This document shows positions 1 to 64,000 of a stretch of 64,000 bases of DNA, in pieces. Within the stretch, counting starts at the first letter, position 1. Each line of letters starts with the position of its first letter. The notes beneath the pieces are model-generated. The model was not told the DNA's origin and searched no databases. It saw nothing but the letters and a program-made list of their open reading frames with translations. A program made the translations under genes and the position numbers. Where the stretch lies: positions 1,240,001 through 1,304,000 of the forward strand of contig NW_024881519.1 of assembly GCF_019059575.1 (NCBI RefSeq). Direction: 5' to 3'. This DNA comes from Amphibalanus amphitrite. Lineage: Eukaryota > Arthropoda > Thecostraca > Balanomorpha > Balanidae.

Positions 1-349
1 TCTCAGCAACCGCTAGATCGACTGGCTTGCGGTCTTTTTTGCTGGGTAGCCCCATCCCTTCTACCAAAGGTCGGAGACTCTTGATCTATATGAGTGACCC
101 CCACTGCACGTGCAAAATACAAAAAGAAGAGGTGCCAAATTTGTTCCCATTTCAATAACTCGGTAATAACTGGGGCGATTTCGCTGAAACTTGGCATACA
201 GGTAGGCAGCCACCAGGCTATGCATTCCCATGTGTTGCGGTTAAGGTGCTACTGCACGACGTGCAGTGCACGTGCGCACGTACAGGGGGCGCTTCCAGAT
301 CTCGAGAACGGCTGGGCCGATTATTTCAACATTTTTTTTTTCTTCAAAA

Positions 350-1090
350 AGCGGCGCACAACTCGGGAACCAATAGAGCTACCCGACTCAAGAACCAATA
401 GACGCAGCAAAACGAACGAGAAAGCAAACGAGAGAACGCGACGAGACACTTACGATGAGCACCTGAAAGTTGAATTTCAAGGTCACAGGTCGGGTCAAGG
501 TCAGATCAAACACGTGAAATTGGGCTTTCAGTAGCATGGGTCCAAAACACCTCTGGTGACCTGACCTTTGACCTGACCGAAAAAGTGACCTAAGTATAAA
601 TTTCGCCATCATTCCTTACGCTTTTTCGAACGTCGCTTTCCCCGTATCGCTATGGCCCAGGAGCCGAGCTAAAAGGGGGTGTTCAAACACCCCGCCCACC
701 AGCAGGGCGTGTAATTCCAGGACCCCCAGCGGGGTGCGGGTTATGAAATGCATTCATCATGGTCGTGAAGTAGTCACAATAAATTGCCAACATTTCATTT
801 AAGATTTTGGAAACCGTAGAACGATAGGTAATCAAAAATCGAAGATGGCAATTTGATTGTTCATGGTAGGGATTGGCAGTCCACTGACGTTTACGGCATG
901 TCTGTATGTCTATTCTGTGCCATACCCATGATTTTTTAAAACATGTGTCGTTTTTTCGAAAACTCAAATCATGACGTCACTAAAACCTCGATATCTTAAA
1001 AAAATTGGACCGATTTTTTGGGAAACTTTATCACAATAAATTTCTATAAATTCCCTACATGTACCTACCTACACAAAATTTGGCACAAAA
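350..1090. mobile_element. Mosaic of TTAA-family transposon remnants
   Basis: About 390-540 resembles the left part of the complete element at 4,470-5,357, and about 745-1,085 resembles its right part (4,975-5,310). Between them, about 545-744 resembles the right end of another family (56,725-56,922), including its G/C hairpin (near 675-700) and its terminal GCGGGTTA. The simplest reading is a 4,470-type element carrying a truncated insertion of the second type. No coding sequence is recognised. The first 350 bases hold only short ORFs and AGGTCA-poor AT/GC mosaic sequence. Confidence 0.6.
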
Positions 1091-1624
1091 AAAAACATCG
1101 TCCCTATGCTAAAATTCTGCACCAGCAACATTCCAAGTGCTCGTGCTTACAAACGAGCCAATTGTCTATATGGACTCTCAGCTGCTCCCGGGTCATGCGC
1201 AGCGCCTCGCCGACTGAGCGTATGCCAGGCTGAGGCGACAAGCCAGCCCGTCACCGCAAGAACGGCGCTGCCTCCCTCCCCCGCCTCCCGACCCCGTCCC
1301 CCGACCGGCGCGGCATTCCTCAGGCCACAATAGTGACTCCCCTCCCTCAGCTGACCCGTCCTCAGGTGCGGTGTACACTGGACAAATACCTCTGCCGGGG
1401 CTGACGGGGTCCATGTTTGAACAAGGGATTAAGGGAAGCCTTCAAACATCTCAGACGGAGTTTTCGCCGAAACTACCAGCTAGCGCCATCCACCGGTGAA
1501 CGGCGGTACTAAACTTCATTCGCTAGTTCCCGAAACGACACACCATGGCCGGACCGAGCCGTGCCGAAAAGATACTACGTTAAATGTTCAAGATATAGCG
1601 TGCTACAATGGCAGATGAAGGCAG
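1091..1624. other. Unassigned, partly GC-rich stretch
   Basis: A GC-rich patch at about 1,190-1,420 keeps three short overlapping frames open, but none has recognisable protein features. I see no repeat partner elsewhere in the window. Confidence 0.5.
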
Positions 1625-1856
1625 TATGTTCAAATTACCCCACGGTGGGGCAATTTGAACACACCGTGACTTGGTGGAGAAGTGATGCTATGCTTTTCAA
1701 GGTATGCTCGGCTCGTCCAAAAATGAGGCTTGCATGGTGAAAGCAAGTGACACATGCGCTACTGAAACAGTTTTTCTTCATCCAGGGTTGAGCTGGAATT
1801 TGTTACAACGGAGAAGACGTAAAAATATGTTCAAATTACCCCACACTACCCTAATA
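1625..1856. mobile_element. Remnant of TA-type miniature element with ATTACCCCAC ends
   Basis: The word TTCAAATTACCCCAC occurs near both borders and, at the left, also as its complement. The right border reads GTTCAAATTACCCCACACTA. The same kind of terminus (GTGGGGTAATTTGG) bounds the complete element at 49,998-51,232. The left border is not clean, so the coordinates are approximate. Confidence 0.4.
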
Positions 1857-2069
1857 CGAGTAACTATACGATAATGGAAAGCTTGTAAATATGTGTTGGA
1901 CGTAGAACTACGAATGTCCCATAACGTTCCATTATCCATACAGCCTACGTCTCTTCGCCATTTACGTTGTATTGGAGTCTCATTTGAATGGTCGGATGAT
2001 CCTTTGTTCATTGCACTGATAAATTCATTGTAAGCAAGGCGAGAAATGATAGATTTGGTACCTAAAAAC

Positions 2070-2400
2070 CTATTTGGTAAGGCATGGTTGGATAAGTGAC
2101 TTCTTTAATGTGTTTTCCTCTGTTTCCATAGCAATACTTCTTATTAATGACTGGTAACAAAGGAAGGTCATTTTAATGTTAAACATCCTATTTATTTCTT
2201 CACAGTTCAGCAACAAGCCTGTGTCTTTGGAATATAAGTCCGCAATGAACTGCAAACCTTTTGCGTCCCATTCCCGCACTATACTCTTTTTGAATTTTGT
2301 GTGACTCGAGAACCAAATCCTATCGGTCAGTATCTGCGAGGATGTTAAACGAAGGATTTTGTTGAAGTCTGCCCATGCATTCATTACGTCCTTCCAACAT
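2070..2400 (-). pseudogene. LINE ORF2 C-terminal domain fragment
   Basis: The frame reads WKDVMNAWADFNKIL, then LTDRIWFSS, IVREWDAKGLQFIADLYSKD and FLCYQSLIRSI. This order matches the region after the reverse transcriptase in L1/Tx1 ORF2 (pattern PLWYNS ... EWYDKGI ... DLLDEDG ... YYGLISAI). It ends at a stop at 2,070. On the 5' side it is separated from the RT fragment by about 145 bp. The rest of the palm, the thumb and part of the downstream region are missing. Confidence 0.7.
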
Positions 2401-2544
2401 GTATCCCTAGCTTTATTTTTTTATATATCTTGCAGCTTGTCACTACTGTAACAGACCAATTCGCATATTGGAGGCAAATATTTTTTATTCGGTTGGCCCA
2501 TATTACGTTGGGTTTTGCCCAATACAACCTCTTAACCCTCGCCC

Positions 2545-3215
2545 TGGCAGTTGAATAAATATCCGGAGGCTGGGTCACCCTGTCTAATTCCTCTTTCCAT
2601 GCGGATTTTTGCGCCGAGGCATCCGTCCAAGAGAATGCGTGAAAAATTATTTGAATTAAGGTACAATATTCTGGTCATGTGTAAGCAACATGGCCCAAAG
2701 TTGTAACATTTGAGGGCGTTCTCTAAAAATTCCCATGATACCGTATCAAAAGCAGCTTCGAAATCCACCGCCATTATAATCCCGGTCGAAGATGTGTTCC
2801 TTACATGTTCTATCACATCATATGTAAGTCGACTATTTTCTCCGATAAATCTTCCTGGGATGTATGCAGTTTGTGTAGGAGAAATTAGATCGTCCATGAC
2901 CATTTTTAATCTGTTAGCAATTGCTGATGATACTATTTTAAAATCGACATTGAGCAACGATATCGGCCTCCATCCCTTCAACAAATCCCTAGGCTTACCC
3001 TGCTTTGGGATTAGTGTGACGATACTCCCACGGTGAGACATTAATGTTGTGCCATTTTGAAGTCCTTCGTTGACTGCGCGAAATAAAAAGGCACCCACTA
3101 CATCCCAGAACTGTCTAAAGAAGCTAGAGGTAAACCCGTTTGATCCAGGGGACCTGCCCTTTTTCATGCTAAGTAAAGGTGAGTGAAGTTCTTGAATTGA
3201 TAAGGGCTTATCCAA
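2545..3215 (-). pseudogene. LINE ORF2 reverse transcriptase, fingers/palm part
   Basis: This is a non-LTR reverse transcriptase that would copy LINE RNA at a nicked target. Motifs in order are KGRSPGSNGFTSSFF, SIVTLIPKQGKPRDLLKGWRP followed by ISLLNVDFKI, ANRLK, QTAYIPGRFIGENSRLTYDVI, AVDFEAAFDTVSWEFL (first catalytic Asp) and MERGIRQGDPASGYLFN. They match the L1/Tx1 clade. Homology stops right after GYLFN, so the YADD catalytic box is absent. At the break lies TTAACCCTCGCCCTGG (about 2,533-2,548), which looks like one end of the TTAA family found elsewhere here. A transposon-associated deletion is therefore possible. Confidence 0.85.
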
Positions 3216-3919
3216 AACATTCCTTTGCCGATCAGATAGTTTTTTTTTGTAATACTGTTCAAAAGATACTCCCTTGGGTCTGATATATCAACATTTTTTA
3301 TATAAATATTTTGATTGTAAATTATCTGAAAAATGTTGCATTATTTCTTCCTTGTTTGTTATTAACCGATCTTGATATTTTAAACAGTGTATAGAATTTC
3401 GCTCAGCGTTTCGTTTTTCAAGTGACAAAAAAATATTTTGAGCACTGCTCTCCTTCTTCGTACCAGTTAACTCTCGATCTTGTTATTAACCCTTGAATTA
3501 TTGGTTTTCTGAATTCCTCTAATTGTCGATGAGCGTCTTCTAGACGTTCTAAGTCCTCCTCTCTTTTCCTGTTATTGAATACAGCATTAAGTTTGTTTAC
3601 ATATTTCCGCTACTATCCTGCTCTCATCCTCTCTTCTCTGTCTTGCTTTGCATTTAGAAAAACGAACTGTCTCTCCTCGTATCATCATTAGAAGGGTTTC
3701 GTAAAATAAACTATTGCTGATTGTTAGTTGTACCAAGTCGTAATTTTTGGGATCTGACATGAATTCTTTGGTATATAATGGTGTTGCATATTGCTGGACA
3801 ACGTTTCTTATTATTCTCCTGACAAGTTCGTTGTAATCTTTATCTTCAAGAAGCGAGTCGTTGAACTTCCAGAGCCCTGGCCCTCTTTTCTTTTGTGGTT
3901 CCACTATATTTAAAGACAC
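3216..3919 (-). pseudogene. LINE ORF2 linker between endonuclease and RT
   Basis: The longest open piece (3,587-3,919) carries KKRGPGLWKFNDSLLEDKDY, the signature that follows the endonuclease in L1/Tx1 ORF2. After it come a charged stretch and stops. The next 370 bp to the RT are broken by frameshifts. It lies in the expected order and strand between the endonuclease and RT fragments. Confidence 0.75.
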
Positions 3920-3975
3920 TATATTGTGGTCCGATCTGTATCCTGATAGGACGTTAGAGGAAGTAATGTTACTTA

Positions 3976-4465
3976 TTAGGTGCTCTTGGATATATATCTG
4001 TCCAGCCTACCGCACTTAAGTGGGTTTCTCCTTATCCACGTGAAACCGTCCGTATGATTAGGATTATTTTGTCTCAACACGTCTAACAGTTCATATTGCT
4101 CAGTTAGTTTTGAGAACGCTTTGTTTGCCCTTGGGTTGTTTTGCCTACTATAATTGGAGTCAATAGTATAATCTGAAACGAAATTAAAGTCGCCGCCAAC
4201 TATAAGATTCTCCGTCGGCAAATTTTTCTAACCTCTTGGACAGATGATCGAAAAAGGAAGGGCGATCATCATTTGGTCCATATATGTTAACTATAGTGTA
4301 AGTATTTATGAAGACTTTACATATAAGGATTAGATTACATAATTGCCCTCACTGCAGTATTCTTCATGAATGATACTGTGCTGTATTCTATGCTTAAAGA
4401 GAATTGATGTTCCGCGACTGTGACGGGTGCCACAAGAGTGATAACATTTACCGGGCCAAATGGTG
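3976..4465 (-). pseudogene. LINE ORF2 AP-endonuclease, middle and C-terminal part
   Basis: An apurinic/apyrimidinic-type endonuclease would nick the target. The frame at 3,976-4,221 contains LIVGGDFNFV (catalytic GGDFN), FTWIRRNPLKCGRLDRYI (TW and RLDR motifs) and an imperfect IS end. The stretch at 4,330-4,465 encodes the SRGTSILFKHR strand that precedes it, in another frame. The domain continues at 5,362-5,509 on the other side of a TTAA transposon. Confidence 0.8.
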
Positions 4466-4469
4466 TTAA

Positions 4470-5357
4470 CCCGGCAGTTGCTGGGGTATTTCGCCACCCA
4501 CCGTTTGCTGGGGGGGGGGGGGGGCGTTAAACGCCCCCCAGCCGATAACTCGAGAAACAATAGGCGCAGCGAAACGCACGAGGCGGCAAACGAAAGAACG
4601 CGACGAGACACTTCAGATGAGTACTTTAAAGTTGAATTTTGAGGTCACAGGTCGGGTCAAGGTCAGGTCAAACACCTGAAATCGGCCTTACAGTAGCATG
4701 GACTTCAGGACTTCGCAATGGGCACCTCTCGTCATAAACTCTGTCAAAACAGTGCACAATCCATCATATAAGGCCTACAAGAGTGTCAGCTCCATGTAGG
4801 GGTCAGTCAAGCATAGGTCAGGGTCAAGGTCAGGTCAACCGGGTAGGCACATATCCCCGAAAATCAAAACTGATATTCGCAGCCCATGACACATGTTTTA
4901 TGGGTAATTTGGGGCGTAGAACACGATGGTGACATTCATTTTATCATATGTGTACGTGTTTGGCTCAAAAAGTTCAATTTAAGAAATTCATATATCATGG
5001 TCGTGATTCGTGAAGTAGTCACGAGAAATTGCCAAGATTCAGTTCAAGATTTTGGAAAATGCGGACGATAATCAATAATCGAAGATAGCCATTTGATTGT
5101 TCATGGTATTGGCAGTCTAATGGCGTTTACTGCATGTCTGTATGTCTGTTCTGTGATTTATATGATTTTTTGAACATATGCCGTTTTTGGTCGAAAACTC
5201 AGAAATCATGACGTCACTAAAACCTCGATATCTCAAAATTTTTCGGACCGATTTTTTTGAAACTTTGTCACAATAAACTTCAATAAATTCCCTACAGGTA
5301 CCCAAAATTTGGCGCGCGGGGGCGTTTAACGCCCCCCCCCCCCCAGCAACTCGCGGG
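4470..5357. mobile_element. TTAA-flanked non-autonomous element, 888 bp, inside LINE endonuclease
   Basis: TTAA lies on both sides (4,466-4,469 and 5,358-5,361). The ends are inverted: CCCGGCAGTTGCTGGGG on the left, CCCCAGCAACTCGCGGG on the right. Just inside each end is a G-run/C-run hairpin, GGGGCGTTAAACGCCCC on the left and GGGCGTTTAACGCCCC on the right. The interior has AGGTCA words and no transposase. The LINE protein resumes on the far side, so the insertion is clean. TTAA duplication with CCC ends suggests piggyBac-like (or Kolobok-like) mobilisation. The superfamily is an inference. Confidence 0.88.
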
Positions 5358-5361
5358 TTAA

Positions 5362-5509
5362 TTTAAGGTAGATTTATTTGGATAAGATGCGTGTCTTGGA
5401 GGAGATATATACCAAAATCCAGCTTTTTGAGATAGTTAATCACATCTCGTCTTTTTTCTTCAGTCCCAAGACCCCTACAGTTAAAGGTCATTATTTTAAG
5501 TTCAGCCAT
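5362..5509 (-). pseudogene. LINE ORF2 start: endonuclease N-terminus
   Basis: From ATG at 5,507-5,509 the frame reads MAELKIMTFNCRGLG, then KRRDVINYLKKLD and YLLQDTH. The FNCRGLG strand and the Q-[DE]-T-H box are classical for L1/Tx1 AP-endonucleases. I chose this start because it sits 6 residues before the conserved strand. The frame runs directly into the TTAA element at 5,358-5,361. Confidence 0.82.
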
Positions 5510-6208
5510 TTTTCAAAATGTAACTTAGATTTACGGGGAGGCGAGGGCGTGTCCGTGAACTGGAAGGGATGAAAGGACGACGGAAGGTGAGTGGATGCAG
5601 CAAGACGGATGCCCGCAGCCGGCAGGGGCACCGGCTGGCCGCACCAGCGGGCAGCCCAGGCCGCCAGAGGAGGCACACGCCGACAGGACGTCACCGCCCT
5701 CCCCACCGAACCAGGAACCGCCGACCACGACTCCAGGCCCGCCGGCCCGCCGCCGGCACGCCGCCGCCACAGCACGCCGCGCCGCCACAACCACCACCGC
5801 AGCAGGTCAGACGTCGAGAGGCGACCCGCGAAAGAACACACACCCGTCTGCGGGAGATCGAACACAAGCAAACACCACAACACGCAACACAAACTGACAA
5901 CGTTTAATGGTAACTGGTCTCCAAACAACTCGCAACTCGTCAAAACAGGTATCAACAATCCGCAACGGAGAGCACGAACCATCCCATAACAAAAATACAC
6001 GTACCGAGTACGAGACAATGGACAGCTCGATAACCGTTGCACGAGGGCACACCTCTCCAGACACACACTGCTATACCTATAACTATCAAAACAGAAAGGG
6101 AGAATAGCAATCTCGTTCTCGTCCCAGCCAGTGCGATGGCTCTTACACTAGAAATAATCCCTTATGTCCCTGTAGCGATCGCGACCAGTAACCCCACCCG
6201 CACCACCG
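5510..6208 (-). other. GC-rich spacer between LINE ORF1 tail and ORF2
   Basis: Very GC-rich at 5,530-5,830, so several frames stay open without protein-like content. Downstream of the insertion at 6,209, the minus-strand ORF1 tail frame resumes for about 20 codons and ends in RDIRDYF and a stop near 6,149. The last five bases (CACCG, 6,204-6,208) are the left copy of the TSD of the inserted element. Confidence 0.5.
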
Positions 6209-6247
6209 CACAGTGTGGCCAAACACCAGTTTAGCGCGAATTAAATC
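6209..6247 (+). repeat. RSS-like left end of element 6,209-10,282
   Basis: Heptamer CACAGTG, 23-bp spacer and nonamer-like AATTAAATC, reading inward. It is preceded by the TSD CACCG. Confidence 0.85.
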
Positions 6248-6296
6248 CCAGCGCTGCTCGGATCCATTGAAAATTGTTCCCTGGTTTCAAAATTGA

Positions 6297-8103
6297 CTCG
6301 CATGTGTGCGGCGTTTGCCAGCTTCTAATGTGTAGGGGGGGGGGTCGGTTGGACCCCCCCTTGCCGTTTGGCCCCTGATCGAGCTAGAGCTTCGCGGAAA
6401 AAACGAGCGTGTTGCCCGTGACGAGAGGAAGCCGATGATGCCCAATTTTAAGGTCCTAGGTCATTGGTTGACCTTCCAGGTCAGGTCAATGACCCAAAGT
6501 CGGGAAAATCGGGACCTATTAGAAAGTCGTAAAGTGTGGCTGCTAAGGGGTTTTTCGGGGTGCTGATCACGAATATCGTGTTAGTTTTGATCACAGATGA
6601 TGTCTTTAACCCTAGAACGCCTGGGGGGGGGGGGGTTGTATCAACCCCCCCCCCCCGAGGTTTTTCTTAGCTACACGCCGAACCGTTTCAGATAGCCTGC
6701 TCAAATTTTCAGTACCCTTTGGGGCATCCTTTGCGCAACTTTTGGTAATTTTTTTTTTGTCAAGGTCATGTCAGGTCACGGAGTTATGACGTCATAAAGG
6801 GAACAACCTCCGGCCAGATTTACGCTAAATTGGAGATTGCTTCACATTGGTATAAATGCCGACTGACCTGACGCACTGATGGATTGTTTTATAGAATCAC
6901 AACTGGCTGATTTGACATTGGCACAATGTCCGTTGACATTTTGAAGGTCACTAAAGGTCAAGGTAAGGTCATTGACCTCGGTTGACCTGTAATGACTTCT
7001 TGCACTTGTATGCCATTTCGGGGTATTTTGATGCCCTGAATTCGAATTTGCTATCCATTTCAGGCATCGTCGGTTGTTTCTTGTAGTTCATTTTGGGTCA
7101 GGGTCAGGTCAGTGACGTCACACGCCTGACGTGACCCAATGGACAAATGACCTTGCAGACTTCCGATGCTCCCAACGCATCATTTTTAAAGTTATGACAT
7201 CGAAATACACACCAAACGATAGAGAATTGATCAAGGATCACGTTAGTGAAGGTTTCAAGTCGATATCTCTTACCGTTTTGCCGCAATCGGCGCGGAAAGC
7301 TGAAAAAGTTAGATTTTTCCGAAAATTTGACCTTTGACCGGTCATAAGTAGGTCAAATGTTGACCTAGGACCAAAAAATATACCACCAATCGCGAGATCT
7401 CGTTGAGAGCAATCCGTTGGTTTTTTCCGCTAAGCTCTACGACCTTCCGTTTCGAAACGCCAGGGGGGGGGTCGTAACAACCCCCCCCTCCCCTGGTCGT
7501 TCGTGTTATGAGAAATGGCCTGGTCGTGCGAGGGTTAAGCATTTAGACCAGGTTGGGTCAGGTCAGGTCAGGTCAACCAGTAGGCGTCGTGACGTGTCAA
7601 CCGCCTCTGACAGCTTCGTAACATGTTACGAAGGCACCAAAACTGCTTCGTAAATGTTCAAATGGTTGCTAAATTCGAATTCAGCTCCAAAAACTAGCCT
7701 AGAAACATGTAAAACTCGAAAAAGTGAACCGAGGTCACCCGAGGTCACCAAAGGTCAATGACCTGACCTGACCTTCAGGTGACCTTGACACCCACCCTAA
7801 TGCATGGGAGTAACATCAAATCACATGTTTGAACGTTTGAAACCACGAAAAGCTTGCAAACGCGCGGCTAATGCGTGCCGACATACGCGGAATCGCGATT
7901 CCGGCCAAACATGGTCTCGGAAAAGAGGTCACAGGTCAAAGGTCATTTGGGTGAGGGTCATGAAATTTTCAGGGTCGGTGTAAAATTGATCAATGCGAGG
8001 GTACTGAAAGTTTCGTCACGGTCGGCCGCTTTTTACGCGAGTTATTCGCGAAAAACCATGGGGGGGGGGGTCCATCCGACCCCCCCCCCTACACATGCGA
8101 GGG
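6297..8103. mobile_element. TTAA-family element with CTCGCATGTGT ends, carrying a nested element
   Basis: The right end reads CACATGCGAGGG then TTAA (8,104-8,107). The left end is the decayed mirror, TTGACTCGCATGTGT (from 6,293). Subterminal hairpins are GGGGGGTCGGTTGGACCCCC (left) and G-run...TCCATCCGA...C-run (right). The interior holds GGTCAGGTCA arrays. Related copies are at 43,090-44,937 (twice, inverted), 55,354-57,026 and 57,985-58,633. Non-coding. Confidence 0.72.
6610..7534. mobile_element. Nested TTAA-flanked element, 925 bp
   Basis: TTAA is at 6,606-6,609 and 7,535-7,538. The left end is CCCTAGAACGCCTGGGG, with a subterminal hairpin G-run TTGTATCAA C-run. The right has a hairpin G-run TCGTAACAA C-run and ends TCGTGCGAGGG. 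The host repeat without this insertion is seen at about 44,985-45,010 and, inverted, at about 58,325-58,350. Non-coding. Confidence 0.8.
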
Positions 8104-8222
8104 TTAAACCTATGTGAGACCTTTTCCGATGCATTATAAATGCTTGCAGACATATAATGGCATAGTTCCGCCTCTAAAAGTAAGGAGAACTAGCTTACGA
8201 CGGGTGATGTGCTTACCAGGCC

Positions 8223-8480
8223 AGGGCTGTGAAGTCGATGGAGTTACTCCGACTCCGACTACGGCTTTCAAAGGTCAATTTCAACTCTGACTCCGGGCAT
8301 AACTGTCGACTTATACGATCGACTCGGACTCTGACTCCGCAGCCATGGCAAGTCCACGCAGTCGATGGATTTTCGGTGACTCAGACTACGAGTCTTGGTC
8401 CGGATTCCAAAATCGATTCCGATTCCGACTCTGACTGCAGGGTCAGAACTGTTGACTCCGAACGACTCCGACTCTGATTA
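8223..8480. repeat. ACTCCG-rich degenerate hexamer block, possible hAT end
   Basis: Words ACTCCG/GACTCC recur about every 6-12 bp. The left border CAGGGCTGTGAAGTCG resembles hAT termini that carry GACTCCG arrays, and ACTCCGCAGCCATG near 8,335-8,348 could be the matching end. No convincing 8-bp duplication was found. Confidence 0.4.
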
Positions 8481-8777
8481 CGAAATCCTGGAATTTAACC
8501 GCAAATAAGAGGCATAAAATTGTGGGTCCCAGCAATGATGGGCATGCTAGGAAGAGGAATCGTTTACGAAATTCCCATCATTTCTCTGGTAAATTCTTAT
8601 GATTGTCCTAAGTTTGCTTGAAAAAACATCAACATCTAATTATGTTTCTGTGTGAATGTTCCTGGTGAAGCACATGAATCGGTAGATGGTTGCTGAAATA
8701 CACGCACCGATAGGACTGAACCTCAGCAATGGGAGTAAAAACAAAGACTTACACCATAAGCACCTTCATGTCATTAA

Positions 8778-9391
8778 CCCTCGCACGTATTGGTGTTTTG
8801 CTAGCCGCGAACGTAGGTCGGGTCAGGTCAGGTCAGGCCAACAAGTCCTGCCGGGTATTCATAATTAATCGGTGTCAACCGCCAGTGACAGCTTCGTTGC
8901 ATGTTACGAAGGCACCAAAACTTATTCCTAAATGTTCAAATGGTTACTAAATTCGAAATCAGCTCCAAAAACTAGCCTGGGAGCATGTAAAACTAAAAAA
9001 GGTGAACCGAGGTCATCAAAGGTCATTAAATTCACCTGACCTTCAAGTGATCTTGACACCGACCATAATGCATGGGACCAACATCATAATATCACATGTT
9101 TAGACGCTTGAAACCACGAAAAGACTGCAAACGCGCGGCTAATGCAAGCAAACATACGCCCAATCGCGCTTCCGGCCAAACATGGTCTCGAGAAATAGGT
9201 CACAGGTCAAAGGTCATTGGGGTCAGGGTCGTGAAATTTAAAGAGTAGGTAGGTGTAAATTGATAAACTCGAGGGTATTGAAAGTTTCGTCGCGATCGGC
9301 CGCTTTTACATGAGCTTTTTACATGAGCTTTATGCGGAAAACCGAGAGGGGTCCTTTCGACCCCCACCCTCACCCCCTATATGGGCGAGGT
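8778..9391. mobile_element. TTAA-flanked element, about 614 bp
   Basis: TTAA is at 8,774-8,777 followed by CCCTCGCACGTATTGGTG. The right end ATGGGCGAGG is followed by TTTAAA (TTAA at 9,392-9,395). The interior matches the right half of the 6,297-8,103 family: the tandem GGTCAGGTCAGGTCAGG near 8,820, the GTGACAGCTTCGT segment, and a decayed subterminal hairpin TCCTTTCGA between G and C runs. Confidence 0.65.
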
Positions 9392-9395
9392 TTAA

Positions 9396-10033
9396 AAAAT
9401 TGTCAAGATTTATTCATTAGCAACCGTATTCTGCAATATAACATGTCAGAAATGCAGCGGTTGAGCCATCCGCGTAGCGTTACGGAGCCGCCGCCGCGCC
9501 CACCCTGTAGCCAGACCTCCCCGGGCGGGCCAACCCGATACGTTCAAAGCTGAGCCAAAGGCCGGGGGGCAGGTTGGGGCAGGGTTTCTTGAATGGATCA
9601 TGTTCAGAAAAGTGTGGCAAATCTTCTCATGGTAGATTTGGCGTGGAGTTTTTTGGCCATTTTCTTATATCTCTACGTTTTTACGATAGACAGTGTTTTC
9701 AGGGGATGTTTGAAAAGGTCATTTTCAAATGAGCATAACTCATCGGTTAGTCCAAGGATACCTATAGAATTCGGGTATCCTATCAAATATAGGCTCAGTA
9801 GTCATATGCCACTCCAACTATTTCCGAACATTTCCGACAATTACGCCAAAATGTGTTGTAAACGTGACGCGGGTTTTCGACGAGTTCACCACAGCCGGGA
9901 CCGGCATTGCGTATGTCCACTTTAGCTAGCTTTTTGGACACCGAAAGGAAGACATTGAACCAAAGTATTGTGATATTGACACACTTTGGACAATTTACTA
10001 TCGACTGTTGAGTGGTAATGTGACGATTATTTC
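9396..10033. other. Interior of the Transib-like element, unassigned
   Basis: The longest frame is 110 codons at 9,593-9,925 and has no recognisable motif. This appears to be original interior sequence of the 6,209-10,282 element. Confidence 0.4.
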
Positions 10034-10193
10034 ATAAATATGCAAGATATTACAACAAAAATTACCCGACGTTTCGTTTATTATAACTTTTTCAAGGGTA
10101 ATGAAAAAGTTACCCTTTGAAAAAGTTACCCTTAAAAAAGTTATAATAAACGAAACGTCGGGTAATTTTTGTTGTAATATCTTGCATATTTAT
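10034..10193. repeat. Near-perfect 59-bp inverted repeat (hairpin)
   Basis: Arms at 10,034-10,092 and 10,135-10,193 are essentially exact reverse complements, with a 42-bp loop holding repeated AAAAGTTACCCTT words. It lies 50 bp inside the right end of the Transib-like element. The word TTTACTATCGACTG before it (about 9,996) recurs as ATTACTATCGACTG just after it, hinting at a small foldback insertion. Confidence 0.8.
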
Positions 10194-10243
10194 TACTATC
10201 GACTGATAGTTATAAAAAGTCAAAATTTCAAAAATCGTTTTTT

Positions 10244-10282
10244 GATTAAATTCGCGCTAATCTGGCGTTTGGCCACACTGTG
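10244..10282 (-). repeat. RSS-like right end of element 6,209-10,282
   Basis: Read inward on the minus strand: CACAGTG, 23 bp, AATTTAATC. It is followed outside by the TSD CACCG (10,283-10,287). Confidence 0.85.
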
Positions 10283-10287
10283 CACCG

Positions 10288-10908
10288 GTAGCGGACCCGA
10301 CGCACCCCGGCAGAGCAGCGCCCGTGCCAGTGGTGCGCCGCACCGACCGACCGCCCACCGCAGCCCCCGCACCCGACGCCGACCCGAGCACCCCGCCCGC
10401 AGCGCCATCCCCCACAGACAGCCGCTCAGTGCGCTTCGCAAGCTGCCCGCCAGATGACAGCACCCGACCCCGCTCACTCACCGGATCACCGCCCTCTGTC
10501 GCCACCGGCGCCGCCGCCGATACCGGTGAGGCGACCGCTGACGTCACCGTCACGTGCAGGTCGCCGCTCTCTCCCGTCCCACCGCCGGAGCCGGGGAGTC
10601 AATCGCTGACGTCATCATCAGAGGCGGCACCAGTCTCCCCGGGACTCCGGCAGATCAGGAGACTCATCGCGTCCCTCGCTGCCGGCGCCCACTCCAGACT
10701 CCACCCCGAGCGGCGGTGAGAGCTGAACCAGCTGAACTGGCGCCTCCAGAGCGCAATCCAGAAGCGACGACCCGCCCCGCCGCCCGCTGGAGGAAGCACC
10801 AACGGAGACGGGAGCCGTCGGGAGGCACCGAACCCCTCCCCGTGCCTCGGCGCAGAGGTTCCGGATCGGAACCGTGACGAGCGGGGCTGAGGACTCTCGC
10901 AGGGCTGC
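10288..10908 (-). pseudogene. LINE ORF1 C-terminal tail, frame-broken
   Basis: GC-rich DNA continuing ORF1. Minus-strand frames show Ser/Pro-rich stretches such as ETEMSSPARVLSPARHGSDP, but no single frame runs through. The part next to 10,288 stays open across the removed 6,209-10,282 insertion. I treat it as the decayed low-complexity tail of ORF1. Confidence 0.45.
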
Positions 10909-11793
10909 TCATCTCGGTCTCCAACACATCGCCCGAAGCAGATGTCGAGGGCAGCATCTCTCGCGCATGCTCTCGCTGCTCTCGCCTTGCCGCTGTGACC
11001 GGTTGCCTTGCCCTTCACCTTCCGGCAGCTGGGCGTGCCTCCGCGCGCGGCGGCCGGGCGCGCCAGCTCCGGCCAGCTGGCGCACCGCTTCTGGGTCGGC
11101 GATGCGGATCGGGGCCGAGTCACGTGACCGGCACACGAGAATATCACCGGACCGGGTGAACACAGAACAGATTAGCCCCTCTCTCTTCAGCTGTAGGAGA
11201 TCGGCGAAAATTGCCTGCCGACGAGGAGTCAGCGACTTGGCAATAAACAGTCCGGAGCCCCTCAGCTTCGACTTGGTCCTGAATAGAATGTCGCGGTCGG
11301 AGCCAGGTCCGGCTGAGGTGAACTCTATTAAGATCTTTCCGTTCTTCAACCGGATCATAGCCTTCACCTGTGAGCTATCCAAGGTGTGCTTCAGATGATG
11401 TTGCACCAGCGACCGGATCAGACTGGCGGCGTCCTCTCGGCGAGTCTGCGCCTGCAGCGTCGGCCCCGAGAAAACGAGACAGGTCAGTCGTTTCTGCTGC
11501 TGCTGCTGGTCCTCACCGAGCTCCAGCTGCTGGAGACGGTGCCTTAACTCCGCCGTCTCCTTCCGCAGCTGGATGATGTCCGTGTCCGCCGATCGCTGTC
11601 GCTCAGATACCGCGCTGAGTGAGTCCATGGCGAACGACAGGGACTCCTCCAGTGCAGCGAGTCGCCTGTCGTTTGAGTCCTTTATCTCCTTTACGCATTT
11701 CGCGTTCTCACTCACGATAAACTCCTTGAGTTCTGAGCACAAATCACGCTGTCCCTCCTGTGACGGGGAGCACACTTTCCGCTTCTTCGTCAT
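10909..11793 (-). CDS. LINE ORF1-like nucleic-acid-binding protein
   Basis: 294 codons from ATG. Residues 1-90 are charged with heptad-like leucines (ELKEFIVSENAKC, LAALEESLSFAMD, ETAELRHRLQQLELG), predicting a coiled coil for trimerisation. A glutamine run (QQQQQ) follows. Then comes a compact alpha/beta region: KRLTCLVFSGPTL, REDAASLIRSLVQHHL, KAMIRLKNGKILIEF, RDILFRTKSKLRGSGLFIAK and GDILVCRSRDSAPIRI. Coiled coil plus RNA-binding fold plus basic tail is the L1-type ORF1 plan: it coats LINE RNA. The last 50 residues turn arginine-rich and may be frameshifted. It lies upstream of ORF2 on the same strand. It may be an unrelated LINE's ORF1, but order and orientation favour one element. Confidence 0.72.
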   Translation of the reverse strand: MTKKRKVCSPSQEGQRDLCSELKEFIVSENAKCVKEIKDSNDRRLAALEESLSFAMDSLSAVSERQRSADTDIIQLRKETAELRHRLQQLELGEDQQQQQKRLTCLVFSGPTLQAQTRREDAASLIRSLVQHHLKHTLDSSQVKAMIRLKNGKILIEFTSAGPGSDRDILFRTKSKLRGSGLFIAKSLTPRRQAIFADLLQLKREGLICSVFTRSGDILVCRSRDSAPIRIADPEAVRQLAGAGAPGRRARRHAQLPEGEGQGNRSQRQGESSESMRERCCPRHLLRAMCWRPR

Positions 11794-11890
11794 AGCTCGG
11801 CTATACGCAGGCGCTCACTGTTACACTTAGCCAGCCAGGTACGCTCGCACCGACAGCCGCGCGCGCGGAGCGCCACCCCTCGCGCCCGAC

Positions 11891-13440
11891 CCGGCCAAGG
11901 TCAACCGGCCAATTGATTTTTTAAGTTGAAGTTAGCTTCTGAGGTAAGGCCACTTTCAGGTCAAAAAAGGTCAAATTTTTAAGCTAATATTTTTTAACAA
12001 AAAAGTGTCAATCGGATGCAATTCGAGATCAGGAACACGATAGTGCTATTTATATTGGTGTTCAATGTCAAATACGTACTGAAAAAATTATTTGAAATTT
12101 TATAATTGTGAACTTTTTGCTATAATGCGTATAGCTTGGCCATTTTTGAAGATATTTGGCTTAAACTTGCTAGAGTAGGTCATAAGCATGTGTTCTATCA
12201 CATATCTTCCGTTTTTTCGAAAAGTCAAAAAGTTTTTTTAATAAGTATAAAAATATAAATTTTGAATTTCATTATATACAATCATAGATAACAGTAGAAC
12301 TGGATTTGACAAGAGGGTCATTCCACGTCAAATCGATCACGAATGTACCCGACCCCCTTCGATTTGGATGAAATTTGGTAGGCTCTTAGCACCTGTGAAA
12401 ACAAATACATCCTACAAGTCTTAGACCTGGGTAACCTCTAGGGTCAAAGTTATAGGTCATCAAAGGTCAACGATTTTTGCCGACATTGCAGGTTTGAAAT
12501 GCCCATTGTTCTGTAATTAAGAGTGCGGAGAAGCTGTGATAAGCCCCATTAGAGAGGCAATTGATCCAGGTTTTATAAATAATTTTATATTTGTCGATGA
12601 CCTTTCAACGACCTTTGACCTGACTAGGTCAAACTGAGTATTTTTTAATTTGACCATGTTCTGTACCTCGGATGCTGACGAAAATTTAGCATAGGATGTA
12701 TCATAGTATCGACAATAGTTAAGTGGCGTAAATTTTTTTGGGGGGAAATTGTTATTTAAAAAGAAATAAATCCTTACATAAAGTCATGTGCCGTATACGT
12801 TGCCCTGAGGCTATTTGACGAATCGTGGCTAGTTTCGTGCTTCTTGTTAGCCCGATTGGGCTAAAACTTGGTATGCGGAATACCCTGTTGGTGTGCAGCA
12901 CATCAGTGTATTACAAAATGCTTGATTCATAGGTCAAAGGTCATCACCATCTAATACCATCTAAATACCATCTATACCATCTAAGACGTCATACCATCTA
13001 AATTTTCTGCATACGAGATTTATCCAGTGTTTATCGAAAGAAAATTCATCTGATGTTGTTAATCCATGAAACTGATTAAATACTACCAGCCGTCTACCGG
13101 GACTACTTGAATTTCATGTGAGGTCATTCTATATATTTTTTTTTAATTCTTAACCCTCCCCGGCCAAGGGGGGGGGGGGGCGGGTGCCGCCCCCGATAGG
13201 TTTTTCACGATAGCTCCGAACACGCCGGCGATAGAGCTGACACTTGGCATACCTGACCTTTGATTCAAGCCGGATCTTTTGAAACCAACCGCATTTTCGG
13301 GTCAGGTCAAGTCACTGACCTATGACGTCATAAGTGAACCTCTGCACGGTCTTCAGATGTCGCAACTTCGCAACGCCCTCACTGCCAGAGGAGCTTTCAC
13401 AGGGAACTGAAACTTGCAGGACTTAGTATCCATTATGAGT
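11891..13440. other. Unassigned AT-rich repeat sequence with AGGTCA words
   Basis: No gene. About 12,279-12,313 matches, inverted, 31,527-31,563. A TTAACCCTCCCCGGCC word at about 13,149, followed by a G-run/GGGTGCC/C-run hairpin, looks like the left end of another TTAA element whose right end is not seen. About 13,305-13,440 resembles 57,035-57,200. A TACCATCTA direct repeat occurs several times near 12,950-13,010. Confidence 0.5.
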
Positions 13441-14606
13441 GTCACAACTTGTATATCTCGGATTTTTCTCGGGCCCTCTAGTGGCCCCCATGGGCCGTCT
13501 GGGTACCTGAAAGGGCCCTCTGTTTTCTCTCCAGGGGCCCTTTTTTACCTCAAAAGGTCCTCTTTTACTTCAGATGGCCGTATGCTGGTCTAATACATGA
13601 GGCCCCTGGTGGCCTAAAATAGCCCTTATAAGCCACATCATCTAAGGTGACACCCTGTTTGCCTTAGAAAAGAGGTCCCTTCGGGTGCCTGAGAGGCCCT
13701 GTTTGTGTCCCAAAGGGCCCTTTGTTGGCTTCATAAGGCCTCTAGTTGGCCTAAAAGTCCTCTGATTGTCCTAAAGGGCCCTCTGTTCGCCTCAGAGGGC
13801 CAGCTTTTTCCTCAGAGTGCCTGATGACCTCATAGAGCCCATAGTGGCCTGACATAGCCTTCATATCAGCTCAGAGGGCCCTCTGTTGCAAGGCTCAAGT
13901 GGCCTTCTCAGAGGGCTCCGACTGCCCTGTGACTGACATTTGTCCACTCTTATCCCCCTTTTGGGTGACCTATTTCCCCCTCTGACACCCAAGCCAAAAT
14001 ACAATTTTGGGACACTGACTCCGAGGGCCAGTTGATTTTCAGAGGGCCCTCTTTGAGGTGGATGTGAGGGACTTCTGGTGGCTTCAGACTTCAGAGGACC
14101 ATATTTTGGCATCAGAGGGCGCCTCTCTGTGGCATCTCAGAGGGCCCTCATAGGCCTCAAATGGCCCTATTACATCTCAGAGAGCTGTCTTTGACCTCAG
14201 AGGGATCTTTTTTACTTCTTTGTGGTGTCTAATAGGGCCCTCTGGCCTTTGTTCGCCTCCAGAGGCCCAAGGGGTCCTCCGATGACTTCCAAGGACCCTC
14301 TTTGATCTCAGAGGCCCTGATGACCTCATAGGGCTCATGGTGGTCTGACATAGCCTGATACCACCTCAGAAGGCCCTCCAGTGGCCTCAGAGGGCACTTT
14401 GTGGCCATTGAAGGCCCTTCATTTGCCTTAGAGGGCCCTCTTTGATCTCTTTGATCTGTTCGATCTCAGAGGGCCCTCTTTGAGGTGGCTGAGAGGGCCC
14501 TTTGTTCACCTCAGAGGGCCCTCTGGTGACCTCCAGGGACCATCTTTGATCTAAGAGGGCCGTCTGGTGTCCTCATAGGATACCTTGTGGCCTGAAATTG
14601 ACCTTT
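13441..14606. repeat. Degenerate AGAGGGCCCTCT minisatellite, left block
   Basis: Words such as CAGAGGGCCCTCTTTGA and TGGCCTCAGAGGGCC recur at irregular 20-45 bp spacing, each with a GGGCCC palindrome core. It is the older, diverged part of the array that continues at 19,843-20,470. The gypsy element 14,611-19,838 splits them. Confidence 0.8.
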
Positions 14607-14610
14607 GTAC

Positions 14611-14801
14611 TGTTGCGTTCACTCACCGAGCACTCGTCGATAACTGCCGCGTCCGTGCGGCGCTGGCCCGCGCGGAGCGGGACGGGGTCGTGACCTCCAG
14701 TGCCCCGGGGCAAGGTCAGCTGGCGGTCGGACGATCGTCCGGTCACGCGCAGGGGCGGTCGCGCGCGCACAGTGAGGGGAGGCCGAAGTGTGACCGCCAC
14801 A
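14611..14801 (-). repeat. 3' LTR
   Basis: 191 bp, identical to 19,648-19,838. It is GC-rich and short for a gypsy LTR. The left flank is the TSD GTAC. Confidence 0.97.
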
Positions 14802-14802
14802 C

Positions 14803-14819
14803 ACCTCCCTCCCCACTTC
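14803..14819 (-). other. Polypurine tract
   Basis: On the minus strand GGAAGTGGGGAGGGAGG lies 1-2 bp before the 3' LTR and directly after the pol stop. This is the expected place for plus-strand DNA priming. Confidence 0.88.
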
Positions 14820-14822
14820 CAG

Positions 14823-17800
14823 CTACATCTTCGTGTAGGTGAGCCGATCAGGCTCGTTGCGGTTTCGCAGCGGGTAGCGGTTCAGCTGCGGCGGGGAGCA
14901 GGTCTCAGATTCAGCAGGCTCCTCGGTGGGCTCATCCTCAGCAGCCCTCGGTCCGTGAGAACCGTCCGGTACCGCGCCATGACGCAGGTCTTCCACGGCC
15001 AGGTCCACGAACGAGTCCAGGCGGGTCTCGTCAGCCCGACGTGCAGGCGCCGGCGCCGGCAGGACGGGGGCCGGAGTGCCGGCGTCCGAGCTGCAGTCCT
15101 CAGAGAGCAGTCGGTCAGGCCTCACTGGACAGGCACGCAGGCGGTCGTGGTGCACGATCATAGACCGCCTCCTGCCGTCTACTTCCCTCACTCGGTAGGT
15201 CACTTCGCTCTTCAACTGGAGAACCTCGAACGGTCCTATCCACTTGTTGGACAGCTTCGGACTGACGCCTACCTTCCTGTTCAGGTTTGACACCATGACG
15301 AGGTCCCCCGGAGCATGCTGACTGAACCTGACGGTCTGTTTCTGTCTATAGGCGCGCCTGCTGGACTCCACCCTCTCCTTCACCTCATGGCGCAGCTCGT
15401 CCAGTTCTTGGAGGCGTGATGCTATCTGGCTGTCATCTCGGGCGCGACCTGCCGCGAGATCTGTTGGAGTCGTGGCCTCATAGCCGAGCAGCAGCATATG
15501 TGGAGTCTGTCCCGTTGTTTCATGTACGCTTGTCCGGTAAGCCGCCATGACCTCCGGGAGCCGTGCATCCCAGTCAGCGTGATTTGTCGACACGTAGGAC
15601 CGGAGCATGTTGCCGAGTGTTCTCATGAACCGTTCCGCTTGCGGGTTTCCTTGTGGATGATGGGGAGTTGTCCGACTTTTCTGGATGCCGAACCTTGCAC
15701 ACAGCATGCGGAAGAGCTCAGACTCAAACTGCTTCCCTTGGTCTGAGTGGATCTGACGCATGGCGCCGAAGCGACAGATGATCTCATCCATGAGGACCTT
15801 GCACACGCTCTCGGCGTCCTGACGCTCCATCGGGAACGCTTCCGTCCACTTCGTTGCCTGATCTGTGACAATGAGTATGTACTTGTTACCCCTCCGACTG
15901 GGCGAGAATGGTCCGCAGATGTCAACTGACACGAAGTCCCACGGCCGCAGCGGAACAGGCAACGGCTGATGTGGGGCCTTGTCGCGCTGGTCTGGCTGCT
16001 TCACCTGGAGACACACCTGACAGGAACGGCACCAGTCGGAGACATCCACAGTCATCGTGACCCAGAAGAACCGGTCTCTTACCCTTTCCAGAGTGCGCCT
16101 CCCTCCTTGATGGCCAGACATGGGGTCGTCATGCGCCAGCCTCAGCACAGCCGGCACCAGGTGTGCCGGCACGACAACTTGCTCGCGCTCTCGGCCGCGG
16201 CACCTGTATCTGTTGATCAGTAGTCCGGCTTCGATCTTCAACGCGTCTCTTCTCCTCCAAAGCCGTCGTGCTCCTTCCGGAGCGGTCTGGGCGAGCCTGC
16301 CGATCGCGATGCCGTCCTTGACACAGCGCAGAGCCTCGTCCCGCTCCTGCTCCTCCGGTGTCACCAGAGCCGTGTCTGTCAGACGCACGGCGCTGACCGG
16401 CGCACGGGACAGCGCGTCGGCATGGGGAATGGACTTCCCGGCGACGTGTTGGATGTCGAGCTCGAACTCAGACAGCTTCAGAGCCCACCTGGCGAGACGT
16501 CCCTTCAGCTTGTTGGAGGTGGCGAGAGCCAGCAGTGGGTTGTGATCCGTTCTGAGCACGCAACGCCTCCCGTAGATGTAGACCCTGAAGTGTTCCACGG
16601 CCCAGACCAGTCCAAGACACTCCTTCTCCGTGGTCGAGTAGTTACGTTCGGCCTTTGCCAACACTCGGCTGGCAAACGCGACGGGCCGGCCATTCTGAGA
16701 CAGGATCGCGGAGATCCCAACATCGGAGGCATCAGTCGTCAGCTCGAAGTCGCTGTCCATCTTGGGATACGCCAGGACTGGCGCAGTCACCAGAACGCCT
16801 CTCAGTTGTTGGAACGCACTGTCACACTCTGTAGTCCATCTGAAGCCGTTCTTGAAAGTACGGTCTGCCTTCCTCTCCAACAGTCTCAGCAGCGGCTTGG
16901 CCATGTCGGCGTACTTGGGACAGAAGCGCCGATAGTAGGATGTCAGACCGATGAACCTCTGAAGCTCCTCGTGCGATGCTGGCGTCGGGTAGTCGCTTAC
17001 GGCCTTGAGCTTGTCTGGATCAGGGCGGATGCCGTCCTGGGTCACGAGGTACCCCAGGTAGCGTACCTCCTTCTTGGCGAAACTACACTTCCCCAGCTTC
17101 AAGAGCAGATTGGCGTCCGCGAATCTCCCCAGGATGTCGTCCAGTCGTTTCAGGTGCGTGTCGAAGTCCTTCGACCATAGGATGACATCGTCCACGTACG
17201 ACAGGGTGTATAGCCAGTTCGAGTCCGCCAGAAGCATCTGGAGCGCCATCTGCAGCGTTGCGCCTGAGTTCTTCTGCCCCATGGGCATCCTCAGCCACTC
17301 GTAATGGCCGCTGTGGGTCGAGAACGCTGTCTTCTCGATGTCACGCTCGTCCATCTTGAACTGCCAGTATCCGCTGGCCAGGTCCAGTGTGGTGAAGAAG
17401 CTGTTGTTCTGCAGACAGTCCAGGGCGTCGTCGATCCGGACCAGCGGGTGTGCGTCGAACTCGGTCACTTTGTTGAGGCCTCGGTAGTCGATGGTGAGCC
17501 GACTGCTACCGTCCTTCTTCTTGCACATGACGACGGGCGCGCTCCACGGGCTGTGGCTTCTGCGGATGAGTCCTTTCCGCATTAGGTCCTCACAGAACTC
17601 TTCGGTCTTCCGTCGGGTCTCCCAGTCGGTTCTGCGCGGGGGTATCCGGATGGGCAGCTGATGCTGGTCCTTCAGACGTATGCGGTGCTTCACAAGGTCG
17701 CACATACCGACCTCTCCCCGTACGGAGAACGCGCCGTTGCGTCGCAGCAGGACCGCCGCCAGGGCACGGCGCTGCTCGTCCGTCACATCCGACTCGGCGA

Positions 17801-18479
17801 CCTTGCTGTGGACCATGTCTTCCAGCTGTCGCTCTCTTGCCTCCCTTTCCTCCCGGCTGAGATCGCTCAGCGGCGAGGCACGCACTGTCGGCGGATCCGC
17901 GTAGCCGACACATCGGGCGACAGTGCACGACTTGTACAACTTCACTGCACTTCGACCCGGGTTACACAGCCGCAACTGAACAGCGCTGTCTGTCCTGATG
18001 ACGTCCACAGAGCTCGAGACGCAGAGGCTGTTCCCGTAGCGTCGTGTGAACTTGCTGTCCTCGACCAAGGTGATGTGCTGCCCGGGTGCACATGCAGTGT
18101 CGGCCCGCACTCTGCCCGCCAGCAGAACCTCAGACGCCGCGGGGATGGTGACGTCCGCGGTGAGCTCGACTGGGTGTCCGTCGATAGCCGGTGCACCGGC
18201 CGCGGCTGGGCCGCCAGCGTCACGGCTCTCCATAGCCGCAACTGCAGCTGGGCCGCCGGGTACCACCGCCCTCTCGCCGAGGCTGCGTCCGCCGGTCACA
18301 CGCCTGTCGGCCGTAGAGTTCTCCGTCAGTCGCATAGTCATGTGCACGAAGTCGAGCGCCACCTCGCCATACAGGGACAAGAAGTCATTGCCGAGGACGC
18401 ATTCGGTGTTCACACTGTCAACAATCAGTACCGTGTGACGCCGCGGCGGCAGGTGACCCACACTCGACGGTTGCATCAA
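14823..18479 (-). CDS. pol: Gypsy Pol: protease end, RT, RNase H, integrase
   Basis: 1,218 open codons; the first is TTG, so this frame is not an independent start. Residues 15-45 are the end of protease (TVLIVDSV...VLGNDFL). RT spans about 275-495: LTIDYRGLNK, TTLDLASGYWQF (catalytic D366), PMGQKNSGATLQ and YVDD at 429-431 region. RNase H: TTDAS, STTEKE and RTDHNPL near 581-650. Integrase: zinc-binding H783...H790...C817/C820/C823, then catalytic D853 (VDICGPF), D913 (HSDQGKQF) and E949 (PQGNPQAERF). A GPF-type module follows (KLSNKWIGPFEVLQL), then an acidic tail. All catalytic residues are present. It is expressed after gag by frameshifting. Confidence 0.96.
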   Translation of the reverse strand: MMQPSSVGHLPPRRHTVLIVDSVNTECVLGNDFLSLYGEVALDFVHMTMRLTENSTADRRVTGGRSLGERAVVPGGPAAVAAMESRDAGGPAAAGAPAIDGHPVELTADVTIPAASEVLLAGRVRADTACAPGQHITLVEDSKFTRRYGNSLCVSSSVDVIRTDSAVQLRLCNPGRSAVKLYKSCTVARCVGYADPPTVRASPLSDLSREEREARERQLEDMVHSKVAESDVTDEQRRALAAVLLRRNGAFSVRGEVGMCDLVKHRIRLKDQHQLPIRIPPRRTDWETRRKTEEFCEDLMRKGLIRRSHSPWSAPVVMCKKKDGSSRLTIDYRGLNKVTEFDAHPLVRIDDALDCLQNNSFFTTLDLASGYWQFKMDERDIEKTAFSTHSGHYEWLRMPMGQKNSGATLQMALQMLLADSNWLYTLSYVDDVILWSKDFDTHLKRLDDILGRFADANLLLKLGKCSFAKKEVRYLGYLVTQDGIRPDPDKLKAVSDYPTPASHEELQRFIGLTSYYRRFCPKYADMAKPLLRLLERKADRTFKNGFRWTTECDSAFQQLRGVLVTAPVLAYPKMDSDFELTTDASDVGISAILSQNGRPVAFASRVLAKAERNYSTTEKECLGLVWAVEHFRVYIYGRRCVLRTDHNPLLALATSNKLKGRLARWALKLSEFELDIQHVAGKSIPHADALSRAPVSAVRLTDTALVTPEEQERDEALRCVKDGIAIGRLAQTAPEGARRLWRRRDALKIEAGLLINRYRCRGREREQVVVPAHLVPAVLRLAHDDPMSGHQGGRRTLERVRDRFFWVTMTVDVSDWCRSCQVCLQVKQPDQRDKAPHQPLPVPLRPWDFVSVDICGPFSPSRRGNKYILIVTDQATKWTEAFPMERQDAESVCKVLMDEIICRFGAMRQIHSDQGKQFESELFRMLCARFGIQKSRTTPHHPQGNPQAERFMRTLGNMLRSYVSTNHADWDARLPEVMAAYRTSVHETTGQTPHMLLLGYEATTPTDLAAGRARDDSQIASRLQELDELRHEVKERVESSRRAYRQKQTVRFSQHAPGDLVMVSNLNRKVGVSPKLSNKWIGPFEVLQLKSEVTYRVREVDGRRRSMIVHHDRLRACPVRPDRLLSEDCSSDAGTPAPVLPAPAPARRADETRLDSFVDLAVEDLRHGAVPDGSHGPRAAEDEPTEEPAESETCSPPQLNRYPLRNRNEPDRLTYTKM

Positions 18480-18741
18480 CAGTCCCCCTCACCTTCAACG
18501 GCGTGCCATCAATAGTCACCGGTGCCGATGCAGGGTGCACGAGGGGTCGGAACGCTTTGCACCCTACCGCCGGGCAGCTGCTGGTGACGAACGTGACGTC
18601 ACTGCCAGTGTCAGCAAGCCACGTGACGCGGACGCCGTCGATGGCGCCCCGGATCAGCGGAGTCGTCCGAGCCACCCTAGAAGAGGCTACTACAGCGGGG
18701 ACCGAGGAGCGGCGGCTCACATCCTCCTCGGTCCGTTCCCG
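18445..18741 (-). CDS. Gypsy protease, N-terminal part, with +1 frame break
   Basis: A retropepsin with catalytic WLADTGSDVTF. It has no proper ATG and lies in the -1 frame relative to gag. It stays open from the slippery site at 18,741-18,747 through VRGTVDATVE. The second half of the fold (HTVLIVDSV...LGND) is in the pol frame, one base further on. One extra base therefore lies between about 18,445 and 18,480, inactivating this copy, or it is a sequencing/assembly error. The out-of-frame tail runs to a stop at 18,418. Confidence 0.85.
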
Positions 18742-19616
18742 TTTCCCGACCGCCGGTCTGCTGGGCGTTGGTACGGACAGTCAGAGCGCCAGTGGGAGAG
18801 TTCACCGCAGTTGAAGCAGCCCTCCTCCCTCCGACGGCTCGGTGTTCGGCGCCTGTTGGACGAACGGGACGAGCGGTTGTAGTCGCGGCTGGGACGGAAT
18901 ACGCGACATGCCTGCATCTGCTCCTCCAGCATCTGGATCTTGTCGGACAGCGCCGACAGCACCGAAGTCTCGCTGGGCTGAGGTTGAGAGCCGGTACTCC
19001 ACGCGTCCGACTGTTCTCCTCTCGGGGCACCATGGACGGCCCCCACAGATGCGCCGCCTCCCGTTGACGTCTCGATCTGCTCCAGCTTTCTCGCCTCCAG
19101 GAGAACCGTCTCTGTCGACCACGTTGGTTGGTAGAACGAAAGTATGTGTTTCCTCGACTTTTCTCCGATGCCCATCAGAAACCGATCCTTCACCAGCCGC
19201 TGGCGGTATGTGGCGTCCTCCCACTCGGGGTAGGCGCGAGCACACAACGTTTCCAGATCGTACAGGAACGTCGCCAGTGATTCGCCGGGCCTGCGAATAC
19301 GCTGATGAAACTCCAGCGCGTACTGAACAGCGAGTCCGGGAGAGTCAAACTCGGCATTCAACTTCTCGCACAGTTTCTTCCAGCTGTTCCTGTCGCCGTC
19401 GGAGAGGCGCATCGCGAAGTCGAATGCCCGACCGGTGATCGCCGGGAGCGCCATCACCGCCGTAGTTTCGTCACTGAAATCGCTGGAGGCCTTCTGTTCC
19501 GGTTTTGAACTGTCCCAGTTGCAAGCACGGGCAATCACTTCTATCTTGCTGATCCACGTTTTTACATTACCACTGCCGTCAAATTCCGGTAAACGGTAAT
19601 TCTTCGCCATAGCCAT
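18717..19616 (-). CDS. gag: Gypsy Gag with CCHC zinc knuckle
   Basis: The structural capsid/nucleocapsid protein, about 299 residues from the first ATG (19,614-19,616). The frame also extends upstream to a GTG inside the primer-binding site, which I reject as a start. N-terminal NYRLPEFDGSGNVKTWISKI, then WKKLCEKLNAEFDSPG and EFHQRIRRPGESLATFLYDL are typical gypsy capsid strings. Near the C-terminus is a single knuckle, CFNCGELSHWRSDC (CX2CX4HX4C), in a basic Arg/Ser-rich stretch. The stop TGA (18,717-18,719) lies 22 nt past a slippery heptamer. Confidence 0.93.
   Translation of the reverse strand: MAMAKNYRLPEFDGSGNVKTWISKIEVIARACNWDSSKPEQKASSDFSDETTAVMALPAITGRAFDFAMRLSDGDRNSWKKLCEKLNAEFDSPGLAVQYALEFHQRIRRPGESLATFLYDLETLCARAYPEWEDATYRQRLVKDRFLMGIGEKSRKHILSFYQPTWSTETVLLEARKLEQIETSTGGGASVGAVHGAPRGEQSDAWSTGSQPQPSETSVLSALSDKIQMLEEQMQACRVFRPSRDYNRSSRSSNRRRTPSRRREEGCFNCGELSHWRSDCPYQRPADRRSGNGNGPRRM
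18741..18747 (-). promoter_or_regulatory. -1 ribosomal frameshift site GGGAAAC
   Basis: In the gag frame it reads G GGA AAC, the X XXY YYZ form. A -1 slip here joins gag to the protease frame, which is open from this point. It precedes the gag stop by about 22 nt. The downstream region is GC-rich and could fold. The site is seen; its use is inferred. Confidence 0.8.
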
Positions 19617-19633
19617 GGCTCCGTTGCAGTTTT

Positions 19634-19645
19634 CCGCTGCCACCA
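19634..19645 (-). other. Primer-binding site candidate
   Basis: On the minus strand TGGTGGCAGCGG starts 2 nt after the 5' LTR. It has the TGG start expected for pairing with a tRNA CCA end. I cannot name the tRNA. Confidence 0.75.
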
Positions 19646-19647
19646 CG

Positions 19648-19838
19648 TGTTGCGTTCACTCACCGAGCACTCGTCGATAACTGCCGCGTCCGTGCGGCGC
19701 TGGCCCGCGCGGAGCGGGACGGGGTCGTGACCTCCAGTGCCCCGGGGCAAGGTCAGCTGGCGGTCGGACGATCGTCCGGTCACGCGCAGGGGCGGTCGCG
19801 CGCGCACAGTGAGGGGAGGCCGAAGTGTGACCGCCACA
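19648..19838 (-). repeat. 5' LTR
   Basis: 191 bp, identical to the 3' LTR. The right flank is the TSD GTAC (19,839-19,842). Confidence 0.97.
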
Positions 19839-19842
19839 GTAC

Positions 19843-20470
19843 CACAGAGGGTCTTATGTTTGTCCTAATGGGCCCTCTGCTGGTCTTAGCGGGTCCTTTG
19901 TGTGCCTGGGAGGGCCCCCTGAGTACCTGAGAGGGCCCTCTGTGTGTTTGAGAGGGCCCTCTGTGTGCCTGAAAGGGCCCTCTGTTTGCCTGAGAGGGCC
20001 CTCTGTGTGCCTGAGACGGCCCTATGTGTGCCTGAGAGGGCCCTATGTGTGCCTGAGAGGGCCCTCTGTGCCTGAGAGGGCCTTCTGTGCGCCTGAGAGG
20101 GTCCTCTGTGTGTCTGAGAGGGCCCTCTGTGTACCTGAGAGGGCCCTATGTGTGTTTGAGAGGGCCCTCCGTGTGCCTGAGAGGGCCCTATGTGTGCCTG
20201 AGAGGGCCTTCTGTTTACCTGAGGGGGCCCTCCGTGTGCCTGAGAGGGCCCTTTGTGTGCCTGAGAGGGCCCTTCGTGAGCCTGAGAGGGCCCTCTGTAT
20301 GCCTGAGAGGGCCCTCTGTGTGCCAGAAAGGACCCTCTGTTTACTTCACAAGGTCCCTCATTGGCCTAAAGGTGTCCTCTAATAACGTTAGTCCTGAAGG
20401 GGTCCCTTAAAGAGTTCTACAATACTTTTTCTTTTTGCGAATAAATTGGAAAGTGGTCAAAAGGGCCCTT
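19843..20470. repeat. 21-bp minisatellite, unit GAGAGGGCCCTCTGTGTGCCT
   Basis: Roughly 20 units of mostly 21 bp from about 19,900 to 20,340, becoming degenerate at both edges. Because 21 is a multiple of 3 and the unit has no stop, long repetitive frames (ERALCVP-type, LRGPSVC-type) appear. They are by-products and not genes. Each unit holds the 12-bp palindrome AGAGGGCCCTCT. Confidence 0.93.
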
Positions 20471-21804
20471 GAAATCATTTCATTTTTTCCGTGTTACAAA
20501 AAAAACTGTTTGTTTAGGCTCCAGGGGGGTCCTAGGACCCCCAGGACCCCCCTTGGATACGCCACTGGAAGGCACCACACAAGCTCTCACTGAGCTCTTA
20601 TGTCCCATACCGGCGTCCCTGAGGGTCCACATCTGTCGGGCACCCATCGGCGACTCTGAAGGTCCCACACTGACACTGTCGACTCGGAGGGCCCCACCTG
20701 CGTCTGAGAGCATCATGCATCATCATCTAAGAACCATCAATCTAAGAACCACACAAGGCTTCTGAAGGCGCCTGGCAAGCTCTATCGCTTTAGCTCTGAT
20801 AAGTCTCATGCCGCCTTCTGCATATAAGAGTCCAACGCCGGCGCTTAGGTGATAAGGGCGCCTACATGCGAAAGAGAGTTGATAAATGATAATTGATATG
20901 AATTCATAGGAAAAGGGACACCCGCCTGTATTGCAAGAGAAGGGCGCCTGTCAGGGTCGTCGCCATGGATTTTTGCCTGGGGGGGGGGGGCATATCGGCA
21001 GACTTAAAACCCAAGTCGCCGCACTCTTAGCCCAATACACTATCTGTGTTAAAGGTCAGCTTTTTTACAGTACACATCTGAAGTCCGATTCAATTTGACA
21101 CAATTATGGGCAAAGCCGCTGCTCTTCTTTTAGGGTGTACCAATTGTTGACGCATGCCAGCAATCTGAATCTGATACATAATGCATTCATGCCCGTGTAG
21201 GAAGATGGGAGATATTACAGCAACAATTTCTCTTTTTGACTGCTGTAGGAATCGGCGGCGCGAAGCGTCGCGAAAAATGGCAAAAACATTTGTCAAAATA
21301 TAGCCCCAAAACACAGACTTCGCAAGCCTTGTAGCATGTAAGAGATCAGAACACGTAAGGTCGGGTCACCGAGTCAAGCAGCCTCTAAGTTTTGTGGTCC
21401 TGCATCAACCGTGCAGCTTGTTTCCTATAGAAGTTGGAAATTTAGTGTCAGTGTGTCTGCCGACTGCGGGGTTGAAGCCGGAGACGGTCGGAGTTGACTA
21501 TTCTGCAAATAGTCATTTTTAAGCATCCTCGGGTGTTTATTTTGGGGGAATTTGCCCCTCGGATTCCTCAACCGGGGGGACGCGTCTCCCTGTCCCTCCG
21601 TTTTCGACGCCCATGGCGCCTGCGATGCCCATACGGCCGCCTGTGATGCTCATAGGGGTGTTTGCTTGCGAAACACGGTACATATGATACCTACTGGGGT
21701 GTCGACTTGCAATTGAGGGGCGACTATCGATGCCATAGCGGCTCCTCCGTACGAAAGACGGGCGTCTGCATGCCAAAGAGGAGCGGCTCTGAGGCAGTAA
21801 GGGC
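20471..21804. repeat. Degenerate GC-rich repeat region, older GGCGCC words
   Basis: No gene. GGCGCCT/AGGCGCC words recur (for example near 20,766, 20,857 and 20,943), with long G and C runs at about 20,523-20,560 and 20,980-20,992. About 21,000-21,540 is unassigned. The pattern continues after the hAT insertion at 21,813. Confidence 0.5.
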
Positions 21805-21812
21805 ACCTACAT

Positions 21813-22291
21813 CAGGCGCGGATACAAGGGGGGGGCCATGGGGGCCATGGCCCCCCCCCCTTGGCCGATGTTTTTCAAAAATAAAATAAAAAGTTAAAAA
21901 AGTTAATAAGCTGAAAAGGGGGCCTCCTGAAAATAAAGTGGCCGAAATCCGATGAGTTTTTTTTTAACCTACCCACTTAGTTATTTCTTAGAAGACTAGC
22001 TGAGAAGACTTCTTTGTTAGAAGATTGGTAAAGCTTTTCATAACTTCGAGGTCTCTTATACTCACAGAGATGACCACTTTTACAGGGCCTCCTAACCTGC
22101 ACAGAGGGCCTCCAAGCCTGCACAGATGTTGAGATGCTGCCTGAACAGCTAGATAAGCTCAATAGACGCAGTTTTTTTTTGAGGGGGGGCCAACAAGTGG
22201 GAAGATGGGGCCTCCAACAGGTGGGATTATGGGGGGGGGCCTCCTGGTTTCTAATGGCCCCTCCCTTGGAGATTTTCTGGATCCGCCCCTG
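21813..22291. mobile_element. hAT-type miniature element, 479 bp
   Basis: The 8-bp TSD is ACCTACAT (21,805-21,812 and 22,292-22,299). The imperfect inverted ends are CAGGCGCGGATAC on the left and GGATCCGCCCCTG on the right. Subterminal G and C runs are present. An AAAGTGGCCGAAATC segment recurs near 52,725. No transposase. Confidence 0.85.
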
Positions 22292-22299
22292 ACCTACAT

Positions 22300-23198
22300 G
22301 CAATAGAGGGGCGCCTCCGAGGCCTACATATATGAGCGTCCACATGCAACAGAGGGGCGCCTATCAATGTCATAGGGGTGCATTCATACGAAACAGGGGC
22401 GCCGGCATGGCAAAGAGAGGCGCCTCCAAATTCCAATGCCAATAAAAGAGTGGCGCCTAAGACAAGGGCACATTTTATGCCTGTTGGTCATATAGGGATG
22501 TCTCTGATGATGACTATATGGTGCTTATATGCCAAAGAGGGGCGCCTCTTGTGTGGAGCTAGAGGCGCCTGGGAAACGAGGAAGACATTTGTATAAAGGT
22601 TTTCAGGGGTCATGCGCCGTTTGCGACAAATAGATTCTAAAAAAAAAAAAAAATCGGAGAGGGGAATAACTTTTAAAAATAGTGCGGACTTTCCGCGCTG
22701 TTCGCTTAAGCGGTTACGCTCCTGGCCCCTGGGTACATCTGCCCGATCTCAGAAGCTAGATTTGGAGGTCATACTTGAAAGCAGTACGATGAAAAAGTTG
22801 GAGGCCTCTGAAAATAGGGGGCCCCCTGGAAAAGGAGGCCCCTCAACAGGGTGGCCCACCCACTTTTCATGACGTCACGTTCCTACGCCCGTGAGCGTCG
22901 GAGATCGCGTCAAAACGTGATTCAGGATAACCGGTCTCTTGCAGGCACTTCAATGCGCCATGCAGTTCATGTTGTATTCGTAGTCGTAGCATTCGACGAA
23001 TTCCGGTGACGGATGCAGGCTTAGGCTGAACAGATACAGTGTCCTCGGTCACTCTTGGTTGGTTCCCACTGCGTCCGCCCTCTTCTAGCAGCGCACCAGC
23101 GCGAGGCGGTGGAAGACGCTCTTCCATCATTGTGAGGTACCAGCCAGTTAACGAACAGGGCAGTGGCGCAGGCACGTGGGTCTCCTATCGCTGTTTAG
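22300..23198. repeat. GGGGCGCC minisatellite remnant, then unassigned
   Basis: At 22,300-22,580 words such as AGAGGGGCGCCT recur about every 30-40 bp, often preceded by CATGCAA or CATGGCAA. From 22,600 to 23,198 I see an A-run, GGCCCCC words and no recognisable gene. Confidence 0.55.
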
Positions 23199-23202
23199 TA
23201 TA

Positions 23203-24181
23203 CCGGGTGTCCCAAAAGTAAGGTCATGATTTAAAACTTAAATATCTCGAGAAGTAAGTGTCCGAATCACTTCCAATTTTAACACGTGCAAGGTACATCC
23301 ATAAAATTATTTTCTTGCATGCTTAAACCATTTTTGATCATAACTGCACCGAGCAGTAGGCATAAAACTGAGAAGGTCGAAATTCAACTCTTAGAGAGGG
23401 TCCGTCATTAAAACAAAGGGTAAATACCGCCCAGTTTTCGGCCCTAAGCAGACCCTATCAGCTCGCCCTATCTCTGAACTCATGCATAGTTTCGCCTCAA
23501 CCGGTAAAACGTCAGAAAAAAGGTATAATGTACGCACAGGGCATGTATACTTAGCCACCTGTGCTTCGAGGTCCTGAGGACGACAGCGGGAATCGGGTGA
23601 CAATAAATCAAGAGAGGTGGCCGAGAGTCCTCCCAGTGGTTCTTCCGCTCGTCGCAACGCAGCTGTGCCGACACCATCAGCCAGCAGTGGTTTCAGCAGG
23701 ATGGAGACTATGCTTGCACCGTCCTGAAGATCATGCATTGTCTCCGAGAGTGGATGTGAGATCCCGTAATTTTCAGTCAGGGCAACGCCATTGAATGGCC
23801 TCCGCGGTCACCTGACGTTACACCTTCATATTTTTATTCTCTGGATACACAACAGAAAGATTGTCTTTTAGGACAACCCAACGAGCCGGGAAGAACTAAA
23901 GGATGATCCCTTCGAGCAAACATAGGCGGCATCTCACCAGAGAATCGCTCCAGAATAGTGGAGGAAGTCAAACGTAGTCTATTCATGCACGCGGCCCGAA
24001 ATGGTAGCCATGTAGAAAAGCAGCAAATGTGGGGCTACGAGCCAATGTATTGACTCATATATATGTCAGAATAAAATTTTATAAAATGCTCTTTCATATG
24101 ATGTCCTATTTATATCTATCCATCGCGTATTTTTGGCAGTGTGGCCAAAACAAATGATGACCTTACTTTTGGGACACCCTG
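23203..24181 (+). mobile_element. Decayed mariner element, 979 bp
   Basis: TA duplications are at 23,201-23,202 and 24,182-24,183. The ends CCGGGTGTCCCAAAAGTAAG and CTTACTTTTGGGACACCCTG are inverted repeats of about 25 bp with few mismatches. They enclose a broken mariner-type transposase. Confidence 0.92.
23680..24053 (+). pseudogene. Mariner transposase, C-terminal catalytic remnant
   Basis: The frame contains QQWFQQDGDYACTVLK with the second catalytic Asp at 23,700. In the same frame, 38 codons later, is EWPPRSPDVTPSYF with the third Asp at 23,814. That gives 37 residues between them, compatible with the DD37D mariner group. A stop (after CLREWM) and later frame breaks inactivate it. Downstream, SRIVEEVKRSLFMHAARNGSHV resembles the helical tail. 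The N-terminal DNA-binding domain is not recognisable. Confidence 0.82.
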
Positions 24182-24183
24182 TA

Positions 24184-24619
24184 TATTATGACAATGTGGT
24201 CAGATACATCCTCTTGGATGAGAGCTGCTTTGAAGCTGCAGAAACGTCCGTGGAAAGCTGCTCCAGGCGCTCATTCCCCGGTAACCGCTTTGGGGTGGTA
24301 TCCTCAGTGCAGAATCGGCGGATCGCAATCACTCGCTTTAACTCCCACAGACAAGTTGAAATCAAGATTACATGATGCGTTCTCTGTGCCGTGAGCCCCC
24401 CATCTGCAGCTTTCAGATGACCAATTGCACGTCGGTGCAGTGCTGACCAGCACGAGGAACGATCAGCCCCGTTCCGTACCCTGAGCAGAGAGAACCAGCG
24501 TCGCCTCACAGCTCGCGTGATTTGTCTCCCAGCAGCACCAGTAAGGATTCTGTACCTTCGTTGGTGATTTTCTGTTCTGAGCCCACTGTAAGTACCAGCA
24601 GGATAATAAGCCCAGATCG
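24184..24619. other. Unassigned
   Basis: GC about average. Short frames on both strands (up to 107 codons) lack motifs I recognise. Confidence 0.4.
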
Positions 24620-25349
24620 TACAGTGGGTCTATTTAAGATCTCCAGAGCCACCACGTGGCGCTACGGTCGGGGTAGGGCGAGTCCAAATCCCGAGGGAAG
24701 CGAGGTCACCGGTCATTGTGGGGGAAGGAGGGAGGGGGAGTGACGCGGTATCACGGCGCATCAGCATGGGGCGTGCGTAGCGCCGGGAGTGGGCCGCCCA
24801 GGGCCGCCCGCCACTGCGCCGCGGCTGAGGGGAGGGATGATGGTTGCGGGTGCGTTCACTCCGGTATGGTGATATCCTGTTCATGTGGAACGGCCTTGTG
24901 TGGAACGAGCAAGAATGCGACTGAAGGGAATCATTATCTCAAACAAACGGGCAAGCCAGAGGCAGCGTCAGTTCCAGCCAAAATGTTGAACAATGATAAT
25001 TGAAATCTAGGACGTATTCATTGCATGCAACTATTCATTCGATAGTTGCATGATGCTTTTCATGATGCATGATGAGGCTTTTCTAAACTGTTATTTGAGT
25101 AAGATATTTTTCATTTGGCACGTTCAGTTTTGGTGGGTTTTATCGGGTCGAAAAGAAGCAGAAAAGAAAAAAAGAGTTTAAATGGCTCCAGACAATTTAC
25201 CGAAAATATTTTCTTTAAAAAATGAAACTTAGCTTAACATTTACAAGCGATAATTTTGACTTTTGGAGAGTATATTGGGGAAAGATGTCATCGTGCTTAT
25301 GTGTTGCAGTAGAAGGGAAGGGTTTGGTTCGTGTCTAGATAAAACCAGA

Positions 25350-25432
25350 CCCGGCAGTGGGGCTCGAACTCACGACATTGCATCAGCTCACAGGTTACCC
25401 AACCTCAACGCCACGAGCACCTATCGCCCTGC
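25350..25432 (-). repeat. tRNA-derived module (SINE-like), minus strand
   Basis: On the minus strand, GTGAGTTCGAGCCCCAC matches a B box/T arm, and GATAGGTGCTCGTGGCG lies about 50 nt upstream. The arms do not fold into a clean cloverleaf. It is repeated in copy B at 61,056-61,140. Confidence 0.6.
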
Positions 25433-25519
25433 GCAGCTCGCTCAGTGTTTCGGCTAAAGTTCGGCCAAAGTGTCTGACGTCTGTCAATGTCACGAGGCAA
25501 AACCCCAAGGTAAATGTCC

Positions 25520-25613
25520 GTCCCGGTAGCTCGGTCGGTAGAGCGTTGGACCCCATGTGCTATGTGGTGAGAGCGCACGTCCCGGTTGCAAAAGTCCGGG
25601 TTCGAAACGCGAC
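25520..25613 (+). repeat. tRNA-derived module (SINE-like), plus strand
   Basis: A good A box, TAGCTCGGTCGGTAGAGCG, is followed about 55 nt later by a B box, GTCCGGGTTCGAAAC. The T stem is imperfect and the anticodon arm enlarged, so it is a tRNA-derived repeat and not a tRNA gene. Copy B has it at 61,341-61,434. Confidence 0.65.
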
Positions 25614-26105
25614 GTGTGCTAACGTTTTTGAGCGGCTCCTGACGGGTATGGTTGTGGTTGGTGGCATGCCGCTGCCAGGCGAAGTTAGTGAGGGGACCGG
25701 CCGTGCGCGGCTATGTGCACACGTCAAAATTTGGACTCTAAATTCTGCCATAGACCAGGAATCAGAGAGCAGGGTCAACGCAACAAGCTCAGCTTAGCGG
25801 GGACGTGATTCCTTTCTTTCACAAGGTTCGGGCCAAATTTATATTAAAAAAGGGCGAGCCGAACCAGGGTGGGCCGGGTTGAACCCGGTTAGACCGGTGT
25901 CTTACACGCAATCATTTATCATGGTCAGCTAAAACAGAGGCTTATTTCGGGTCAAATATTTTGATCTTATTGTTTTTAGCTTACACGTATAACTTTCAGC
26001 TTTTTTAACTCCATGACTAACTCCATGACTCCAGACTTCATGCACAAAAATGTGGCACTCGTCCACTTTTCCTCATCTTCTCTTAGCGACTTGATTTGAC
26101 CTTAA

Positions 26106-27299
26106 CCCGCGCCCCGCTGGGGGGGGGGGGGGTGGGGCAGAATCTGCCCCCCTCCCGTTTTTCGCCAATAACTTCTAAACGCGTTACGCCAGCGACGTCG
26201 AACTTTCAGTACCTTATCATACATCAATTTGACACGTTCTCTGAAAATTTGAGCGAAATCCGTCGGAAAATTTTTTGAGAAATTGACGTTTTAGTGACGT
26301 CATGTTCGCCATTTTCGCCTAAAAAACGGCAAAATTTCAAACGCCGCTAACTTCTTCATTTTTAAAGGAATCAGGACGTAACAAAAAAGGTTATACGTGA
26401 TTCTACTTTGTCTATCAAATGGCTATCTCGGTCTTTTGAAAATTTTGGATTTTGGCCAAAAATTTTCCAAAAAACTGACTTTTTTGGAAAAATATTTATA
26501 AAATCCAAAATTTTGAGTTTATCGAAAAAACCGGAATATATGTCAAAGAAGTGGTCTATGTGCACCTACATACCAATTTTTAGAAGAATCGGTTCAAAAA
26601 TGTGAGAGTTATTCAAAATTTTATGACGTCACGACACACAAAAATTTTGAAAAATGATTTTTTGGAAGTTCTAGACCTCGTACGGAAATAAAAATAGCAC
26701 CATTCGATTCGCCGTGAAAAACTGCGTCGGATAGACACCTTTTAAGGCCTTAACAACCAACTTCAAAATTTGACCCCTCTTGACCTGACCTTGACCTGAC
26801 CTCGACCTGAAATTCATCCAGAGATGGTCCATATCACTTATTGAGTGTGCCTATTGAATTCCATGAGTAAAATGACCCATAAAACATGTGTCGCACATGC
26901 CCTTTTCTATATTTTGTTTTTGGTGACCTGACCTGACCTGACCTGACCTTGACTTTGACCTTTGAATGACATTGTGTGCAACGAATATTGTCTTGGTAGT
27001 CTAAGAACACGTTTTGGGCAATCAGTCTCCGTCCATTCTTCGGCAACTACGGTGCAAGGCCGATACTGTAGAAACTTGCATTTTGTACCCTTGACCTGAC
27101 CTTGACCTGACCTCTGACCTACTTAAGCAAAAAAAAATTGGGCTCTTAAGATCCGCCTTGTTGAGAGCTTTCGATTGCCGTTTTCCCCGTCTTTCTACGA
27201 CCATCGGTTCGGAAGTTAGACAGGGGGGGGGGGGCAGAATCTGCCCCCCCCCCCCCCCCAGCAGGGCGCGTATGGCTGAATAGCCCAGCGGGGCGCGGG
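26106..27299. mobile_element. TTAA-flanked element, 1,194 bp, nested in copy A
   Basis: TTAA is at 26,102-26,105 and 27,300-27,303. The ends are CCCGCGCCCCGCTGGGG and CCCAGCGGGGCGCGGG. Hairpins GGGGCAGAATCTGCCCC occur just inside both ends. TGACCTGACCTGACCTGACC lies near 26,925. Copy B of the host (about 62,132-62,150) keeps the empty site, CTTGATTTGACCCTAAAGGC. The element 55,733-56,922 has the same ends and almost the same length (1,190 bp). Confidence 0.93.
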
Positions 27300-28556
27300 T
27301 TAAAGGCCCATCTTACCAGCAAAAAAAAAATCACCTCCGTGATAATCATTTGCTAAAGGGCTGAAACGCCAGCCGGTCAAAAAACTGGCGAACGATACGA
27401 TCTTTCTATTGCTTGAATTATATTCAATGCAAATTTCAGGAGACATAAATAATCTTAATCCTTATAGCTACTGGGCGCCCCGAGCATTCGCTAGCATTCT
27501 ATTGCCAGCTGCATTACCAACATCACACTTGCATTACTTTGGGTTCACCATAGTTGACAGTAGATGAGCCGGCCACAGCAAACCCATGCCTCATTATCCT
27601 TTCCTTCCAAGCAGCCAACTGCCAAGCTAACCGGCCGCCCGGCCCACCACCGCGATATAGAACAACGCTGGAGTGCGCCATTTGCCTGCGGCAGTGCCCC
27701 ACCGCGCTGGGGCTGTTTGACAGGTCACCCGCACCGTGACCTCGCCACCCGCCTCCCCCCCCCCCTCCTCCGCCCACCTCCCCATCGGGCCCAGCTCTGT
27801 AGTGACCTCTCCTTAAATCTCACATGGACTCGACTGAGGCTCAACGCCATCTAGTTGCGTCTGGAGATCCTTACTAGATCCACTGTACATACATCCCGCC
27901 ACAGCCTATCTGCTGGTGAGGGATGAGCTTTTGAACCATGGCCAGTGGTCACGTAGATCAGGCTAGTGAAGACGACGCGCTCCACTATATTATAGGCGTT
28001 GGTAGGCGCGGTCGATCAGTATGAGTAAAAAAGACGAATAATTCTTACTTCGGAAAGCTTTTTGTGGTGCTAAACAAAGGCAAAACTTGGTAAAATTATG
28101 AAATAAATGTAAAACTGAAGCTATCAACAAAATCAGAGCAAAACGTTTAAAACCAAGGCCATATATAGCTGGGGCATTCCACGATAGATCGACCAAAGCC
28201 GTACACCCTCATATTTTATTTTTTGCTTAAAATTGGTCTAATGGGTTGTTATGGGCGGGGAAGCCAGCTGTGCCAAGGATTTTTTTCTTCGAACAACGGT
28301 TTCCGAGATATAGCCTCAGGCAATTCCTGGAGGTCACGCTGCAACCCTATGTTTGGCGGCTTATAACTCAGAAACTATTGGTTTTCTATGGTAAAAACTT
28401 GATATGTTCAACTCGCAATCAACCAGCAAACGTTTTGGCTATCTCGGATTTTCGATTTTTGAAAATTTTGATCACGTGACATCTTCATCTTTTTTTCGAA
28501 GAGTGACCTTGATATTTTCCCAACTGAAAGTCGCAATTTTGTCTGATGACGATTAA

Positions 28557-29637
28557 AGGTAGTGTGCCAGCTTTCTTGCACCGTATGGAGTTAATGGCCC
28601 AGATAAGGAGAACCGGATTTTTAGAACTTATCCATACCTTCAAAACTCATGGAAACGTCTTAAATTCTTCAAATTTTGAGTACCCCAGTGCGAAATTCGC
28701 CCCGACGGGTTGTCGGTCGTACCCCAACCACATTTCACACCACTATGAACAATAAATGCACACACTGAAATCGCTATTACCGATATGCTCATCCAACCAA
28801 GTTTCGATAAACCCGTTCATCATCATCTCCTGCGGTTTCGAACACGCCTGTTAGGTGGTGCGGTAGACCGCGCCCAAAGCCAGGGCCCCGGTAACGTGAG
28901 GTAGCCGGGTCAGGGCAGCGTGCGCTGACCCAAGCCGGAGCCGCGCGTCCTCCCGGTGTCATGTGATAGCCCGGGGCTGCCCGCGGTGATGCGGTAGACC
29001 GCGCCCAAAGCTGCGGCCCCGGCTTGGGTCAGCGCACGCTGCCCCGACTCGGCTACCTCACGTTACCGGGGCCCTGGCTTTGGGCGCGGCTTCTGCTCAT
29101 ACTTTGTGGTGCGGTGGTGGTGCGTCGGGCTGCGCGCTCTGACTTCGGCCAAGAAAAATGCGTCAGCTGATCATTGTCATTTCTGCCACTTGCGTGTGGT
29201 GAAATGGGGTCATAACTTATAAGACGGCTTTTTCATATCAATTATTTTACATAAAATCATATTTCAAACCATAAATAATGTTCGACAGCCAAATCAAAGA
29301 AACAATACCAATACGGGCTTACAGTTTGAGGCTCGACATTGTGTTGTCTACGATTAGACAGCTGATAACTCATTCCCGTACGTCGTATGGTCGTAACACT
29401 ATAATGACCTTTGCTTATTGTCACAAGTGCGCCGCATTCGCGATTGTTGCCCGACGCCTGTTTGCAGGTGAGCCCACTACAGTTGTTATACATATCTAAA
29501 AACCGAAAAACTTTTAGGCGAAAAAGGCACTATTCCAGGCCCATTTTTGATTTTTTTTTGCGATATTAGGTAAAAACAGAAGCTTCTTATCCTAGGAAAA
29601 ATAAAATGGGAAATCTTTCAAAGGTGGCACACTACCT
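28557..29637. mobile_element. TTAA-flanked element, 1,081 bp, copy 1
   Basis: TTAA is at 28,553-28,556 and 29,638-29,641. The perfect inverted ends are AGGTAGTGTGCC / GGCACACTACCT. The opposite arm of the host foldback (about 30,752-30,758) shows the empty site. Copy 2 spans 32,940-37,062. It contains a GC-rich internal inverted repeat (28,862-29,098). Non-coding. Confidence 0.92.
28862..29098. repeat. GC-rich internal inverted repeat
   Basis: Arms of about 80 bp (GCGCCCAAAGCCAGGGCCCC ... GGGGCCCTGGCTTTGGGCGC) face each other, with GGTGCGGTAGACCGCGCCCA also present twice as a direct repeat. The same structure is at 33,242-33,478 in copy 2. Confidence 0.8.
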
Positions 29638-30858
29638 TTAAAGCCTTATCAATTGTCATTCATATGCGACAATAAAAAAGTGGCTTTCGGCCTGCATTGG
29701 CCTGAGATCAGGTCATTTTTTGACCTGTCCTTTATAAGTCAATGGCAGACCACCAATATCGGCTACCACCGAAACGCATCTGACCTGTTCAAATACTTTT
29801 GAATCATGTTGAGTTATGCTATAATTGATGGCACTGGTGCAGCTTTGTATCAGTGACCCGCTGAAGGTCATCCGAGGTCACTTGTTGAACACACAATAAT
29901 TTTCCGTTTTTGGCTGTACCTTTTAATAAAGAAAGAGACGTAGAATAGGCACCAATCCGTTTGCTTTCGCCTAGCGCCAGTTCGTTTTGAATTTCGATAC
30001 CGATGGCCTGAGGTTGGGTCAATTTCTTGACCACCCCATTATAAGTCAATTTGGGAAAAATCAGCTCCCTTATTTTTACACTAAAACGCGTCGGAATTGC
30101 CTAATATACCATGAGTGACTCCATATGCGACTAACTTTGACTACCTTGAGACCTTTGTTGCTCTTGGTCAACTGTGACGTTGCTCTTGGGTCATGTGACG
30201 TCATTAAAGGTCACCAAATGTTTTTTTGCTAATAACTCCTTACAGGTTTGAGATACAGCTGCGCGGATAGGCTCATTGTGTTCAGCTCGTCAAGGCCCAT
30301 CGAATGATATATATCATGACCTTAAGGTCACGTGACCTAAGGTCAACTTTTGACCTTGACCTTTTGAGGTCAACATACACATGTTTCGATACGAATCGAC
30401 GAGAGGATCACGATGGTGCTATTAGTTTGTTCCTAGCTGGGATACTTCGAAAGTTATTCGAGAAAAACTTCATATATGTAGTGCCGCCATTTAGACTTTC
30501 TTTTTACCCCTGTGACGTCATCTTTGACCTGACCTGAAAATGACGTGAGTAAAAATTGTAGACCTTATCCATGTGTACCCTGTGCCGTTTACAGCTTGTC
30601 GCTATCTTGCTTTGTTCTTGAGATCTCGCTGTCGCTCCCGGTCGTAATATTGGGAAGGTCATAAAAATGACCTGAACTGAGGTCAACGCAGGCCGAAAGC
30701 CACTTTTTTATTATCGCATATGAATGACAATTGATAAGGCTTTAATCGTCATCAGACAAAATTGCGACTTTCAGTTGGGAAAATATCAAGGTCACTCTTC
30801 GAAAAAAAGGTCAAGATGTCACGTGATCAAAATTTTCAAAAATCGAAAATCCGAGATA

Positions 30859-31088
30859 CCGTAAGGTGGGGCTATTTGAGACAGTGGGGCTATTTGAGAC
30901 AGCATTTAAAATTGTTATAAAATAAAAACCATCTGAAATTTATGCTTAATTTTTGCTCAGGCGATTTACCGCTCGATTCCACACATTTCTGAGCAAAAAT
31001 ATTACTCAAATCAAACGCTCTTCATTTTATAGCGATTTGAAATACTGTCTCAAATAGCCCCACTGTCTCAAATAGCCCCACTTTACGG
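30859..31088. mobile_element. TA-flanked miniature element, 230 bp
   Basis: TA is at 30,857-30,858 and 31,089-31,090. The ends CCGTAAGGTGGGGCTATTTG and CAAATAGCCCCACTTTACGG are inverted, extended by GAGACAGTGGGGCTATTTGA duplications. The left arm of the host foldback (about 28,435) reads straight through the site (TTTTGGCTATCTCGG), proving the insertion. Confidence 0.92.
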
Positions 31089-31373
31089 TAGCCAAAACGT
31101 TTGTTGGTTGATTGCGAGTTGAACCATATCATGTTTTTACCATAGAAAACCAATAGTTTCTGAGTTATAAGCCGCCAAACATAGGGTTGCAGCGTAACCT
31201 CCAGGAACTGCCCGAGGCTATATCTCGGAAACCGTTGTTCGAAGAAAAAAATCCTTGCCACAGCTGGGTTCCCCGCCCATCACAACCAATTAGACCAATT
31301 TTAAGCAAAAAATAAAATATGCGGGTGTAAATTTTAAGTTTTTTTGGTCGATCTATCGTGGAATGCCCCAGCT

Positions 31374-32935
31374 TTAAAACCGGAATATCGCAAATTTTTG
31401 TGAATTTTGTGGCCGTTTCGAATAAGATTCACTGGTAAATAGGCATAATGCACGTGCTTTTTCAGTTTTTCAACTGCTGCCAAAAGATACATCATATTTT
31501 GGGGTCCCCTATTGCAGTTCATCGAACTTCGTGTCAAATCCAGTTCTACTGTTATCTATGATACAATTTTCAAAAATTTAACACTTTCGAAAATCTGAGG
31601 TAGCAGTTTGATAGCGCAGTCTATTCTAAGTCCTCTCATGCAAAAAAAAATTGGATCTAGCTTAAAAACTGAGCTCTTGAGAGCGATTGCCGTGGTTCAC
31701 TTTTTTGCCTCGAAATCGGCCGAACATGACGTCACTCTAACGTCATTTCCAGCCCACCTATGGTCGCTACGAAGTTCATATTTTGACACAAGGTGTGACA
31801 CAAGGATGCAGCCGAAGGTACTAAAAGTTTCGCGTCGATACGTCAAGCGATTTGGAAGTTATTGCAGAAAAACGGGAGGGGACTATGAATAGCACCCCCC
31901 CCCCAGTGGGGCGCGAGTTTATGACGTCACCTGGGTCATACGAGTTTTTCGTCAATAACTCCCGATCAAATTAAGCTAGAGAGTAAAAAAAAAGTCACCA
32001 ATGGACTCCGGAAGACCTGCCGAATCGAATGATGTGCGATATGACCTCCTTTGACCAACCTCGTGACCTGAAGACCTCTGACCTGACCTTGACTCGAGGT
32101 CAACACCTTACGGTGGCCTCACCTGAAAAAGTATAGGGTAAGGGCGGGTAAGAGGACGCAGGCGACAAGAGTACGCAGCAGCTGTTTCGGTTGCTTAGCA
32201 ACGCCTCATCAGCGTCATCTCGAGTCCTAAGGAAGCTGTCTCCCAAGCGGCTTCGATGGTGGAAGGTGGGCGCGCTACGGGTTCACTTGTCTTTTTTTAG
32301 AGGCTTAGGCGTGTTTTTCACATCGCTTTTAGACTTTTTGGGGTGCAGGAAAAGGTGTGACCTTCCTCAGGGAGCGGCAATAGAATTTTCATTTTTTCCT
32401 TTCAAGATATCACGGGGAATCTGGTGTGTGTGTCAAGTCCCAATTGTTTACGCGACGACTGTGGCGCCAGCTCTCAGCCCGCTTTGTGTCTACCGTATGT
32501 GTCGGCCATGAGTATGCATTACCGTGGCGGACAAGAGTACGCAGTTTTCCGAGTGCGTGGTTGTGTTGCATTAATCAACTTAGTGCATCAGGCGCGCAAC
32601 CCCTCAGCAGATTCACGGGTTTGGCCAGCAAGGTGGATGACACTCGGGGGGACGCCGAGCAGTTGGGGAAACCACGAAGAGCATCACTGTTTCTGGTAGA
32701 CCAGGGGGCATTTGCACCACAGCGGGGCGCCTCGACTCTGTTAAGTGACCGTTTTAGTGGCTGCGGCAATAAAGATAACAATAGTTTAATTACTTGCATG
32801 AATGCATTGATTCCAGCGAGTAGGAATGCATACACGTAGTGCGTACTCCACCCGCACGAAGTGCGTACTCTTGTACTGCCTATCGGGCAAGAGTACGCAA
32901 ATGCAGGGTGTTAGAAAATTGCTTACGGTCACGCT
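31374..32935. other. Unassigned repeat sequence with AAGAGTACGCA words
   Basis: 31,527-31,563 matches inverted 12,279-12,313. A C-run with CAGTGGGGCGCGAG at about 31,895-31,917 is a decayed end of the 26,106-type family. At 32,160-32,900 the word AAGAGTACGCA recurs (about 32,168, 32,531 and 32,890), suggesting another repeat unit. No gene. Confidence 0.5.
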
Positions 32936-33592
32936 TTAAAGGTAGTGTGCCAGCTTTCCTGGACCGTATGGAGTTAATGGCCCAGATAAGGAGAACCGGA
33001 TTTTTAGAACTTATCCATACCTTCAAAACTCATGGAAACGTCTTAAATTCTTCAAATTTTGAGTACCCCAGTGCGAAATTCGCCCCGACGGGTTGTCGGT
33101 CGTACCCCAACCACATTTCACACCACTATGAACAATAAATGCACACACTGAAATCGCTATTACCGATAGGCTCATCCAATCAAGTTTCGATAAACCCGTT
33201 CATCATCATCTCCTGCGGTTTCGAACACGCCTGTTAGGTGGTGCGGTAGACCGCGCCCAAAGCCAGGGCCCCGGTAACGTGAGGTAGCCGAGTCGGGGCA
33301 GCGTGCGCTGACCCAAGCCGGGGCCGCGCGTCCTCCCGGTGTCATATGATAGCCCGGGGCTGCCCGCGGTGATGCGGTAGACCGCGCCCAAAGCTGCGGC
33401 CCCGGCTTGGGTCAGCGCACGCTGCCCCGACTCGGCTACCTCACGTTACCGGGGCCCTGGCTTTGGGCGCGGCTTCTGCTCATACTTTGTGGTGCGGTGG
33501 TGGTGCGTCGGGCCGCGCGCTCTGACTTCGGCCAAGAAAAATGCGTCAGCTGATCACTGTCATTTCTGCCACTTGCGTGTGGTGAAATGGGG

Positions 33593-34774
33593 ACGGTCGT
33601 CAAGTTAGATGTAAGTGAATCCTAATCTATAATCTAAGATTCGGAATCAGGTGAGCCCCTACGATTTGGACCAAACTTGGTCAGTGGATAGTACGTAACG
33701 TCCTGATTACGATGCACCCAAAATCTAAGCTCGACCCGCCATATTTACGAAGTTACGGATGTTTGAATTTCAAGGTCATTCGAGAGAGTCCCTACGATTT
33801 CCGTCAAAATTTGTGTACGGACACTCTAGATGCTGCTCATTACGAATATCACAAAATTTAAGCTCGGGCCTCGGCCCGCCATATTTACGAAGTCACGGAG
33901 GTTTGAATTTCAAGGTCATTTGGGTGAGCCCCTGCGATTTCCGTCAAAATTGGTATACGGACATATTACATCCTCCTCATTACAAATATCATAAAAGTAA
34001 AGCTCGGCCCGCCATATTTTTCAAGTTACGGAGTCACAAAGTTACGGAATTTCAAGGTCATTCGGAGAGCCCCTCCGATTTTCATCAAAATTTGTATGCG
34101 GACACATTACATGCTCCTCATTACGAATATCGTAAAAGCTAAGCTCGGCCCGCACTATTTCAAAAGTTAGAGATGTTTGAATTTCACTGAGTTTCAAACG
34201 TCAGTAACTTTAGAAATAGTGCGGGCCGAGCTTAGCTTTTACGATATTCGTAATGAGGAGCATGTAATGTGTCCGCATACAAATTTTGACGAAAATCGGA
34301 GGGGCTCTCCGAATGACCTTGAAATTCCAAGACTTTGTGACTCCGTAACTTGAAAAATATGGCGGGCCGAGCTTAACTTTTATGATATTTGTAATGAGGA
34401 GGATGTAATATGTCCGTATACCAATTTTGACGGAAATCGCAGGGGCTCACCCAAAAAACCTTGAAATTCAAACCTCCGTAACTTCGTAAATATGGTGGAC
34501 CGAGCTTAAATTTTGTGATGTTCGTAATGAGGAGCATCTAGAGTGTCCGTACACAAATTTTGACGGAAATCGCAGGGGCTCTCCCGAATGACCTTGAAAT
34601 TCAAACATCCGTAACTTCGTAAATATGGCGGGCCGAGCTTAGATTTTGGGTGCATCGTAATCAGGACGTTACGTACTATCCACTGACCAAGTTTAATCCA
34701 AATCGTAGGGGCTCACCTGATTCCGAATCTTAGATTATAGATTAGGATTCACTTACATCTAACTTGACGACCGT
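33593..34774. mobile_element. Mutator-like foldback, 1,182 bp, arms about 580 bp
   Basis: The 9-bp TSD is GAAATGGGG (33,584-33,592 and 34,775-34,783). The ends are ACGGTCGTCAAGTTAGATGT and its inverse. Nearly the whole element is palindromic, with the centre near 34,185. Each arm has about four tandem units of 133-141 bp (marker CCCCTACGATTTCCGTCAAA). Very long inverted arms with a 9-bp TSD fit the MULE superfamily. No transposase. Confidence 0.88.
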
Positions 34775-35427
34775 GAAATGGGGTCATAACTTAACCCTAT
34801 TCCTGGCGGGCTCCGCCGGGACAAGAAACTGGCGGGGGGGGCCGATTCGGCCCCCCCTGAGATCTCGAGAACGAAGCAAGATAGCGACAAGCGGTAAACG
34901 GCATCGGATACGCACGGCCAAGATCTACAATTTTTACTAAGGTCATTTTCAGGTCAGGTCAAAGATGACGTCACAGGGGTCGAAAAAGTCAAAATGGCGG
35001 CACTAGATATGGAGAGAGTTTTTCTCGAATAACTTTCGAATTAGTCAAGATAGGAACAAACTAAGGGCATCATCGTGATCCTCTCGTCAATCCGCATCGA
35101 ATGATATATATGTTGACCTCGAAAGGTCAAGGTCATAGGTTGACCTCAGGTCACGTGACCTTGAGGTCATCATGTATATCATTCGATGCGTCTTGACGAG
35201 CTGAACACAATGAGACCATCCACGCGTCTGTATCTTGTTCCTGTACGGAGTTATTGGCCAAAAACCTTTGGTGACCTTTGATGACGTCACATGACCTCAC
35301 AGCTGCCCAACAGCAAAACAGACCTCAAGGTAGTGAAGGTTGATCGTATATGAAGTCATGTATGGTATATGGGGCCATTCCGACCCGTTTTAGTGGTAAA
35401 AACAGGGAGTTGATTTTTCCCCCATTG

Positions 35428-35466
35428 CACAGTGGCCCTTTTTCAGAATTAGCACGCATAAATTCA
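35428..35466 (+). repeat. RSS-like left end of element 35,428-36,599
   Basis: CACAGTG, 23 bp, ATAAATTCA, reading inward. Confidence 0.85.
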
Positions 35467-36560
35467 AAATATTTTTTCTCTTTTTTTGAGTAAAAAGCAG
35501 TCTTATCGTGTGCAAAACATTCCAAACTATCCGATGGTGCCATTTTTACCTCCTAAAAAATAATTATCTTTGGTAAAACTGACCGCAAAATCGAAGTTTG
35601 TCGAGAGGCGCGCGGACACCACCGGCGGACCCTAAAAGGTAGGGTGAGATGAACATCAATTTGTAAGACTTTCGTTGAGAAAATATTAAAAATTAGTGGC
35701 ATGGCTGTGAAGCTGAGTTTACGTAGAAGCCCTAGAAACCACTATTTTCATTGTATTAACTTAAATAGACCACTTTTGCCGAATATTGTGGACACAATAA
35801 CAGGACAATTATCAACTGGAGATGGCGGCATACATATGAAGCTTTATGTTTAGTAGCACACTCTAGCACATGTCGTATTATACATCGTTCGAATCGTCGA
35901 TCTCTTCTGACCATGTCCACCAAAGGGCATCGCGCCATTTTGCGCCATTTTGCTTCTACGGTGGATAACGTGAGCCAGTTCAGTCCGCGAGCGGCTGTGG
36001 CTCCTGTTCGATACGACTAAGCTCATTGACCTGGCTCGAAGCTGGTGTCACCTGGTGTGCGCCTAAATGTGGCTTGACTTTTGCCATAAGATGTGCTAAT
36101 TGAAATGTCATGTAGGCATAACGCTGTGCCCAAGAAAAACTGTCCGATTTCTTGTCGCGTTTGATGTCTAAGCCGCACAAGTCCCGTGGTCGGCTTAAAA
36201 TCTAACGTCAAAAGCGCCTATGTGTTTGTATTGTTCGCGTCGCGCTGACCTTAGTTGCTGCCCGGCCGGGGCCGACTAACGGTTGCTGGCAACAGCTGTA
36301 GATGCGGTCACGTGACGCCCTGGGGCGTCCTGGCGGTCAGTGCAGCGCGGTCGGCTGGCGGGCTCGCCACACTTGCGGTCTGAGCGGCCTGGGCCGGCGG
36401 GCGAGCCGTGCGAACGTGCGCCAAATCTTGGGCCGAGCGGCCTGTCGCTGTTGGGCCGAATCTCCTTGGGCAGTTCGTTTCTTTTCTTCTCTTTGCATTG
36501 GCAGGGAATACGTCCCTGATCACTTGGTGATGATGTCTTGCACCACTTTCAGGTAATGTG

Positions 36561-36599
36561 GGAATTAATGCGTGCTAATTCTGAAAAAGGGCCACTGTG
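36561..36599 (-). repeat. RSS-like right end of element 35,428-36,599
   Basis: Read inward on the minus strand: CACAGTG, 23 bp, ATTAATTCC. Confidence 0.85.
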
Positions 36600-37066
36600 C
36601 ATTGACTTATAATGGGGAGGTCGCGAAATTGACCTGACCTTAGGTCACCGATATCAAAATTCCGAGATATACAAATTGCACATACTGGTACCCTAACTAA
36701 ACCCTGAAGAGAAGAAATTGATCGGTCAAAAACTCTAGCTCTGGCGTGATTGCAAACTTTTCTGAGGTAGCGTCACCAAACCGCCTCTGGTGACCTGACC
36801 TGAGGTCAGATCAACTCAAAATTTTCAGACATGTTGCGTAGAAGCCTTTTAGGAAAAGTCAGAAAATTTGAGCTTCCTAGCTCAACGCGTTTGGGAGATA
36901 TACCCAAAAAACCTCAGGGGGGGGCTCCTGAGGCCCCCCCCGCCAGGAATAGGGTTAAGAGACGGTTTTTTCATATCTATTTTACATGAAATCATTAAAA
37001 ACAGAAGCTTCTTATCCTAGGAAAAATAAAATGGGAAATCTTTCAAAGGTGGCACACTACCTTTAA

Positions 37067-37675
37067 ATTGGACGTAGGCCGCTGTGGTCATGACTGTTTG
37101 TGGACAAATGATCAGGCTTTATCGGAATATACTGATCGTAGCCGTAAACCAAAACCGAACGGCGTGAGACGACAAAATGCATTAGGTGCGTTTTCTTGTA
37201 CGGTCCTCCCCTACCATTGGACGCGCCTGAGCAAGGTGAACACGACGATGCGAAAATCGTGGTCCTGCGGCCAAAAACCAAACCTGTTGCTTGGGTCACG
37301 TTATAAAATGGGGCCTTGCCGGGCGAGGGTTAGGCTTTTCATGATATGTGTAAATGGTTAGGGCATAAATGTTTGAATGAAAAATTGGTTTGGAAGCAAC
37401 TCTCTACGACGGAATACACCATTTCAATGTCATACCCAACTCATATCGTCATAAATTTCGACCTACCCTCAAAAGTATTCATGCGTTATTCGAGCGGTAA
37501 TTAGGCAAAATGCAAGCTAACCACAGAGCACAAAACCTTAAAAAGATAGTTCTTACTTAAAACATATGTTCATTAGATATTCAAGAAGGATGCTCCTAAA
37601 TATTATAGTTCTAGCTTCAAAAAACATGGATGTTATGAATGTCAATTGGTTTCGCGAGGCTACACAGGCCGGATC
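37067..37675. other. Unassigned
   Basis: No gene or clear repeat ends. CCGGGCGAGGGTTAGGC at about 37,319 is a possible decayed TTAA-family end. Confidence 0.4.
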
Positions 37676-37856
37676 GCCCACTGTGCACGGGAGTCCCGGG
37701 CCTCATCCACTAGGGGGGCCGCCCCATCCACCCGGGGTCCAGGCCCAATCCACCCGGGGGCCTGGGTCCGTTCTCCCGGGGCCCGGGCCACATCCAACCG
37801 GGGACACGGGCCCCGCTCTCTCGGGGAACCGAGCCCCTCACCCGTGGTGTCCCAGT
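37676..37856. repeat. GC-rich minisatellite, unit near CCCGGGGNCCNGGCCCNATCCAC
   Basis: About six degenerate units of 26-30 bp with CCCGGG cores. Open frames across it are by-products of the repeat. Confidence 0.75.
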
Positions 37857-37912
37857 AGGCATTTTTCGAAGCGGGCTCGTCCGATTAGATTAGGACCTCT
37901 CTCCTCCCTCCC

Positions 37913-38529
<617 letters not shown>

Positions 38530-38533
38530 TTAA

Positions 38534-39703
38534 ACTTCCAGGCGGTGGGGGCGGGCATTTTTTGTCCCCTTTAGTTTTTTTTCTCAAAATATCTCTAGAA
38601 CTGCTGTGCCGATCGTCACCAAACCTTCAGTACCCTCCCGTGAATAGCTTTTGCACATTGTGACCAATTTTTTCCCCAAAGGCTATGATAGGTTGGCCGC
38701 TAATGACGTCGGAGTGAAGTCATTTCTGCCATTTTCGATAAAAAAAAGTTTCGCGGGAAGAGCTTCAGGCCTGCAGCTTTAGAGATACAGAAAAAATATA
38801 TCTAAAACATAAAAGGTGTAGAAGTAATATGGCTACAAAAATGTTATCTCGGATTTTTGAAATATTTTTTTTTGCCTCCAAAAAATCAAAAATAGATTTT
38901 TTGAATATAAACACCGAAAATCAAAGAAGTTTTTTGAATTTCGAAAAAAACGGAATATATTTGATAGTCCCTACTGCATTCTATCTACATACCAAATTTG
39001 AGATCGATACCTCTTTTTGTTGGCCAAGTTATAGCGAAAAAACTGTTCAAAATTGATGACGTCAAATTTTCAAACTCAATTTTTAGCAATTCGAGACCTC
39101 GTAGCGCAAAACAAAGACCACCATTAGACTCCCCGTGACGAGTTGCATCGAATCATTACCCATTTTTTTGTAAAACTATCAACTTTGAAATTTGACTTTT
39201 TTTTACCTGACCTTGAACTGACCTCTACCAGACTAAACCGTACCTGATGGTCTTATAACCAACACCATTGAGTTTGAAATGAAAAATTGGCCAAAAAACA
39301 TGCATCCCACACCTTAGTAAAGTTGGGTTCATGTGCTGACCCTTGGTGACCTGACCTGTGACATGGCCTGGTATTATCAGTGACCTCTAATAGCAACATA
39401 TGTACTAGGCAGCTGACGCCCCATCGCTGATTTTCGATAAAATGCGTTTTACTGGAAGTTATAGCGCATTCCCTAGAAGACCCGTGAACGGTGAAACATT
39501 TTATCTTTGACCTGACCTGTGACGTCATCGGTGACCCTGAGATCAATGAAGTTTGGTTTCCTTCAACAAATTGGACAGGGCTATCAAACACCGTTTTAAT
39601 TTTACAGATCCGGCCAGAAGTTTCGGAGATACGGGGGGGGGGGCAAAAAATGTCCCCCACCCTACCCCGCGGAAGGTGGCCGGGAGGCCCACCGCCTGCC
39701 GAG
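38534..39703. mobile_element. TTAA-flanked element, 1,170 bp
   Basis: TTAA is at 38,530-38,533 and 39,704-39,707. The ends are ACTTCCAGGCGGTGGGG and CCCACCGCCTGCCGAG (inverted, imperfect). Subterminal hairpins are GGGCATTTTTTGTCCCC and G-run CAAAAAATGT C-run. The TGACCTGACC-rich interior is related to 26,106-27,299 by sentence-like similarity (AAATTTTGACGTC stretches). Non-coding. Confidence 0.8.
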
Positions 39704-39707
39704 TTAA

Positions 39708-40257
39708 GGGGAACACTTCGCTATTCGAGCCTTCTTTAAAAAATCAAGGAGGGCACAGTGCCCCGGTGCTCCACCCCCTCCCCCTTTCCGCCTCCTTTGG
39801 ACTCAACAATGCAATGTAGCCGTCTGATCGTGGAAAAATACGGCCGGCGTGTTCGGTTTTATACCAGTGGAAGATACCCTGCTATTGTTCTGACAAAGAT
39901 CTCAGCTTCTAGACGTCCGTCGATGAGGAACAAGCACCATTTGATCCTAAACTCAATGCCTAATCATTGTTTGACCTTTCGTGACGTTAAGTGTGCCAAG
40001 ATGTCCTGTAGGGGAAGACGGGGGAACACCGAACCTTTAACCTTTTAGGGTCTATTCACGTAATTTTTGGCCAAATGATCAATCTCTCAGTTTCATGAAA
40101 TTGTCGCATCAATTTTACATACATATCAACCAACTGTTTTCTGGTAGTGTCGTTCATAATTTCATCATTCCACATTTAGTTAATGTCTACATTTTCGGGG
40201 TAACACAGACCGTTGGGTAACACCGCCCGAGCTCAGCAGGCAACGAAATTTGCAGAT
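39708..40257. other. hAT-like remnant, then unassigned
   Basis: 39,708-39,830 resembles the 55,217-55,345 hAT-type sequence (GGGCACAGTGCCCCGGTG, CCGCCTCC). A GGGGAAGACGGGGGAACACCG word at about 40,012 with GGGGTAACAC near 40,197 may be a decayed TA-type miniature element. Confidence 0.4.
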
Positions 40258-40261
40258 TGCT

Positions 40262-40526
40262 GGACTATTAAGTTGTTCTTCTTATCGTAAATTTCGAGAC
40301 GTTTTAGTATGCTTATAAAATACAGTGTGTTTCGTTCGGTCCCTCTGCTCTCTGCTTCTATGCTCACACACGCCACGTTGCCGACCTAGTTCTGTATTTG
40401 TCACGCACCCCACTCCGACATAGATGTCGCTGACCACTGGACACCGGACGCATACGCGGCAATACAGGGTGCGCGGCAGTACAGGGTGCGCCGACTGAGT
40501 CACCGAACATCTCCACCGAACATCTC
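40262..40526 (-). repeat. Candidate LTR of a second gypsy element
   Basis: Read on minus it starts TGTTCGGTGGAGATGTTCGG right after a purine tract (AGGGGGAGA) and runs to a possible end ...AGTCCAGCA. It contains TATTTTATAAGC. It lies 30 bp downstream of an integrase fragment on the same strand. No second LTR is in the window, so the borders are uncertain. Confidence 0.5.
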
Positions 40527-40554
40527 CCCCTCAAAAGAAATGGCACTAATAGCG

Positions 40555-41040
40555 TCATCCGCTTCGGGTCATCTTGATGCCGGTTCCACCGTCTGCAGGA
40601 ACCGGTGCATGAATTTGACAAAATTGACAGGCTTCCAGGTAGTCGCTGAGATCTTGGCTTATGCCCGACCACCAAACACTGGTGCCAGCACGCGCCCGAC
40701 ACTTGGTCAGTCCCACATGGCCGTCATCATGCAGTCTGCTAAGAATCATAGCTCTCATCTCGCTCGGAATGACAAGTCGACTAGCATACGAGTACACCAA
40801 TATGCCATTGACTACATTCAACTGACTTCTTACCGCGTACAGGGGGTGCTGCTTAGCTTCTGCGGGCCAACCGGACATGGTGTACCGTATCGCTTGACGG
40901 ATGCTCTCCTCGTGTTGCTGTTTGTCTCTGATCTCTGTGATCCTCTTATCAGACACCGGCAGGCCGTCGAACGTCCCTGTGACGTAATCCTCCACCTCCT
41001 GCTGATATTCTAGGGCATCTGCGTCAGCACATGCGGAACT
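40555..41040 (-). pseudogene. Gypsy RNase H end and integrase zinc-finger fragment
   Basis: The frame opens in CADADALEYQQEVEDYVTG, the usual link after RNase H, and continues to HPLYAVRSQLNVVNGILVY. It then reaches the integrase zinc-binding module: LSRLHDDGHVGLTKCRARAG, then WWSGISQDLSDYLEACQFCQ (HHCC). It stops just after this. The catalytic DDE core is absent, and the candidate LTR follows at once, so an internal deletion removed most of integrase. It differs from the pol at 14,823-18,479. Confidence 0.85.
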
Positions 41041-41110
41041 TTATATACTGTGGTGGTTGTAGCTACAACCCCAATTTCTAAAAGTACAACCCCAATGGCA
41101 AAACTACAAC
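41041..41110. repeat. CTACAACCCCAA terminal-like repeat, mate near 52,350-52,395
   Basis: CTTTATATA...GTTGTAGCTACAACCCCAA begins exactly where the integrase fragment ends, and TACAACCCCAA recurs twice more. Its inverse, TTGGGGTTGCTGCTACAACC followed by CACTTTATATATAAAG, lies at 52,355-52,391. The two may be ends of one 11.3-kb unit or two unrelated copies. Confidence 0.45.
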
Positions 41111-41434
41111 CCCAACATTGGAAAATTAAGAATCAGCCTAAACCACATGAAAATGAACAAAATATGTATCATACAGAAGCAGATAATTGAGATATATCAA
41201 GAAAGTGAAGATATCAATAAATTAGGACATCTTTTTGAATTCCAGATGCTAAAAACATTGAAAACGCTCTGTTAAGAACATATTATTCCACTGAGACAGT
41301 GAGCATGATATGAAAGTTAATCACTTCACACTTCTTAAGCATACTAAGTGAATCATATTGAAAGTGTTCCAAAAAATCTTAACATGTAACAGGAAAGTGT
41401 GAAGCAAAAAATCATAACATTCATCATACTTTTG

Positions 41435-41584
41435 CAGTGGCGGATCCAGCTCAGAGTTTTTTTTTTGGGGGGGGGAAACCATAACAATTTATCGATTCTT
41501 TCCATGCCTCGTCCATAGGCGTAATGTTAAAATTATGCCGTTTGGGAGGGGCAAATGCCCATTTTGCCCCCGGATCCTCCACTG
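41435..41584. mobile_element. hAT-type miniature element, 150 bp
   Basis: The 8-bp TSD is TACTTTTG (41,427-41,434 and 41,585-41,592). The ends are CAGTGGCGGATCC / GGATCCTCCACTG. A G run lies inside the left end. Non-coding. Confidence 0.92.
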
Positions 41585-41650
41585 TACTTTTGGGTTTTCT
41601 CACTAAATATTTCATACCTGTGGGCTGTGCTTATCAAATAGATAAGCATA

Positions 41651-42788
41651 TGTTACGGGCCAAGTGCGAAGGCTAGTCCGTTTGCGAACGGACTAGTCCA
41701 TTCGCGAATGGACTAGGCCGTTTGCGAATGGCGGTCCGTTTGCAAACGGACTAGTCCGTTTGCGAATGGCCGGCCATTCGCGAATGGCCTAGGCCGTTTG
41801 CGAACGGACGGGTTTGTGGCGTTGCACTTAGCCGCCGGAAGCATGGATCCTCGGATTGGGGTACGATTCCGAATGAATGGGGGACCGCTGGTCGATGCAG
41901 GGGCGTCGCCGACGGGGGGGGGGGGTCGGAGGGGTCCGGACCCCCCCCCCCCACGCACACATTCTTGAAAATATGCCGGTCCGACGCCCCCCCTCCCCCC
42001 ACACACACTTTTGGCCATGAAAATCGATCAAGAATAAAATAAAATATCTTAAAAGCGATTTTGGTGCATTCACAAAATAAAATTGTCTAAATCCGAGGAG
42101 TTTTCAGTATTTGGTGGGGATTACTTTGACTGACAGTCCGACCACCAGATCCCCTAGTCGAAAATCCGTGGCGACGCCACTGCGTCTACATGTTTAGTTT
42201 GTTCTCCGGAGCAGATCTGCGAGCTGGCGCAACTCTGGGTTAAGGTCTCCACACACCTGGTCCATTCGGGATGCGACTTTCCGCTGAACCCTGCACAACG
42301 CGGAAATTATAGCAACGTGTTGCCGCTGACCAGGCTTCGGCCACCGATCTGGATCTGGGGAGGTCAAATATCCCCGTGACCTTCGAACAGCGGAGAGTCG
42401 CGTGGTGTGCGGAGACCATTAGTACCGTGCTCCGGGCTCCCCGCTGATGACCCGACCTGACCTTGGTCGAGTTTGCGGCGCTCGATTCATTCTGCTCTGG
42501 TGTGGTGTACCGGGACGGTGCGGCTTGTGTGTGGTGACTTTGCACACGGGACTTTGCACATGCCAAGTTGACTTGCCAAGTTGACGTCACTTTGCTGGAT
42601 ATTTCGCACTTGGCCTGACTTCGCACTTGGACTGGGAGCATAAACGCCCGTCCATTCGCAAACGGCCTAGGCCAACTGCAATAACGCACATGGACTAGTC
42701 CATTCGCAAACGGCCTAGTCCAAGTGCGTTATCGCACTTGGACTAGGCCATTCGCGAATGGACTAGCCTTCGCACTTGGCCCGCAACA
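41651..42788. mobile_element. Element with palindromic CTAGTCC...GGACTAG ends, 1,138 bp
   Basis: The inverted ends begin TGTTACGGGCCAAGTGCGAA (left) and TGTTGCGGGCCAAGTGCGAA (right, inverted). A possible 4-bp TSD is CATA (41,647-41,650 and 42,789-42,792). Both terminal zones contain multiple perfect palindromes such as CTAGTCCGTTTGCGAACGG and CCATTCGCGAATGG. A hAT-like piece (41,898-42,182) sits inside. No protein. Confidence 0.75.
41898..42182. mobile_element. hAT-like miniature element with GGCGTCGCC ends
   Basis: The ends are CAGGGGCGTCGCC / GGCGACGCCACTG, with long G and C runs inside. The flanking 8-mers GGTCGATG and CGTCTACA match poorly, so the duplication is not convincing. Confidence 0.5.
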
Positions 42789-42792
42789 CATA

Positions 42793-43085
42793 GATGAAAA
42801 GTTTGACACAAAACAGTAAGCTTAAGAAATAAATTAACCTAACATAAGCCTTCACCCTATGTAGCATTCTATCACCATAATCTAACCATAATATTGCGTG
42901 TCAACGACCACAGAACGCACAATCAAAATACATTTCTAAAGTGAAATATCACTCTGTTCGCAATTTTGTCAGTTGGCACAATACCACCAATCAGCACGAA
43001 TATTTGGCTAGAATAACGACACTTAAAACCAACGTTGACGATCATAAAAACCAATCCTGTGCGATAATGCATTAACATAATGCAT
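42793..43085. other. Unassigned AT-rich stretch
   Basis: No gene, repeat partner or inverted end recognised. Confidence 0.4.
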
Positions 43086-43089
43086 AATG

Positions 43090-44937
43090 CATAACAGCTT
43101 CACTTTACGAAGCTCTAACAGGTCCCGATTCGCCGACTTTTGAGCTATATTGACCTGTCAACCAATGACCTAGGACCTTAAAATTGGGTATCATCGGCCT
43201 CCTCTCGTCACGGGCAACACGCTCTTTTTCCGCGAAACTCTAGCTCGATCAGGGGCTGAACGGCAAAGGGGTCCAACGGACCCTCCTTCCCCCTTTACGA
43301 TAGACGCTGGCAAAACACCAATATGGGCGAGGGTGAAAATACAGCTGCTGTCATAAAAATTCAGCTTGAATCAAAGGTCAGGCTTGCCAAATTTCAGCTC
43401 TCGCAGCTATCAACAAAAATAAACATGTGGAGGCGGCACCCGCCTCCCCGCCCCTCCCCCTCTCCTCTCGGCCACTGCTGGCGAGGTTTTAAGCGTATCA
43501 TACACGTTACAAAGCATCATATCAAGAGGACACGCCCCAGCAGCCATATGCACTGAACACAAACTTATTACCCACGCTAGTGTATCGGCACCATTGCACA
43601 TGGTCGAGAATGTCGTCAGCCACGGACGCGCACTCGACCAACCCTCTGAGCCCGTTGACTGCGGGTAACCTTGACATGTCAAGCTTGATCGGCCGCCGGC
43701 CGCTGTCGTGCGGTCGTTACACACGGAGGGGAGGGAGACACAAAGCTCTACGTTATAGCTGACCTCTGACCTTTCCCTGCGCCCTGGTCACTGACCCCGC
43801 TCCATGTCGCTGGGCGGTGGCATGGCGGTGGAAACTGGTTCTAGCCTCTACACATGCCACCATTCTAACGCTCCCCTCCCCACGCTACTACGCGGCGTGG
43901 AGTACGCTCGTGCGTAACTGGGTGGAGCAAGGGGTCACGCGATACAGGGGCGGAACTGGTTGCCCTCCCGCTCGCCGAGCGACCAACGACTAATACCCTG
44001 GAGAACCACGGTTCTGCTGCTGCTTTGGTTCCTGGAGAACCACGGTTCTCCAGGGTATTAGTCGTTGGTCGCTCGGCGAGCGGGAGGGCAACCAGTTCCG
44101 CCCCTGTATCGCGTGACCCCTTGCTCCGCCCAGTTACGCACGAGCGTACTCCACGCCGCGTAGTAGCGTGGGGAGGGGAGGGTTAGAATGGTGGCATGTG
44201 TAGAGGCTAGAACCGGTTTCCACCGCCATGCCACCGCCTGGCGACATGGAGCGGGGCACGGGGAAAGGTCAGAGGTCAGCTATAACGTAGAGCTTTGTGT
44301 CTCCCTCCCCTCCGCGTGTAACGACCGCACGGCAGCGGCCGGCGGCCGATCAGGCTTGACAGGTCAAGGTCACCAGCAGTCAACGGGCTCGGAGGGTTGG
44401 TCGAGTATGCGTCCGTGGCTGACAACGGTCTCGACCATGTGCTATGGTGCCGATAGACTAGGGTGGGTAATAAGCTTTTGTTCAGTGCATATGGCTGCTC
44501 GGGTGCGTCATCTGATATGATGCTTTGTAATGTGTATGATACGTTTAAAACCTCGCTGGTAGTGGCCGAGAGGAGAAGAGGGGGGGGGGAGACGGGTGCC
44601 GCCTCCACATGTGTCTATTTGCTGCGAGAGCTGAAATTTTGCAAGTGACCTTTGATTCCAGCCGAATTTGTATGACAGCAGCTGTATTTTAACCCTCGCT
44701 CATATTGGTGTTTTGCCAGCGTCTAGCGTAAAGGGGAGGGGGTCCGTTGGACCCCTTTGCCGTTCAGCCCCTGATCGAGCTAGAGCTTCGCGGAAAAAGA
44801 GCGTGTTGCCCGTGACGAGAGGAGGCCGTTGATACCCAATTTTAAGGTCCTAGGTTATTTGTTGATAGGTCAATATATACTCAAAAGTCGGGAAAATCGG
44901 AACCTATTAGAGCTTCTTAAAGTGAGGCTGTTATAAG
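43090..44937. repeat. Long palindrome, arms about 0.9 kb, 36-bp loop
   Basis: The left arm 43,090-44,007 and right arm 44,044-44,937 are reverse complements throughout, with modest divergence and some small length differences. The loop includes GCTGCTGCTTTGG. The outer 230 bp of each arm is the end of the TTAA CCCTCGC family (hairpin GGTCCGTTGGACC). TTAACCCTCGC survives at 44,689 but is GGCGAGGGTGAA in the left arm near 43,327. The inner part carries GC-rich sequence not seen elsewhere here. Confidence 0.9.
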
Positions 44938-45745
44938 GTTTTGCGGGGGTGCTGATCACGAATTTCAAGTTCTTTTATCACAGATGCTGTTTTCGTGCAT
45001 TTAGTCCAGGTCGGGTCAGGTCAGGTCAGGTCAACTCACATGTTACGAGGGAACCAAAACTACTTCGTAAATGTTCAAACGGCTTCTAAATGCGAAATCA
45101 ACTCCAAAATCTACCCTAGAAACATGTAGAACTCGAAGCAGTGAACTAAGGTCATCAAAGGTCAGTGACCTGACTGACCTTCACGTGACCTTGACACCCA
45201 CTATGCTCCATGAGATCAACATCAGGGGTGAAAAAAGCTCCGACTCGCCGACGCACGCAGGTGACAGCTTATGACATTTGATGAGACAGCTGGCGGCTTG
45301 TCAAATTGATAGTTGACAACGAAAACCTATAAACAGTCATCACGTCCGTAATCCCTCACAATTCACATTCATTCCAAAGCATAATACATATCCTAATGTG
45401 AAGTCACGTTAAAATCATGCCACGCAAAAATATAGCAGACGCGTCCACCAGCTTCCGACATCCCTGCTGGCCAATGAAAAAGGCCGGCCGTGTCGTGAGT
45501 ATACCGGTGGGTTCGATGGGTCAGCTACAATTATGGCGCGATTCTTATAAATAGTGGCTAGTGATTTGTTGCACCACATTTTATCACAACGTAAATGACG
45601 TCATTAAATTTGTGAATTATTTTTCCCCCTGTAAGAGTCCATGTAAAAGCAGTTATTTGTTACATATTTAGATTGTTTAATCCCAAAGTAATGTTTTCAT
45701 GTGCCTTTTGAGCTATTTGCTAAAATCAGGGCCTCGGCTAACATG
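44938..45745. other. Right continuation of TTAA-family sequence, then unassigned
   Basis: 44,940-45,220 matches the interior of 6,297-8,103 without its nested insertion (GGTCGGGTCAGGTCAGGTCA near 45,010). 45,230-45,745 shows no recognisable feature. Confidence 0.5.
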
Positions 45746-45749
45746 TTAA

Positions 45750-46946
45750 CCCAGTAAACATGACGACGTCGGCCCGACGTCGGGCCGAGGCTCGGCCCGA
45801 CGTCGGCCCAACGTCGGTTCAACCTCGGCCCGACATCGGCTGGACATCGGATATGCCCGCATGTTCCGACGTCCAGCCGAAGTCCAGCCGACGTTGAGCC
45901 GACGTCGGGCCGAGATCGTTTGCCGAGGTTGACGAGATCGTTTGTCGTTGGACCGACGGGGCCGACTTCGGCATGTTTATTGGGACAACGCGCCAAAAAT
46001 ATCAACCGGCGGCGGGATTCGAGCCCCCCAGTCGCCGACGTCGGCATGTTTACTGGGACAACACGCCAAAAGCGTTAGCCGGCTATGGGATTTGAACCCC
46101 GTGCCATTCAAACGCGAGGCTAGTGCGCTGACCACTACACCACGCAGCCAGCTAATAACTTTCGTTTGTTTTGTTGGGTTATGGCCTTTCGGTCTGACAA
46201 GACCATTTCAGAGCCGGAATGATCATAGGATGGAGACATTGGTCTTCTTGGCGAGCACCCTGGGTCCAGTTCATATAGAGTCCCTGGTCCCATTGCTGTT
46301 ACGTGACACTTATTGGAAAGGGCGACCCCACAATGGATTCATATAGCCACTCTTACACACCTGCACCAACGTTTCCCAAAGTGTCCCTTTGATAAGTGGC
46401 ACTTTGGCAAAGTGACACTTGCCGACTGGCCTTTCTATATGAACTGGGCCCGGCCCTGGTGAGTTGCCGGGGCTGAGCCTGACCAAAGGATAGGCCGAGC
46501 AGCCCCCAAGCACTCACCGCACCCGGCTACGGGCGAGCTCGGCTTACGGGCAATCCCAAATGGGATAAAGTTTCCCGTCCAGTCCGGATCAGGGGGTTGC
46601 GGCGTGGAGGAAGATTTGAGTTTCCTGAGGATATTTTGAATACAGAGGCTCTTTATGAAACATGAAACATGTATTTTATATTATTTTAACGGTCAAAACA
46701 GCGGCCGATGTCGGTCCGACGTCGCCCCGACGTCGGCTGGACCTCAGCAATTGATCTCGGTCCGACGTCGGCCCGACGTCGGCTGGACCTCGGCTGGACG
46801 TCGGAACATGCGGGCATATCCGACATCCAGCCGACGTCGTGCCGAGGTTGGACCGACGTCGGGCCGACGTCGGCATGCCGGTGCCGAGTTGCCGACGTCA
46901 CCCCGACGTCGGCCGACGTCGGGCCGACGTCGGCATGTTTACTGGG
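45750..46946. repeat. GACGTCGG palindromic satellite with CCCAGTAAACATG borders
   Basis: Two blocks (about 45,760-45,960 and 46,700-46,935) of CGACGTCGGCC/CCTCGGCTGGA words of about 11-12 bp, self-complementary at every GACGTC. The outer borders are CCCAGTAAACATG (45,750) and CATGTTTACTGGG (ending 46,946), and CATGTTTA[TC]TGGG also occurs near 45,973 and 46,046. No clear TSD. Frames across the blocks are open only because of the repeat. Confidence 0.75.
46079..46149 (-). repeat. tRNA-like sequence, minus strand
   Basis: On minus, TGGTGTAGTGGTCAGCGC (A box) and GGGGTTCAAATCCC (B box) lie at tRNA spacing, and the ends GGCTG.../...TAGCC can partly pair. The acceptor and anticodon stems have mismatches. 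A partial copy (GGGATTCGAGCCCC) lies 75 bp upstream near 46,010, so a tRNA-derived repeat or pseudogene is most likely. Confidence 0.6.
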
Positions 46947-47198
46947 AACTGGTGGGCCAAATGGCCCACCAGTGACGCGAAATGGCCCACCAGCCTCAAA
47001 GATTTGGCCCACCAGTAATTTTCCGAAAAATCTAAGTTTTCACATTTTACATCACGACGTAGGTAGCATTGTGATACAGACAGAGACAGAAGTCCTACTA
47101 CATTGTTTGATTGTTGCATTTATTAAAAGTAAGAACTTGATCGTCGTTGTCCGCCTAATACCATCACCATTCCCGGTTTCTTGAGACAACCGTATAGG
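46150..47198. other. Unassigned flanks of the GACGTC satellite
   Basis: 46,150-46,690 has a CACTTTGGCAAAGTG palindrome near 46,400 and no gene. 46,947-47,198 begins with three TGGCCCACCAG words. Confidence 0.4.
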
Positions 47199-47201
47199 TT
47201 A

Positions 47202-47491
47202 AGCCTCGGTCACACTTCACCGGATTGGACCAATGGACGAGAAACGGACGGCGTCCGGTGATGTCCGGGGGATGTCCGTTCGTTTCCGTTGGACGTCCGT
47301 TTCTCATCCGTTAATATCCGTTCCATGTCCGGTGGTGTCCGGTGTGCTCAACCGGACACCACCGGACATGGAACGGATATTAACGGATGACAAACGGACG
47401 TCCAACGGAAACAAACGGACATCACCGGACGCTGACAGTTCTCGTCCGTTTCTCGTCCGTTGGTCCAATCCGGTGAAGTGTGACCGAGGCT
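47202..47491. mobile_element. Harbinger-like miniature element, 290 bp, fully palindromic
   Basis: The 3-bp TSD is TTA (47,199-47,201 and 47,492-47,494). The ends AGCCTCGGTCACACTTCACC and inverse continue as near-perfect arms of about 140 bp to a centre near 47,347. The interior is CCGT/GGAC words (GGACGTCCGTTT). The TSD and GTCACAC-type end fit PIF/Harbinger. Confidence 0.85.
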
Positions 47492-47751
47492 TTAAATTTT
47501 ATGCAATAATCGTGAAAGACGTATGCCTCTGTCAATTACAGATAGTGTCGGCGGCTTTCAGCCGATCGAGGTCTGCCAGAGTTCTTGCAAGCTTTCCGAT
47601 CGATCGAGTGGTTGCAGTCACATAAGCATCTGCCGCAGACCAGTCGGTTACAAGAAAAACTACGAATAAAGAACAGACCAGTTCAGACGGTCGGGGATAA
47701 GCCTGCGGGCTGCGAGCGATCTCAGACGGCTCGCCGATAGACACGATATAA

Positions 47752-48259
47752 AGGCCGTGTTACACTGCCGAATTTTGGCCACGACCCTGTCGCCGAATCA
47801 CGTCGTGTAGGAAATCGGCGAACAGTTCACCGACAGAGGCGAACAGTTCGCCGACAGAGCCCGATTTGCAGAAAACGGATGGGGGCCCCCCTAATCGTGT
47901 GCGGGTCGAAGCTGATCCATGATTTGGCGAACATCGCGAATGAATGGCGAATCTGTTGCGAATAGTCGGCGATACCTTGGCAACAAGTCGGCGCACGCAG
48001 CGACATGTCGGCGGCGACTCGGCAACTGTTTGGCGATCATGTTCGTTTATTATAAGTTCGGCGAACGGCCACGAAATTTTCATTTTTCATGAAATATTCG
48101 TGGCGGTCGTGACGAACCGTAAAAGTCGCGCGGTGGACAACGACTGGTCTGCGAAATGCCAAGACCGTGGAAGAAAGATCCCGAATCGGTCCGCGACATA
48201 GGATGACTTGCATATTCGTGCACATTCGTGTACCAAAATTCGGCAGTGTAACAAGGGCT
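47752..48259. mobile_element. Harbinger-like miniature element, 508 bp
   Basis: The 3-bp TSD is TAA (47,749-47,751 and 48,260-48,262). The ends AGGCCGTGTTACACTGCCGA and, inverted, AGCCCTTGTTACACTGCCGA continue GAATTTTGG. Sequence flanking it on both sides shares GTGTCGGCG[GA]CTT[TC]CAGCCGAT (about 47,547 and 48,285), a local duplication. Confidence 0.85.
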
Positions 48260-48262
48260 TAA

Positions 48263-48649
48263 GCCAGAGTTAAACTAGAGGTAGTGTCGGCGACTTCCAG
48301 CCGATTGAAGTCTGCAAGCGATATTATGCGTTTTCACGACCGGTATGATATCACACATACCGGTCACACATCTGACCAGTCGGACGAATTTCGAACCGTT
48401 CACAGTCAGCGTTCCAAAAATTTCTCATTTGGGCTGAAGATGACACTCAGGAATAAGAATGGATAATTTTCCACTCTCACATGTTGGGTAGCTAGAATTT
48501 TCCAGTCAGACACCCAAGAGAAATCTGAAGTTTGGGACACTGTTCACCAGAAGTGTACATAACTTAGTTTTTTTCAAATAAAAAATATAAGGGTTGCGCA
48601 GTGCGCTTGGGCTTTTGAGTCAATTCTTTTCCATGCGACACCAATAGGC
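48263..48649. other. Unassigned
   Basis: Begins with the duplicated GTGTCGGCGACTTCCAGCC segment. The rest has no recognisable feature. Confidence 0.4.
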
Positions 48650-48653
48650 TTAA

Positions 48654-49150
48654 AGGGACTATCCCACCTTTAACATGGGGTTTGAGTTGAGATAGCCAAG
48701 TTTGCGGCGAGGTTCAGAAACCACTATCTATCTAGGTTGCAACCCCCGCGGCCTCTTGGTGTTGAAGAAATTCGTTCCCTTCATTTGAAAATGGGCCTTG
48801 TGCAAGGCCCTATCTTCAACATGGAGCGACCGTTAGTGTGACGTCACCTCGTTTAGTCATTCTGATTTAAATGGGTTTGTTCGTTGAAAAATCGCTTAAA
48901 ACTTGGTCTGAACTTTGTTGTGGTGCCTACAGAGTAAAAAGAATCAGCTTTATGACAGTAATGTGGCCTGGGGAAGGAGGTAATTTTGGGCTGTGACGTC
49001 ACATATTTAAAAGTTTGTGTTTGGAATATGGGAAGCCTAAGATGTTTAATGAAAAATAAATGCCAGAACCGTGTTCCTGGTCATCCCATCTATAAAGTCG
49101 GGCACAATTTAACTGGTTTTAACAACATTTTAGAAGGTGGGATAGTCCCT
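48654..49150. mobile_element. TTAA-flanked miniature element, 497 bp
   Basis: TTAA is at 48,650-48,653 and 49,151-49,154. The ends are AGGGACTATCCCACC / GGTGGGATAGTCCCT, perfect 15 bp. Non-coding. Confidence 0.9.
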
Positions 49151-49154
49151 TTAA

Positions 49155-52100
49155 TGATCATTTTCAGAGATAGTAAGAAAATTAACCTCACTCTCATTCT
49201 ATCTAAAAGTAAATTCCGGATTCGAAATAAAACAAACTTTTTGAGACAACATCTCGATCCAAATTTTGCATGTCTCCAAAGACGGTCCAGACAGAAAGAT
49301 TTGGGAATCAATATACATTCGTGATCTGAAACCTACCCTTAACACACAAACCTCATCGTGGTCTTTGATACGGCGTGGTACCTGAGCCTGACAGACTGAT
49401 CGACATCGATCAACTGTTTGCAAGGTGTATGTCTTATTTGTATGCAGGCATCGGTAGGATTGTGATTGCAGGATTGCAAAATCCTGATTGCATTCCTTTT
49501 TGGTGGATTGCACCTGGATTTGAAATCCATTCCAAAAAACAGGATTTGATTGCGGATTGGATTGCATCATGCTTCCAATTTTTGCAATCAAATCCGGATT
49601 GCAATCCTTTCCTGGGGCAATTAGTCATGTCTGATATTTTCCCGACCTTAATAGGCCTAGAATGATGTGCATCCGCTAAGTTGTGCAATGTGCATCGACG
49701 GAACTAACTAGAATACTGTCGGTTGCCATAGACACAAATTATCCCAGTCTCAAGGCAAAGTTGGCGCAGCGCTGCTTGCATGACAACACGGGGCCGGGCG
49801 AGAGGCGAGAACTAACTACGCCACGTTAAATGGTGGATCCAGAGAGAGAGACAGAGGGGGGGGGGGACATAGAGAAAAGTGAAGAAGGTGCGTACCTATT
49901 TGCCCATATTTCCATACACTATGGAACATGTCGACTGTCGAGGTGAGAATAGGTAAGCCCCTGGTTTAAGAAAACAAGAACGCCATTTAATGACGTAGGG
50001 GAGAGTGGGGTAATTTGGCCGGTGGTGTAAATTGGCCGCCCCCACCTGTACGATGTCTAATAAAAGTGAGTGAAATAACTCTAGTCTCTATTAATTTGTC
50101 ATGGGTAGAAATAACTGGAGGACAAATGTCAAAACTTTGCCCCTCGTAGTTTTATTCAAAATTAATAAAACGTTAATTTCATTAGAAAATGGTAACTTTT
50201 ACTTCTGTTTAAAAAGTTGTATAACATGTAGTATTTGGGCTAAAAACGAATTCATACATTATAGCGCCATTCTTGGGGGTGTTCAGCGGTTCCAAGAGCA
50301 ATTTTATCTAATTCCGTATAGCCGTGATGACTTTATAGACAAAAATTTTCAGAATGGCAATATGGGGTAATTTGGCCGGGACTAGCGGGGCAACTTGGCC
50401 GGTGCGCTCATGGTCACTATGCTGGGACAGCCGAGTTTTCATGGTCAATTGTACCATAAATGACATGATTCATGACCAACTTTGACTACTTTGATGCCTT
50501 ACTTCCGATTGGTCAACTGTAAGAGCATGTGACGTCATCAAAGGTTACCAAACTTTTTTTGCTAATAAATCCTTACATAAAAATGGTACAGCCGCACAAA
50601 TGGTCTCATTCTGTTCAGCTCGCCAAGGCGCATCGAATGATATGCATGATGACCTTGAAATCACGTAACCTTGAGGTCAAGCGACCTGATGCAACGTGAC
50701 CTGAGGTCAACCTTTGACCTTGACTTCTCAAGGTCAACTTATAAATCTTTCGATGCGGACTGACGAGAGAATTACGATGGTACTCGAAGTTTTGGCCTAG
50801 CTTGATTACTTCAAAAGTTATTCGTAAAAAAACTGTGATCGCATCTAGAGCCGCTAATTTGGCTATTTTGACCCCTGTGACCCCTGAGTCAACCTCCAAA
50901 ATGCGGCAAATGCGTCATAGGACACACGTCATTGCTGAATCTGAAGCTGACTCGCAATATAACAGAAAATCCCGACCGCAAACTAACACCGGCCAAATTG
51001 CCCCACACCCCCGGCCAAATAACCCTGCTAGTGGGGCAATTTGGCCGCCTTGCAGACCTTTGTATTACGTCACAATTTCAATATAAGTAATTACTCTATC
51101 ATTTCAAGTTCACTGTCCAGTAAAGTAAAATGAATGCGACACCTGCCAGCGTTGAGAAAATGCAGAAATGTATCGTCAATTTTAAGTTATATCGTTTTCT
51201 AAAAAAAGCGGCCAAATTACCCCACTCTCCCCTACACGGAGCGCTTTCAGGTTTACGCTTTAAAAATATAAAACACTGGTTGGGTAGAGGTTTAAATGTG
51301 GGGGTGTTTGAGGCAAAAAATATCTCCCATAAAATACCTGTGCCTTAGATAGGAATTACTCGCAAGACTAGGTACCTGCTAGAAATGGGTGATTTGGGGA
51401 TGGAGGCACGGCCCTGTGCCCCCTCCATCCCCCAGATCCACTAGTGCACATAATAATACAACAGGATTGCAAAAAGGATTGCGGATTTGATCACAATCCA
51501 AGTGAAAAAAGGGGATTGCGGGTAGGACTGCAATCCACTTCGGTACTAGGAATGTGGATTGGGAATGCAATCCTTTCAGAGAGGATTTTACCGATGCCTG
51601 TTTGTATGTTGTATGTGTTTGTGCTTTTTTTCGCTGTATGTTTGTGTGATGAATGTATTTAAGGTGTTTTACTTCACAATATCTGGGCCTCCTATGTGTT
51701 CAAAAGAATCTGTTCAAAAGAATGATGCACGATACGATACGAGGTTTATTTGATGTTAACTTATACGATGTTTATTTGATACGATGTCGATCTACATGCA
51801 TGTGTGTAACGAAATGTTCTTGCGCCGCCAACTGTTATATAATATGAAGGAAGTACTGGATGAAATAACTGCAGACAAAACTATCAGCCCGAATCAGGGG
51901 GAAGCACTCGCCTTGGCCGTATATGGGCCAGAATGTCTAACTATTTCGGCCATGTTGTGTATACCAAAGTCTTGAAAAGTTGATCGCTGCAATCAAACTG
52001 CAAGCATGAAGCAGCAGCACTTTTGAGAAGTGTACCTCTCACTAAACTGCACCTCTGCTACCGTAATGCAATTTATATTTCTGGTATACACAACATGGCG

Positions 52101-52330
52101 GAAATCGATAGACAAAAACAAGCCACCAATGGTCCTTCCAGTATATATTAGAGTTCAGTGGCCCGAATGCATATTTTCTCAAATGTTTGCGAATAAAACT
52201 CCAGAGCTGATGATGGCGCAATGCCGAAAGCTTCTCAAAAAGTTTGTTTTATTTCGAATCCGGAATTTACTTTTAGATAGAATGAGAGTGAGGTTAATTT
52301 TCTTACTATTTGTTACAATGTCTCTCAAGT
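49155..52330. repeat. Inverted repeat region with GGATTGCAATCC words
   Basis: 49,168-49,255 is the inverse of about 52,228-52,315 (TTAACCTCACTCTCATTCTA). 49,440-49,640 and 51,455-51,620 are inverted relatives rich in GGATTGCAATCC words and share GGCATCGGTA. Together they look like arms of a foldback, later invaded by 49,998-51,232 and by other sequence. Borders are not defined. Confidence 0.6.
49998..51232. mobile_element. TA-flanked element with GGGGAGAGTGGGGTAATTTG ends, 1,235 bp
   Basis: TA is at 49,996-49,997 and 51,233-51,234. The inverted ends GGGGAGAGTGGGGTAATTTG / CAAATTACCCCACTCTCCCC extend into GGCC. Internal GGGGTAATTTGGCCGG repeats occur near 50,366 and 50,990. The interior 50,430-50,890 carries AGGTCA/TGACCT-rich sequence like 30,100-30,500, so it also holds another repeat. 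No transposase. Confidence 0.9.
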
Positions 52331-52395
52331 TAGCGTTGAAACATTTTCAGAGATGTTGGGGTTGCTGCTACAACCCACTTTATATATAAAGTTGC

Positions 52396-54321
52396 ACTCG
52401 TGCTGTTCACAATTCCTCCCGATCCACCCGACAACGCCCGATCCCGTCCGACCGCTTCCAAATCTCCGACTAGTCGGCGAGCGATCCATTCAGGGCTCGC
52501 TGATTTTTAACATCCGACCGGCCGTAAGTTACCGTCCAAAGTTTTATAATCTGCGTCAATATTTTGTGCATACTTGTGCGATTTTATGTGCACCGCCGGA
52601 GTATCACCACTGAGAGGGTTGTGGGTCCCTACTCTCTCCTCTCTGTGAAGAGTCGGGGGGGGGGGGTCGAGCCCCGTTTTTTTACATTTTTTTCCACGCC
52701 ATCCTGACGTTTTTTGCAGAATAAAGTGGCCGAAATCTGGGGAGAAATCGAAAAGGGGGGGGGGGGCTATGGCTACGAAGATCAGTCCATGTCGCTGCCA
52801 AAGTGGCCCACCAGTCAAAATTCCTTAGCCGAGGCCCTGGCTAAACTACCTACTCATAAGTTTTATTTGTCAACGACTCGCGTTTTTCTAGCAAGCAGAC
52901 CAAGTCAATTAAAGAATGCACGCTGTTTCTAGCAAGTAGGCAGTAGCCAGTAGGTCACATTTTGAAGTTTATCATCCTGAAGAAATCAACTAATTCAAAT
53001 GGTGAATGACCCGTGCTCACGTGAATGATCGCAGCAGATCGCAGACTCTTTGTCCTGTTTGTGTGGCGGGATTGTGGCCGTTGGTGTTTTTGGTAATTTT
53101 TGTTCCACGTGGTTGTGCTCCACGTCCACTGAAGATGGGAAAAGCCAGACATCGGACACCAACACAAACACCACGAATGATGCGAGTGGTGCCTCTGCAT
53201 CTGTCTTTTCTCAATCTCAGTCTGCTGCAAACATGCCATGTCAGGTAAGTCAAAGCATTTGGTTGGCTTATGGCTACCATTTTGCACGAAATCAAGCCGA
53301 TCTTCTAGGGCGTACAGGGTAAATATTTCTCTGCACCCCACCAGGCACATCGCATCTCTCCGGGCCGCGCCGCTCGGGCCCATGTGGCGTAGTTGGTAGC
53401 GTCTCGGATTACGGATCCGTGGGTCGTGAGTTCGCATCTCGGAGGCGACGCATGTTTATTGTTTATGCGATGAAGTTCGAATCAGGTTTGCATTACAAAG
53501 AGGAAAAATGTTTAACGGTGAACATATGTTATTTGTAATACCAGCTTGCTCCTGAGGTCGATAACAAGTAAAAGTGCTATCTTGTTCAGTAATATCAAAC
53601 AATCAGGTTACGTTTTTTCAGCTAATTGTAAATTAAATTAGCGGGGTATTTGTTAACGGTGATTCTATTCCCGAAAAAACACTACAAATGCCCGATATAG
53701 GTACTTACGATGCTATACCAATGCGTAGCGCTAGTCACAATTCCTCTGCGCAATACTCGGCCTCACAACCGACACAACGAGGTTCGATCACTAAGACTTT
53801 TCAAATTCGACTGACCAGTAGAATCTTCGGGGAGCCATCGCCGGCCCCATAAACAGGCCTCGGACGTTATGGGACGGTAGGACTGAGACTCCGCCGAATC
53901 GTCATAAACCGTGCAGGCAAGGCAAGGCCGTATAACAGGGACAGGGGACGGCGATCCTCGCCGCTCGCCATGGGCCTAACAACCGTAGGTATCTATTGGT
54001 GTCTCGAACAAGCTGAGGTTGTTGGTGCTACATACTAACCAACTACTCTCTAACCGAACCGAGTTTTAGAAGGAGCATGCTAACGTCACTCGACGAGAGC
54101 CACCCGTGTTTTGAGGATTATGATTTATGATCAACCGTTGTTCCATCTCCTTTTCTCGAAAACATTCACCTAAATGGAATTGTGGATGATAATCTTGTTT
54201 GTGATGTTTCTCTTCGTGTCGAAACGACCTCAAGCCATGCATTAAATAGAACGAAAATTTGCTTCCGCTTTGAACGGACAATACACTCAGCGCTCCTCTA
54301 CAGCTTCTTCCTTTTATCTAC
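52396..54321. other. Unassigned, with hAT-like and tRNA-like pieces
   Basis: 52,650-52,790 has two G runs and AAAGTGGCCGAAATC, resembling the hAT element 21,813-22,291. A tRNA-like piece is at 53,376-53,450. A frame at 53,050-53,240 ends at a donor-like CAGGTAAGT (53,240-53,248), but I cannot support an exon. 53,460-54,320 has no recognisable gene. Confidence 0.45.
53376..53450 (+). repeat. tRNA-Arg-like pseudogene (ACG anticodon loop)
   Basis: The A box is TGGCGTAGTTGGTAGC. The anticodon arm TCGGA-TTACGGA-TCCGT gives ACG with U33. The B box is imperfect (GTTCGCATC), the T stem pairs poorly and the 3' acceptor strand does not match GGGCCCA. A decayed tRNA-Arg copy or SINE head. Confidence 0.5.
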
Positions 54322-54329
54322 GTGTCAGT

Positions 54330-55345
54330 CAGTAGCGGCGGAACACCTTCAATTAACACGCGCAGTGGAAGGGTTGCGAGTACTACGCCCAGTGGAAGGG
54401 GGGGGCGGATGTCGCCCCCCCTAAGATCTCAGCTCCCACTGGAGCTAGAAAGACGAAATTTGGAGGGTAGGTGGGGGCTATGGGGAACTCTGTTGTGTGT
54501 GAATTTCATGACCCTAGGTCAATATCTTCAAGGTCAAATGAGGTCAAATGTGGTCAAATCTGCCATATTAGCGACTTTTTTGCGTTTACACGCCGATAAC
54601 TCAAAAAGTTACCAGCCGATTTTTTTAAAATCTTTCACTATACGAAAGAGCAAACATTTGTGAGTATGTATGGTGAATTTCTAGATAATCCAACAATAAA
54701 TATGGCAGTTAGAAGCCTGCTAAGGGTAAGATGTCGCCGGCTGAAGCGGCATCGGCCGACGCGGGAAACGCGGCAATCACAATTTTGTGTTTACACACTC
54801 ATAACTCAAGTTGTTACCGGCCGATTTTCAAAATTCTTTGACCATATGATTGCCTGTACATTTCTCAGTCTTCTCACCGAATTTAACGCGAATCTAATAT
54901 AATCAGCGGTAAGGAGCGCGATGTAAAGACGGAACCGTCCCGCCCCGGCACAGTCTACAATTCAGGCGGCGCGTAACGGCTAGCGCCGGCCGCCGCGCCG
55001 CCGCGCCGCCGCGGCGGCAGGATGTTTGACTTTACACCGCTATTACTAAAAAAGTTGTGAACCGATTTTCTTACTTCTTGCATGAGAAGATCCGCAATTC
55101 AATTCTGGACAGGTAGCCGAAATTTCACATTGATATTATGCTTGCGGCGCGAGTTATTGGCGAAAAACAGGAGGGGTGGGCGAAATCCGCCCCCCCCCTT
55201 CCACTGCGCGTGTTAAGGGGGGGGGGGGCACTGCCGACTTTTGGTACCATTCTTTCCATGCAACGCCTATAGGGCTAATGTTAAAATGCCAAAATCAAGG
55301 GGGCACGGTGTCCCGGTGCCCCCCCCCCCCGTTCCGCCGCCTATG
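54330..55345. mobile_element. hAT-type miniature element with nested TTAA element
   Basis: The 8-bp TSD is GTGTCAGT (54,322-54,329 and 55,346-55,353). The ends are CAGTAGCGGCGGAAC / GTTCCGCCGCCTATG. Minus the nested 54,357-55,212, the body matches 61,972-62,131 in inverse orientation, which keeps the empty site (CACCTTTAATGAAG). Confidence 0.9.
54357..55212. mobile_element. TTAA-flanked element, 856 bp
   Basis: TTAA is at 54,353-54,356 and 55,213-55,216. The ends are CACGCGCAGTGGAAGG / CCTTCCACTGCGCGTG, perfect 16 bp. Subterminal hairpins are GGGGGCGGATGTCGCCCCC and G-run CGAAATCCG C-run. A (GCC)n-like GCCGCCGCGCCGCCGCGCCG patch is near 54,985. Non-coding. Confidence 0.92.
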
Positions 55346-55353
55346 GTGTCAGT

Positions 55354-57026
55354 GGTTTGTGATTCCAATAACTGCAGCACAATGATGTGAGTTGTGACTG
55401 TCGAAAATTGATTATTTCATGATAGGCGTACCTTGAGGTCCTCAGCGCATCTCAAACTTCATTTAGCTACTGCTCAAATGTCAAAATTAGGCGTGAGTCA
55501 GCTGGACCTTCCGTCGGTGACAGCCTGAGACATTTTTTCACCCCTGTCAACATCCTTTCACATGTTTGATCGCTTAAAGCCACAAAAAAGACGATAAACG
55601 CGCTCATAATGTGAGCCGAAATACTCTAAATCGCGATTCCGGCCAAACATGGTCTCGGAAAACAGGTCACAAGTCAAAGGTCCTTTGGGTCAGGGTCATA
55701 CAAATTTTAAGGGTTTGCGTAATATTGATTAACCCGCGCCCTGCTGGGGGGGGGTGTTTGAACACCCCCCCTTGTGGTTTTTCGCGAATATCTCAAAAAC
55801 GGCGGCGCGGAGCGCCGCCGTTTTTGGTACACCTTATCATACATCAATTCTACACATGTTGTGAAAATTTCAGACCAAGGTCATTCAAGGTCAGGTCACC
55901 AGGTCACTTGAAGTGACCTCACCTCATAAAAAGTTTCAATGTCTGTCATAGCTACACCGAGTGACAGATCGCTTTAAAACTTTCAGCGATTGCTAAGAGC
56001 AATAGCATGTACAAAATGTATATCTCAGAATTTTGATATCTATGACCTAAGGTCAGGTCAATTTTGCGACCTCCCCATTATAAGTCAATGGGAGAAAATT
56101 GAAATGCGCTTCTTTTGGACGAAAGACATTATAAACACTCCCAAACACTGAATTACAAGTGGTTTAGACACACTGAACATGAAAATGGTGTCCGTGACCC
56201 CTGTTTATGCCCTAAGGTCATCTTAGGTCACGAATGGTATCTAACAGTTTTTCGCAAATAACTTTTGATAGAGGCATGCTAGAGCGATGAAAACGCCTTA
56301 GATGTGTTCAGCTCGACGATATGGATCGACTGATATGCAACATGACCCTTTCCGGTCAGGTCATGACCTTGACCTGAGGTCAAATTTTCAAGTTGACCTT
56401 TCAAGGTCAAGTTATAGTTCATTCGATGCGTCTTGACGAGAGGAACACGATGCCGGTAAAAGTAAGCTCGTACAAGGCTTGGGTCAAAAGTTATTGCAGA
56501 AAAACTGTTTCCGAAAAAAATCGGCTATTTTTGCAGTTTTTGCCCCCTGCAGGCAAAACAATGATGTTAGGTCAAATCTGAGAGAATTACTCAGAAAGGG
56601 CGTTAATAGGGCTATCGAATGCGCTTTTCCGCGGCGCTGTAGCTCTATTGGTTCCCGAGTTATGCGTTGGCTTCTTGGAAATTGTCGACATTCGACCTGG
56701 AAATCGGCGAAATTTTGCCTTCAATGACCTCTGGTGACCTGACCTTTGACCTGACCAAAAAATTGACCGAAGTGATTTCCTCATTATTTTTGACGCTCTT
56801 TCGAACGCCGCCTTCCGCGTATCGCTACGTGGCCCAGGAGCCGAGTTAGAAGGGGGGGTGTTCAAACACCCCCCCCCCCCCCAGCAGGGCGTGGAAATCC
56901 AGGACCCCCAGCAGGGCGCGGGTTAACTCGAGGGTACAGAAAGTTTCGAACAGCCGCTTTTTGCGCGAGTTATTTGCGAAAAACTGAGAATGGGGCGTCT
57001 GTTCGACACCCTCTTACAAGTGCGAA
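55354..57026. mobile_element. Truncated TTAA-family copy, host of 55,733-56,922
   Basis: 55,560-55,728 and 56,927-57,026 together match 7,830-8,103 (CGCGATTCCGGCCAAACATG, then GAGGGTAC[AT]GAAAGTTTCG). The right end is GCGAAGG followed by TTAA (about 57,027-57,030). The left end is missing. Confidence 0.65.
55733..56922. mobile_element. TTAA-flanked element, 1,190 bp
   Basis: TTAA is at 55,729-55,732 and 56,923-56,926. The ends are CCCGCGCCCTGCTGGGG / CCCAGCAGGGCGCGGG. Hairpins are GGGGGTGTTTGAACACCCCC (left) and G-run TGTTCAAACA C-run (right). The host's empty site is visible in paralogues near 7,992 and 9,252. AGGTCA words are dense. Non-coding. Confidence 0.92.
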
Positions 57027-57030
57027 GGTT

Positions 57031-57779
57031 AAGGTCAGGCCGTTGACCAATGACGTCAAAAGTGAACCTCTGTAAGGTCCCAAAATGTCGCGACGTCGCA
57101 ACATCCTTCGTGCCAGGGGACCTTTCACTGGGTAAAGAAGCTTATATGATCTACATAGTACTATCTAATAGAGGCCTCACAACTTGTATGTAGTTATCTC
57201 GTATTTTTCTTAAGAGTCACCTGAAGTCAGGTCGGTCACGCAACCTCACGATTATTAATCAATGGGGAAATATGAAAACTGTTATTTTGGCGCCGGGAGC
57301 CGTCTAAAGCTGTCTCAAGCGCATTTATTCGTGACATTATACAATCTTTGCGTCTTTGCGAACCCTAGCATTTACTTTTGCTTTCTTGATCTTAGGCGAC
57401 TTCATTTATGACGTCACTAAGGTCACAGGAGTTTTCACCAAAAAAGTCCCGATCAAATTGAGCTAGCGAGTCGGGAAGCCACCAAAGGACTTGTGACGAC
57501 CTACCGAATCGAATAAGCGATATGACCTCCTTGGGCCAGCTTCGTGGACTGAGTGGCTCTGCCCTGATCATGACCTGAGGTGAACACCTTAAATTGACCT
57601 CAACAAAAACAAAGCGTATACTATTCGACGCGCTTGAGCATGCAAAACTCGATGGTGCCATTACCTTGGATCTGTATCCAACATGGTGAAGTTGTTTACC
57701 AAAAACCGATCCCGCGACTTGGAGCACTTATACTGACCTCAGAGTTTATCGGTTGACCTGAGACATTCAACTCGGGCAC
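57031..57779. other. Unassigned repeat sequence
   Basis: 57,035-57,200 resembles 13,305-13,440. 57,400-57,700 resembles 31,940-32,110 (ACTCCCGATCAAATT[AG]AGCTAG...). AGGTCA words are present. No gene. Confidence 0.45.
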
Positions 57780-57784
57780 CAGCT

Positions 57785-57823
57785 CACAGTGGGCCAGGCG
57801 CTTCAAAAAACCGGAATTAAATC
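57785..57823 (+). repeat. RSS-like left end of element 57,785-59,171
   Basis: CACAGTG, 23 bp, AATTAAATC. The nonamer is identical to that of the left end at 6,209. Confidence 0.85.
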
Positions 57824-57984
57824 ATTGAGCACAGCTGCGGTGCCAAAAACGATTCGTTACAGGGTAAAATATCATGCTAAAGCCGAATCCGATATCCATT
57901 TTCAAATTTGATTGGTTTACGTCACTGACCTATGACGTCATTATTTAATTTCTGCGCTGCACATATGCCTGGGACAGGCGGGCA

Positions 57985-58633
57985 CTATGCCGCATTGGCC
58001 GCGCGTTTGCAGTCTTCTCGTGGTTTCAAGCGTTCAAACATGTGATATGATGTTGGTCCCATGCATTAGGGTGGGTGTAAAGGTCACCTGAAGGTCAGGT
58101 CAGGTCATTGACCTTCGATGACCTCGGTTCACTTTTTCGAGTTTTACATGTTTCTGGGCTAGTTTTTGGAGCTGAATTCGAATTTAGGAACCATTTGAAC
58201 ATTTACGAAGTAGTTTTAGTGCCTTCGTAACATGTTACGAAGCTGTCAGAGGCGGGTTGACACCTACTACGAATACCCGGCAGGACCCATACTGGTTGAC
58301 CTGACCTGAGCTGGCCCGACCTGGCCTAAATGCATGAAGACATCATCTGTGATCAAAACTAACATGATATTCGTGATCAGCATCCCGAAAACCCCCTTAG
58401 CAGCCACACTATACGACGTTCTAACAGGTCCCGACTTTCGGCCATTGATCTGACCTCAGAGGTCACCATTTGACCTATGACCTTAAAACCGGGTACCGTT
58501 GGCTTCGTCTCGTGACGACCTACACGATGGTTTTTTCCGCGAGGCTCTAGCTCAATTAGGGGCCAAACGCGAGGAGGGTCGCATCCCCCTGTGCCGTCGA
58601 GGGATGCAAAACGGCCTATGCCGGCGAGGGTTA
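57985..58633. mobile_element. Inverted, truncated TTAA-family fragment
   Basis: The inverse of 6,297-7,870 without its nested insertion. It ends GGCGAGGG then TTAA (58,634-58,637). The G/C hairpin is decayed (GGGTCGCATCCCCC). The other end is lost. Confidence 0.65.
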
Positions 58634-59132
58634 AACCCTTATTTGTCCATTTCGCGCAAAAATGCGCAAAATATTTGCATTGGGCAGCAAGCTATACACC
58701 TTGAGGAAAGTCAGGCAGCAAATATCTTCGTGTTGTTCGGTGACGTTTTCTTTATATCCTTATATAAATTCATTGCGTCGTTGCACTACCACGGTTCCGA
58801 ACAGGCACTGTAAACCCCACCGCTACTAGTAAGCATGAAATAGTTCCCGGGAACTTGAGTACGAGAAACATGCGCAGAAATACCGGCTGTTTTTTTAAAG
58901 CTATTTTGTACGGAATAACTTTAATGATTTTACGCTGAGAGCTTTTGAATCGGGGGAACGGAATATGGTACACAGCAGTCATTTCCATATCCAGTCGGTA
59001 AGTCCTACTTTGCGACGTTATAGCATTATCTGCCTTGACATTGGGGAAAGGAAACTTGCTTATTCGGAAACTTTGGACATTTTTACAATACTCTATCCCA
59101 TAATTACAGGAATTTCACCGAAGTTGATTTTC

Positions 59133-59171
59133 GACTTAATTCCACTTTTTTGATGCGCCTGGCCCACTGTG
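59133..59171 (-). repeat. RSS-like right end of element 57,785-59,171
   Basis: Read inward on minus: CACAGTG, 23 bp, AATTAAGTC. Confidence 0.85.
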
Positions 59172-59176
59172 CAGCT

Positions 59177-60324
59177 GCTGCATCTCATACGATGCACGCG
59201 CTCAGTTTTATCCGCAAGGCGCTAGCTCAATTAGGGGCGAAAAGACGGAGAGGGGTCGTAATCACCTCGGCCGGGGTATATGCAGAAAACCCAAAAGTCC
59301 GTTGAGGGTTAAGCACCGAAGTGATATATTATGATATGAGAAGATATAGGTCAACACAAGTATGCACACGAGCGGGTGTGAATAAAATTGAATTTGAGGT
59401 ATGCCTTTTTAATTATACGTTCGATTTGCTTTAGTTATTGGTAAGAACAGAGGCAACCAGGAAGAGCGCCCCTGAAGAAAAGGTGGGGCACTCGACGGGT
59501 GCGATTTTAAGGTCTAAGGTCAGTCGGGACCTCTAAGTTCGGGTCAAGCGCTCCATGCTAGGGGTAAAAGAATGGGGGAAAAAAGCATCCCGATTTTGGC
59601 CGCATCGTCTTCGTCATGCTGTGTCACGGCACCCATCCACTCCCTCGCCCGAAATATAGTTCGCTTTTTGTATCAGTTCTGGCATAATCCCGCACATTAT
59701 GCTCCATGTTGTTTGTCATGAAAAACAACGCATGCTTAGCTACGTTCTACGCAGTACGCACTAACCTAACCACCATCCCACCATCCACCACTAACCACCA
59801 TCCCGTTCTGTGCTCCCTTCCACCCCACACGAATCAGCCGAGATACTAGTCAGTCGGGCTAGCGATATCCTTCCCTCCCTTCTTGACTGCACAGCGCTAA
59901 AACCTAGAGCAGAGACTTCCCGAGCGCGACCTCTGACCCCACGCGGTCCGAAGGGTCAGCCGATGCCTAAGGGCGCGCCGCCCGCCGGCCACCCGGATAG
60001 CCTCTGCTGAGTCTCCCTTTCATACAACGTTTACTACGCGCTCGATTCATTCATGATTCTGTGTTTCAGCGTTCCTCTCGCTAGATGGCTCTACTGTTGT
60101 CATAGGCGATCCCAGGCAGATTGCGGCCAGAATACCCCAAACGGCAGAAAATGAGGTTTTTGGTGAATATCTCGGAAAGTATTTGGCATACAAGGATGCA
60201 ATTTTACAGTCTAGTGGTAAATGTGCATACACACAATTTGGGTTCATACTTATGCATTTGAACATTATATAGGACCAGATATATCCAAAAAAGCAAAACC
60301 AACAAGACTTTTACTGGAGAACCG
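59177..60324. other. Unassigned
   Basis: GTCCGTTGAGGG followed by TTAA at about 59,309-59,313 is the right end of another TTAA-family piece. A CCACCATCC-type direct repeat occurs near 59,770-59,800. The RNase H frame of the gypsy at 62,736-64,000 does not resume left of copy B. Confidence 0.4.
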
Positions 60325-61055
60325 TACAGTGGGTCTGAAGTGTATTTAAGATCTCCAGAGCCACCACGTGGCGCTACGGTCGGGGTAGGGCGAGTCCAAA
60401 TCCCGAGGGAAGTGAGGTCACCGGTCATTGTGGGGGAAGGAGGGAGGGGGAGTGACGCGGTATCACGGCGCATGGAGCGTGCGTAGCGCCGGGAGTGGGC
60501 CGCCCAGGGCCGCCCGCCACTGCGCCGAGGCTGAGGGGAGGGGATGATGGTTGCGGGTGCGTTCACTCCGGTATGGTGGTATCCTGTTCATGTGGAACCG
60601 GCAAGAACGCGACTGAAGGGAATCATTATCTCAAACAAACGGGCAAGCCAGAGGCAGCGTCAGTTCCAGCCAAAATGTTGAACAATGATAATTGAAACAA
60701 TCTAGGACGTATTCATAGCATGCAACTTTTCAGTCGATGGTTGCATGATGCTTTTCATGATGCATGAAGAGGCTTTTCTAAACTGTTATTTGAGTTAGAT
60801 ATTTTTCATTTGGCACGTTCAGTTTTGGTGGGTTTTATCGGGTCCAAAAGAATCAGAAAAGAAAAAAGAGTTGAAATGGCTCCAGACAAATGACCAAAAA
60901 TATTTTCCTAAAAAATGAAACTTAGCTAAACGTTTATAAGCGATAATTTTGACTTTTGAGGAGGATATTGGGGAAAGATATTGGGGAAAGATGTCATCGT
61001 GCTTAGCTGTGTTGCAGTAGAAGGAAAGGTTTTGGTTGTGTCTAGATAAAACCAG

Positions 61056-61140
61056 ACCCGGGAGTGGGGCTCGAACTCACGACATCGCGTTCAGGTCACA
61101 GGTTACCCAACCTCAGCGCTACGAGCACCTATCGCCCTGC
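61056..61140 (-). repeat. tRNA-derived module, copy B, minus strand
   Basis: The counterpart of 25,350-25,432, with the B box GTGAGTTCGAGCCCCAC kept on the minus strand. Confidence 0.6.
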
Positions 61141-61196
61141 GCAGCTTGCTCAGTGTTTCGGCTAAAGTTCGGCCAAAGTGTCTGACGTCTGTCAAT

Positions 61197-61305
61197 TACC
61201 GGGGTTACATGAGCAAGTAAATGCGTATCAGGAACGGATTTTCCTATTCGCTCACCATTGTAGTCCGTTTGTAATGCGTATTAACTCTGCTCATGTAACC
61301 CCGAG
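61197..61305. mobile_element. Miniature inverted-repeat element, 109 bp
   Basis: The ends GGGGTTACATGAGC / GCTCATGTAACCCC lie inside a CAAT duplication (61,193-61,196 and 61,306-61,309). Copy A (about 25,484-25,492) has the empty site GTCAATGTCACG. Confidence 0.88.
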
Positions 61306-61340
61306 CAATGTCACGAGGCGAAACCCCAAGGTAAATGTCC

Positions 61341-61434
61341 GTCCCGTTAGCTCGGTCGGTAGAGCGTTGGACTCCATGTGCCATGTGGTGAAGGCGCACG
61401 TCCCGGTTGCAAAAGTCCGGGTTCGAAACACGAC
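61341..61434 (+). repeat. tRNA-derived module, copy B, plus strand
   Basis: The counterpart of 25,520-25,613, with A box TAGCTCGGTCGGTAGAGCG and B box GTCCGGGTTCGAAAC. Confidence 0.65.
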
Positions 61435-61971
61435 GTGTGATTGACGTTTTTTAGCCTTCTGACGGGTATGGTTGTGGTTGGTGGCAGGCCGCTGCCAGGC
61501 GAAGTCAGCGAGGGGACCGGCCGTGCGCGGCTATGTGCGCACGTTAAAATTTGGACTCTAAACCACAGACCATTTTGCCATAGACTAAACCTCAAAACCA
61601 TAGTCTGCAATAGACCAGGAATTGCTTTAATCGGAGGGTAGATGGCAGGTTTCAACGCTTAACAAGCTCAGCTTAGCGGGGACTCTGTCCTTGTGATTCC
61701 TTCCATTCAAAAGGTTCGGGCCAAATTTATATTAAAAAAGGGGGAGCCGAACCAGGTTGGGCCGAGTTGAACCAGGCTGGACCGGGGTCATACATGCAAT
61801 CATGGTCAGACAAAACAGAAGTTAATTTCGGGTCAAATATTTTTATTAACTGATCTTATTGTTTTTTAGCTTACACGTAAAATAACTTTTAGCTTTTTAT
61901 AACTCGAGACTTCATGCACAGAAATGTGGCGTTCGTCCACTTTTCCTCATCGTCTCCTAGCGACTTGATTT

Positions 61972-62131
61972 CATGTGGTGGCGGAACGGGGGGTGGGGAG
62001 GGGGGCGTCGGGGCACCGTGCCCCCGTTTGATTTTGGCATTTTAACATTAGCCCTATGTGCGTTGCATGGAAAGAATGGGACCAAAAGTCGGCAGTGCCC
62101 CCACTTCATTAAAGGTGTTCCGCCGCCACTG
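61972..62131. mobile_element. hAT-type miniature element, 160 bp
   Basis: The 8-bp TSD is CTTGATTT (61,964-61,971 and 62,132-62,139). The ends are CATGTGGTGGCGGAAC / GTTCCGCCGCCACTG. Copy A has a single CTTGATTT (about 26,090), the empty site. It is the same family as 54,330-55,345. Confidence 0.93.
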
Positions 62132-62735
62132 CTTGATTTGACCCTAAAGGCGTCTTACCAGCAAAAAAAAAAATCACCTGCGTTATACCTAAATATTTGC
62201 CCAAGGGCGCTCTACGCAAGAAACGCCAGCCGGTCAAAAAACTGGCGAACGAATACGATCTCTCTAGCGCTTGAATTATATTCAATGAAAATTTCAGGAG
62301 ACATAAATAATCTTAATCCTTAGGTATAGCTAGGCGCTCGGAGCATTCGCTAGCATTCCATTGCCAGCTGCATTATCAACGCCACATTTGCATTACTCTG
62401 GGCGCATCATAAGTAACAGTAGGTGAACCGGCCACAGCAAAACCATGCCTCATTATCCTTTCCTTCCAAGCTGCCAAGCTAACCGGCCGCCCGGCCCACC
62501 ACCGCGATATGGAACAACACTGGAGTGCACCATTTGCCTACGGCAGTGCCCCACCGCGCCGGGGCTGTTTGACAGGTCACCCGCACCGTGACCTCGCCAC
62601 CCGCCCTCCCCCCCTCGCCGCCCACCTCCCCATCGGGCCCAGCTCGGTAGTGACCTCTCCTTGAATTTGACATGGACTCGACTAAGGCTCAACGCCATCT
62701 AGTTACGTCTGGAGATCCTAATAAGATCCACTGTA

Positions 62736-63540
62736 CATGGCGAGCAATTCCCGTCCAAAGGTGCTGTAGCGGCGTTGGGTGGGCGTGAACTTGCGCGAGA
62801 AGAAGGCGAGAGGCTGAAGAGAACCATGAACTCGCTGGTGGAGCACGGCGCCGGCTGCCGTCCTGCTGGCGTCAGTGCTGAGGCTCAGAGCTGCATCTTT
62901 GACGGGATGAGCGAGCTGGGTGACGTCAGCGAGGGCGGCTTTGGCTGCAGAGAAGGCGGTGTCTGCCTCTGAGGTCCACGTGACTGAAGCAGCTCGGTCG
63001 TCTGAGGCAGTCAGGCCGTGGAGAGGTGCCAGAAGAGCAGCAGCGTGTGGGATGAAGCGATGGTAGAAGTTGATCATCCCCAGGAACTTCTTGAGGCTCT
63101 TCTTTGACTCTGGACGGTCGAAGTTCTTGATCGCGCTGACTCGATCGTCGAGAGGAGTGATCCCTCCGCTGGAGATCTGGTGGTCGAGGTGGGAGATGCT
63201 TTCCATGCCGAAGGCGCACTTCGATGGGTTGAGGAGCACACCGTTGCGGGAAAGACGGCTGAAGACCTCTCGGAGGTGTGTGAGATGTTCCGAGATGCTG
63301 CTGCTGGCGATGAGGATGTCGTCTACATAGACGAAGGCGAAATCCAGGCCACGGAGGATGTGATCCATGAACCGTTGGAAGGTCTGAGCGCAGTTCCGGA
63401 GACCGTACGGCATACGGAGGAACTCGAAGGCGCCGAAGGGCGTTGTGATCGCTGTCTTGGCGATGTCTTCTGCGGCCATCGGTATCTGGTTGAAGGCCCT
63501 GACGAGGTCGAGCCGAGAGTAGATCGATGTCCCAGCGAGG
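62736..63540 (-). pseudogene. Gypsy pol fragment: RT palm, thumb and RNase H start
   Basis: Read on minus: [16 protein letters not shown] (first catalytic Asp), [20 protein letters not shown], then [11 protein letters not shown] (YVDD) and HLREVFSRL. These are followed by [34 protein letters not shown] (RNase H Asp) and [20 protein letters not shown] (RNase H Glu). The pattern is like CsRn1/Kabuki-type gypsy elements; the clade is tentative. The frame breaks off within RNase H exactly at the TA border of copy B (62,734-62,735). It is separated from the upstream RT part by a one-base frameshift near 63,540. Confidence 0.9.
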
Positions 63541-63952
63541 CTGCAGGGAAGTCGTGGAGATGTGGTAGTGGGTACCGGTCAGGCACTGTGATGCGGTTCA
63601 GTGCATGGTAATCACCACAGGGTCTCCAATCTCCAGACGACTTGGGCACCATGTGCAGCGGTGATGCATACCGACTGCTGCTGGGTCGGATGACTCCGAG
63701 ACTGAAAAGGCGCTGGAACTCTGCCTTGGCAGTGGCGAGTCGAGCTGGATCGAGACGGCGTGGGCGGCAGAAGACCGGAGGGCCGGTAGTCTCGATGTGA
63801 TGTCGGACTGAGTGCTGTGGCTCCGGATGATGTGACGGCTGGGTGAAGCTGGGGAATTCTCGAAGGAGGTTAAGGAATGCTGGGTTGTCGGTTCCGACGA
63901 CGGCTGTCAGTCCGGTGGACGGCACTGAAGAGTGGGAAGCAGGTGAAGACAA
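63541..63952 (-). pseudogene. Gypsy pol fragment: RT N-terminal part
   Basis: [80 protein letters not shown]: the fingers of a gypsy RT. The frame then slips by one base relative to the palm fragment. It probably continues beyond the window edge at 64,000; the first in-window Met at 63,952 is not a real start. Confidence 0.88.
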
Positions 63953-64000
63953 CTCAGTTAGGTGGTCGATGAGACGGCCTCTCTTGGTGTCGACGAGGAG

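Follow-up and report, generated by a model that had tools for sequence, protein, structure and literature searches.

The window, a 64,000-nt stretch of Amphibalanus amphitrite DNA (C22:1240001–1304000 in the searched 807.55-Mb assembly of 2644 contigs), contained a 4074-bp insertion bounded by two inverted ends and a short direct repeat (Table 1). Comparison of the two ends revealed identity at 36 of 39 positions, with mismatches at bases 17, 22, and 35, and the similarity dropped beyond base 39. An inverted-repeat scan reported the same pair as 40 nt with 93% complementarity. The first-pass annotation had described identical CACCG repeats on both sides, an exact CACAGTG heptamer, and inverted ends of about 41 bp; the repeats and the heptamer at both ends could be confirmed, and the ends were present at a measured length of 39 bp. 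The joined flanks of the insertion (6101–6208 and 10288–10400) matched one other place in the genome, a related empty site at C67:942697–942879, at 161 of 184 positions. The single gap in the alignment fell close to the end of the match, and the junction was gap-free; the insertion in the window is therefore real.

Table 1. Coordinates of the insertion, its ends, and the sequences nested within it (window positions)
Feature	Position	Strand	Basis
Left target site duplication, CACCG	6204..6208	.	Sequence and empty site
Left inverted end, CACAGTG first, left type (...TTTAGCGCGAATTAAATC)	6209..6247	+	36/39 against right end; left type the same in the other 39 loci
Family element, consensus 1-89	6209..6297	+	blastn against the 2057-bp consensus, 97.8%
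1806-bp insert	6298..8103	.	Outer parts and left junction common to L009 and L010 elsewhere
925-bp TTAA-flanked insert, nested in the 1806-bp insert	6610..7534	.	TTAA at 6606-6609 and 7535-7538
Family element, consensus 92-1980	8104..10007	+	blastn, 97.0%
185-bp fold-back insert, near consensus base 1980	10008..10192	.	Comparison with consensus
Family element, consensus 1968-2057	10193..10282	+	blastn, 96.7%
Right inverted end, CACAGTG first on the - strand, right type (...ATTAGCGCGAATTTAATC)	10244..10282	-	End comparison
Right target site duplication, CACCG	10283..10287	.	Sequence and empty site

The right flank (10288–11900) was collinear with C67 at 85% (query 5–1613), and its far part belonged to a dispersed repeat carrying an ORF1-like frame. 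A search with this flank returned at least 44 matches (44 listed from 48 candidates, 40 of them scored), 37 of which started at query base 742 or later, corresponding to window position 11029 or beyond. A reverse transcriptase frame could be located at 2532–3287. A Pfam scan of the ORF1-like frame gave nothing convincing, and the window yielded 0 hits with Rfam and in a tRNA scan. As the dispersed ORF1-like repeat and the reverse transcriptase frame have the same orientation, a LINE is likely. The earlier placement of the transposon inside a LINE could be confirmed only in part: the right flank enters the ORF1-like repeat, and the two frames may belong to a single LINE.

The length of about 4 kb was rejected as the size of the element itself, since the family consensus was 2057 bp and the remainder of the window copy consisted of nested inserts. 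The 925-bp insert, whose ends (CCCTAGAA / CCCTCGCA) we take to be piggyBac-like, was missing from two other copies, L009 and L010. The fold-back insert had arms of 68 nt (10034–10101 and 10126–10193) with 99% complementarity and a flanking repeat of approximately 10 bp. The duplications of L009 and L010 were CAGCG and GGGTG, respectively, and their sites differed from that of the window, and the 1806-bp insert, itself non-coding, marked a subline at three sites with a shared left junction. The simplest reading would be that a copy bearing the non-coding insert kept moving, and the occurrence of one insert junction at three sites fits mobilization in trans.

The family was collected using the left 126 bp as a query, which gave 41 matches at 40 places, namely the window and 39 fetched loci (L009–L047), with the best 40 of 402 candidates scored. 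As these copies have the best-scoring left ends, their low left-end divergence is partly a product of selection. Both ends were present within the stretch in 37 of the 40 copies, the exceptions being L019, L022, and L024. Full-length relatives, for which a genome search with the two ends had been proposed, were recovered: 30 copies measured 2031–2118 bp with 97.5–99.1% identity to the consensus, which places the undisturbed element at approximately 2057 bp, and the other seven, including the window, carried extra sequence. In L023, the first 188 bp were repeated. The consensus was non-coding, without a frame exceeding 110 codons. The 16-mer CACAGTGTGGCCAAAC occurred 359 times in the genome with up to one mismatch (168 forward and 191 reverse), compared to 25 occurrences (15 + 10) of the reversed pattern in the same 807.55 Mb, and the 17-mer ending in G occurred 99 times exactly against 0 for its reversed control. 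The end sequence is more abundant than expected by chance, and the excess of 359 over 25 gives an estimate of about 170 elements.

An exact 5-bp duplication flanked 36 of the 37 two-ended copies. A search among these copies for other borders or duplication lengths revealed only L047, in which one side was altered (CCGGT/CGGTG); the loss of one base would explain this mismatch. The sites were partly non-independent, as L018 matched L023, and L039 matched L044, in both flanks, and copies of a single repeat, in either orientation, harbored L017, L018/L023, L025, and L031. Merging of sites with equal 7-bp flanks left 33 distinct sites out of 36, among which CRNYG was found in 29, CCRNYGG in 23, CGNCG in 18, and CANTG in 1. 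As a background, 1.7% of window positions begin a CRNYG match and 0.13% a CCRNYGG match. The family target was the palindrome C-CRNYG-G, which reaches one base past the duplication. A passage in PMC3276498 gives 5-bp duplications and the motif CCANTGG for the Drosophila elements hopper and transib2, and one in PMC4735498 gives CGNCG as the target of a moth Transib. The family displayed three features of Transib elements, namely the 5-bp duplication, the CAC ends, and a palindromic or GC-rich target.

Transib transposases, which are related to the recombinase of vertebrate antibody genes, could be detected in the same genome. The RAG1 profile PF12940 gave seven loci with E values of 0.006 to 1.3, none above the cut-off, and three of these (L049, L053, and L050) were followed up. 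The predicted protein of L049, P0001, matched the structure chain 6pqn, "Putative DNA-mediated transposase", with an E value of 1.2e-108, compared to 7.4e-07 and weaker for RAG1 chains; 6pqn is, as we take it, HzTransib, the Transib of Helicoverpa zea. P0002 (L053) matched 6pqn with an E value of 5.2e-98, and P0003 (L050) aligned with both P0001 and P0002. Residues D299, D404, and E615 of P0001 aligned with RAG1 stretches around the catalytic residues, at the positions that we assume for the latter. The nearest named relatives of P0001 were the A. amphitrite proteins P0005–P0008 (73–97% identity). A genome search with P0002 returned at least 88 matches (85 of 160 candidates scored), and 28 of the 88 combined an open frame of at least 600 aa with a match uninterrupted by stops; some of these frames were near-duplicates. 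Family B comprised L048 and L049, which were 2.89 kb long, bounded by ends CACRCTGGTCCAGATTCACG, and flanked by the duplications GTCGG and CAGGG. L051 and L052 measured 1.88 kb and contained a broken transposase fragment; their ends were CACAGTGTTTTATCTCGGCC and their duplications CACTG and GAGTG. The heptamers of these two families with a Transib frame or fragment were CACRCTG and CACAGTG, accompanied by 5-bp duplications. The ends of the two complete co-resident Transib families diverged from those of the present family past the first bases.

Based on these sequence comparisons, the insertion in the window is very probably a damaged member of a young family of non-autonomous DNA transposons that belongs to the Transib superfamily. 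After binding the CACAGTG ends, a Transib transposase encoded elsewhere in the genome would excise the element and insert it at a CRNYG target through joining staggered by 5 bp, which would give rise to the 5-bp duplications. We infer that the mover is a Transib enzyme, and the choice among such enzymes is of the same kind. The proposal that this is a non-autonomous Transib-group element is well supported by the duplications in 36 of 37 copies, the target motif, the CAC ends, the non-coding consensus, and the Transib-rich genome; it is not closed because no transposase was found between the family's own ends.

The first-pass annotation had suggested a search for a RAG1-core/Transib transposase between such ends; none was found, nor was one of any other superfamily, at the 99 exact right ends, in the consensus, or in ten longer copies. 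Comparison of the translated consensus and the ten longer copies with 94 proteins (P0001–P0094) revealed no transposase remnant (best E value 0.51). Among the exact right ends, only one, on C414, was within 80 kb of a place matched by P0002 (at least 88 matches listed). This candidate partner was rejected, as a left end flanked by a CGGCG of its own began 84 bp past the transposase fragment, at a distance of 2091 bp from the right end; from the left flank, the right end is read as probably belonging to a separate copy. The end pair on C38, the longest of three pairs of 2.8–3.1 kb among the 16-mer matches listed up to C392 (the others being on C21 and C287), was likewise rejected as an autonomous partner, as 701 bp read there matched consensus 884–1579 at 95.6%. 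End pairs 6–19 kb apart were also present among the matches listed, on C159, C88, and C108. Family-like ends next to the L050 and L053 transposases were discarded with scores of 14–18 out of 39, which lie within the chance range of the window. The bare heptamer CACAGTG was present at L053:255, L053:678, and L050:1287. The helper may have diverged ends.

The ends had also been described as resembling a recombination signal sequence (RSS) in layout, in which the heptamer is followed by a 23-bp spacer and an AT-rich 9-mer. The heptamer CACAGTG is part of the V(D)J RSS consensus. Under such a layout, which is compatible with a Transib origin, a RAG-related enzyme would read the heptamer and the nonamer-like block across a free 23-bp spacer, and a crustacean Transib lineage would already use the heptamer-spacer-AT arrangement of a 23-RSS; we consider both the layout and this extension of it improbable. 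The exact heptamer at both ends, the AT-rich block at bases 31–38, and AT-rich blocks nearby in two other families are in agreement with it. However, the expected conservation of positions 31–39 above the spacer was absent, as 21 of 23 spacer positions and eight of nine "nonamer" positions were identical between the ends. The two ends of family B differed from each other at five of the seven bases at 21–27, and otherwise only at bases 4 and 42 within the first 46. The "nonamer" fits ACAAAAACC, which we use as the RSS nonamer consensus, at 5/9 and 4/9 positions, which is near chance, since 14% and 32% of the 9-mers with eight A/T in the window reached such fits; the left end contained a better fit, 7/9, at base 11. 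The spacing was 23 at both ends, without 12/23 asymmetry. Within the first 39 bases of the 37 copies, right ends departed from the consensus at bases 13 (four copies), 16 (three), 21 (one), and 39 (five), while left ends had no changes, partly by selection. According to a review (PMC8355894), Transib spacers are symmetric and 20–22 bp long, and some members show 12/23 asymmetry. The RSS layout was therefore not supported beyond the heptamer, which is shared with the V(D)J signal; a conserved spacer, a weak nonamer match, and equal spacing set these ends apart from it.

A derivation from a RAG-like transposon moved by a RAG1L-RAG2L pair appears very improbable. According to passages in PMC7204232 and PMC9435367, ProtoRAG-type elements resemble the present family in their CAC ends and 5-bp duplications, and the former source extends this to protostomes. 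The end sequences differ, however, and the protostome end consensus given in PMC7204232, CACTWMCAAACKTYKBB, agrees with the present ends at its first three bases and at an inner AAAC but nowhere else. Moreover, none of the seven PF12940 candidates exceeded the cut-off, so this profile found no RAG1L in the genome; P0001 and P0002 matched the Transib chain at 1e-108 to 1e-98, and P0003 aligned with both. Least probable of all is another cut-and-paste superfamily with a convergent likeness to Transib, since, although some hAT groups leave 5-bp duplications and no transposase was found between the family ends, the CAC ends, the strict 5 bp, and the palindromic C-CRNYG-G target together match Transib.

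With the Transib superfamily as the favored assignment, the family shares CAC ends, 5-bp duplications, and a palindromic target with hopper, transib2, and the Transib of Helicoverpa zea, and the target extends one base past the duplication in both fly (CCANTGG) and barnacle (CCRNYGG). It differs from these elements in being non-coding, with no transposase found between its ends, and in that the edge of most targets is CG rather than CA. Moth Transib MITEs (PMC9033116) are also non-coding with 5-bp duplications and inverted ends (13–57 bp there, 39 bp here); however, they measure 75–564 bp compared to 2057 bp, and 5 and 16 sequences are given there against the about 170 elements estimated here. 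Among the literature records retrieved, Transib and barnacle were joined only in a dog whelk genome study, in whose retrieved text each word appears once, and the records for non-autonomous Transib elements by name yielded only a mosquito small RNA study. The family is accordingly filed as a new family of an already known type, as judged against the literature. It adds a young, high-copy Transib-type parasite to a genome rich in Transib transposase frames. The presence of several CAC-end families in one host may allow a direct comparison of how Transib ends are recognized, which lies at the root of RAG cleavage.

Among the inserts nested in the window copy of the family element are a 925-bp insert and a fold-back insert. 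The 925-bp insert contained long G-run/C-run hairpins, and its ends are presumably piggyBac-like. Related repeats were present elsewhere in the window (8776–9393) and also in the flanks of five other genomic copies of the family element (L017, L018, L023, L025, and L031). The fold-back insert carried a repeat of approximately 10 bp on either side.

Features of the window and interruptions of family copies at other loci
Feature	Location	Strand	Details
Nested 925-bp insert	window 6610-7534		TTAA at 6606-6609 and 7535-7538
Fold-back insert	window 10008-10192		arms 68 nt, 99% complementary
Open frame	window 14823-18488	-	1221 codons
Tandem peptide-like repeats	window 19831-20382		RGPSVCL, PERALCV; frames open on both strands
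Interruption, L022	nt 1403 of element	+	550-codon open frame in inserted element
Interruption, L043	nt 749 of element	+	851-codon open frame in inserted element

The family copies at L022 and L043 were broken up by other elements with open frames; judged by eye, these frames resemble reverse transcriptases, of the Penelope type at L022 and of the LINE type at L043. At L023, the initial 188 bp of the element was duplicated, followed by a second copy beginning at consensus base 8. The 1221-codon frame on the minus strand of the window resembles, on visual assessment, a Gypsy-type retroelement polyprotein.

The search of the 807.55-Mb assembly with transposase P0002 revealed at least 88 Transib transposase matches (85 of 160 candidates scored), and 28 of the 88 listed had an open frame of at least 600 aa without an internal stop in the match. 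The Transib transposase set within this single genome was large and varied.
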